Below, one piece after another: positions 1 through 64,000 of a stretch of DNA of 64,000 nt. A program made the position numbers and the translations under genes. Each line of letters opens with the position of its first letter. Position 1 is the first letter of the stretch. This DNA comes from Sialis fuliginosa (Eukaryota; Arthropoda; Insecta; Megaloptera; Sialidae), in contig OY540815.1 in assembly GCA_961205875.1 (NCBI GenBank), positions 14,321,638 through 14,385,637 on the forward strand, written 5' to 3'. Below the pieces are notes generated by a model. That model was not told the DNA's origin. It saw only the letters and a program-made list of their open reading frames with translations, and searched no databases.

Positions 1-3000
1 ATAAAATATTACCTACTAAAAATTCTTTATTATTTTTTGTTTGTTAATTTCCTATTATTATTATTATTATTTCATAATATATTAAAATATACTTTTGTTC
101 AACCCTATAAAATGTCCTTGAATTATAAGTATCGGATATCCGAGTATACGTAGTGAAAAAGTTCCCCTCTTATACTTGAAGGGAGTAAAAGTAAAGTAAA
201 ATCGTAAACCAGCAAAACGAGTATTCTGTTTTTTCGTTACATATCGATGTTTTATAAAAAAAAATACATAAAACTGATTTGTTTATTTAGAAAGTAATAA
301 TAATACCTATTTTAAATTATTCATAATGAAAATTTCGTTTTTATATGAATTAAAATATGTATTAAAAAATACCCTACATATTTAAAATTAAAAGTATATT
401 ACAATCAATAAAAAATGTCACATCAATATTAAAAACCTCAGGTAGGAATATTTTGCTGACGTTTTTATAAGGAATTAATAACTACACTATACCTGGTGCA
501 ACTTTCTGCCAAGGGGTTTACCAAGTAGTGGGGAAGGGTGTTTAAGAGTGGTTGTAGTGACCACAATAGAGGAGGGGCCAGGGGGAATAAAGCGCGACAA
601 GTCGCAAATCATAGAGACCTATGAAACCGGTTAGCATCGAGGTCGCCAGACCGATACGGCCTGTATTGGTGAGAAATGTAGACTCAAATATTGCAGGTAG
701 TCGTACATTTTAATAGCTTTCTACCTATAAAATTTTGTGCAGTAAAATAGGCTTCCGCGGTCATTTATGTGTACTTTTATATACATATAGTTCTCTAAAA
801 TAAATGGCTCCCATTTAATAAAACATATTTACGAAATCTTTCATAAAATAACTTAATCTTCAATATGTATAGCAAAATAAAATACAAGTTAGAGATGATC
901 AATCTTTTAAAAGTAAAACTATTACAATGATCTATATATATTCAAAGTAAAAAAAAACAAATACACTAAGAAAAGAAACGAACAATTCCAAGAGATAACA
1001 ATCAGAATCATCATCATCGTCATTGTCTAGGATTAATTAAATTATCTGTAGGATTAACAGTGTATCAAATTCTCCTATTACAAAAGAGGGGATCGATTGT
1101 ATTATAGGAAGAAGCTTTATCCTGCACAAGGATAATATATATTTCCAGTAAGCAGTGGTGTATAGTCGTAGCGCAACCAAATCCGGTATGCATACAAATA
1201 GCAATCAGACATAAAAAAGATTAAAACAAGTAACGATAAAAGAGGATTAAAAATGACTGCGAGGGCGGTTCTAGAGTCTGTACTCTTTATACTCTTTCTC
1301 TGTTCGTGTGTGATGTAAAACGACGACGTTTTTAATCACAAAACTTTCGTTAGACGCATTTTTCCAGTGCATTCAGTATTTTATTCTCTTTTGTCGAGCA
1401 GTTTGTGCATTTAAATAGTATTGATTGTCACTTCTAAAAGATGGGTTTGAATAATAGGTGCTTATGAAATGATTTTTTATTTGTTTAAAGCTACCGCTGT
1501 TTTCTCCAGTTTACGATATAGACAAAAAATATATGCTATTTATAGTTTTCTATTGTATTTCGTATTTATCTTTCTAAATACAATCTCTATAAAATATAGC
1601 ATTAGCCGCTTGACATAGTTCATATTTTAAAAGTTATTACCCAAGTACCAATTAAAAGTTGGATATCTACATAAATCTAGCTTATTCATAGAATAAAAAA
1701 ATCCAAACACGAATTAAAAAGATTTTAAAAACATCATTCATATATACGAGTATAGTACATGATTATAAAAATTTCAAAACTTTTGCATTACAGTATCCGA
1801 TACTTATACGCTCTGTATCTCTAGCGCTTTAGGATCGTTAAGAGAAAATCCTTTGAAGGTAAAAATTACGCTCCCTACACACCATCTTTCTCTAACAATA
1901 AATGCAAAGGATAGTGGTTAGACTGAGTAAGACGAAGAAGTAGTTTGTAACATCATCAACATGAGGTTTTGTACAGAAGATATTTGACCTCTCTCTCACT
2001 CTGTTTCTCACTCTTTACCTCTAGAAAGTGTTTGCTTATACACGATTGTATATGCAAATCGCTTTAAGAGCACACGAACAGAGATTTAAAGTGAGAATTC
2101 GGGATAATAAACTCATTAAACGGAACTAAAGATGGCTACCACTTAACAGACTAATACAATTTATGTAATCTATTATTTTTACGCGAGGGTGTGGGAAAAT
2201 CAGAAGTATGTCTTAACTCAAGTCATATGTTTATATGTGTTATATAGATCACTAGTTCATTTTTTGAATTGTGAAATAGTTAATATCTAGAAGATAATTT
2301 TTTAATGAGCCTGTTTTGTTTTCTGGTTTAACAAAGTTCGATAAATAAAAATACCTTCAATAATATTGTTTTGATCAAAATACTTTTCATATTATTTCAT
2401 ATCACACACAACAGTGTTTTGTTTTGAAAATAGTACCAACATTCCAACACGAAATACCAATAATGTTGTAAAATGAGGGCAAATAACTTATTATTCGATA
2501 TCCTGTCAGAAATATGCACTCTGTATTGTTAAGTATGAACAACACAAATGTAAAGAAAACTTTTTTGTTCACTATTGATTTTACTCTAATTATTAATGTG
2601 AGTTTGATCATATTTTCTCGATTTGTTAATTTTGATATCTAACTAATAAATGCAACCTTTATAACACAGCAATGAATTAAGGAATGCCTTTTTTACATAT
2701 AATTTTCAGTATGTTTATAAAACCTCCGGACGAAACTTGCTGAATTTCTATTACAAGAAAATATTTTAAATATAAATCTACTAACGAGCAATTATTAAGG
2801 TACCTTATTTAAATTTTCCACAGTTACTAACAAATATAACTTAACACTTATTTAGTTAATAATAAATAACACCAAGACAGTAATGTATACATGCGTGTAT
2901 TGTATAAAATATATTAGCTGTAATATTGTGCCTACCTTTACAAAACCCAAGCTCCACCCTTCAGCTCTAAAATCTCTAAAACGTTGTAACATGGTAACAT

Positions 3001-4868
3001 ACCACAAATCCTGGGATTAGCTTTGTGTGTAAACACAGATATAAAGAGACAGAATTTGTTATTTGAAAATTGCAAATCACGTCTATATATATATACAAAT
3101 ATACACGTATAACTTTTGTAGCGAATGTAATGTGTAGATTTTTGGTAGTATCTAAAAAAATACGACACAAAGGAAATTAAATATAAAATTATTTTTTTCA
3201 AATTAAACTAAAAAATACAGAAGTGATAAATTAAAGAAAAGAAAAACTAACTGTATAAAATTAAATGTAAGTAGCATAATAAATTAATAATCTCGATTAA
3301 TTTAATTATGATTAAGTAGAGAAAGAACATATTCAGTGTTAAATAAGAATTTAAGTGAAATAAATGTGTTCATTTGATTTCAATTAAGATTAAGTTTTAG
3401 CTCGTGCCAAGCCAGAGTTCACGTCTGTTGCATGATATTTTACTGGAGAAGTCGTTCTCCTCCGGGAAGAAGATTATGCCAAGTATTTAGCCATGAAAAA
3501 TAATATGTTGCGGAAAAAACGTTGAAATTTTCATGATAATACCAGCAATGTATACGAAAATAGAAAATGATATTATATACAATTCGTTTTATAAAATCAC
3601 TGTACTTGTATTTACATTTTTTATATGAAGAAAGTTATAAACTTTTATATCGATATCCAGCAAACGTTGTTCTGCCCAAAAATAATTTGTTTAAAAACCA
3701 GACCTTAAATATATATTTTCGTAAATATCTCGACTCAAGCGCCACTTACCGGGTCCATTTTGTAAAAATATGTCTTTCCACGTAACTAACATATATTCTG
3801 AATATGAGCCAAATCGGACCATAAATACAATTTATCGAAATATCTCGACCCAAGCGTCCTAAAAAAAGATAAACTTATCGGACATATGGTGTGAATATGG
3901 CTTCATAAACAGATCATAATTAAAGAATAGAAGTACATATCGGTAAAATTTAAAGTATTGACTATTAGCATGAAATGACTAAATGGGGAAACTTATTATT
4001 TTTAGGTGAAACGGGGGATTATTTAAAAGTTTAATTTTGATTAAGAATTTTTTACAGCAATATTCCACATTTCGTTGATTCACTACAACATAACGCATGT
4101 ATAAAATATACAACACATAAATTAATTAATAAAATTTTAGTAACCTACTTACAGTCATAGGTTCAAGCCCTGCAGCAACCTTGGTTACCGACATACATAT
4201 ATTAATTATATTAACTCATCACAATGAAAATAAATCTCAAACCGCGATCAGCACTGAGAAATGATACTAATTACATGATTCTATATCGAATGTCGAAACA
4301 TATAATAATACCTTTAATATTATAGCGTCCTACACGTACTATCTACGCCTCTATACGGTACCAGCCTTGCGTGATCAAAATCCAGTTATTCATCATAAAT
4401 GTTTAGTCTTCTAGGCGCCATAAGCTAACCTGTCCAGGGCAAAAGGTTTAATTCATTAGCCTCTGTTCTTAATATAATTAAATCAGTTTATACGATATAA
4501 TTAAATTTCGCAGTGGCCGGCTCATGGTTTCAGTCTTCTTAGCTATGTTTAAATGAATTAAAGCTTGATTATTTAGAGCAGAGGTTCAAAAATAGTACCT
4601 ATACAATTTCATAGGTATTATACCTATATGTAATTAAGTTCAAACTATGATAATTAGGCGAAAAGCATTTGAGATAAGTGGCCACCATGAAAAAAATCAG
4701 TAGGTAAGAAAAAAAGCAACCGATCTATGAACATTTACGAACTGGCTTCTGACGAATTTCTACAGTATAATCATGATTTCATTATTTAGGCCCCATTTTA
4801 AAATTTTCTATTTATTAATTTCTATTTAAAATAATTCGGTCAAGACATACACGGGTGTATGTCATAAG

Positions 4869-5430
4869 TTAGAAAAAATACAAAAAAGTATCATGTTTTG
4901 CTAATTGAGATCTACATTTTGATACGCCACTTGCCTCGATATAAAATTAAAAAAATATATGACGCCCCTCTCCATTTCTCCAAAATTTGAATTGATATTG
5001 TTGACTTTAGTATTTGTCGTTGATAATCTCACTAAAACCTCATTACTAATTTTTTTCAGATTTTTTAAGCCACACTGAAAAAAAAAAATATGGTACCAAC
5101 TTCGCCGCGAGATTGGCCTACTTCCTCTGCCCAGTAACTACTGCAGTAGTTACTGGGCAGAGGAAGTAGGGGCAAAATAAATTACTGCTTGGAGCCCCCT
5201 ACAGGCACCAATTTTGAGTTAGAAAAAAATTAAAAAATATGGTCACATTCTACTAATTGAGATCCACATTTCGACACCCCACACGCCTTGATATACATTT
5301 TTTGTGTTTTTTGGATTTTCAAGTTTCTAGCTTATATCTATGTATAATTTACGAGATATTTTGCTTTAAGTGAAAAGGACGGACGGACGATAAAATGAGA
5401 TTAATAGGGTTTCTTCGGAACCCTAAAAAG
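4869..5430. mobile_element. non-autonomous repeat relic ending in GGAACCCTAAAAAG
   Basis: Two diverged direct copies of a segment containing CTAATTGAGATC-ACATTT-GA-AC-CCAC--GCCT-GATATA (about 4880-4945 and 5220-5300) flank a central palindrome. The right end has a GGACGGACGGACG run and the terminal GGAACCCTAAAAAG. Repeats with this ending are widespread in Lepidoptera, which is my main clue to the order. There is no coding capacity. Confidence 0.6.
5117..5170. repeat. perfect 54-bp palindrome
   Basis: The two 27-nt halves meet at CTGCAG (centre 5143/5144) with no spacer and no mismatch. The left half starts CCTACTTCCTCTGCCC. It lies inside the repeat relic at 4869-5430. A perfect spacer-less palindrome is normally unstable, so it is either very recent or an assembly artefact. 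Confidence 0.95.
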
Positions 5431-6689
5431 TACATATTATATAATATCGTTATAATCCTAGTATTCACTGTTTCATTTTATAGCTAGAGAGCTTCTTCAC
5501 TATCTGTTGCCTATTTCATTTTTAATACCTACTCAATTTTCTCAATTAGAGTAATTAAATTATATTCGGTCAAAAATAACTAGTTTATCAAAAAGTTTTC
5601 AAAGATATAAAAAAAACGTACTGAACTTCGTATAAATTCACAACATTTAATCATAGTTACCTACGTGTACATTGACCCATGTACAAATTCATCTCACACT
5701 AGAGCGTATGTACATTTCCATCTTAATCCAAATAAATAGCACGTCCCCAGATTTTATAGCTCCCACTCGCGGATGAAAATCATGAGGCGAAAGTTAATTT
5801 AGCGTTCTCCGGAAATAAATCGACCGTCGAAGCACTGCGGAAGTATAAGAAGAAGAACAACCACCCCGGGTCAGCCGTTCTCAATATGCAATAGTTGTAC
5901 CTCAATACATTTAATTCGCTCAAACCGCAAATAGAAATATCCTGATTGGGAGCGAATCCCCTACAGAATAAAAACAGGGAGAATATTTTTCTTTGTTTTG
6001 TGTTTGTTCATCGATTTCGCTTCGCAAAGAAGTGGATTTTTTATTTATATAAATGATGAAATATTTCGTATTTATCGCACAATACTGCTGCTTGGATTTA
6101 GCTAACAATAAAAGCAAACAGTTATATAGAACATAAATATTACATAATGTATATAAATTGCCATTACAACCGTGAAGTATTTATTATAAAGTCCATATCA
6201 AAACTTCAATTTCAGGTCAATATCAATTTTCATTAAAATAACTTTACTGTCGTTACTCGTTACTATTACTACCAGTTATTTTATAACCGCCTTTTACAAC
6301 CATTTGAAGATCAAAAGTTGCGCATTACTGGTATTAATAATATGTATATAATATAAAACAACAAGATATTTATTTTGTTTAATTCAAATTAAAAATATTA
6401 ATACGCAAACAAAAATCGTATTATCACAAAATGCGATTAACATTAATAAATATATACATAAATCAAATTTAAAAAGCCACTTGAAAAAATACTTGTAAAA
6501 TATTATACACACGAAACATATACCTACAGCAAGAGATCAAAGAGAATAGCATCAACATACATTCAAAAGCCAATATTAAATTATAACTAAAGCATATTAA
6601 CTAATTAATTTTGATTAATATACGACAGAGCAATATTCTAAAGAGCTTATATATTTATACCACAAACAAAAGTAAATTTATTTTAAAAT

Positions 6690-7040
6690 CGTGTCATGGG
6701 AATTAGGGTGTAACTAAGTTTTTAGGATTTTAGGGACGCCCTCTAATCCTAGACTAGTAGCAGACAGTAGCGATGACAAGGGTCTATGTACCTGGATGGG
6801 ACAGAAGGACCTGTATCGGCACGCGACCGACCCTTACGTGTTAACACAGGTGTCGAAGGTGACTATATTATTTACAGGTGCGGCTTGTGAAATATCGGAA
6901 TATAATTCTTTTAAAAAGGCCAAATAAATGTAAATTGATATAAAGTTAGTCGTTTCGCAATGGGCTAATGGCCTAAGTGCTTGCGGGGGGTATGAGCTAC
7001 CGCCTCTGAACGAAATAAATAAATAAATAATAAATAGTAG
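6690..7040 (+). mobile_element. possible retroposon 3' end with AAATA tail
   Basis: A block of higher complexity ends in a GC-rich segment (GCGGGGGGTATGAGCTACCG at about 6983-7002) followed by a simple (AAATA)n tail at about 7010-7035, as SINEs and LINE 3' ends do. I could not recognise a tRNA-type head or a reverse-transcriptase frame. Confidence 0.35.
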
Positions 7041-8557
7041 TTTCGACTTCTAGACAGCTAAAATATATATTTTTTAAGTTTCTTTTAAACATGTGAATAA
7101 ATGAATATGGATTTACGCCTAAACAATTGTGACGAGATTATTCGTCTCGTCTAGTGTAATGCCCTGGCAACCTAAGAGTTAAAAATAATAATTTGCTATA
7201 TATAAATACAACATATGGGATATTATTTTGTATTGTGAAAAAGACAAATTCATTGAAAACGGTAGTTTGTCACGAATAAATTTTTATCGCTTACCCATAA
7301 AACTTTCATACAAACATTATTGATATAACATTGATATCAAACAAGACAAAATGTACTCATACATACCATATTTCAATATGAACAAGAATTTTAAAACATA
7401 ATGTTACATCTTTCACAATGTCAAATTTTATTACCATTACAAATTATATTTACCTGCTATTAATTAAATAATTATCACTAACGTAAATTCTAATTGTTTT
7501 TATTATCTAATTATATAAATAAAGAAATCTGGAGAATTAACTCATCAACACCTAGTCCAAACACCTGAACCTAGAAACGGGAAATATTAAGAACGTATTC
7601 CTTTTATAACGTAAGCATCCACAAAGATGGACTTTTCCGAAATTCAACCCTTAATTAAGGTGGGAAAAAGGATGTTAGACTTTTTTTTTAATTTTGATAA
7701 GTTTATCTGTACAAATGCTTATAAATATATATTAAAACGGTGAATTTCAAGCAAAATATTCTTATATTAAAATTAAAATGTATTGGGAATCGCGATTTTC
7801 AGCGTAAAACAATATTTCAGATTAACGGCACACATAGTATTAAATTTATAAATTAAAAAAAATGTTTATAAAAAAATAAAATAACGCGGGTGGCAGGAAA
7901 AACATTTTCTGCAAAAAAGCCAAATATATTTTCTTAATTAAAAAATAATACTATCATGCATACAGCTGTATAAGAAAGTAAAAATTTAATTTTTTAAATA
8001 TGATTGGCCGCAAAAAATATAATAAAATAAGCCTGTATAAACTATAAATTATTAACATACATAAACCATCTACACACTATTAGATTATAGCTACATTAGT
8101 AACTCCAAATTACCCAATCACGGTGCAGGAAATGCGACAACAAAGTAACAACTAATTTGTGTACATCTCATTCAAACTACAGAACGTTGCCAACACAACA
8201 GGTTCTATGGTCTGACCGAACCACTTGATGGGAAACAATCACCATCGTGTGATAAATTTAGACTTTACTTAATCGCATACAAACACACACACATACACAC
8301 AGGCACATATGTACCTATATAATACTGCAAGATATGCGTCATTCGACAACGGCTGCACGAGACGGCTCCAAACCAGTCTCACTCGGTCAAGGTGTTGTAA
8401 AGCAGGTAATACTAAAGCACTGATTGGAAATATTGGAGTATCGGATATATTTCGGTTATAACGAGTTGATATTTTAATAAATTTAACAAACAAAATAATT
8501 CCAGATTGCAAAAATAGAAATACGAGCGAATCTTCCAAACAACTAGTACTTTATAAT

Positions 8558-9119
8558 ATAAGGTATTGGCACCAGTCTTGGATATGACCCCAGTAATGGC
8601 TATTTTTTAATTAAATGCGCTGAATTAGAAATATTTCTTGATATTTGATTACTACCATTTCTGAATATTAATCTATATACATGTAACTGTCTTACAGCGT
8701 GATTTGATGACAATCAGCCAATAGGTGTCAAAATGGTGGACATTTAAACTAATTATTAGTATAATTTATTTATTAATTATAGCAACTGCTTAACATTGTT
8801 TCAAATTTGACGATTCTTTCTTTTATATCTTTTGTGTCGTAGTACTTATCATTTTGTAATCATTAGCCGTGTCCATCACTGTGTGCTCATTACTGGTGTT
8901 ACTTTATCCATTACTAGAGAAAAAACATAAACAAAAGAAATGGCTATAATTTAAAAAACAAACTATATTTCCAGACTTTGGTAATTAAATTGATCAAATA
9001 AAAAGTTAGTTGTTTTATTAGTAACATGAGTTCACGAGAATTACAAAAAAGAAGCCTGTCAATCATAAAAACAGTAAACCTTGCTCTTATAGCGGCCATA
9101 ACTGGTGCCAGTACCTTAT
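8558..9119. mobile_element. MITE family A, copy 1 (full length)
   Basis: The terminal inverted repeats are ATAAGGTATTGGCACCAGT at the left and ACTGGTGCCAGTACCTTAT at the right. The element is about 562 bp with no coding capacity. Internal landmarks are GACAATCAGCCAATAGGTGT and CTCTTATAGCGGCCAT near the right end. The same family recurs at 22302, 24621 and 30177. Confidence 0.8.
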
Positions 9120-12100
9120 TTTAACTAGGTTCATAGAACTGCAATCAATTATTATTTTACTGTCACTTCAATCAATATTAATTTGATCTGCTCTAATTCA
9201 TAATTTATCAATTAATTGTTAATAAATATTATATTGTGGTTTAATATTTTAAAAGATAATTAGATCATTAGAAGTTAGTTAATTAATATGTACAATAAAA
9301 CGCGAATGAGTAAAAGTTTCGCTTAATTGGTTTATTTAACATAAATTAACTATTTATACCATAATATTTATTATCGTATATCATAAAAAAAACTTACAGT
9401 ACTTAATTTCCATTTATTCATGGACTAAATACCTTACGGCAAAACGTACACATTATAATATTCAAATCATTATATAATTTACATTAAAATTTAAATCGTG
9501 TTATATTTTTCACACAATATTTTTATTTTTTAATGTACATTTGTCAGAGAAACATAAGTATAATTACCATATTACAAAATTATTCTTTTCTTTATATTTC
9601 CTTTATCCATACTATTATTTTTACGATGCTAAATGTTTTTCTGATTGTGAGTGTGATATCGCAATTCTCCTAGAAAAACGTACGACAGCACCACTGCAAT
9701 TATCGACATACACCATGAATTTCAGCAAGAAAACAGGTCTCAAGTTTTCTGCTGATCATATTGCTGAACCGGTGTGTGCATGGGGGATTACAGAGGGGGT
9801 GCCGTGCGGGGGGAAAGTGCGCGCACACCGCCGCTGCAACATGCGGTGAGATCCGACTGCCGGCCGGGCGGGTGGGTGAAAGGGGGGCCAGTTACACCTC
9901 CACCTCCCACGAACTGTTCAACGGAACATTCAACTTTCAAACACATTGTGCAAATGCACAATTATAATGAAGTATACATATTATTATTGTAATACTTGAA
10001 GTGTATTCAAATCAAACTTTGAATTGATTCAATTCCCTTTTCTTCAAATAACCGTCATTACAATTAATTGATTGGGCTTAAATTATGTATTTACCATTCT
10101 GTAAGTTTTAAGAGGATGAATTATGGATTTTATGAAAGAAGTTCATAGATTTAAATAAATTTGTTTTTCCTGGTAAAAAGAGTTATAATATATTCAATAG
10201 TGAAAGTAATAAAAATGATTTAATGTATAACTTTACTAAATTTGTATTATAAGTTATCATATTTTGAAACAGTTAAAAGTTATACCAGTAAAAATAAACA
10301 TTTCTTAATTCGTTAGATAAAAATAGTTTCCCAAAATTGTGTATAGGTACAAAGATCATATAAATAATAAATCATAGTTATATTTAAATATGAAAGACAT
10401 AAGATCTATTGTAAATAAAATTGCAATAAATTATAAGAGCATAAAGAATCTATTGTATATATTAAAATGATATTCATAAAAACATATTCTTTTCAAAATT
10501 TATTACATATGTTCATTGAAATATACAAAAAAACTATACTTATTAAGTTAGTTTAAAGTTTAGAATAACAATAATCTCATAGATTTATATTTACATCTTC
10601 TATTCTAAAAATTCTCCTTATAAAGCAACGGCTGCAATCCACCCACTCTACTTTTGCATAGAACTAACAAAAGATACTATGCGCTACTTGGAGCATACAA
10701 TATATAAAATAAAATAAACAAATATGATATTGCATAACAACAAAAGCTATGTATACTTTAGATACTAGGTACAATAAGTACATTAGAAAAATTGTAATTC
10801 ACGAATGATTCTTTCTTTTTGAACGAATCAACTCGTCAGTATCTTGAAAAAGATTCGCTCTTTTGTACAATGAACGGATCAACTAAAAAGATAGAAATAA
10901 TCCAAAGAATTCAACGATTTATTAATTTTGAGTTATATAATTGAAACATGAGACATTTAAAATAAACGAAAATATTATTGCACAAAACAGAATTTCAATG
11001 CTCAAAACGCAAAAATATGTAATTGCTAAAAAAATGATTTTTAATGTCACAACTTATGTTTTGTATAGTGCTCAAAACGAACAATGTTATTACTCAAAAA
11101 CAATGTATTTAATACTCAAAGTGTATAAAATAATGAGCGTATTATATTAACCTAAAAATATATCAAATATTCCAATACAAAAAGTGAACTTAATACTTAA
11201 CCACATTGGTAACTTAATGAAGTTAAGATTATTAATATTTCTCCGAACCATCCTTTATCTATAAAGGTACTCTAAACTATCTATTATATTAGAAAACACT
11301 AATAACAGGCTTTTGAAAAAATAACATAAAGGAATTCTGGTTGAATGTAAATACAAATCATATGCATAGATTTTTGGCAACTAATAAATTATGTACAGGT
11401 TATACATGTACCGAAAGTCGAAGGACTGAGATTAATAAGTTACTAAGATTCTGTGTTCTTTTTTCTACTCACAATACTACATACGTCAGCCCATGTGGGT
11501 TGAAGATAGTCAAGGCCTAATTTGAACATCCGCAGAATTCACAATATAAAATGTGACTCAATAATATTCACAATTAGTATTTGTTAAGGATCTTAATATC
11601 TATGAAAAGATTAATCTGAATGGAGTATATTGTTCAAAATTAACATAGAAATCCTTGTAGTTATGATCGCCATAATATTTGTGAAAAAGCTGTAAAATTC
11701 ATATAAACATTCGTCGAAAAAAAATTACAGGGATTTGTTCTTCTATCAATAATAAACAAAATTCAAATCATCATATTTTCATTTAAAATAATCGAAGGGC
11801 GATTTAATTCTGTAAAGGCTTTCATTGCATTTTAAAGCTTGAAATTTCAGTTTGAAAATCGTTTTTGATGTTTGTTCTTTGTTGTTATTTTTGAAAAATT
11901 GAAATTTAAAACAAAAACTATACTTTTGTCTTTACAAAACATAAAAACTGAATGGGAAGCTTTGAGTTTTCCCTGAAAGTGATAATTAGCACATATTCGT
12001 CACATTTTCAAAAAAGTTCAATTCATATATGCAGTATGAAAAATTTTCACATAAATCATATCGGTATCAATTTATAAAATGATTGTATTTTTATTAAAAT

Positions 12101-14936
12101 ACTGTAAAAAGTTTTTTTTGTCGAATAATATAAAAATTAAAAATTGTGAAACTATTTTAATTTGAGTCTTAAAAAAATATAATTTTCTAGCATACGTTTA
12201 ATTGTTTTTCAGCTTTTCAAAAAATCAGTTGAATTTTAATTGGAAATAACAGTAAAAAACGAGAGATAAAAATTTTAACAAAATGCGTTTTGATTGATTT
12301 TTCTGTGACTATTTTAATAAAGAAGATTTTTATAAATGTAATAATGTTTATTTTATAATATCAAAAAGTCAATTTAAAAATGATTAATTAAAAAATTAAT
12401 TCACTAGTCAAGTATGTAGTTTAGTACTTAATTAAGTAAACGCTGATACACTTAAGAACCTCTAATTATTTAAACAACTTATAATAATTTTCCTTGGCGA
12501 TGAGTGGGGAGTGGGGGGGGGGGTCACTAACACCAAGATTCACCCACACACAGCCCGCCACTGTACGCGTAGGCGTCACAAGGAGGCCTCTTAATTCGTA
12601 CATCCGTAGACAACGCGAGATGAGCCTGGCCTTCATGAGACAAAGCATCTGTAGGAATCTCCACAATCCATCTTACTTAATTATGGAAATTCCTATTTCA
12701 CAAACGTTTTGTTTCTAACGAATGTGGCATTCGTGTAACTAGGAAATGAATGGCCTCTGTAACTTTTTATAACTTTGTTATTTTCTTACTCGACGACGCT
12801 CTTGTTGCCGTTCCGAGTCGAGATAAGTCCATGGGTTTTTTGGTTATCTCCATTGTACTTTATTTAACACTACATTGAAAATTATTCTCTGTGAAAATGT
12901 TATCTATTCTCTTTCAAAATATAAATAACAGATGTTCGGCAAACGGTTGGTATTTTTTATATAATTTTAAAAATTCATTAAACACGGTAAATATAAAATT
13001 TATACATTGTGTATATTATTATTTGTAATCAAACATTGGTAGATTATTTTTTATCAAATGAAACTAAAAATAACTTGTATATGTAAAAATGTATATGCAG
13101 TGAATATGAATTCATTATGTTTTTGTATTGATAGAACTAAACTAACACATATTATTTTCAATATATGATGAATACAAATAGAAATAAAAGATAAACCAAT
13201 TCTAAATTTAAAATTGCAGTTAAAAACTTTTTTAATAATAAAAATGTACATCTAAACGATTTAAATAGCAAAATAAAAATATTTGCTGGAAATAATACAA
13301 TTACTGAAAATATAAATTAATCATTATTGTCCAGATCGCTATTGTCCGACTCCTAAATTCTACTGTTTTTTTGTCGAAAATCATAGCAATGTTCGCCACA
13401 TCCACTTCTGCGCGTTTTACTCTTCATACAGAAGTGACAGTTTATAATTTGAGTAATAATCACGTGTCTCATTTTATATGTATATGTATATTGTATATAC
13501 AGTAATATACACTCTATGCGCTTGAGGGGAAATACTCGGAATGGGGAAAAATATAAGCGGACAGTTTTGACATTTGGTTTCCCCGACCGGCACGGCGGAC
13601 AATAATAATGTTCTACTCTAGTACCAAAATATTTTCTATAGTATGGAAAGTACAATGATAACAAAAATTACCAAAAACATAATAATAACAATTATGGAAC
13701 TACCTACGTGAAATATTAAATTTAGTAACTAATTATTATTCAAACAGGCATTATAAAATGAATATATTAATAGCACAAAACGATACCATTCTCTCTATGG
13801 TTTCCATAAATAAGCACTCAACAAAATATTGAATAGACAATCCTGAACTTCTCTTTCAGATATTTTCATATAAGTTATTTTCACAGTTTAATGTACAAAT
13901 AAACGGACGTAGCAAGCACGTAGGTGTACAGATATTTTCTTTGGAATGTCCGTAATACCGAAATAACTTCTAGCGTAAAGATTCACATATGAGCATATGC
14001 GCTCAAGCATTCATATGTGTTAATTAAATATGCTGCTCTACTCGCATTACGTTTTTTTACACTATTTGTTGACTATTTAATGTAATAAATAAAATTTTGC
14101 ACTATAAATTATTATAGCATTTCCAAAATGTTAATTTGTTTATTAATAATCATATAAAATTTAAAAAAAACTATTCAAAATGTATAAAACTAATACAACG
14201 AATTTTGTTGTATTGAAAATCGATATGTTTATGTTAATAATCATAAAAAACATCGAGACATATCATTTTTTAGAATTCATAATTTAATATTCAAAGTAAG
14301 AAAGAATATTAAATGTAATGAAGAAGTGATAATAACGTTGACAGCTTTACAGAGCTAACATTATGAATACAAAATGATTCTTCTGTCGAATTTAAATCAA
14401 ATGATGAAGAAACTTTAATTATAAAAGTAAACTCAAAGTTTATCAATGTTCGAATACATTTATAATTTTGTAATCTACAAGATAATCAAATTTTGATATG
14501 ATGATAAATTTTCATGAAATACAACAAAATAATATGTTTTATAAATTAGATATGAAATATGCATACTGATTATAAAAAAAAATATTTATAATAAATTCAT
14601 TAAAAAGTTTGTGTTTGTTTTCTAAATATCTTGAAAGATTGTTTATATTTTTATTTCTAATGTCAAATATACTGTCAAAATTTTAAGTTAGTTCACATAA
14701 AAAGTAAACTTAATGTATCCAAGCATGCAAGTAATAAAGTACAACATATTTAATTTGGTATTGACTTTTAAAGGTTTCGTTGGTCGCTATGAATTATATT
14801 TAGTAATTTTTGACTATTAGAACCTAACGTTTACTTATGATCATATACTAATATATCAATATATGTATGTAATTCTTATTTTTGTAAAAATACTGATATG
14901 TACTTCTAATAGGCACATTTATATTGTTTTGAATTA

Positions 14937-15876
14937 CACTCCGCAACAAAATTATCGCAACAACAATTTTCATTGAAATTTTATCAATTTTCAAATGCTT
15001 GTATTTCCGTCAATTTTGATCGTATGGAGACGAATTTTTTTTTGTTTTCTTGGAAATTTTCTCTAGTTTAAGCTTATATATATTTTGAATAGGTTCAAGT
15101 CAGTGCCGAGTCAGTATTCTTTAATTAAGCGTACCACCTTTTATTACTTAAATGGATCGTTCAAACGTGTGCCTGGACTACAGTAATTTTTTTATCCCAA
15201 TGAAATTTATATCACTGTAAAGTACTCTTTTCGACGAGTAATTAAAAAAAAAAGAGTTCTCTGCGATTTTATTTGAGCCCTGTAGGCCGTTTTAAAGATA
15301 TTTTTCCGTATTTAGCCAATACCGCCAACATTTGCATTAAATAGGGTTTGGAGTCATTAAATACTGTGGAAGTGACGAGCCACGGGGTCCCTTTGTTTAG
15401 AAACATTATAAACAATCGGCCCTTTTCAGGGTCAAATGATACGTTAAATCCGACCAACAACCTCCTCGCGGTACGTATTGGGTAATGCTGATGTTGGCGG
15501 TATTGGCTAAATACGGAAAAATATCTTTAAAACAGCCTTCAGGGCTCAAAAAAAATCGCAGAGAACTCTTTTTTTTTTAAATTACTCGTCGAAAAGAGTA
15601 CTTTACAGTGATATAAATTTCATTGGGAGAAAAAAATTACTGTAGTCCAGGTACACGTTTGAACGATCCATTTTTTTCAGTAATAAAAGGTGGTACGCTT
15701 AATTAAAGAATACTGACTCGGCACTGACTTGAACCTATTTAAAATATATATAGGCTTAAACTAGAGAAAATTTCCAAGAAAACATAAAAAAATTCGTCTC
15801 CATACGATTAAAATTGACGGAGATACAAGCATTTGAAAATTGATAAAATTTCAATGAAAATTGTTGTTGCGGAGTA
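14937..15876. mobile_element. fold-back DNA transposon in the intron just after the mbl start exon
   Basis: Two arms of about 390-400 bp (14937-15336 and 15484-15876) are inverted copies, with only scattered differences, around a 147-bp spacer. The ends read CACTCCGCAACAA and, inverted, TACTCCGCAACAA, and both are flanked by TA (14935-14936, 15877-15878), as for Tc1/mariner-type insertions. The left end carries about 13 extra bases or the right end has lost them. The element ends about 75 nt from the mbl donor, so the pre-mRNA would form a very long hairpin there. Confidence 0.85.
15337..15483 (-). other. unpaired spacer of the fold-back, open on the minus strand
   Basis: The 147 bp between the arms are unrelated to the arms and open throughout in one minus-strand frame (49 codons), including the stretch FDPEKGRLFIMFLNKGTPWL. 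The frame runs on into the left arm. Such spacers can be captured host gene fragments. I do not recognise the peptide, and it may be chance. Confidence 0.4.
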
Positions 15877-15953
15877 TATATTCAATGATGAGCTGGGATT
15901 ACTATGGTATATTAATTGTGTAGGTAGCTAAACCCTGAGAAAGGTAACTAATG

Positions 15954-15959
15954 TCTTAC
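15954..15959 (-). other. mbl: mbl splice donor (GTAAGA)
   Basis: The minus-strand sequence reads AAG|GTAAGA directly after Lys62. This is a near-consensus 5' splice site, and the same junction position (after the SIK of CYDSIK) separates the two halves of zinc finger 2 in other insect muscleblind genes. Confidence 0.93.
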
Positions 15960-16145
15960 CTTAATACTGTCGTAGCACGCAGTAACACGTCCATTCTGCA
16001 CCTCCACGTTGGCCGGAGGATGGGCGAACTTGCACTCCGTGTCAGGTCTGGAACACTTCTGCCTCTGGAACTCCCGGCACACCTCCAGTTGGAGCCAGCG
16101 GGAGTCCTTTCCATTCAGTAGATTATTCATATTTACCATGGCCAT
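15960..16145 (-). CDS. mbl: muscleblind, first coding exon (partial CDS, 62 codons)
   Basis: Muscleblind is a CCCH zinc-finger RNA-binding protein that binds YGCY motifs and controls alternative splicing, RNA localisation and muscle and neural differentiation. Read from 16145 down, the exon begins MAMVNMNNLLNGKDSRW. It carries a full CCCH finger with spacing C-X7-C-X6-C-X3-H (C23, C31, C38, H42; core CREFQRQKCSRPDTECKFAH), then the muscleblind-specific linker and C57, the first cysteine of finger 2, ending at K62. The start is set by an in-frame TAA at 16173-16175, ten codons upstream; ATG at 16145 is the first Met after it, in good context (GAG before, G at +4). A second Met is at 16137-16139. 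The exon ends in phase 0 at a GTAAGA donor; reading on gives VRH and a stop, which is intron. The protein continues outside the window (below position 1). Identity is seen directly from the motif. Confidence 0.97.
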
Positions 16146-16793
16146 CTCGATCAAATATATCACACAACAATTTTACACAAAAATATATTACGTTATTATT
16201 ATTTTATATATATATCTGGTAATAAATATATTTATATTTATATATATTTGTGGCTTTTCAATATTAAGTTCATTTGTAAAATGAGATAAATTATGTGTCA
16301 AAATCACAAGACGAAATTTCTAATTAATTATATTTTATGGTTTATATATAGTTATATATCAATTACTTTTTCTCACAGTCATTTGCTTTTTTATTTAGTA
16401 CGGATATATTATTATTATATATGTTGCAAAATTTGAACTGAGACTAGTGTTAATATTACACAATATAATTAACTTTTAAAATATTGATTATTCACACACT
16501 TTTATTTAAAAAATATCAGCACTGCCTTGATCAGTTAATTTCGTGGATTTGTTACTGATGTTGCGAGGTTTCAGTACGGTATAGGGCAAAGGCGGGTGAA
16601 TTGAAATCGAGAAGCTAGCTTTGCATTATTATTTAGCCTCGGGATAAGCTGAAAGCCGTTGTAGATTGTTGGATCTGTGATGCTCTTGCAGTTTAAATAG
16701 TATCAGTTATTATTAATGTGATGTAGGTGAAACAGATTTCTATTGTTCTTAGTTATGACGGTTTTGGTGCCTTTGGGGATGTGAAGCAGAAAT
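16146..16793 (-). other. mbl: mbl 5' UTR portion of the start-codon exon
   Basis: From the acceptor at 16794 to the ATG there are about 648 nt of non-coding sequence on the minus strand. The distal part (about 16545-16793) is richer in GC and more complex than the flanks, as expected of an exon; the part next to the ATG is very AT-rich. Together with the coding part this makes an 834-nt exon (15960-16793). In Drosophila the equivalent exon 2 also contains a long 5' UTR plus the start codon. The boundary is inferred from the splice signal, not from RNA data. Confidence 0.75.
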
Positions 16794-16812
16794 CTGTAAA
16801 AAATAATATATA
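16794..16812 (-). other. mbl: mbl splice acceptor with polypyrimidine tract
   Basis: The minus strand reads TATTATTTTTTACAG immediately before ATTTCTGCTTCAC. The U-rich tract plus CAG is a good 3' splice site, and the sequence changes from AT-rich to more complex at this point. No competing acceptor of similar quality was noticed between here and the ATG. Confidence 0.75.
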
Positions 16813-16844
16813 TTTAGTTTTATACTTACAACAAACAAATTAAT

Positions 16845-17705
16845 TAACTCTTATCGGTTGGAGTTCCGAAAACCGGAACCTTCCGATTGGCTTCAAATTT
16901 TTATCAAATACTCCATTATGCACTAGATAGATGATGATACCTGAAAGGATTTTTGGCGACTCAAAGCAGTAGGGGGGTAAAAAATAATTTTTGTAGCAAA
17001 TACATATATACTTATATTAACATCTATATAAATTTATATAAGTACATGTAACAAATGAAAAATTTATACATGTGTGTAAGTTAATACCAACCCAAAACTT
17101 ATCAACTCGATTTCGCCCCAATAGATTGCCATAACCAAGGACAGTTAACATGTATATTATATCTTTATTTTATAGATAGAATTATTTAAAAACTATTTGT
17201 GGCGGCGGAGAATCCCTGTTTTTACCTAACGAAAACTAACCAACCCAAAACTAATTAACTCGATTTCGCCCCAATACCAAGGAGAGTTAATATGTATAAT
17301 ATTAGAGCATCAACTCTATTATTGGGGCGAAATCGAGATGATTAGCATTAGGTTGGTTAGTTATCGTTAGGTAAAAACGGGATTCGATCTCCGCCGCAAC
17401 AAACTGTTTTTAAATAATTCTATCAAATAAAATAAACATAAAAATGATATAAATGTTCTAGTCACGCATGCGCAAGATTCAATATCTACCTTGTTTAGGG
17501 CAAAACTATTGGGGTGAAAGAGACATAATTAATCTGGATAAATAGAATTTAAAAAAAATAAAATACGTCATTGTCGCGATTTTTAAGCTATCACGAAAAT
17601 ATAAAAAACATTTTTTTTTCACCCTTCTGGTTCGATTTGCCAAAAATACCTTTAGGTACTTTTACAAGTGGGTTCTGGTTTTCGTAACTTCAGCACTCTT
17701 ATTTA
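16845..17705. mobile_element. second fold-back element, in the intron just before the mbl start exon
   Basis: The sequence is an imperfect palindrome centred near 17290. The inner arms (about 17085-17300 and 17310-17540) share GATTTCGCCCCAATA, CTAACCAACC and TTTTTACCTAACG in inverted order. The outer arms (about 16850-17000 and 17560-17700) share a more diverged GTTCCGAAAACCGGAACC-type segment and a TTTTTGGC segment. The left arm contains an internal direct repeat of the CAACCCAAAAC...CGCCCCAATA unit. It starts about 50 nt from the mbl acceptor and fills most of the presumed intron between exon 1a and the start exon. Confidence 0.8.
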
Positions 17706-17969
17706 TAAAATATTTTATAGGGACCAAATACTAATAATAAATATAATTTATTAGACGCCGAAATATTCAAAATGTATCAATATATGATAGAGGCAGTTAA
17801 AATGTCAATGACACAGAGGATACGATTTTTTATTACGTTCAAAGCAGCCTAACAAATGCTAAAAGAAATCATATACAGATAAGTCGGGAGTACACATGGA
17901 TTTACTTTATAATATACACGTGTATTGTATATGTATATATAACATTAAAAATTAATTACTAAAACATAC

Positions 17970-18172
17970 CGATAAAGAGACAAGACATATCACAAAACAA
18001 ATCGCTACATTTGCAAATAAAAACACAACTAATAATATTCAACAAACAAACACAACAAATAACCGAAACAAGAGAACGTGATTAATATGTAAATATCTGC
18101 ACTTATCGGCAGACTAACACTTTCACTACATACAACAACACGTTAGACTGTGGATGTCGCGAGGAGCAAACT
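17970..18172 (-). other. mbl: candidate proximal non-coding first exon of mbl (exon 1a)
   Basis: On the minus strand a TCAG initiator at 18171-18174, inside a GC-rich stretch, is followed by about 200 nt ending in TTTATCG|GTATGT, a reasonable donor at 17964-17969. There is no long open frame, so it would be 5' UTR spliced to the acceptor at 16794, over an intron of about 1.2 kb mostly filled by a fold-back element. The start point and use of this exon are inferred from composition and signals only. Confidence 0.5.
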
Positions 18173-18330
18173 GAGTTCGCGACAGCAGACCGGCTCCCGC
18201 CTGACCATTACCACTACTTCTTGCAAGCTTGGTGGTGGGAAAAAACCGGGCTATGGCCGAAACTCGCGGGGGACTAACTCACTCACTCACTCGCGTGCGT
18301 GTGTGTGTGTGTGTGTGTGTGTGTAAGTGT
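18173..18330 (-). promoter_or_regulatory. candidate proximal mbl promoter with GAGT and GT repeats
   Basis: This is a locally GC-rich block in otherwise very AT-rich sequence, just upstream (minus strand) of the candidate exon 1a. It contains a (GAGT)n run resembling GAGA-type elements next to a (CA/GT)n microsatellite. It has no TATA box that I can place with confidence. Promoter activity is an inference. Confidence 0.45.
18293..18326. repeat. (GT)n microsatellite
   Basis: A (GT)n dinucleotide run of about 13 units follows CGCGTGC and a (CTCA)n run. It is likely polymorphic, and it lies inside the candidate proximal promoter. Confidence 0.9.
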
Positions 18331-19544
18331 TTAGGGGTCCGTGTTTGTAATTAATGTAAAAGACTATTCACTTACAAACGCCCTGTTGTTTTGTTTTTAT
18401 GGATGTGAGGGTTAGCTTTATTAATTTGATAAAATTAATATGGTAATGTTTTTTTACTGCATGTATATATGTTACATCAGTGTTTCTCAACCCAAACTAT
18501 ACTGCAAACAGCAGATGGTATGTTTACATAAATCAATATACAGTCGTACCTCCGAGTTACGGCTTCCTGACTAATGCGTTTCGCATGTACGTACGTTTTC
18601 AATTGACACAATATTTAGAGTGACATTTTTTAGCAACAATTTATAAAATAACAGTGTTCGACTATACAGCGGATAATTTTCACTATATATATTTTAGAAA
18701 TTATAAAGTTACAGCTTCCATCTATGATATGTATACTATATAAAAAATGAATAAAATATTCAATGGGTTTCAAAGGTTAAAAATATATAATAATCAAAAT
18801 AAATATTCAATCTATATTATTTAAAGAAAACCCTGATAACATACCAATTGATCAAAATTTAAAAAAATCATTATTATAAAATATAGGTACCTTAATTCTA
18901 GTATCGACCGTAACATTACCGTATAACAATAACTAATATTTTAAAAATCAACATAATTTAGAATAATTATATATAAGCTAGACAAATAACGTACTAGACA
19001 CATTAATAGGTATTTATGAATAATATACAAGACTTCCTACAGTGCTTCTGGTATACCTTTTCTTCTACAAGGTCATTTACCCTCACAGATTGCCCCTAGG
19101 ATATCATAATGCCTAATACGGTAGCAATACGAAATCATTTATATTGGTTTTGTAAATTTATATAATCATATAAAAAGATAAAAATTCGAAATCATAAGTC
19201 AGTACCGTACTTACAAATATTTATAGACTTTAGATTTATTTACTTTTATATCTTACTTTATTTTGCTTGTTTAAACGTTTTGTTATATTTAAGGTTTTGT
19301 TTCATGACACTTCAAGATATTAATACAAAAATGTCACAACAAGACAATTATATTGAATGATTCAATAACTCAGTATCCGATCCTAAATATAATATACCCG
19401 TAATAATAATTTCGAAATCAATTTACTGAAATTTCATACAGTTAATATAGTATCCATTTATATCTATCTACTCTCTATTACTGTATCAATTTTCTACGGT
19501 CATTTCATTACATCAGCCTTGCATTAACGCGTACAGAAACACAC

Positions 19545-19605
19545 AAGAACACAGACACAGACACACACACACAGACATACGAACACAAACACGCACATAT
19601 GTACG
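19545..19605. repeat. degenerate (CA)n-rich microsatellite
   Basis: This is an interrupted run of ACACAC, ACAGAC and ACACGC units on the plus strand, in intronic AT-rich DNA. Confidence 0.8.
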
Positions 19606-22301
19606 ATCGAACATGAATACAGAGTACAAAAATAGTTTTAATCATGGCGTCTCCAATAGCAGCTTTTGTGGAAGATAAAAGAAGAATCCCAAAAAAGCTA
19701 CTAAAATGATGTTACAAAAGTATTTTTTAAAACTAATAATATTAATTATATGGACTTTCTAATATAGTTTTCACTGTATTTTTCGTCAATACATGTTTAA
19801 TTATCCCCGCCTTTTATGAAAAAAAAAACGTCGGGCTAACAAGTAAACATCCCCAGATGTCACTATCCGATTTTAATGAAACTTGGTAAAAATGTTCTTT
19901 GGGTAAAAATTAAGAACACGTATTTTTTTATACGTGCCCGTTTTTAAGTTTATGTGTTGAAATCGACCCTTGAAAATGAGGGTAAAATTTTAAATTACAA
20001 AGAGTAAAAATTTGGTAAATTCATCGATAGGGGGTGTGCAACCCTTAAAGTAATGAAAAATGAAATGTAGCGATTTCAAGTATTGAATTTGAAATAAAAT
20101 ACAAATATTGCAGAAATTTTCGAGAAAGTTACAAAACCTTAATAATATAATGTAATTTATGAAGACCCATAATAATATGTTAAGACTGCCACTGGTTGTA
20201 GCCCTAACTATTTGAGAGCGCGAGCAATGTGGACAATAGAAATGACCCTCGATACGTCTTAGACGCTAGAGGTTAGCAGATGTTTAATCACAGCTGATTG
20301 CTACAGGGAAGCTGGGGTCCACGCTAAACTTGATTTCGGAAACTTGTTCATATGTGTATTACATTTATATATGTTGGTATGAATTCTCATAGTGGAGTTT
20401 CCTGAGAAACTGGATGTAGGAGCATTTCCAGTGATTCTTCAATTGGTCATTTAATAAATAATTTGAAAACAAGAAATAAAAAGAAGAAATGTTATTGTTC
20501 ATTTAATTTTCAGTATAAAATACATATGTACTATTATCAAATATAAGTAAACATTTAGGTGCAGTTCTCCTGAAAGAACTATGAAAAGCTTTCTGATAAA
20601 AAATGTTTCTCTTTATTTTTAGATTAAAAAAAATCATATGAATATGTATAAAAGTTCTAGTTGTTGCCAAAACTAACTGTATCTACAGGAGTAACAAGAA
20701 ACAGAAATAATTATTGACCATTGTCTCCACAGACGCAACTACAGTTTAGGTTATAAAAATTGTTTATGTTCAACATGGAACATAATGAAAATGTTCCTTT
20801 TGGTTTAATTATTAAAAAAAAAATTAATAAATATTATTTGTTAAAAAATAACTGTATAAAAAAAAGAAGATTGTCTGAGGACCACTGTATAGAATTCACA
20901 GCGAATGTTTTTATAAAAGTAAAACGCGTTTTAAAGTCATGATCAAGGGTTGAGATTGAAGGGTGGTGAAGGCACTAAAAATGATGTACGCTGTTTTATA
21001 AGTTTCCAGTCAAGTTTACCAACGCTTCAGTGTTTCAATGTTATTAAGATCAAAAGTAAAACTTCGAATTAATTTTTGTACATACACTAACTATCGTAAA
21101 GATTTTCTTGGCAAGTGTTAATTATTATGATATGAATATTAAACCAACTGCTTTAATATCTCGAAACTTTAATTTTGCAAACTATAACTCAAACGTACAC
21201 ATATGTAGATAAAATATATTAAAGATAACTATCTGCGTTAAGAGCTGAAGTAACTAACTGCGATTTTACGTTTTTAATACTCGGTAGGTTTTCTTGTGTT
21301 TTACTTGACTTAAAAAAAAAAACAGAGAGATGTTGAACTTTATATATATTAAAGTTAATACATATTATATATGTTAAATTTATAGCAAACAAAATTCGAT
21401 GAATATTAGTCCTTGCTTTTCTTGAAAAGAAAATTGATGTTAACAGATTAAAACAAAATAAAGCTGTTAAAAATTGGCTGGGAGACAATTGTAATCAATT
21501 AAAACAACAAAAAAAAAACATCTACCAATTCGGGTCGGGCAAATACATAACAATCAAATAAATATTGTCAATGAACTTAGAAATATATGAGGTTGATGAC
21601 TGATGAGAGGGAACCTTGAATATATTCTGTGTAGGTTTTACATTATTAGTTTTTAACATAATAAAACAAGCCACGTAAATATATCCACCACTAGCATCTC
21701 GGCTATCTTCTAAAGAAACCTATCCGAAAAAATGTATTGAATCTACCTTACATAGATTTAACATCGTCATATTTTAGTGATATGAGAAACATACATATGT
21801 ATTTTAAAACTATAAATAGAGACTGGTAAAAATTTATTTATGAAAATACAAAAAACTACCTTTTCGTAGTTCTTGTAATTGTAAAATATTTACTGTTATC
21901 GAAATGCAAACAAATATGTATTTGTAAATAACAAGATAACATTACACTCAAACAAATAACGAAGACAATTTTATAATGAAAATAGAAACATATATGTGGT
22001 TAATATTTTAAAACCTAGGACAGGTCGTTAAAAAGAACACAGTTTAATTATAAAATGCAATTTGTCTTTGTCATCTTTTGTAAATGATTACCGTTTGTTA
22101 TCTGTTTTATTTTTGTTCTTTGTATGAATTTTATTTACATACTCTTTTTTTCTGCGAATAAAGAGAATCACAAGAGAAGTGATACTTGTCCTTGTGTAAT
22201 GAACAATATCAAACGATGAATAAATTTCGAAAAAATGTATGTAAAACTAAAAGCTGTTTATATTTTACAGAATCACAACGTGTTACTTCATTTTATTTTT
22301 T

Positions 22302-22778
22302 ATAACTTACTAGCGCCAGTCTTGGCCCCTTTAAGATTGGTGGGCTAATTTTTTGTTGTTTTCATGAACTCATATTACTAATAAAACAAGTAAGTACCTC
22401 TTCATTAAATCATGTTTTTTTCTCCATTAATGGAAAAAGTAAAACCAGTAATGTCCACCCAGACACTTACTAATAATTACAAAATGATACGTACTACGAC
22501 ACAAAAGTCATAAAATAAATAATTGTAAATTCTGTATGTAAATCAAATGATAATATAATAATTAATAAATAGATTACACTAATTATTAGTTTAAATGCCC
22601 ATCATTTTGACACCCATTGACCGATTGTCATCAAATTAAGCTGTTTTACTGTTAATTGTCTATAGATTATGATTCTGTAATGGCAGTTATCAAATATCAA
22701 CAAATATTTCTAATTTAGTACATTTAATTAAACAATAATTCAACACTGGAGTATGATCCAAGATTGGTACCAGTACAT
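22302..22778. mobile_element. MITE family A, copy 2 (inverted, diverged)
   Basis: This is the reverse orientation of the copy at 8558. The left end AGCGCCAGTCTTGGCCCCTT matches the inverted right end of copy 1, and the right end CCAAGATTGGTACCAGTAC matches its left end. The internal CCCATTGACCGATTGTCATC is the inverse of copy 1. The divergence is clearly greater than in the copy at 30177. Confidence 0.7.
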
Positions 22779-23389
22779 ACATCATATCTTAAAGCTAAAA
22801 TCTTGAATATGTAAAAAATGAGTTGTGAAATAATTTAATATCACAAAATACTGTACACCTATTTTTCTACTCTCCAAAAATGGACTGCATGCATACCATG
22901 TCATGCACTAAAATAAATATTTCTTTAGAAAACATCCAACAGCCAAATTAAGATACTTTTAGTCAGTTAATTACATAAAACAACCGATACCGCAGACGAA
23001 AAACAATCATATATATCCATATAGAGCAACACATTAAAATTAGTAACATCTAATAACATTAGTTTAATCTATGAAAAACACCTCCACATGACCGATTTCA
23101 ATATCTGTAACTATTCACCTATCAATCCAAAAAAACAATTTAACTGCCAGGTACATCAGTACAATAATTAAGTTAGATTTTCATTTTAGTTACAGTAACG
23201 AAGGCGTGTTGGCGGTATCTTCCACGCAAGAAGGATGGTCTTTAGCCATGACCAATACCCACCCACGTTTGCAATTGGATTGCATCTTATGGGTTATATG
23301 GAATTGTATATTTGTAAGAGATGTTTCACACTACACAAATAATGACTGAACTGATTTTTGAAGAAAAGAAAAACACTTAAATAATCCTC

Positions 23390-23460
23390 ATCACCATTTA
23401 TTAGACTCCTGATGAGGACTTCTTGTGAAGTCGAAACACGTGTCTCTGTTTTTCAGTATT
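23390..23460 (+). other. hammerhead-like stem-loop motif (Penelope-type relic?)
   Basis: CTGATGA (23409-23415) is followed by a 6-bp stem, GACTTC-TTGT-GAAGTC (23417-23432), then GAAAC. This is the layout of the hammerhead ribozyme core found in Penelope-like retroelements. However, one unpaired G separates CTGATGA from the stem, and I could not pair a convincing stem I, so activity is doubtful. Confidence 0.3.
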
Positions 23461-24620
23461 TAGCTGATTTTTAAACCCTGCAGTATAACATGGTTTTAGG
23501 GTGTCGATATTTTTTTACTCGCTCTCGTTACGAAATAAGGTAGTTTAAGACCCAAAATAAATTCCCCCACAAAGATTACCTTGAAGTTCAATTTTAAGAG
23601 GGCGGGGGTCTTGTTTCCCATTTAAATAACATGGAAAAATTATTCTTTAGTACTAAAGTTGGTAGTACTGATTCATGATAGAGCAAAATATTTTTTTGAC
23701 ACACCCTAATGGATGTAATAGATAGATTCGGTATATTGAGGTTCTTGTTTACTATAGTTAAAATATCATAGCTTAAATAAATATATTTTACAATAAGTTT
23801 TGCCCTCAAATAAGTTCGTGTGAAATTACATTATAAAGTGAACTAAACACTTGCACAATCATGAATTTATTCCTTTTTAACACCTACAATATTGCACTTG
23901 AAAATATATATGTACATTTACATACATGTGTTTCATCTACAAATATAGTTATATTTCTTTAATATGTAACATTAACTTTAGTAGGTAGATAGATACTAAC
24001 AACACGTTAAATTTCGTAATTTTTGAAGTGTTCTTTTAAATTCTACAATACATGTATGTATTAAATATTTAACACCTACATTCTGTGAAGACAACTGCCT
24101 ATAGAAGTTTAATATTATATAGATACATATTAGGTTACGTTCGTATATTATTATATTCTTTGTATTCGTATAATTTTTTTCACAGCTTTATTGAAAGATG
24201 TTTACATATCAAAGATATACATATTTTATGTAACAAAAACATTTACTATACATATTGAACATCAAAAGAAGAAGAAAAAAATTATTTTTATTCTCTCGTG
24301 TAAAATCTAAATTTTTTCATTTCTGTTTTTATATTTCATATGTACGGTCAATTGAAAATAAAAATAAAAATAGGTAGGTACATGTTTATTAACCACATCA
24401 TGGCAACTGTGTGGGTTTTAAATAATTAAGAAATACAATACTTCTTGTTTATAAAAATCGCCAATAAAGAAATGCATACTGATTTGTATGAACTAAATAA
24501 TTTTTATTTCATTTTACGACACTATGAACAGACGAGACGAGCGTCTTGTCTTGGTTTTGTAATTGAAGTCTCGTTTTAATCTCGAATTTTACATTCGACA
24601 GTCGCATATTGTCTTGATAC

Positions 24621-24665
24621 GAAAACCTGCTCTTATAGCAGCCATAACTGGTGCATTTACCTTAT
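24621..24665. mobile_element. MITE family A, terminal fragment
   Basis: The sequence AACCTGCTCTTATAGCAGCC followed by ATAACTGGTGCATTTACCTTAT matches the last 45 bp of the copy at 8558. The other end is missing. Confidence 0.65.
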
Positions 24666-27600
24666 ATCGTTTTTGACGTATGTATAGCAGAAAAAATAGA
24701 TTTAGAAATTAAAAATCAAGCACGTATTAAATTTATTATAAATAAAATTGTCTAAAAAATTAAAAAGTTAACCAATGGTAATTTATTAAATGGTATTTAT
24801 TAAAGCAAGCGAAACCACTGTGTAAACACTTGGCATATATGTTTTTACATATGTATAATAATATCTAGATGTTTCAGTACATAACCCATTTTTAACATTT
24901 TATAAACACACAATGTGTGTTTTTATTTTACAATATAAAGATGAATATCACAACACAATTAGTAAGATGTAGATACATATGTATTTCAAAATGTATAGGT
25001 GAACAATAACAATGACTAGTTTTCTATAGAAATGCAGTTATCATGTTAAGTGTTAGTTTTAATACTAACATGATTCACTACCAACTGATGCATTAAAAAT
25101 AATTTAATGTACGCTCATATGTATAAACATGGACAATAAAAATATCCACAAATAAAACAACTATGACTATTCATAATGTTGTGTAAAGCAGTATATTAGT
25201 AAGTTATATTATAGGTATCAAAAATATTATAATGAGTTTTTTTTATTAAATAATTTTAGAATGTATATATATCACAATATCTATGCAATCTATGTATCTG
25301 CCCTTTTTGGCTATAAATAAAAATGAAAGCCATGTTGCACTGCGGAAACAGATGGCAAATTTACACTTAATACTTGCGAAGGTGAACGAACTTTCACTTC
25401 AAATGCAATATCATTTTTAATTTAACAGTCGAATGTTAAAACTACTATTGATATAATAGATATTATGATATGTAAATTGTAAATAAGCAGCCCTTATATT
25501 TCAATCAAATGTTATTTATACTTTTATCTACAAGAATCATACAATAATTAACTTAAAATATTAAAAAAAATTATTTTACATTTTGATGACTTATGTACCA
25601 CTTCTTATCTTATACCAAAAGATTAAAAGTTAAAAGGAATAATTTGCAAAAATTTGTACAATTAGTAAACTTTGAGGTAATATGAGATTCTGAATGAAGA
25701 ATAGTAATTTCATAGTGAATGGATTATACATATTTGTATAATATGTGAATATATGTATGTACATGAATCATAGATAAATATAATTAGATCATACGTTGCA
25801 ACAGTAATGCATATAAATGTATGCAAATAGATATGAAATAGGTGCAGCTATTATATACATAATATACATTCACTGCCGAAATTTATTGAGGTCAAGATAC
25901 TCATATGTTACAATGATTATTATTATTATTAATAATAATATAAAATAAATATAACGATTTAATAGCACATCATTATATAATTACAATACTTCAATTCAAT
26001 GTTATTTTATTTTAAAACATAACATATTTATTCTGATTATAAAATAATACTAAAAAAGAATACATTTTTATTATTTTCTTGAAGCTAACAATAGAATACG
26101 TATCTAAGTACATTGTACATAAACTAAAATCAATTACACCAATATAGATTTTTATAAATATTTTCAATAATGCAGTCTTACTCTTAACATTAGTTAAAAA
26201 TAATACGCATGCCAAATAATCAATTATCGATGTGGAAAAATTAATATAAATTCATTTTTAATTAGAAACAGTATTGTAATACGTACAATTGAATCTTTTA
26301 AAAGTCATTGTGAACTTTTCAAATTGACAAATATTTGAATAAGGTAATACTTGAATTCAATTTGAATCAACACAATGTTCATTTTGGCCTTCACATAAAA
26401 ACAACTTGTTATCAGATAAATGATGTATATTGAATTTCATCTGAACAATGCATCTATTGGATTCGGATCGTTCCATTTAATTACATCAAGAAAATATAAA
26501 TTAAAAATTTTGAATGATTACAAATGTAATTAATATTAAAAATACACTACAAGTATTTGATGAAATATATAAATATAAAATAATTAAAATAGATATTTTA
26601 AGTATGAAATGATTTTAACGGAAAGCAGATTAGTTAGCTTAATAATGTGTATGCTTATCTGGATAGAAACGAATTTAATTTTGTTTCTTCAGGTTATCTT
26701 TTTAGGTAAAAGTATTATCTATATTTGATGTAGGTAATTACCTTGCTTATCTGGTAAATGCAATTATTGACATATCATTATCATTTTATAAATATTGGTT
26801 TATTACTAGAAATACGTAGCAATTTTCTGAAAATAACTACTTGAGTATAATACTATGAAATTGCATTTTCTTTTCAATGCAATATAATTATACTAAAATA
26901 TGATTGTACATATCTACATCTACTAATTATTATATATTATTAGTTTATTTAAAAATTCTATAATTTTATATATTATATTATTTCTCAAGGGTAAATTTTT
27001 ATTTATTTTGAAAATATATAAAACCTATGCATAATATATTTAAAACGCAGATAATATTTTTTTTTTATTAAAAAAATATGTGATTCTTGTTTACAAAATT
27101 GGGACGCACCCTCAGATCATTTATTAAAATAAAATCGTGTGTGAAAATAAAACACACGGTTCCGAAGTTATAAATAAAGCAATACTTATAATTTTTGAAT
27201 AAAAAAATTACTTCGATATTTAATTTCATTTAAATCAAGATATAAAATTAACTAATGAATTGAATTAAAAAAAGTAAATAAAAAAAATCTGTATTTTTCT
27301 TCTGGCGCATGTTCTAGGCCAAATCGTTCACATCAATATTTGCCATAAACAAAAGTGATTGTAAATATTAAATTTATATTTGATTTTAATTTTATTGCAA
27401 AGTCTGTGGGATGTAAATGTCAACACTTTTATGCGAACTTCACAAGAAAAAGAACACATGTGTGTTATTACATACTACAATTAATGCTAATAACATACAT
27501 ACAGTATATTAATTGATGTTACCTACATACAACATGAGATATTATAGCCGTAATTGTAATTTTTTCCAGTTCACTTTATCATTTGTTTTATATATAGTTA

Positions 27601-28685
27601 GAATAATAATGAAAAAACAATCCAATTTTTGTTATATTAAATAGTAAAAATACAATAATACAATATACATATTATATAATATTATGTATCTTTTACATCA
27701 GTAATGTAGCAAGAAATTGTGGCGCCGATGTGCAAAAAATTGCAAATGTCGCTTGTTTTTTACACCATATTGTAACATAATGCTCGGAGTACCAGCCCAT
27801 TAAAATAATAGCAAAGATAAAAAAATATTTTTATTAATTAATTAATAAGAGTAATGAAATGTACTTTAAATGATGATCGACGCGATTAAATAATTGTTCC
27901 TGGAGTGACGGAAGAGGTGGTAAATCTCAAGACCGATGGAGCCCCAAAAACAACCGATAAAAAGAATTTGTTCTGATGAGACACAGCATGAATAAGTAAT
28001 AAATATATGGATGTTAAATACCTATAGATAGCTATAAGAGGTGTAAATAACTAGGAGACTGAATCTGCATCCACATGACTTCAGTCTAATATTTATTCGC
28101 AAAAAATATAAAAGTACGGAAATTTTATAAAAAAAGACACGTATAAAGAAAAACAATACACACATTTAAGGTTACCTATTCTAAAAGACTACAATAAACG
28201 GTAAAATATTTGTTTAAAAACAAAAGAACCTTAAACAATCGTATAGAACACTAATATTCGGTAATGCTAGAACCTGGAAGTGCTAAGAACACTATATTTT
28301 TTAGTGAATGCATGTTACGGCAGCAGCGGTCACTCAATTAAGGTGACACGCTTCGTTTCGCAAGAGTTGCGACCATTGTTGTCTGGTCTCGACGCAGGCA
28401 CGAACCAGTGAAAGTTGTTTCTGGTCAAGAGACACAATGCTGTCACAAACCAATAGATTAAAGATCAAGCTGTTCTTTGAATAAAACATCACGGGTTAAT
28501 ATTATCTTATTTGTTACAAAAACTGACATATTTTTGGTTTTTTAAAATAAATTATTTTTTAAATCAAATAGCATAACGGACATAGTATGGATATTCTCTA
28601 TAACGACACAGAAAATAATTAATAGAAACGAATTGCATCGAATTCTAGAAGTCGTCACTATAGACATTCAAACCCAAGGTACGCT

Positions 28686-29044
28686 CTTCAACTCCTTAAC
28701 CAATCAGCGTTGGCGCGAAAATTGACGTCACCACGAAGAGATATTCAAATGTTATAAATGTATTATAGAATATCAATTGCAAAAACATTTCGTTGTATAT
28801 TCTTGTTTTCGTATTTTAACAACACAAAAAGTACAAATTCGACATTGACTTAAGAATAGTATAAATGACTTATCCCGAATAGACTAAATTGTCTGTGACA
28901 GCTTTTTTTATGATTTTGATGTATTGTTAAAATACAAAAAAATCGAATACAAGAATAAATAAAGAATTTTTTTGCAATTGATATTCTATTATATTATACA
29001 TTTATAACGTCCCGCGCCAACGCTGATTTGTTAAGGAGCTGAAG
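28686..29044. mobile_element. third fold-back element
   Basis: The left arm starts CTTCAACTCCTTAACCAATC and the right arm ends with its inverse, GATTTGTTAAGGAGCTGAAG. The arms (about 130-140 bp) also share GCGTTGGCGCG, ATAGAATATCAATTGCAAAA and GTATTTTAACAA. A hAT-like element directly abuts the right end at 29046. Confidence 0.75.
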
Positions 29045-29045
29045 A

Positions 29046-29264
29046 CAGGGCCGTAATTAACACCGGGACAGTCGGACCAGTGCTCCGGACCCCCCGAGTT
29101 CAGGGAACCTTCGCAGCAGCGTAAAAATTAGGGTAACAAAAGAAGGTCATTGCGTAAAATTGAGGTAGCAACGAAAAAAGTTTTCAATTTTTCTATTTTG
29201 CATATAATGAGGGCCCCTCGGTCACTTGTTGTCCTGGGGCTCCAGAGCCTCTAGTTACGGCCCT
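29046..29264. mobile_element. hAT-like MITE (CAGGGCCGTAA ends)
   Basis: The ends are CAGGGCCGTAATTA and TAGTTACGGCCCTA, typical of hAT elements. The interior is about 220 bp, GC-richer than its surroundings and non-coding. I could not see an 8-bp target duplication, perhaps because it inserted at the edge of the adjoining fold-back. Confidence 0.65.
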
Positions 29265-30176
29265 ATATATCTTGACTCAATATCCATCTTCCAATTTTTA
29301 ATGCCACAATAAAATACGAAGCAAGTATCTATTACTAAATTTTAATATTACTCAATTTCGTTTCTGTCTCCAATTTAAATATCCAATTTCAATTTTTTGC
29401 CAAAAACTTGTCAGTGTTTATTTCAAATTCAAATTTTCGTTTTAATACATTTTTATTAGAACTTAGAACATACAAATATAATAATTCTTTGAAATTAAAC
29501 TTCGTATTAAAAGTGAATATAATCGCATGAATACAACGAAAGTTGAACGCCATTGTACTTAATTTCCGTCAGTAGACCAATAATAAAAATCAAGAAAACT
29601 GGGTATACACGAAAAAATCCTAATGTTTCAAAGACTACGGGGGTTACAAAACCATTAAACGAAACACCTTATCTAATCCCTAGTGAAAGTCGTTCGTTCC
29701 ACTCCTGGAACCAACTTCAATACGCGACAACATCCAATGGACCGCGAAGCATAGCGCGGGAAATATCTCTCGTAATTATTGAGTAACGACCAAGGTGCCA
29801 ATACCATACACAGCCGTGTTCAGGTTTCTGGTTACAGTCGAGGAATGCGCATGTGCTGTTGATAATCAAACAAGTTTAAATAACTTCTCTGATTACTTAC
29901 ATGTGCAATTACATCGACAAAGAATCGATGTAAAAACTGATTAAATATGTGCAGTGGATTTAAAACGACATTTAAGGCAATGTTTGTCACGTGTTAATGG
30001 GGTAAGATTTTTGCAGTATAAGAATGTAAATATGGTAAATGCAATGTCTTAAAAATCAGCTTACAATAATTTACAACTAAATCATTAATGTTATTAATCT
30101 TGTTGGGACAGCGAAGGGTCAAAATTAATATAGATATTAATCGTTCATGTTCCTTTTAAAAAAAAAACAAAGTTCT

Positions 30177-30377
30177 TATAAGAACTGGCACTAGTTATGG
30201 CCGCTATATAAGAGCAAGGTTTACTGGTTTGTGATTATCATTATCAGTTAAATATATTAATTATTAATATTCAGAAATGGTAGTAATCAAATATCAACAA
30301 ATATTTCTAAGTCAGTACATTTAATTAAAAAATAGCCGTTACTGGGGTCATATCCAAGACTGGTGCCAGTACCTTAT
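30177..30377. mobile_element. MITE family A, internally deleted copy (201 bp)
   Basis: Both ends are present: AGAACTGGCACTAGTTATGG at the left and CCAAGACTGGTGCCAGTACC then TTAT at the right. Only about 200 bp remain, so most of the interior seen in the 562-bp copy is deleted. Orientation is as for the copy at 22302. Confidence 0.75.
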
Positions 30378-33300
30378 TCACGTATATAAAAATTTATGAT
30401 ATGTATGTAGATACATTGAATCACCAGTAACAATTACATAATTAAACAATTTGTATAATTCTATCATAAAATCCCACCATATAAATAAACATGTTTATTT
30501 TCATACCAAATCTCACTGCATTGAAATGTACAGTTCTGCATCAAAATTTCGAACGGAAATCTACATAAAAACTTTACATAAATGACGGCCGTTAATGACA
30601 GTGTTTCTGTTAAAAATAAACACGGACTGTGGGCAGTTTCATGACAGATATGAGGCTTGAAACATATCAGTTGATTTTATGTTCTAACCCGTAAACAGCT
30701 GAGTGGCATTAGGGTTACCGCAAAATAAACTTATATACAGGATTAACTACATTTGATGTTGATGTGATTAAAAACGAGCATGCTGTTCTAATTTTTTACA
30801 CGTGTATAAAAATAAAGTTAATTACGGATGCGTAATATTTTCGTACGACATGCACATAAAAATTCAAAATTATATGTAGATGTCAAATATATGTCACGAA
30901 TATATTTTATTTAATGCGATAATGTATAAAAATATATTGATTTATTTATTTATCTATACTTGAGGATCAAATACATCTTTGACTTCCATATTACCCAATA
31001 TCTTTAACTACTATTAGCATATATGTGACTGAAAGAGCGCCTAAGTTAATAAATGACAAAAATTGGTAACGTTTGAATTGGAAAAAGACGGGCCCTAGAA
31101 TCCCAAAAAGATACAACTTCAAATCAAGACCTTTCGAATGATACATAACAGTTTACTTTAGGTCACGCAGTCATGGCAATACCTCTATAAAAGTAAGTTA
31201 TATATTTTCAACTCGAAAACTACTGAATCGATTATTCGCAGCGTGCGCGATGACTGCGCCGACTAGCGGTTACAACTAGGGCGGGCTTTGACATAGCTGT
31301 CAAAACGAAAAGTATGTAATTAAACAAATAATTTCAATAAAATAAAGTAAAAAAAATATTTTTTAGTTGATTCTTTATAACAATAGTGTAGTTAATCATG
31401 TTGACCTTTCTATTTTTAGTTAAAAATGAGCCCGCCATAAGTTCCCTTTTGGCCACCTCGTGCGCTGCGATCGATTTTGTTTCCCCCACCACCTACTTCG
31501 CACTCAGCCAATAATGCGGTTTTCACCAATAGTTAGATAATTGTTTCCATGATGTTACAGCATACAAATATAAAAACATAGTAGCCATTGAATAAATAAT
31601 TCTATAATTTACGGATTCAATATTTTATTAATTCACATAGGTCATTATGATCACGTCTCTTTTAAATATTTTATCGAACAATTGGATGATTTTTGACACA
31701 TGTTAACAATTAAATATATTGAAATATATGGAAAAAAAATAATTCGCAGTGAACCGTGTGTTGTGGGCATGTTGGGTGGACATGGCTTTCAATATTCCCA
31801 GTCAAATATGAACGTCAATTTGAATGAATGTCAAAGAATATAGTTTGAACTATTTAGGTCACTAAGATTTTGTAGATATTAACCCGGGTAACACCGCGTC
31901 CAATACGCTGGTATTGATAAATTTAACTATAAAGAAGTAGTGGTACCTAAATTTTACAATATTTAAATCACGTATCGCATATTATATATTATACATGAAT
32001 GACCTCACCATCAATATCAATTTATTCAAAAGAATCATTAACTAGAAAAAAAAACTTTTAATATCAAACGTGGGTGAAATATTAATAGCTCAAAGGTTAA
32101 TACAAGATTTTTTTTTGAGCGACTAACGTTATTTAATTATATTTTATTATTGCAATGCCCTTATATAAACATCATTATTCCGATAAACCAAAACAATAAC
32201 TCAATGGTTTGAGAGCGCGTGTATACTTAAGATAAATCAACGCTGAAGACAAAGTGCACTGGAACTAAGCAACCAGCCGCCCACCGAGTGGGCAATGGAA
32301 TATAATGGAAAGTGGGCACACATCCTGCGGCACATGTGCGTATATGTCAAGGGGTATAAGACGGGCGGGGGGACAATCACGATTTTAGATATAAATTTTA
32401 CGCATCGAAAACAAGCAATTCCTTTATTTTTCCTATAGACGTATTGACTGTAGAACTATCAAGACTTTAACTAAAATATCATGTGATTTTAAACGTTATT
32501 GCCGAATTTTAAAGTACAAACTGACCTAAAAATATATAATTAAATTTATAAAGAATTTTCTTAGCCAGCAGTATTCATTTAAAAAAAATGATAACAATAA
32601 ATAATTTCAAAATGTTATATTCTTTGTTTAAGTTTTTCGTAAATTATATGTCAACATTTCGTTCATAGTGACAGTAAGCATCTTTAAAAATTATACAGTA
32701 TTTCATGTAACAAATAAAAAAAAAAAACTATTCTCAATATCATAACGAAATTTAAATCTTAATATGCAGACAAAATATACGTCCATAACTCGATAATGTA
32801 TACATATGTAATGTATCCCACATATCGCGTGTTTGTGACATTACGTCACTAATTAAGTCCAATAATTTGCTTTAAAATTGTCACCAATTTGGACTAATTT
32901 TAATTTAAATATTTTCCTGTAAATAACATAAATGTCCAACGTAGGAGTGACATGGGTTTTTAAATAACATACATAAACAGGCGCGTAACAATAACGTTGT
33001 TTGGGTAGATATATTTTTATATAACCTTATTCATGGAATGAGAACTGGGAGAGTGAGTAATTTTCGTTCACAATCACACACGCTCACGAATTTATTTTTT
33101 TCCTCACGTCCGTACAGTGACTTACGCTTTTATTGATATTAAAATCAACTATTAATATCGGAACATGCTAAATTAAATTAAATTGAATTTAAATAATGTA
33201 TTTTTTTATAAATATAAATATACTTTTTTATACAGTAATTTGTAATTAATTTCATAAAATATTTATCGAAATTATAATTATTTACATTATAGCATTAGTA

Positions 33301-34445
33301 TATAAAACATAATTTGTTATCATAAATCTAAAATTTATTCTATTTCGTTCTATCTATTTCTAAGAAAAATGTTTAACAAATATACCGTTCATTAAACTAA
33401 TTTATAAAACTCAAAATATCCCATTTGTTACAAAATAATATTTTAAATGATATATAACATTAAATTGCGTTTAATATTTTCGTTTATACCTGACACCAAA
33501 TGGACGAAACGAAATAAAAAAGATAAAATACTGGCTATGATTAATTTCGTAACAGCTGCTTTGTTTACTTAGTCTATACAAAAATAAACATGCCACTAAA
33601 ATAGCGAATGCGACTACAAAAAAAGAACCAGGAAACATTGCTGCTAACTCATTGGGATTGTTGTAATCGTTCTCGTCTCTCTATGTTGCTCTATATTACA
33701 CCATTACAGTGCAGATCAAAACTAAAAGCAAACTCTACTTCAAAATAATGACGAAATATTTATATGAAAGTAATGTATGTGAATTTTATTATGTTACACG
33801 AAACTTTTACACACTCCGAGAACTACTCCCTTTCAAAAGTAAAATCTCCGATTTTTCTAGATTTTATGAGATTATAACTTTAGAGTCACATGCCCCTAAT
33901 TTTACAATTTCATTATACTTTAATTTTGTTTATAAAACTATCAATGTTTTTTTTATATTTATCATCAGATTTCTATAATATTATCAATCTAAAAAACTTA
34001 AATTTCCAATAATTATTGGCCACCTTTTTATTTTGAAATCGAATATTATCTTTTCATATATATTTTTCTAAAAGTATCAAAAATTCAATGATTTTAAATT
34101 TTAATTATACAGGAATACTAGAAACCGAGACAGGGTCCTTAATTCTAAACTTAACCTTTTGGATTCTTGGATATACTTATAACGCGATCTAATTAAATTT
34201 TTTTTTTTTAATAAAAAAAAACATACTTTTCAGTTTTACGAAACTTTAAGATCCCTTACACACTAGCAACTTTTAGTAATTTTTAATGATTTTGAGTCCT
34301 TTTAGACAGCTTGTGAACTTTTAAATATTTTTACTATTTCATTTATTTTTTTAGACTGTATAATTTTGTATGTAATATTTTATAAAGTAAATGTGAATAG
34401 TACGAATAAATTAGATGACTTTAACAAAACCTTTACTAGAAAATA

Positions 34446-34667
34446 CACTAGACTCTCGCTAATTCGAATATTCCTTGCACAAAAATAGCCGTGTGTCGGA
34501 TTACTGAGAGATTGTTTTAGACACACTCAGTAATCCGGCAGTCAAAATGTGACATGACCAGTAATTCTTTTAAATTTTTATATACATAGTAATGTATATT
34601 TTTATTACTGGGTACACCGGACTATAGAGAAGCCGGACTAGCAAGTACCGGATTAACGAGTCTAGTA
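34446..34667. mobile_element. pogo/Tigger-like MITE
   Basis: The inverted ends CACTAGACTCTCGCTAATTC and GGATTAACGAGTCTAGTA are flanked by TA on both sides (34444-34445, 34668-34669). The ACTCTCGCTAAT-C terminus is typical of pogo-type mariner relatives. It is about 222 bp and non-coding, and internally repeats CGGATTACTGAG / CTCAGTAATCCG in inverted order. Confidence 0.75.
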
Positions 34668-37600
34668 TAAAAACCAATTCTAAAAAAATGTCTATCTAAT
34701 ACAAATTACAAACATGAAATATTATACGCTATGTTTTAATAATCACAAAAGCAGTCCAATAAAAATTATATAGAATTAATCATGAAATAGATTTAATTAA
34801 AACAATGCAATAAAATTCCCCCTATAATAAATCGCTTTTGGTCATTGTGTATGTGATGAAATCTTCAATCCTGTTATTTGAAAAATTGACAAAACCTCTG
34901 ACATCGATTTGATATCCGAAAAGTTCGAGCAGTGAAACATTTGTTGGAAGGGGACGTAAGCTCTCTCTGTATAGCAGGCTTTTTAGACGGATTGGAGAAT
35001 TTACGCCAATGTAGGAAACTTTTTATGTGTGTTATATTTTAAGATGGTTGTAATTTATATTTAACAATATGTACATTTTTTATTGATTTTGAAACATTTT
35101 TTGGTATTGATGAAAAATATACCTAAATTAGATTCGTTTTTTGTCAGTATCCTTTAATCCAGAGGCACCAACCTTTTTAAGAAGACAGATATTATACATA
35201 AACAAATTTTAATGTAAAGCAAGCCAACTGTAATTATCTCTCTCTGTAATTATAGTAAAAAATGGTACATTTTAAAGACTGAAATCTCAATTTTTTTGTA
35301 AATTGAAATTTAATTCATTTTTACAGAATTAAAGGATTATAAAGCCAACAAAAAATGTTAAACAATATATAATTATTTTGAATAAAATTTTTAATTGATT
35401 TATATAAGGTTTTACAATATAGCTAAAAATAATTGCCAATCAAATGTTTTAAAAACTAAACTACAGAAAGCAATGACGGGTTCTATTAAAACTATTTACG
35501 AGTATATTCAAAATCCTCTTTAGTTGAATTAATACAAAATCATTGTCAGTATTCGAATTCATGTGAAAACTGAATACATTGAATCTATATATAATATATT
35601 ATATTTTATATACGACGTATATTTAAAACAAAAAAATCTAATTAAAAAAGTTCTATTTCTATCGTGATAGTATAACATGCAATGTTATACGTCAATATTT
35701 AGTTTTTCTGTGTAGGAGACAAAGATATAAGTAAAACATTTTATTGGCAAAGCTCGTAGAGACATCGCTCCGTTTACTTTAACATTAAGACTTTGGTCAG
35801 AAGTTGAAATAAAAATCCGGATATATAAACTTTAAAATTGTATTAAAAGATTTTTATGGCTATCCAGACTACCTACCTTATACATTTATTTTAATTATTA
35901 TTTTTAGAACATGCGTTTTATTACATGTACCGTAAATAATTTTTATAATTACTATTACATTTATTTGATTGATAAAATATTTGTTGTTACTTACATATAT
36001 TATCGATGTAGATGTATTTAAATGTATGTACATATGTACAAATGTATATATGAATGTATTCATGCTTGTATTTTGATTTGATGTGATATACATTTTTTGA
36101 GTTTATATAAATCACCATTTTTGATTTACATTTACATAGTGAGTGCTGCACGTTGTTTTTGTTCAATTAAAAGTAATAAACGGTATTATTAGAAACTTGG
36201 CCTCCAAAAAAATGTATTATCATAGATCGGAATTTTCGAAATTTTATAAATAAAAAATACACACATATTATACAGGAAAATTGATTATTCAGCCTAAAAT
36301 ATAAACTTTATGAATATGTTTTCATAAACATTTATTGGTATTTATGGCATTTAGTTATGGCAAATAAAACGAAACACAAGTAGGTATTTATTTTAAGCTA
36401 TAGAATCAATTTTTCTTAATTTTTATTCGGCCTGTATATTATTTAAATATACCTATACCTGCATAAAAACAAAAATATACCTATAAATCTACTAATATAA
36501 ATACGGAAAATTTTAATTTTTTAGTTAAAAAAATAAATATTATCAGTCTATATCAAATCTAAATAATTTGTAATTTGCATGTTTTGTGGCTTCATACCTC
36601 ATGTTGTTTAATCAAACTGATTTTTAAAGAATATTGTATATATTTTGAGTAATTTCTTGGCAAAAAACATTATATTAAAATTAAGAACGAACGAACATAA
36701 AATCTTTAGGTTTTTTTACATACACACATTTCTATATTTAATTTTAGACGTCTACTTTGATGCGCCGTGCTGCTCCATTACAGTCTAACACTAATCTTTC
36801 TCTCTGTCTAATACACACATACATGCTTCCTTACTATCTCTCTCAACATCACGTCCGAGCGATATTTATATATAACTCGGAACATATGTAAATGTAAATA
36901 CATACGAAAATAGAACCAAAATATTTTTATATTAATGATTATGTGTAATCTCATGGACACAAAATTAAAGAAAATTAAATTGAATTTTTTAATGAACACG
37001 GTCTGGGTTTTTATGTACACATAGAAGATACTTATACAAAGCATACTACATACCGACTAGTCCCTCGCCGCGCTAACTTTTTGGTATCTCTGAGTTAGTT
37101 TAGTATTTTTCATTTCTTATTTGTTCAGGTGATAGTTCTATCCTTAAAGTTTATGGTACAAGTTGATTTCTATTGTGTTTGTAAGTTTTTGCTTTGTAAA
37201 ATAAAAATTAATTTACCGTAGTACCTTAGGGATAATAAGGCCCACCAAATTTAAGATTGGGTTTTTCATTATTTATTACAATTTATTATCACATATTTTG
37301 TTCTAGATTGGTATATAATTTTTATTTACTTATTAGTTCTATATAAAAATCATTTCAAGAAGAAATAACGTGATCTGGCAAGAGTTTAATAGCTGCTAAA
37401 CATAGTTGCCATGCAAAATAAAATTATAATTATCTAAAAATGTTTAATTTAGTTAAGATACCTTATTAGACTACTATAGTTTAATAAGGCTCGAAATGAC
37501 CTTTTTTAAATTTGTTTTTCGTACTTTTTTAGATTAATAATAAACCAAAGTTTACCATTAACATAGCTTTTTAATATAAATTACTTATTACACGAAATAT

Positions 37601-38486
37601 AGCATTTTTAATTAAGGTGGGCCTTATTTGCCTCCATGACCTTATTGGTAAATGAATATTATTTCAATTGATATTTCTAATGTATATTTTTATTTAAAAA
37701 ACACTTTTTACAAATTGCAGTAAACATTTTCAAGATTTTTCAAAAACTAAAAAAAATCATAATTCTATTTATATCACTTTATCATCAAACATTACAGTAA
37801 AAAACTTTTTGAAACTTCATATCAAAAGATTAAACAAAATCCATATCTACAAAAACTTATCGAACACTATCAAGAAACAGTTGCGTGGGTGTGCCAGAAA
37901 GAGAGAGAAGGCACACACTGAGACAATAGCAACAGCCACACAAATGTAATAGGTTCAACAAAGCACAATGACCTACTCTTGGTGGAAGATTAACAGACAA
38001 GTGTTACGAAACGTCGCCAATATAATGGGGCACGATACGGCTCATCGAGTTTAATGAAATAAATTCAGCATTAAGTACGCGCGCGAATATCTGAGAACGC
38101 TTCACGCTCGTAAATGACGCGACTGCAAATACAACTTACGAATAATTTCCTCATTTATCAAAACGTTGGTATGTCTAATGATTCTTAACCCTAGAAAATA
38201 TTCAAAATAATCTTATTTCTTTAAATTGCTCTCATACCTCGTAACGATTGGCAAAAACTTGTTTTTTTTAAGCCCAGCCCACCGGGTTTTAAAGCCGTTT
38301 TTTTTAGCAATACATTTATATAAAATATACATTTTTCACAAAGAAAAACTGAACTTAAATTGTGTTGATTGATGTAAATCCGTCTAAAAAAAGGAAAATT
38401 GTCTTCAGTGTTTTCATTAAAAAAACGTCCCACGAATTTCTAAATATACTTTCCTATAATATGATAGTAGTGACGTTAAATAAAAA

Positions 38487-38874
38487 TAAAAACAAACTTG
38501 TTTGTTTAAACGTCAAAATTTATTAAAGAAATAATAAAAAAATAAAAATATAAAAATATAAAAATAATAATAATAAAAATATAAAAAGAAACAATAATAC
38601 AATTAACAAGAAAACTGACATATCCACATTATCTACTATTTACAACACAATTTTAAATAATTAATTATTGTCATTTTTTCGTTCCTTAGTAACTATTTGA
38701 GTTACTAAGAGATTTGTTATTTTTTCAAACATTTCCGTAGTCACATGAATTTTATTTATTGTATTTAATTGTTACTTATTATATTTTAGCCTGACGATGA
38801 TTCTGTGAATCGAAAGCTTGCGGTTTCCTCTTCTTTAATAAATTTTGACGTTTAAACAAACAAGTTTGTTTTTA
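38487..38874 (+). mobile_element. retroposon-like element with perfect 44-bp inverted ends
   Basis: The 44 bp at 38487-38530 reappear perfectly inverted at 38831-38874 (key part AAACAAACTTGTTTGTTTAA). A 14-bp direct repeat TATACTTTCCTATA lies at 38445-38458 and at 38873-38886, like a target duplication. Near the right end is CTGACGA, a 5-bp stem GATTC-TGT-GAATC, then GAAAG (38791-38816), a hammerhead-like layout. Inverted ends plus such a motif are reported for Penelope-like elements. The interior is AT-rich and non-coding. Confidence 0.5.
38532..38596. repeat. A-rich (AAAAATAT)n simple repeat
   Basis: Imperfect AAATAT and AATAAT units form a simple-sequence stretch inside the element with 44-bp inverted ends. 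Confidence 0.85.
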
Positions 38875-41584
38875 TACTTTCCTATATACATATATGTTTT
38901 TTGAATTGCTAAGTAACTAAATAAAAAATATTATTTTTAATTAACTGTTATAGTAACTATTCAATTCAGAGTACTTATTAAGACAAACATTTTCCCTAAT
39001 TTTTACTGTGGTTATCGTGAACAAAAGAAAATCCTTTATTTAGATACATACGCACAGCCGCCATGCAAAAAACAACTTTTCTTTACGTTTTGAAGTTAGT
39101 ACAATCAAAATCTGTTCTTATCTCAGACACAATTTTTCGGCAATATTTAAATCGTTTATTTAAGAATGTGGGCTATTTCTAGAGAAACAATTCAAAATAC
39201 TTATATATCATGAGTTTCAAAGCAGACTGTTTATTTACAAGAAATAACAAAAACCAATTTGAACATTTATCATTGCAGTTTTTTTTATTAATCCAAAATT
39301 ATTAATTCTAATTGCTGCATAGAGGGATGAGACGAGAATGCCTTAAATACGGACGAGATTGACTGAAATTGTGCCGAGACGATATAAATTTGAATTAAAA
39401 GTCTCATGCAGAGTTTACTATTTGAGATTAATTTTTAAATGGATAAATAAAGTAAAATATATAACATAATTTGTTATATTTCAAAATTTCATAGTTTACT
39501 ACACAAGAATCAATGGAAGACGAAATGGCTTCATTTTCTACGAGACGAGATAAGAGAAACTTACCTGATTCTCGTCTCGTGTGCTTTGAAAATATATTTA
39601 AGCAAATAAGGAAACTTTTGTGTCAGCAATATTCTGACCACATTCATTTAAAAAGTCTTAGCTTGAAATTATATCTTTTCGAAATTCCATAACCTCTTCC
39701 CCAAAAATCGTTTTCTCTTTAAATAATAGAACTGACTCCTGGTTGCTATTATTTTTTTAAATATGTAAATAAATAGATACACAAATCTGATCTATACCAG
39801 AAAAATAATAAATATTAAACATAAAATAATAAAATCCTAAATATATATGTATGTTTGATGATCTATGTTACATAAAAGAATACTCAAAGAGATCAGTGAG
39901 TGGAAAAAGTTCACAAACATAGCGCAATTATTAAAACACAGTCGTTACCTCGAATATACGCGTTATTTTTATTTTATTGGAAAAAAACCGATTATAAGAA
40001 TGAAAAATAATATTTTAAATAACTTTTAATTAATTAGTTTATTTATTTATTCCGTTATATCTTTTTACAGATCCTGATATTGGATAAAATTAGATCAAAT
40101 AAAATATAACATAACATTTACAAATTATTAATCTAATCTAAATCATCTTATGCTAATTGTAAGAAAAAATTGTATTTCAATTTAAAAATTTTTTATAGAA
40201 GATGGTACATAATTTATTATATATTTTTAATATTGAGTTATACCCTCCTTTATACACAACTGTTAATTTTGTTTGTATTTGATCTAAATCTTGATTTCTA
40301 GTTTAGTAACTATGCGTAAATTTTTTTTATACGTTTCATAATATTTTTTAGCGAAAATTAAACATTCATATATGTATAGATCTCTAATTGTTAAAAAAAA
40401 TTAAATATTAATTATTAATAAATAATAATTTAAAAAAATATATTTCAATGCACAGATTTTTGTTTTCATTTTAAATAGAAAAAATAATTATTCATTTTAT
40501 ATAAAATGCAAAAAAGAAACATTTACATAATTATCTAATTTGAGTTAAAAAATTTACGCCCTAGTTGACTGTGGGACGACGATTTTATTAATTTTAAGTT
40601 AACTGAAGATTTTTTAACAAAGTTGTAAAATCTTAATTTCGAAATAAATCTGTCTCCTCCACATTTAATTAATAACTCGCGTACATAAATTCAAATTAAT
40701 AATAAAACCTTGAAAACAGATTTTTAAAATTATGATCAGAAGTAATCTGTCATATTATTCCTAAAAGTATTTATTTAAATCCCGTATTCCGATTTTGACA
40801 CTGCCGTTTCTGTTTGCCATTCTATTAAACTGTTCCACAAAAATTGTAAAAATCATCAGTCGAAACATCAAACAGCTATAATCCTACTGTCACATTTTCA
40901 TAAAATTCAGAAAAAATAAAATTGACTATATTCAACATTTTCTTTTTTTTTAGGAAGTATTTTTACTATTGTATGTATGTATGTACATATATATTTTTTT
41001 CAAAATGTATAAAGACTAGTAGTATCGGCTAATAAGTAGACATTAATAAAAACTATATATAGATAAATAAATTTATAAGTACCTATATACATAATATGTA
41101 TTTTTTTCAACATTAAAAAAATAACAATAGTTTCAAATTAAAACAAATCAATACTACATTTTAAATCAGTAGATTTTGTTTGTACAATGAATTTTTTTTC
41201 AAATTTTTGAGTTTATAAATCGTTATAGATAATATAATACATTTTGATGAAATTTTGTTTGTTAGAAATCCTAACGCCAAAAAGACAAAACAGCAACTCA
41301 GTATTTTTTTGACAAAATGGTAACAAAACCTAGTTGAAGTTATATAATACACAACAATTTATTTACGGTTTAAAAAAGATGTACGTATTAAAAAAAATAT
41401 ACAGATAAATATAATTAAATCAGTAATTTATATTGAAAAATAAGAGCATAGATAAGTATAAAATTTATAAGATTTAATTTCGAAATACCTGCGGGCGAAA
41501 CCGCGGAGAATATCTACAGTATAATCATATAATTTAAAACAATTTTAAATATTAATTATGTTAGTTATGTAGAACTACCATTAA

Positions 41585-41781
41585 AGGCCACTATACACCA
41601 CCCAATCTGCAGGGTCGATTTGTAGGGAGTTGGAGTGGGGGTAAATCGGATACTGTAATAGTATGTAGTGTTTTTTTATATATATAATCGCCCCGACTTG
41701 CCTATACACGACCCAATCTGCAGGGACCCTATAGATTACCCCTGCAGATGGGATGTCATATTGGATGGTGTATAGAGGCCT
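41585..41781. mobile_element. TTAA-flanked MITE (piggyBac-type target)
   Basis: TTAA occurs at 41581-41584 and 41782-41785. Between them the ends read AGGCCACTATACACC and GGTGTATAGAGGCCT, inverted with one mismatch. Inside, CTATACAC-ACCCAATCTGCAGGG occurs twice in direct order. The element is 197 bp and non-coding. Confidence 0.8.
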
Positions 41782-42142
41782 TTAAGCTACATTTCACAAA
41801 ATAGAAAATGCAACATGTATATACTCTTCCTTCATCATATTCCACAACATAAACAATTGCTAGAGGGTGATAATTATGTAGTGGTTTAAGAGTATTTAAA
41901 ATGCTAACAAAGGGTTGTTGGAAGTTCTTATTTAAACACATAATAATGACTTAACATTGCTATTTTGATATTAACAGCATTTATTTCCCATAAAATATGT
42001 AGAAAATCTTTTTTTATCTATCTAAAGCGACTAGATTCAATTAGAAGTACCTACACAAAAAAGATTTATATTATGTTAATGAATAAAAGAAATATTGAAG
42101 AATTAATATTTTTTTAGAGCATAAATTTTTGTTTTTGACCAG

Positions 42143-42362
42143 CAGTGGCTAGTTATAATAGTTGGGGCTCCCATTTTTTATAGAGTACAAAAATTCAAAT
42201 TTTATAGTAACATTAAAAAAATGTTCACCTATGAAGAGAGCAAAAAAAGTATTTTATTATAGCTACATACAATTTTTTACTTACTTTCTCAGCTCGGGCT
42301 CTCCCTTTCACCACGAGGCCCTAGGCAGTTGCCTAAAATGTCTACTGTATAACGCGCCACTA
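42143..42362. mobile_element. hAT-like MITE (CAGTGGC ends) with target duplication
   Basis: The left end CAGTGGCTAGTTATAA and right end TATAACGCGCCACTA are flanked by TTGACCAG (42135-42142) and CTGACCAG (42363-42370), a 7/8 match to an 8-bp hAT target duplication. The right part contains GGCCCTAGGCAGTTGCC, a sequence common in hAT MITEs of many animals. Confidence 0.8.
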
Positions 42363-43824
42363 CTGACCAGTTTGAATATACCCATAATGCAAGTATGTAG
42401 AGAAAACCAAAAAACATAAATGCATTCAAACGCATACAAACGCATGCAAATATACGAATGTTATAATCAAATTCAGTACAATTATTTAAACTATAAACTA
42501 CATATTGCATTGAATGCAAAGTTAATGTAACAATACCTAATAACAATGAAACACTGCGACAATATTTTAGTGGCTTGCAGGCGGAGTCAAAACTCTGACC
42601 GTGTTTATATCAGTGGCGTAACAATGGGGTTATTTTATTTCCTGATAAAGTTTTATATTATTCAACTAACGTTATTTTTTCGTTATCTATAATACATAGA
42701 ACCAATTCATTAATAAAGGGAAATTCCAAGAAATGATAAACGTTCTTTTTGTATTCAATAATATTCTTATTAGGTTTTCACGGTCAGTATAATAAAAACC
42801 TCCTATACTGAGCTCTATTTCATAAGAAGTATTCGTACCATCAATACAAATCAGGACAAAATATTTTTGTAATTAATTATTTTCAAAAGTTTCAAATACG
42901 TACGACACTGACTTATACATATTTTATGACCGCTGTGGTGGTCAGAATGCGCGGGAATACGCAGCCAATCTAATGCGGATATTATTGCATTATATGTATT
43001 AGCAATATGACATTTATACAATTTGATGTATACAAGTTGTTTTTTTTTTAATGTTTCATTGTTACGGTTGAAATGATGAATAATATCTACTGTTTATTAA
43101 ATTAATGAAAGTAGACACTTAAAAAAGGATTTTTTTTTAATAAAAATAAATATTAAAAATACAAAAATAATAACTAATTATAATATTTATAGTCAGTGAT
43201 ATAAATTAAAAATATTAAAAAACAAAGATATTTTAAATTTTACTTATTTTTAAACATATGTTTGTAATCAATTTAAAAATAAAATTAAGTATTTGCAGTT
43301 TATCATAATGACATAATTTTTTAATATATCATTGACTTTGAATACAAACGGCCCTGAACTATTACAACCTGACTGTTTGGTGGATAGTGTTACCAACCAT
43401 AATGATTTAATTACTAAATACATATTTTATCATATGCTCAAGCATAATTGTAAATCAAATAATGTAGGTACTCTGGCAATTTTTATACATGTAGTTTTAC
43501 GAAAATAAAAAATATCAATTTTTGATCTACTTGCGTTTTTTGCACCACATTACAATAATCTTCGTATTGAAATATTTAAATTAACTGACAACATCCTCCC
43601 CCCTCCCAAAAAAACTAACGTGTAGAATGTATGTAAGTTTTATATTAATTTTATTATTAAATGCATATTAAGCAAAGCAAAAATTTTGGATTTAATGATT
43701 TTTCGTTAAACGACGACAATATTAAATATAAGAACTTAGATTCTTAATTTTAATTGTGATAAATTTTCGAATAAGTATCGCCGTGAAAGTCAAATATTTT
43801 AATGAAATAACTGGTAAAATAAAT

Positions 43825-44102
43825 GTTGGGAAGTTATGTCAAACCAGTAGGAATAAGTTAAAATTACCTGACGTTAAATGGCAGTTGATGAAAATAGACT
43901 GTTAATGATAGAAAAATGATAAAAATCAATTTAAAAAACAGTAAGATTAATTTGAAAAATAAGGATATTGTAAAGTATACTTTTATGTAATTATTTAAAC
44001 AAGAATTAGAAGTTTCGACTATACATAAATATTTGAAACTAATGCGTAACATGGCAACAGCGTCTTACCCAACCAGATGCCCCTCAAAAGTAACTTCCCA
44101 AC
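43825..44102. mobile_element. possible MITE with 12-bp inverted ends
   Basis: GTTGGGAAGTTA at the left and TAACTTCCCAAC at the right are perfect inverses about 278 bp apart in non-coding sequence. There is no clear target duplication, so the call rests on the ends alone. Confidence 0.4.
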
Positions 44103-45481
44103 CTCCGTAATCTAATTAATTTCTTTTTCGCCATATTTAAAGGATGTAGGAAGCTATATGAGTATTTCTGAAAATATAAAAAATGTTCTCATTTCAAAAG
44201 TTCCACTTAAATCCGTTTCAGATCTAGAAAACAATTTTCTTTCCGCGTCTGTCTGTGTGTTTGTCCATTCTCTGAATCTCTATCACACGTATTACTCATG
44301 AACCACTTAATTGATATAATTAAAACTTAGTTTGTTGACAATACAGAAATCATCAATATCGTATGTTAGGGTGGAGTGTTTCGTGAAATTGTTATTTTTA
44401 CAAAATATCTCAAAAACAAAGCGTGTTACGTAAAAACTGTACGGGATTTTTTTGTAGAGAATAAAATTTTCTATAAGAAAAATCATAACAACTTTTGTAG
44501 TAAAATATTCACTTACGAAGATATAGGTATATCCCTTTACAAAATTTTACTTCCTAAAATTCTAACCATCGTCAATTGTTTGGATATTAAATGTCATTTT
44601 TGACGAATGTATAGAAGAAAACAATTAAATATAGAAAATAACAAATTAATAAAAATTTTAAAATAATATTTTCGAATAAAATTATTAAAAATATAATGGT
44701 TAACTAACGGTAGTTTATTAGAATACTATATCAAATTTATTACAGTTCTTCGATAATTAACTCCCTTGTGAATTTAGCACGAGCAAGCATTGTGCAATGA
44801 CTTGACATATAGGTATATATTTTTTTTATTACAATTAAAAATGTTATATCGTGATCTGTTCGGACAGCCATATAAACATATATGTACATCATTAATATGA
44901 TATATTAGAAGTATTTATGAACATACATATTATGTATAAAAATATTTTAATACTTCAAGGTCTCTTAATATTTTTAAGATACTAGCAACATAGAATTTTG
45001 TAATAAAATAACCGATATATTTTTTGATGCATTTTTACTATCAATAAAATTAGTAGTAATTTTGATAAATCTGAACAAATATATTTAATTCAATTAATAC
45101 GATAAACGTATTACTTATTATCAGGTTAACCGTAATAATTATATAGTTAAGATTAAAAAATATCACAATTTAAAAATTTTCCAATATCATTTTTCAGGAG
45201 AAAAAGATTAAAAATATCTAAGAAATCGTATATATGCATTAGAACACAAAAATCAAGTTTTTTTTTATATCTTAACGCACAAAATATTTATTTAATCAAA
45301 CAAATCGATGTTTTCCTGTTTCATATTTGCCTTGAAGTTCATTATCACAGGAAATCATTCGTAAAAATTGCTAAAAATAGAATAATTTTATAGATTTATA
45401 AAAATTAATACGCAATAAAAAATTACTATCTTATAATAATCTAAATAAAAATATTTTAACAAAATTAAAATGATAATTTAA

Positions 45482-45821
45482 CTCTTTGGACGCGAAAGTC
45501 AGCTAAAATCGATTGTATTTTTCCCCCTTCAACGCGAAAATCAAATATAATCCACGACTCCCTTTGTTTATTAATTTTTGTTTCTAAATTTTATATTTAT
45601 GTAAAATAAAAATTATATTAAAAAAACTGTTTTACTAACACATTAACCCTCAATAAACTACACAGGAATATCAACATCCTTATATGTAATTTCATGCAGA
45701 ATTAACATTATGAAAAGAAAATGTAAAGAAAAAAAAGTTAAGACCACTTTTATTTTTATCGGAAAATGTGCACATTTTTATATAGGAATAAGTGTTTCGC
45801 GACATGGTCGCGTCCAAAGGT
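45482..45821. mobile_element. TTAA-flanked MITE with GTCCAAAG ends
   Basis: TTAA at 45478-45481 and 45822-45825 flank the inverted ends CTCTTTGGACGCGA and TCGCGTCCAAAGGT. The 340-bp interior is non-coding and includes a second CAACGCGAAAATC motif near the left end. The TTAA target suggests piggyBac-type transposition, but the termini differ from the element at 41585. Confidence 0.75.
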
Positions 45822-48608
45822 TTAATGAATCGCAAATGGTTCGAACAAAATGTTTTATTTATAAATGAATTGTTTCTTAGTCCATATTATAATACAAATT
45901 ATATGAATGAGTAACTAAAACAAAGTATACCGACAAGATGTAGGTAGTAGGTAAACTATATTATACGGTGGGTGTATTTAGATAACAAAGTCAAATTGAT
46001 GTATGATTTTTCAATCATCATAATAAAGAAAACTCTAATACTTGAATAGCAAGGTAGGTTGCTTATTTATACATATGTTCCATTATCATTTTATGGATTC
46101 TTTTAGGTAAATTGCTACTGAATTATGAATTATCAATACTTATATATATATATAGCTATAGTATAAACACGCAATACAAATCTTTGTATAGTCTTTAGAA
46201 TTTTAGTCTGTTTATTTCAAATCGATAGAAAAACTACTGGGCTGATTGTAATAGGAATTTCAACGTTAAAAAGCCTAAGACCCTATAGTTAGTGGAAGCT
46301 ATATGATAACTGATTAACGACAGATCCGTATTAAGGAATATTTATAATTGAAAAGAAAATTTAAAGTTAGTTGTGAACTATACCAACAACTTTATTTGAT
46401 GTTTTAATTAAGAAAAAATTGTAAATAATATTTTCTAATAAAAATGTGTAGAGGGTATGTGGTGCCTACATTTTTAGAGCAGACAGTTGCGCGTTATGCA
46501 TCGGACGAAGCCGCTGAAAAATTATAGTAAAATATAAAAACCGTTTAAAATTTAAACCAACTATCAAATACTCACCCAAAATTCTGAAAAGTTTATTTAC
46601 AAAAAAAATCTGTAGATTTTTGTATCTGGTATATATTTTTTAAAATTTAGTTTTGAAGCTACTGCGGCGTTGGCTTCTGGACAATAAATTAATACTGAAA
46701 TGCATGCAAATATTATAATTGGTGTTAATTTAAATTTTATATCAAACCAGCCGTTTGTCCTGACTTCGTCAAGGTGAATTATATAGAATTATAAAACATC
46801 CTAATAAACTTCGAACGTGGGGTTTTTATGAACAACCACACACACTGTTTTCTACTAATAATGAGTTAAAGATCTATAAATGTATTTCCCGAAGTCGCAG
46901 CGTTATGAAATAGGGCTTAAAACCTGCGCTAAGTAATCCTTGACAATACATCAAAATTTGCATTTAAATCTATTCAATAGTTTCGAAGCCTTAGTGGAAT
47001 AGATAGACAGACGGACGAACAAACAGCATAAATATATTTCAAACTGTTTTGCATGAGTAATTTTATTTTTCTCTTTTCAATTTTAGATATATAAAATATA
47101 GGGATATGTTTTTTTACAAATAACAATATATATCTAATGATTAGATAATATATAATACACAGAATTGATTAAAGTATCAATATTTTTAAATAGTGGTAAA
47201 TATTCCATTTCATATGTACTAGATTCGTGTGTAAAATATCTTTATACATATAACTTGTACGTTACATAAAAATACATGTGGTTTTGTCACAGGATATGCA
47301 TATGTGTAAAATATATACTTGTTATCAAAATTCTCTCTCTGATAGTAGAGGGCTTATTCTACATAACACATGGCATATGTATATGTTAAATTTAAAATGT
47401 AGTCGGGTATTGTATACGTGTGAATTTTAGTTATTTTTTCTGATTATGTTTAGTTGTTTGATGATAATTTTATTTTATTTTCAATGTATAATTTTGACGA
47501 TAATAATTTAATACGTTTAAATAAATTGACATTTTACTCGCTTTATATGATATAATAAATAATATATTTTAGTACAATACTAATTTGACTAAACATAAAT
47601 TGGATAATCTTTCTATGAATAGATCAGCTATTATTAGACAGAAAAAAATTGAAATTGTCCTTTTAGTTTACTGCAGCATTATTTTCGCTAATATATACAA
47701 ACCTAACGCCAAAATTATGACACACTGGATAATGTTATTACTCCATATTTATATGTATACATAATATTGCAAAATATAATTTATCTGTCCTAAACACGAA
47801 TAACAACTAACACATATCTATGTTTGTCATTTAATATAAATGATGAATGGCAGAATAAATAAAAACAATAAAATATAAGTTTACATCATTTACAATGATT
47901 CATATTTAAAAGTGTAGGTGAGAAGATTTAAATACTAGATTATTTATTACTTATTTATTACTATTTAATACAATATACTATTTAACATTTTAAAAGAATG
48001 AACAATGTTTCAATGACATTTAAATAATCTCTTAACCATAAATTCTATACGACTTTATAACATAAAAAAAGAACACATTTTATTAAATCAAAAAAATTTA
48101 ATACAATAGCAAAACTAATATATTTCTCAAAACAAATTAAATGAATTAAAATTTTTTAACTGTCACCGAATTCGTAGAATGAAGTGCCAATTGCGTTGTA
48201 CAATAAAATTTATAAGGTCATGGTAAAACATATAATCAAATAAAAAGATGCATATCAAGAATAGTTAATGTAGAACAAATGAAAAAATATATTTGTTAGT
48301 CAATACAGTTTTAAAAGTTACTTACTAGTTTATAAAATAGATAAATATGTTTATAAGTTTCTACATTATTTAAAAATGCAATATTTTTTCATCCAAATCA
48401 ATATTTTCAACGTTATGTGACAAAAACATGCTTTAAGAAAATAATGAACATATAATGTTAAAGAAAAAGTTCTATTTAACATCGCAAAATCCACGAATAA
48501 AAGTAAAATACTTACATACTCGGGGTAAAAAGTGTAAAATCGCAAATCCACGCACAAAGCAATATTTTCAAAAAGTTTGTCGCAAGTGTTAATGTCCAGC
48601 TAACCCAC

Positions 48609-48935
48609 CTGTTCACTGAACACAAAAAATAAATAATAATAATATTCAATTGAGCACTTTTTGGTTGTTTATATCAACAATACAAAATTCGTTGGCAAGT
48701 ATATAATTATATTGTTCCCTTCACAAAACAACAAATAACCGAAAGTACAAAACTTATTTTATATATATATATTTAGCCACACTAATTAAAAGAGCAAAAT
48801 ACAGTAACTTGTTTTACCACACCGCGCGAGTTATATGATCAACGCGTCAAGCTCTGGATAGCACTGAAAAGCTGGTAATGAGTAAAATAGCTGTAGCTTA
48901 ATAGTACTGCAATGGCCGGGCGTAAGGCAGGGACT
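48609..48935 (-). other. mbl: candidate distal non-coding first exon of mbl (exon 1b)
   Basis: On the minus strand the exon would start at a TCAGTC initiator (A at 48935) at the edge of a CpG-rich island. It would end at GTGAACAG|GTGGGT, a strong 5' splice site at 48603-48608. The roughly 330 nt between become progressively AT-rich and have no long frame, as for a 5' UTR. A second initiator-like TCAGTG lies at about 48860. Splicing to 16793 would span about 32 kb, in line with the multiple widely spaced promoters of fly mbl. Assignment to mbl is inferred from strand and position. Confidence 0.55.
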
Positions 48936-49216
48936 GACGAAGCTCCGATATGACCAAGTCGAGGCTCGCGCGTTCCACCGCACGTCTCCCCCGCCGTAGC
49001 GGCGCCGCGCCGTCACCCCCGCCTCCCCCTGCGCGCCGCACCCCCGCCCCTCACAGGCGTCGCGACGCGTCCGTCCGTGGCCAGGGGCGCCAGGGGGTGA
49101 GGGACGCGAGACGCAGAGTTATGCGTGCGCACCTCCACAAGGGTAATGTGGCGGTGACGCACAGTCTTACCGCGACGCCGCTCTACGCTCTACCGCTCGT
49201 GTCGCTCAGAATGTGA
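48936..49216 (-). promoter_or_regulatory. CpG-rich island, candidate distal mbl promoter
   Basis: This is the most GC- and CpG-dense block of the window, with many CGCG and GGCGCC motifs and C-rich runs, and it starts and stops abruptly in AT-rich DNA. It sits directly upstream of the candidate exon 1b on the minus strand. Open frames of 60-88 codons here on both strands are Arg/Pro/Ala-rich composition artefacts. Confidence 0.6.
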
Positions 49217-50899
49217 CTCCGTACTGCGTGGCGATAGACGTTCGCATGCCGTGCGATCTTATAAGTGTCACAATATTTGAAATGAGGCTAGAGTATGAAG
49301 TATTGAAGTAATTTTTGTACGAAAAGATAAAAAGGAACAATAATGTACAATACATATTTGTATGAGCCTGTTTTATGTATTGTTCTTGCAAAGGATAGTG
49401 TTTGAACTTTATACTAATAAAAAAGTTTAATATATGTATAATATAGCACACGAATAAAAAATAAATCTATTCTGTAAACGACTAACGAATAAAAAACCTA
49501 AGAAGGTACTTTCAATATGTAATATTAAATTTTTAAGAAGATATATGTTTTCTACAATATATATAGATTCTGAATCCGAAATTATGTTCAAAACGTGTTC
49601 TATTTAAATATAGGTACATTTTTACAGGAATATATATTTTAAAACATTTGATACACAAATATTTCCATTGAATAATACAAAATATAAAATAATAATTAAG
49701 GTAAGTAATTGACAGTACACCTGTTTAATTAATGAGTGAGAGGATGTTAGGGGAAATAGATCGAAAGAAAATTTAAATATCGAGTGTTGAACTATTTTTG
49801 TATGACACACCATAAAATATATGTATATAACAAAAACATATAATTTTCTTATTTGTCTGTAACTTCCCAATGAGTCACATTGCCCTGACATAAAATTGAT
49901 CAAGAAGGGTTGATGTTTGTTTTTATGGATACAAAAATAACTCATAACAGCTACATCTAATTGCTTTTTGATGATCTTTATAAAAAGATATAATAAATAG
50001 TGTTTTCTTTTGTTTTATATTAATCATAACAAATATTTTTTAAGAATGCACAAACATAAACTTTGTCATATTAAATTGGATATTAACGAAAATATCATTT
50101 TTTTATTCTTGAATTTTGAGTACTTATAACAAAAGTATCCTAAAGCAATTTAAAAAGAAATTTCTGCTCGAACATTTTTGTAAAAATTCTCTCATTTACG
50201 TTATATATTTTTTTAATTTTAGTGACAAATATTCATCAATTAGCTTTAGCGAATTCTCCGAATAGTCATAATTTTTTAGTTTTTTGAATTTCTGTTTAAT
50301 TCGTTCTTTCAAACAGAAAAAGAAAAAATATTCGTTTATTTTTTAGTAATTTCTGTTTCATAAAAATATTTATTATAAAAGATACCTATACTATACATTA
50401 ACAATTGTTAATCCTAATATGTTCAAAATTATTTAATCAACTTACACAAATATTACTAATTTACATTTAGTTGTCAATTATTTGATTTCCTATATTTATA
50501 ATACTAGGAAATATTATTAATGTATCTTCCAGAAAACCACAGTCTGTTCTATTTTTGATATCTTTGCTAATAAATAGATAAACATTATGTACATACTATT
50601 TAACAGCATGTAAAGTAGTTACATTTATAAAACATGAATTTTCTCAATTGTTTATGTGCCTCAAAAAAGTAAATAAAATATAGAATTAAAAAAAAAAACT
50701 AAAAAAATAAGTTAAAAAACCTCATAATTTTAATTCCGTACCGCCAATGTCACGTACAATACCCTCCATAGATATCCATAAATACAGCATGTTTTTTAAA
50801 ATAAAGGTGACACCGAGCTAATACATTAATCAAAAAGTTACCCGCCAATTATTAAATTAACTTTGAAAATACAATTCTCTATATATCGAATCCCCAAAC

Positions 50900-51180
50900 C
50901 ACTAAGTACATAAAACCGGCGTCTATCTGGCCCGCGTGAGTGCAACAAGGACAGCACGCGGATACACAACACGAAGGGGTAAGGAAAACAGGCGGGGGTG
51001 CAAAACGTGTGCGCTAGTGACTTGTGCGCATGCGCGCTCACTCACGGTCACACGATATCCGCTTGTGTACCACTTCCTCGTACGCCCCGCTGCCGCCCCT
51101 TCTCATACCACCCGCCCCCGGCACTGCCATACCGACCTCCGCGAACGGAATGAGGAAGATGTGAGGAACGGGGTGTAGCC
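50900..51180. promoter_or_regulatory. second GC-rich island with NRF1/Ewg-type palindrome
   Basis: This GC-rich block lies about 2 kb beyond the distal mbl promoter candidate. It contains TGCGCATGCGCG at 51025-51036, a match to the NRF1 / Erect wing consensus. On the plus strand a donor-like GAAGG|GGTAAG lies at 50978-50984; on the minus strand only weak donors are seen. It could be an additional mbl promoter, or the promoter of a gene running the other way. Its frames of 63-80 codons are not convincing as protein. Confidence 0.45.
51025..51036. promoter_or_regulatory. NRF1/Erect wing-like site
   Basis: The sequence TGCGCATGCGCG is self-complementary around CATG and matches the NRF1-family consensus (YGCGCAYGCGCR). 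It lies in a GC-rich island, where such sites are usually promoter elements. Confidence 0.5.
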
Positions 51181-52074
51181 CAGTGTTTGTCAACTTTTGT
51201 TGTAATGTGGACCGATACGAATTAGTCACTTTTCAGCGGTTTTTCCAGAGTAATATTCCTCTATGCTATCACTCTTATGACGTAATTTCCGACAAAAATG
51301 TTTTTATCTTCACCGATATTATACCTATTTGGGAAACTTTTCTTTTGTACTAGCTTCTCAGATTTTTCCGATTTTTACAAAAATTGGCTACAAAATCAAT
51401 AATAAATAGTATAACAAGCTTGGAATGGGGTGAGACCCTTTAGGTCCACACAATCAACTTCCTAACACGGTATGATTATAAATACTTGAATACTGATTAT
51501 TTATTGTTTCCGTATAGTTAAAATTTTAATGGAATTGGTCAGAAATATAAATAAAATATCCTAATGTCAATAATATAACACACATTTTTAGAATAACTAA
51601 TTTGACAATTTGAATTAAATTGCATTTGTTTTTATAATAACCAATCTGACAATTTAAATTTAATTGCATTTATTTCCAAGGTAACATGAATTATAGACTC
51701 ATTTATTAGTATTTAAAATTCAAATTTTGAGGGTGGTTTTCGCCTTTCACCTCTTCTATGGCTGTTTAGGCACGTATAACAACAAAAATACTGAAATACA
51801 TTTTTCATTATTTGTAAGGGGTAAAATTTCGAAAAATCCTTTCTTTCAGATCATAATCACGTCAAGACGCTTCGATTGGCACCCCAACGAAGTCAATAGC
51901 ATTTTTTATTTACGAGATTTCGTGAACGTAAAAAATGACATACACACACATACAGATATCTTTCTGAAAATAGTGTAAATATACTATAGTGACCTTAAAA
52001 CATACAATTATGTTGAAATTTTTTATTTTGATTTTCGGATCGATTACAATAACTTCCAGTTGGGAAGTTAATAA

Positions 52075-52638
52075 AACTTTATTAATCCCTGATGAATTTC
52101 ACAATGGCAGCCGTTTAAAATCGAGATTTCATATTATATGTCCAGTTTTAAAATATAATAAAATGTATTTCAGGTTTGTGATGGTCACCCTGTAGAATAA
52201 TCTCAGTTATATTATCAGGGGTTATTTTAGTGTGCACTTTTGTACAGCTCTAAAAATCGATAGTAAATATTATAATGAAACTTTAATCCTTGATGAATTT
52301 CACAATGGCGGCCGTTCAAAATCGAGGTTTCATATTATATGTCCAGTACTAATTATCAAATCGATGACATCAAACAGATGTGAATGAATTATTTCATCAA
52401 GACAAAAATAATATGTTTTTTGTGATTTTTCAAAATTTTATAAAAAAATACTATTTATTATAGATCTTGCAACCTAGTCCCGAGTTTAAATACTAAGGAT
52501 AAAAAAAATAGGTATTTCAGGTCTGTGATTGCCACTCTGTAGAATCATCTCAATTATTCATTTTTTACCACATCCATCTATGTTTATTTACATACATATT
52601 ACAAGGCGTTATTTAGTCTACAATTTTGTACAGCTCTT
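52075..52638. repeat. two-copy direct duplication with insertion
   Basis: Segment A (52075-52147; CCTGATGAATTTCACAATGG) and segment B (52164-52252; ends TTTTGTACAGCTCT) occur again in the same order at 52280-52347 and 52511-52638. The second pair is separated by about 160 bp of AT-rich DNA. The divergence suggests an old duplication of a repeat unit. Confidence 0.75.
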
Positions 52639-52902
52639 AAATTGAAGTTCACAGTTTTAAAAAATAATTTGCGCAATGCAAAAAATTGTAAAAGTGTATA
52701 TCAAAAAACAAAGTTAATAATTAATTGCATCTAAGAAATACTTTAATATTTAAACATCAAAAAAGAAGAAATTATACGCTAAATTTTCGTTAAAATAACA
52801 CCTGCATATTAAACTTTGTCACACTGTATTAAATTTATTTAATAATAAAGATTATAGAACAAATCTCCATGCCATTTTTATAAAACATTGTTTATATTAC
52901 AG

Positions 52903-52981
52903 CGTCTGAATTATTGAGCAACACTGGTTTCGAGGAGGGTTCGGAGGCGAAAGCAATGGTAGACTCGAACGCGATAATAAA
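52903..52981 (+). CDS. candidate small internal exon of an unidentified plus-strand gene
   Basis: The acceptor TTTATATTACAG is followed by 79 nt of complex sequence and then AATAAA|GTAAGTTA, an ideal donor. Only one frame is open over the whole block (from 52905), reading SELLSNTGFEEGSEAKAM and continuing VDSNAII. The other two frames stop at once. Read through, the exon takes two bases from a preceding codon and ends with two bases of the next. An ATG in good context lies inside (GCAATGG), so it could also be a start-codon exon. I do not recognise the protein. It lies opposite to mbl and upstream of both mbl promoter candidates. It could still be a captured exon or a chance arrangement. Confidence 0.45.
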
Positions 52982-53960
52982 GTAAGTTAAGGGAGAAAGA
53001 TTCCTTTGGCATATTATGAGACCCCGTGACCACGCGATTAATGCGCCATCTGTGGGCGGGAAGGTATTCGTATTAAAGTACCATCATCATCTATGAATTC
53101 CCTTGTTTTAATGTGGCTTCATTAATTTTTTCCCGGATGTTTTCATGCATCACAATAAAAATTAAAAATTAATTATATAGATATGTACTGCACAATTAAG
53201 ATACTTTGGTATTTGGAGGACTTTTTTAATTCGTGTTATTACTGATTAAAGTTTTGATGAATAGAAAAATGTTAGAATTTCAAACAATAAGTATCATTAT
53301 TTTTTATCGATTTTTAATTTGTTTTACAGTATTTTATTTTATTATATTTCGCCGCAGATTCGTACACTTTTTTTATTTGGAAAACATATTATCACTATTG
53401 AATATTTTATAATTTAATTACTTTACTTTCCTTAATACTTAAACTATAGTATAGATTAAATTAATTGTAACAACATACAAACATACATAAAGAAAATTAA
53501 ATTAATTATTTGTTGTTTTCTTTTCGATTACATTAACAAATATATAAGTTGAAAGTACAAAGTATTTTTTTTTACAAAATACATTTTTCTCTACATTTAC
53601 ACGAAATTAAGGTTTGCATATTTTATAACTATATCTTTCAGACAAAAATTGTTCACCCAATTTCGATATCAAAAATAGAGCTAGACTAGGGGTTTACAAT
53701 TTTATTCCGGTTCCGGCCAGAGCTGGTAAATTCCGACCGGACTTTAGAAATTTAATTATTACTTTCTACTACAAAAATCATAAATAATACCTATATATTA
53801 TTTTTGTTTAAAAAATGAAACAAAAATATAATAATTATTATATAACAACATTTTATTAACAAAAATTTTTATGGAAACAATCATTTCATAACACAAATGC
53901 AATTTTTTACATTTTATTCGACATAATTGTAATTGTAACATTAATAAATTGACCTTAATA

Positions 53961-54256
53961 ATTCAACTTATTTGTTAATTTACCAAATTTTATTTGTTTA
54001 TAATAAGGGAAAGGGGTGGGCACTTGATACTCTTAAAGATAAATGTGTAAGCTATATTTTAAAAAACTAAGTCTGTAGGATCGCGCCAATATGAAATATT
54101 AACTATTCAACGTATTTGTTAATTTACCAAAAATTTGTTTATAATCAGGGAAAGGGGTCACGACGGTCTTATGTTTATATTGATACTCTTAAAGATAAAG
54201 ATGTAAGCTATATTTTAAAAAGTTTGAGTCTGTATGATCACGCCAAGCTGAGATAT
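53961..54256. repeat. two tandem copies of a ~144-bp unit inside the hAT relic
   Basis: Copy 1 starts ATTCAACTTATTTGTTAATT (53961) and copy 2 starts ATTCAACGTATTTGTTAATT (54105). Both contain AGGGAAAGGGGT, TGATACTCTTAAAGATAAA and GTAAGCTATATTTTAAAAA. Copy 2 carries a short insertion before TGATACTC. Subterminal tandem repeats are common in hAT elements. Confidence 0.85.
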
Positions 54257-54343
54257 TAATAATAATAATAATATATTAATAAAAAGTCATTATATTACGA
54301 ACATTGAACTGTTCAAGAATAAATGAAAATTTTTTGAAAATTT

Positions 54344-54469
54344 CGGATTGTTATGATGTAAAAATAAGACTTGTTCTGCATTTTTTAATATTACTCTAGT
54401 CCTAGATCTGTTTTCTGCAAAAATATTTCCCGCCTCCGAGAATAACCTCTCCGAATAGATTGTACTGTA
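54344..54469 (-). pseudogene. hAT transposase C-terminal (hATC dimerisation) fragment
   Basis: The minus strand reads SERLFSEAGNIFAENRSR, then NAEQVLFLHHN. This is the signature of the hAT dimerisation domain (S-ERLFS-AGNI----RSRL--..-A--LLFLH-N). About 42 codons are open; the residue expected to be Leu after RSR is Thr. No DDE core or BED finger was found in the remaining sequence, so the gene is dead. Confidence 0.8.
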
Positions 54470-56554
54470 CTTATCTAACAGTATTGTTTATGATAATGCA
54501 TCATATGTACTATAATAATGCATTTGTGCTTTAATTTCGAATAATAAGCATTCTTTTATCTACACAAAATACCATCTTTTCTATTACGAATTTGTCTAAA
54601 TGCGGTTTTGATTTATCACATTTATAATTTGACACTAGAAATGTAATTTCATTCGATCGAAAAGAACGTATGCTATACACACAATTTAAAACGATCGATC
54701 TTACGAAGCTGTTAAAATTACAGGATATGTTAAAAATACTATTTTTTATAATACAATGTAGGATCCTTTCTACCACTCCACTGTGTAATAAATAGCATAT
54801 AAAATAATGTTATATGAATTTAAGATAATAATCTATGTATAAAGCATGCATATATTATTTTAATTATTATTATTAATACAAATAAAATTTTTTGAAAAAA
54901 TTTCCAGTTCCAGTACACCCCTAAACTAGACCGAAACAATATTACTTTTATTTGTAAAATATCATCGAGAATCTCGGTTTTTAAAATTGATTAATAATCG
55001 GTCACAAGAACGAGACGACATCGGCTTAATTTTTTCGAAACAATTACGAGACTTACCTGACTATCATCACGTCTTATTTGCAGCCCTTAAGGCAAAATAA
55101 ATTATTGACATTCATTTGAAGTAAAATAAAACGTGTTTCCAAATTCACGCATATCATTAAATTACATCTTACATAAAGCCTAGTGTAAGTGCCACAGTTA
55201 CAATTAATATTCAATGAAATATATCCCTGATGAAAAGGTCTTACAATTACATTAATATTTTATACCGTGGAATGAATGATGTGCACATCGTGTTTTTCAA
55301 GCTCATGTAAATTTAATTTTATGAAAGATTGCCAGTACAAGTGTTTCTTAAATAATAATATTATGTACATATGTAATTTTAACACATTCAGATATATTTG
55401 TTTTATTTTAGTTCTTTAACTAAGCAAATCTACATAAAATTCATATATTAAGAACATAAAAAATATTGTTACATGCATGTCAAATTAATGAAAATGCGTG
55501 AATAATATAGAAGTCTTTTTTAAGGTTATTTAAAGATCAAATTATATTTTAGAAATAATGTAAAAATAAATATTTTTAAAAAACGTTTATACTTTATATA
55601 ACTTTTGCATGAGATATGGATCGTTCTAAACATAAGTTTGCGTTGAATTTTATTTTTTAAGATCAAAGTGAAGTAGACGAAATACGATAGCCTTGACCTC
55701 CATGAAGATTATTTTTATTATTGTTAATTAAATAAATTAAATAATAAAAATTAAATAACTTGGTCAAACCAACTCATTTTTGAATTTGCTGATAACATTT
55801 TTATTTCAAAAATAATTCAAAATTGAAATGTAATAAAAACGTAAAATACATTGCACTACCAACTTTCGCATATATAATATTTAAGCTATGTTTAATTTTT
55901 AAAATTAGTATTAAACGTATAATCGAATAAATTGAAAAACTATACGGTACGGAACATTAATATGCGAGACGCAACTCGCACTTGAAATTTTTATTAAAAA
56001 TAACAAATAACTAGAAATATATTTATGATTAGAATATTTCTACTGAAAAATAATTAGAATTTAGTTTCTGATGCCAAATAAAGAACAAATCATATTTGTA
56101 AAAAACACATTTTCAAAGACCTTACTTAATATAGAAATAAATAAATAATAATGAAGACGTTAACGCAATGAACCCAAACGATCAACAAAAATAAACGTAA
56201 AAAATTGGCAAAGCAATTAAATTAAAATTTCGAGCTCATTAAATATTTACCGTGTTTAATTTCGTACATTTTCCAAAACAGTCACGTAAATTTATTGTAC
56301 ACGGGAGTACAGTGACAGCAGTAAAATATAACTCACGCTGCCCGCTCGAAAAAATGTTAACTAAAGGATTTTTTTATTGACGCAAATGCAATAAAATAAC
56401 AACCGGGTTTTTAATATTAAAATATCGTGAATTAAATAAGAAGGAATTTTTTTAAATGTAGTTTCCAAACTTACAATAGTATATATTTGGAAAGAAGAAC
56501 TAAATAAATAGATTCAAAATTAAAATTAAAATAGTTTTCTTCCTTACATAAAAA

Positions 56555-56600
56555 ACCCCTTCAAAAGAAACATTGAAATGTGTTCGAAACGTCGATATAC
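56555..56600 (+). other. third GAAACG-ended hairpin motif
   Basis: The sequence CCCCTTCAAAAGAAACATTG continues as AAATGTGTTCGAAACGTCG. A weak hairpin (ACAT-TGAA-ATGT) is followed by CGAAACG, resembling the tails at 23433 and 38812, but CTGANGA is absent. It is at best a relic of the same class of repeat. Confidence 0.2.
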
Positions 56601-57941
56601 AAGAAATCAATAACACTGAAGAAGAGACAAAAAATAAAACAATTTATTTATTTATTTCCATTAATTTTCTCGGTTAAGTTCTGATCAACCCAGTTCAAAA
56701 CTGTGTTTTTTTTGTTCACAACAATTTTACTAAAATACCTAAATAAATGTTTGTTTCAAATTCTTAAAAAATATATATGTGTATGTTATTATGCAACAGT
56801 GCATTGAAAACGATAACGCATTGAGTATTTATCAAAGAACACACGAATGTTTTTTTAAAAACTTATTTACTTTATGATAAAGATAATTTTTATCAAATGT
56901 CTAAATATATATACACGGTCAATATAAACTCGAATTATCAAATTCTGCAACGAAATTACACATAGTAAAGATAAAAAATATACAATATTTATATTATTTC
57001 TAAACTAAAATCATTATTTATCCGGGAAATAACAGAATTTAAAATAACATAAAATTATATATGAAATATAGTACAAATAAGAGAGGGCAAAACGTGAACC
57101 AGTTAAACAAACAAATAAATAAAATTCTTCTTCTATTTTTAGTATAAATAAATATTTGAAGCCAAATTTATCATTAATTTTAAATTTCATCTTCGAAATA
57201 CTCGAAAATTAAAAAAATATAGGATGCTTTTTATCATAATTAATATTTATCAAAAATGAATGTTTCATATATTCAAATTACCAAATTATTTGGTGTTTAT
57301 GATCAAACACAAAATTTAAAACTAATTGTAAATTGGGATCAACACAAATATTTGCATATATTTAAAATAATTTTGATTTATCTATGCACTGTAATTAAAT
57401 TTTACAACCATAATGGTATATATATAACAAATGTCTTCATATGATATCGATCTATTTCATGGGAATGGAATACAGCTTCAGACATAAAAACTGGTTCGCA
57501 AAATAAGAACTATGTGTACATAAAAAAGAAATCAATGGAAGAGTGGTGCGACTAGTCCAACATGTGTTTGCGCATCTAAGAGATAATTCAATAGATCGTC
57601 TGGCCAACTGGTCCAAGGGATGCTGTAATTCTCATTCCCTCCTCAGAAATGACCGATGGCCTGAAGAACCCTTTTCTATTCATACGGGTTTACGACCAAA
57701 GAATTACAAGACTACTACTACACTCCAGTTCTTTCTTTCAAGTTTGCTTGTTTAAATTTGTATTTGAAGAATACTGATGCATAAGTTAAACTTAGATATT
57801 TTTATACTTTTTTGTGTGTCTATGGAATTTTTATGATCAGTGTACCAGTCTGTATAAATACAAATATACCTACATATAAAGTTATAAAATTTAATCTAAC
57901 TGAAATTTAAATAAATATTTTAATTTATTTATAGTTTAGTA

Positions 57942-58216
57942 CAGGGCTGGCCAACCTGCGGCCCGCCACGCACTTATGTGCGGCCCGCGGTCACATACGA
58001 ACAAATTATGTTTTAGTATTAGGTATTTCAGAATGTCTGAAACTGGTTTAAATTTCCCCTCGTTTTTATTTATGTAACTTAAATTATTTATAGTTTTACT
58101 GCAAAAAATTAAAATGATCAGAAAAATATTCAATAAGTACGAAATTTGTGTGCGGTCCTTGAAAAAATTTAGGTCGTCAATGCACCCCGTGGAGCAATTT
58201 GGGTTGGCGAGGCCTG
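57942..58216. mobile_element. hAT-like MITE with CAGGGCTGGCCAACC terminus
   Basis: The left end CAGGGCTGGCCAACCTGCGG and right end GGGTTGGCGAGGCCTG are typical hAT termini. The flanks GTTTAGTA (57934-57941) and GATTAGTA (58217-58224) match at 7 of 8 positions. The ends contain GCGGCCCGC / GTGCGGTCC, and the interior is AT-rich and non-coding. It is 275 bp long. Confidence 0.88.
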
Positions 58217-59187
58217 GATTAGTAGTTCTATTATACCATCTTCACTTATTTAGGATCTGAAACCTAAATTTAGTGAACAAAATCATAGTTTATTCCATTT
58301 TTGTTATATCTATAGTAGCCTAGGCCCTAAGTGTCGCAACATCCTATTTGAAATTCATTGTTAGTTATTGGAATAATTATTACAAGTCGTGTGTAGTACT
58401 GGGTATAAAGTTTAAAATATAAAATAACATTATACGAAATATATGTAAACACGTTTTTTATTTACAAAAGAAAATTACACTTTTAGACCCACAATCGTGA
58501 TAATATTTCCTTTTTTGCTAAGTATCATATAAAACTTCACATGAATACATTTTAAAAACTTTGAGATAACCGTTTAAAACGCAACTTTAAAAAACATTAC
58601 GCGATAAAATTTAAATAACGGCTACTAAAATTGACGAGAAAAATAAAATATACACACATTCACAAAAAGGTCCAGGTTATCTCACGTACCAAAAAGACAC
58701 AAAAAAATTTAACTGATTAGCCCCGCATCCATTTTTCACACGCTTCTGAAAGCAATAAAAGTAATAAGAAGCAAGTGCAAAGGCGTACCGAATATCTTAG
58801 GCCTGTTTGACACCATCCAATTACAAATTTTTATATGGATAGAAATAACTATCATTTTATTCTAGAGATAATATTTTGTAATTATTTGTACAATACTTAA
58901 AAAGGGTCCTCAGGCTAGAATTTTCTGCGGGATCTTTCCCGCTAAACAATCTAGAAAATTATTTTTGACGACGACCAAAAAAAACCTTATTTACTCATGC
59001 GCCGGAAACCCATACTAGAGTCCTGTCAGCCCCCTCTAAAAAATCATATTCGTTATTAACTAAATTCATTATAGATGCAGATTTTTGTTTATCATTTAGT
59101 GAATTTTAGGTCTTTTTTAATTTATATTATTTTTGTTTGTTTTAATAAAATAACTAATACCCAGTATTACACAGAATTTGCTCGAAA

Positions 59188-59469
59188 TCAAAGCTAATTA
59201 GCTTTTGGCTAACGCTATATATTTGTGAGGCGTCAAATCGTTTTGAATATGCTCGAGATTCTAGAGCAAGTGAAATGAATGTATAATCATATAAATGCTA
59301 TGCATTTTATGAGGTACAGTTGGGAGCACTTATTTTAAGTCACTGATTTCTATTTAACGCGCATGCGTCAAGGACGTCATATATACGATTTCATTCGCTA
59401 CATCTGTGAGTGATTGTCATTATATTAATACCTAACAGATAACGTTAGCCAAAAGCTAATTAGCTAATT
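59188..59469. mobile_element. MITE with AGCTAATTAGC ends
   Basis: AGCTAATTAGCTTTTGGCTA at the left end is repeated inverted at the right end, giving 23 bp perfect inverted repeats through AACG. The 280-bp interior contains GCGCATGCGTCAAGGACGTC and is non-coding. The terminal motif is itself self-complementary (AGCTAATTAGCT), so the outer boundary is uncertain by several bases. Confidence 0.75.
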
Positions 59470-60675
59470 ACCATGCATAATCCTTATAGATTGTAGAATC
59501 AATTCATTTTTTACTATATATACCTACTGTGCATTTTTTACATACTTTCTAGAATGTATACACCAAGCAAAAACTTGGTATATAAAAAATTAAGTGAAAA
59601 TATTTTTTTTATGTGTATAACATACCCATATACATAACGAATTGCTTTAAAAAATTAAAACTGTCAATGATTTACATATCGCTTATAAATCGAACAGTTC
59701 TGAAATAAAAAATGCAGCAAATTGAATTTAAAATTTTTTGATAATTGGTAAGAACAAAGATTTGATCGTTATGTCATCTGAACAAATTGAGAAGTCGTTC
59801 GTGTGATACGACGTCGCAGTTGCGAATAGTGGTTTCTAAATGGCTCTCTGCATACTTGCTCATTCCGCAATGAAATCTGATACGCGTTAACGATCATTCG
59901 TAGACGGCGTTGGTGAAGCAGAATGACGCAGGGAAGTCGGGGGTATAGCAGCCCCCCCCCCCTCCCACTCCTCACTCAATATTACTCTGCAGACCATTCA
60001 CACAAAACATGGATCGATGGATGTTAAAAACTCACGTCATCATAATAATAGTCAAAAACCTTGTTTTGCATAGTGCCATCATTAAAGAACATTCAAGTTT
60101 TATATTTTGATCGTATCGGTTTTATCTTGCATATTCTTTGCGATAAAGATATGTTACGTGTAAAGGTAATGTTTATCATGCCATTTATGATCTCATGATA
60201 ATTATTTTTCATTCAATGAAAATATTGATTTCATTTCTAACTCAAATGTTAGAAGAATATTTCCATTTTAATCAATATTTGCTGAAATTTTAATTTTAAA
60301 CATTAGAATCCAAATTAGCAATTATAATTCAGTTATTTTAAATATTATTTACATTGTCAACTTTACGTCAACATCCGAATAAAAATGATTACAAAGTTTA
60401 TTTTAATTGATAAGCCCGACAAATTCATTAACCATATCAGTTATGTAAGACGACATTACTTCCGTTTTAAGATATATTCAAAAGATACCCTAACCACATC
60501 CCTATAAAATTATGTTGGTTTTTTTACACCGAATTTGTCAAGAAATTCAGACACTATGTATACCTATTTTATTGCGTATTAAAATTTATAAAATTTTATC
60601 AGTGGAGCCCTAGCTAGACTATAATCGACATATCCATATGGTCTCCACTATGAATATTGAATTGTTAAGAACTTA

Positions 60676-61242
60676 AGGCACCATTTCACCGTAACGGGCA
60701 TGAAAATTGTTGATTTTCATGATTTTTTTTATTGAATAAAATTCAATAAATCAGTCCGATTTTATTTTCGTTTACGTATGTTGCACACAAAAATATTTTT
60801 TAATGTTTTACTTTTATTTTTTATCTATTTTTTTTGGACATTGCAAAATGATGTCTAAAATAAAGCGCCTGGCGGCGGAGAGTCCTATTTCTACAGTTTT
60901 TCGTCCAAAAAATGTGAAATTTTCAAATAAATAAAAAAGCTTCCGTACGACGTTAAGGAATGGCAAAATTTAAAACGGATATAGAAATGAAAACTCTTCG
61001 TTAAAAATATCCCGCCGTTTTGTAAAACGATGTTTCGAGAAAAAGCGTTTACAGTTATCATATGAGATGCACTCTGCCTTATCTTACACTCAGCTGACCA
61101 ATCTCTTTTTCTAAGAAAGGATTAAGCGACCGGAATAATTCGAATGTCGAGATAAAAAATTTTACAGCATGTTTATGAAAGTTGATTTTTTTCGATAATA
61201 CAAATAAAGATTTTCAAAAAATTTTACAGTGGAATGGTCCCT
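60676..61242. mobile_element. MITE with AGG-ACCATT-CAC-GTAA ends
   Basis: The left end AGGCACCATTTCACCGTAA and right end TTTTACAGTGGAATGGTCCCT are inverted copies with a few mismatches, 567 bp apart. The interior has a GCGCCTGGCGGCGGAGAG patch and no coding capacity. TTAA or TA lies at the left boundary and TAA at the right. Confidence 0.75.
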
Positions 61243-63720
61243 AAATCATTATAAAACATTTTATATATCTATCTTCAATTTATGAACCCTCAAAACACCC
61301 ACTAAATAAAAGTATTACGTATTATCTCACTATAATAAAAATACAAAAAAAATCTCCACTCCACATGTAACATTATTATAAAACAAGAGAGAGATGAATA
61401 GAGTAAAAAGTAATGTTTATAATGGTTTAATATAAACATCCGTATGACACAGAACACAACGGCCAGCGAACAATGGCAGCTTTACGAAAATTGCCATCCT
61501 ACATATCATGTTTAATACCCCACAGTCGCAACTAGTTGGCCCCGTGGGGGTGCTAGGGAACTTGATTTTGTAGCCGAGCCTAGACCCGCGCACAGCTCTA
61601 TTATGTCCGATGCAGTATTAACACATCATAGTCTTTTATAGACCTGTTAGCGGATTTATAATATTCACCGGGAATTATTTTTATAAACAAATCGAGATAT
61701 GATATCCGCATGAACAAAAATATTATTACATATATGAGCATTTCCAGAAAAAGTTTTAATGGTGTGAATACAGCGTTTTTTTGGAAAATAAGACATCTTA
61801 AAACAAGTTTAATATAAAAATATAATATAGTGTTATATAAAATATAAATGAACATTTATTTTAAATCTGCTTCGGTCAATCGATTATCGAATATTCATGC
61901 CCTGTTTAAAATATGCCGAACAGAACGAATACCGTAGTCGAACCTGATAATGGGTGCATCCCTAATATTTATAATATATAATCTTTCATTTTTAGCACAG
62001 AAGCTAGCAATAAATTACATTTTAAAAATTAACTCAACAAAAACATAAACAAAACAAATTTTCCAACTGAAATGAGATTCATCTATTAAAATTTCAATGT
62101 TCCTGAATTAGCACACAAAAACATACTTTTATACGAAGAATCTGTTTTGAGATGCTCTTAAAGCAAGGTGGCTGCTTTGTATCCATCTAAATAAAACATG
62201 TCCTACCTCGACAGGGTACAGAAAGTATTTTCCGTAAATCCTGACACGGTTAATGGATGTATCAGGAATTATGCATTATACATATACTTACACATATATA
62301 GCAATTTGCTACTTATTTCGTTAGCATCTGTCAACATAGTTACCTACTACAAAATATTTTTATGTTTTATATTCAACTATGTCCATATTTAAAGTTAGCG
62401 GTTTATCAACACATTCAAAAGTCAAAGCAACTAAATCGACAAATCAATTCGAGAAATGTTTTTGTATACATAACGGTTGGTTATAAAATAACTTACTGTT
62501 TTTAAAGATTTTAGTAATGGATTTTTGAGTACTATGTTTAGTAAAGAAAACATATTTTAAAATGTTCAATTTCTTATCTATTTTTGTATTATAACAATTC
62601 ATTATTATTAATAGGAAAGTTGTCATATGTATCCAGGATCCCTCTTAATACTATACTGGCATGATTGTGCTTCAAAAATATTCAGTGAAAAAATAAATCA
62701 TTGACAACGACTCTTTATAAAGACATTTGACTCATTTAAAATGTGTGTTTGTAATTTTTAATCACCACCACAATTTTTATAACTGATTATAAATTAGTCT
62801 AAATACGTAAATCGATTAAATTCATTTCCTATTACAAAACAAATTTTGATTAAAAAATATAGCTCGTATGAGGATAACTTGTATTCCACTCAACCAAACT
62901 TTATCTAAAAAAAAAAAAAAACATTAGCTGAAATAATTTGTATTAGTCCACACCAATGCAGTAGAAAAATATAACTTCCATGTTTTATTATAAGCTCTGA
63001 AAATTCCCGCAAGTGCTGTCTTAGAAACACTAAGAGAATTATATAAATAATTGATCCTGTTCAGTTTCCGTGGCCGGAGAGAGATGGTTTGGACTATTGC
63101 GCGAAAAGGTGGCGTAAGCGTGGCAGGGGGGGATGTGAGGGGAGTAAAATAAACATTCGGGCCAGGTTGAATTATTGATACGACTACTCGTAGTCGCGTA
63201 TATCATAGCGCCTCGCTCCGAGTGGAGAAAACGTCATTAAAATGAGCACTATTTTTACTTTTGCACAAGAAAAAGGGCGATATCGTGACCTAATACAGTA
63301 CCGTATCTACTAGATATCTTCTATAGATGAATTATATTAACAATGTGTATATATAATAATGATTGTTATTGTATTTAATAAATATCTTATTTGCCTTTGA
63401 CATTTTTATTTATTTTGATAAAAAAGATAATACATTTATCTTCCCATATTTTTTATAGAATTAATTATATTGGTTATTAAATGGCACGTATCTAAAAAAT
63501 TATCTTTAAATAGATAAATTTAACGTATGTATATTAAATTTATAAATAAACTACAGTCCTAAAATAATAAATCAAGTAATACTAAAGCATTATTCCCATT
63601 TTTGTATAATTTTTTGTTATTAATTTTATCCATAGATCTTCGTCAACTATATATATATATATACTTATTATGTATAATTATACTGACATTTTCATATTTT
63701 TTAATTTTAAATATCGCATA

Positions 63721-63834
63721 TACAGGGTGAAAAACAAAAAAATATTGAATACGAATTTTTTTGTTTTTCGATGCTGCGTATGTAGGTACCATTCAAAATA
63801 TTCGACCGTCCCAGAATATATTTGACACCCTGTA
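63721..63834. mobile_element. short TA-flanked MITE (TACAGGGTG ends)
   Basis: TACAGGGTG at the left and CACCCTGTA at the right are perfect 9-bp inverted ends, 114 bp overall, preceded by TA and followed by TA. The CAGGGTG terminus with a TA target is typical of small Tc1/mariner-like MITEs in insects. Confidence 0.75.
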
Positions 63835-64000
63835 TATTATTTCTTATCGATAATATACACATATATAATTCACCCAAAATCCCACTAAAATATTCAGTCT
63901 ATTACAGTCCTGTTATTAGACAGAACTGTAAAAAGCCAAGAAAGTTTACTAATAAAATATTTCAATTCAAGTTAACGGTGGAAGGTGGCGTCTTCTCGCA

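Follow-up and report, generated by a model that had tools for sequence, protein, structure and literature searches.

Exon 2 of mbl, which carries the start codon, lies between two unrelated non-autonomous DNA transposons, and these very probably represent independent insertions on either side of the exon that have been tolerated, not a device for its circularisation. We regard the case as a clear and ordinary one of transposon insertion into long introns. The analysis corrects the view that the fold-backs themselves bracket the exon by pairing, and it names the sequences that could do so. An old element with an 8-bp target duplication would have landed 62 nt upstream of the acceptor, and a young, TA-flanked fold-back of the Tc1/mariner type would later have landed at +84 of the donor. 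The ends, target sites and relatives of the elements were read directly, and from the contrast in divergence we infer this order. In the mbl pre-mRNA each element is predicted to fold on itself and would leave with its intron.

The mbl start exon

The genome searched comprised 392 Mb in 20 contigs, and the window, by which we mean the whole 64,000-nt stretch analysed, belongs to contig C7. The mbl start exon (exon 2) was predicted on the minus strand at 15960 to 16793 (834 nt), the acceptor being a prediction. Its ATG is at 16145, from which 62 codons run up to the donor; a tblastn search with the start of Drosophila Mbl gave 93.5% over 62 residues, and a CCCH zinc finger (PF22628, E 2.7e-10) was detected in the exon. 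Both results bear out an earlier, sequence-only reading, in which this exon had been named as the homologue of the Drosophila mbl start exon. The donor (15960|15959) reads AAG|GTAAGA, and the predicted acceptor (16794|16793) had the top pyrimidine share among the 12 C/TAG candidates printed; the acceptor implies a further exon on its 5′ side. The next coding mbl exon found was at C7:14066169-14066351, approximately 271 kb downstream; therefore, as far as the exon search shows, the window below 15960 is one giant intron. Joined head to tail, the exon would give a 76-residue reading frame. Counts of YGCY, the Muscleblind motif, were uninformative (8 in the 834 nt of the exon, 4 in the 940 of element 1, 10 in the 840 of element 2 and 363 in the 64,000 of the window), with none in the 83 nt and 62 nt adjoining the exon.

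Two transposon remnants and their relatives

Element 1, at 14937 to 15876 (940 bp), was identified as a fold-back DNA transposon remnant of the Tc1/mariner type, flanked by TA target sites at 14935-14936 and 15877-15878. It has a left arm of 384 nt (14956-15339, plus strand) and a right arm of 389 nt (15483-15871, minus strand) that is 95% complementary to the left one, the two agreeing at 96.6% of aligned bases. Its edge is at intron position +84 of the mbl donor; the sequence-only reading had correctly placed a fold-back of about 940 bp on this side of the exon, and the gap of about 75 nt given there is in fact 83 nt. A genome search with element 1 gave 38 matches from 13 candidates, which were grouped into ten places with arms (window included) and three with the spacer only. 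Both inverted arms were present at 8 of the 10 places, window counted, and one arm only at C2:20350669 and C9:590806. Sequence analysis of the ends revealed a TA outside all 11 displayed ends, from 8 places, including both ends for three of them (window, L003 and L031); the two one-armed places gave no displayed end. The terminal inverted repeats, CACTCCGCAACAAAATTATCGCAACA, matched 15 ends when up to 3 mismatches were allowed, and the reversed-pattern control matched none. Relative to L003, the window copy is without some bases inside the right end. Each full window arm shared 98.7% of bases with its positional counterpart in copy L005, which suggests that element 1 is young.

Misassembly can create long inverted duplications, and the sequence-only reading had held that such duplications would undo it. 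That the arms are artefacts of this kind is extremely improbable, since both arms, in inverted orientation, are present again at 7 of the 9 other places, all of them on contigs other than that of the window, a TA stands at every displayed end (7 of those places), and element 2 has a target duplication of its own and a relative in which the duplication is perfect.

No frame of 100 residues was found within element 1. A Tc5/CENP-B-type transposase beside L028 was rejected as the autonomous partner, as the element-1 stretch stops, by eye, before that element's own sequence. A relative of the spacer, L082, adjoins a transposase fragment, which was read as the C-terminus of a mariner-like transposase; the fragment had no Pfam match, and against PDB it had four weak matches, to Sleeping Beauty or Mos1 (all Tc1/mariner transposases, E 0.33-0.98).

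The near-perfect duplex of element 1, whose arms (384 and 389 nt) are 95% complementary, might alternatively matter as a source of small RNAs or edited RNA, with its dicing or editing serving to regulate the other copies. Between the window arms and those of six other copies compared, identity was 95.5-99%, which would allow siRNAs to act in trans; however, intron hairpins may be excised and broken down before this happens, no conserved use was evident, and we think it quite improbable that this accounts for the arrangement. Within the preferred reading of tolerated insertions, element 1 would suit RNA editing or Dicer-2 well as a substrate, provided that the intron persists for long enough.

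Careful examination of the element-1 spacer revealed a stem-loop resembling that of histone 3′ ends (15418-15433, plus strand, antisense to mbl). The spacer carries GGCCCTTTTCAGGGTC, which resembles AAACGGCCCTCTTTAGGGCCA, a hairpin that follows three histone genes in the same genome; by frame reading these would be histone H4 genes. Searching for the hairpin pattern with downstream GGGTAA gave six genome places (reversed control, none), namely three element-1 copies and three diverged relatives that are 71-73% alike over 100-134 bp. Besides the window, the stem-loop GGYCCTTTTCAGGGYC was located at C1:17806053-17806120, C3:7315548-7315615, C2:14803378-14803445 (minus strand), C12:3683524-3683591 (minus strand) and C14:2657426-2657494 (minus strand). 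In copy L006 the hairpin differs by one base, other element-1 copies or arms have a different spacer, and in L082 the hairpin is approximately 20 nt behind the mariner-like transposase fragment. The match to the histone 3′ stem-loop family (RF00032) scored 15.1 bits against a gathering cut-off of 34, and nothing above the Rfam cut-offs was found in L082-L084, L004, L005 or L008. As a general mark of these transposases the stem-loop was discarded, as by eye it was absent from the approximately 200 nt behind three of three more distant ones among the 84 matches listed. In the literature searched we found no paper joining a histone stem-loop with a mariner transposon; if such a histone-type 3′ hairpin is functional, a DNA transposon would have borrowed a histone mRNA end.

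The same spacer has a weak resemblance to HDV-like ribozymes at 15438 to 15511 (plus strand), with matches from three Rfam families; two of the matches begin at 15438 and the third at 15436. By eye, the sequence allows a P1 of 7 bp whose first pair is G-U. These matches scored 22.7, 20.7 and 20.3 bits against gathering cut-offs of 44, 50 and 37, and the P3/L3 core is altered in L082-L084; the stretch is most likely not a ribozyme. It was also observed by eye that part of P1 covaries in L082.

Element 2, at 16856 to 17695 (840 bp), was identified as a DNA transposon remnant that is a fold-back in part. By eye, it is flanked by the target duplication CTCTTATC (16848-16855) and CTCTTATT (17696-17703), which match at 7 of 8 positions. 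With the ends moved by one base, both sides read ACTCTTAT; we preferred the former reading because it fits the ends of the relatives. The inverted ends read GGCTGGAGTTCC. The sequence-only reading had described here a fold-back of about 860 bp starting about 50 nt before the acceptor; the element is present, although it is 840 bp long, lies 62 nt from the acceptor and is only partly a fold-back. Its halves align at 64%, gaps counted, and the fold-back quality comes from an inner hairpin (17147-17457) that is 79% self-complementary. As a microRNA precursor this hairpin was rejected, its best Rfam scores being 42.0 bits for mir-2513 (cut-off 89), 38.8 for mir-H11 (70) and 38.7 for MIR6440 (95). 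Inspection of the relatives by eye showed that 1) L056 has a perfect 8-bp duplication, GATAAAGT, 2) L034 and L037 have duplications matching at 6 of 8 positions, and 3) L048 has none; L045 could not be read at the displayed positions. Among the 40 scored of 1158 first-look candidates, the best genome match other than the element itself was 83% over 347 of 866 nt, and shorter pieces of the inner hairpin reached 92% over approximately 155 nt. These patchy relatives, together with halves only 64% alike, suggest that element 2 is old. The earlier view that the two elements are unrelated was upheld; they are separate transposon insertions.

Folding, placement and complementarity around the exon

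The pre-mRNA was folded from 17800 to 14850. The predicted fold contained 417 pairs within element 1, 291 within element 2, 202 within the exon, 81 between the exon and non-element intron, 6 between element 2 and non-element sequence and 58 elsewhere; no pair bridged the mbl exon, and none joined either element to it. Seven of the nine donor bases were predicted to be paired, none of them with an element. Folded alone, element 1 reached -619 kcal/mol, compared with a mean of -184.5 (sd 24, lowest -279.7) for 39 other 940-nt stretches of the window taken outside 13.5-18 kb, and element 2 folded at -305 kcal/mol for its 840 nt. The donor, the pyrimidine stretch and the likely branch point, as read from the sequence, are outside both elements, and a possible branch point, AAACTAAAT, lies in the gap between element 2 and the exon. 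It is therefore most likely that the insertions are tolerated and have little effect on the exon.

Taking a strong fold-back as at least 75% identity over at least 150 columns, we found only elements 1 and 2 in the 64-kb window, and none in a non-random sample of 30 flanks, each 1.5 kb long, around 15 repeat copies elsewhere. Among the four mbl-like coding loci compared (of five matches), only the start exon had strong fold-backs within 1.5 kb; weak ones were seen at L064 (two) and L065 (one, by coordinates the same place as one of those of L064), and none at L063. Two further features of the window were a perfect 54-bp palindrome at 5117-5170, centred on CTGCAG and not AT-rich, and a fold-back at 38486-38875 with perfect arms of 45 bp.

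When fold-backs were placed uniformly in the 64 kb, a box within 103 and 82 nt arose in 0 of 200,000 trials with the two strongest fold-backs, in 4 of 200,000 with four and in 29 of 200,000 with nine, figures that are not significance tests because the window was chosen for the pattern. Uniform placement seems a poor description of two fold-backs beside one exon; any one of insertion bias, selection and post hoc choice could account for the box. With regard to an exon preference of element 1, all 28 open frames of at least 70 residues from the flanks of the nine other places were scanned, the element bounds being approximate in L012, L026 and L028 and shorter exons escaping such a search. An UNC-93 exon (PF05978, E 8.5e-35) was identified in the flank of L018, where element 1 starts at +8 from the predicted UNC-93 donor (L018 2632-2624; C1, about 13431118). 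In L009, a HEAT/adaptin-like stretch (PF12717, E 1.8e-39; PF01602, E 5.9e-35), which may be a pseudogene, was located approximately 880 nt from element 1; transposon genes were present in the flanks of L006 and L028, and five of the nine flank sets had no match for open frames of at least 70 residues. The copy at +8 hints at a relation between element 1 and donors, and if element-1 copies do favour the first bases of introns, a new link between a fold-back transposon and splice sites would emerge that is testable on the ten places. Element-1 fold-backs might, by extension, settle or survive behind donors (mbl +84 and UNC-93 +8, that is 2 of 10 places), and in mbl the hairpin beside either splice site might slow linear splicing while pairing between the inverted repeats (8.5-8.9 and 22.4-22.8 kb) closes the loop; three transposon families would then jointly tune circMbl output in this insect. 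We rate this a long shot.

Comparison of the window with itself revealed ten inverted pairs, four of which span the mbl exon. All four involve an abundant repeat of approximately 575 bp, called MITE-like by its size, number and inverted ends, of which a copy in the downstream intron (8551-9127, plus strand) matches inverted copies at 22.3-22.8 and 30.2-30.4 kb. The main exon-spanning pairs were 8563-8928 with 22412-22776 and 8558-8672 with 30263-30377. The inverted copy in the upstream intron (22330-22794, minus strand) pairs with 8549-8939 across the exon through 22401-22794, and the third, shortened copy (30178-30377, minus strand) matches 8558-8672 at 95% over 115 nt. The copies of the principal pair lie 7.0 kb downstream of the donor and 5.6 kb upstream of the acceptor, respectively; in the genome, the repeat had 6278 first-look candidates, and all 40 of those scored matched. 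The earlier statement that each element pairs with itself and not across the exon thus agrees with the predicted fold of both, whereas for the window it is contradicted by these four pairs. Sequences complementary between the two flanking introns are present through the MITE-like pair only, and the two fold-backs are not among them.

Pseudo-exons set every 1 kb outside 13.5-18.5 kb were used as controls. The best cross-exon match of the mbl exon was equalled or exceeded by 44 of 56 pseudo-exons at a reach of 1.5 kb and by 47 of 49 at 5 kb, so within these distances the exon is poorer than usual in cross-exon complementarity. At 8 kb the score of the MITE-like pair (288 bits) was reached by none of 43, and at 15 kb by 3 of 30, all of them spanned by the same pair; as the controls overlap and rest on one pair, the comparison is only descriptive.

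Circularisation and comparison with known systems

The sequence-only reading had linked the hairpins to circular RNA formation. The sequence does not show this link. The insertions are independent and differ in age, the exon is crossed by no predicted pair, and its cross-exon complementarity within 5 kb is below that of most pseudo-exons. From the sequence there is no sign that the fold-backs act as a circularisation device. Should the exon circularise as in Drosophila, intron pairing would come from the MITE-like copies, or other cues would serve, and not from the fold-backs.

It might be argued instead that hairpins beside the donor and the acceptor slow linear splicing and favour back-splicing of mbl exon 2, with help from the distant inverted repeats. 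Hairpin 1 is very stable, both element edges are within 84 nt of splice sites and a repeat pair across the exon exists; however, the insertions are independent and of different age, neither element is predicted to pair with the exon, and in human genes pairing within an intron was reportedly found by Zhang in 2014 to compete with pairing across introns. In flies, circularisation accompanies slow splicing and reverse complementary matches (PMC12404201), and intron regions abutting exons seem to support a basal level of circular RNA from scro (PMC12060249). PMC12404201 also notes several studies whose authors disputed a systematic role for such matches in flies, and in worms matches across an exon also promote its skipping (PMC8330042). 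Overall, we judge such an effect of the hairpins unlikely and favour tolerated insertions.

Element 1 resembles non-autonomous MITE or fold-back elements of the Tc1/mariner group in its TA target, in its shared inverted ends, in its presence at ten places and in that part of its spacer is related to the sequence immediately following a mariner-like transposase fragment. It differs from the usual Tc1/mariner MITE in that its arms are approximately 390 bp, so that nearly the whole element is a hairpin, and in the histone-like stem-loop of its spacer. Target duplications of 8 bp are made by DNA transposons such as hAT, P and others. Element 2 is like these in its duplication (7 of 8 positions here, 8 of 8 in L056 and 6 of 8 in L034 and L037) and its inverted ends, although its relative L048 shows none. 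The locus shares with that of Drosophila circMbl a homologous start exon, a very long downstream intron and inverted repeats in both flanking introns, and intronic complementary sequences have been validated for mbl and laccase2, as stated in PMC12060249. In contrast to that intronic pairing, the fold-backs beside the exon do not pair across it, and the pair that does so is formed by another repeat several kb away.
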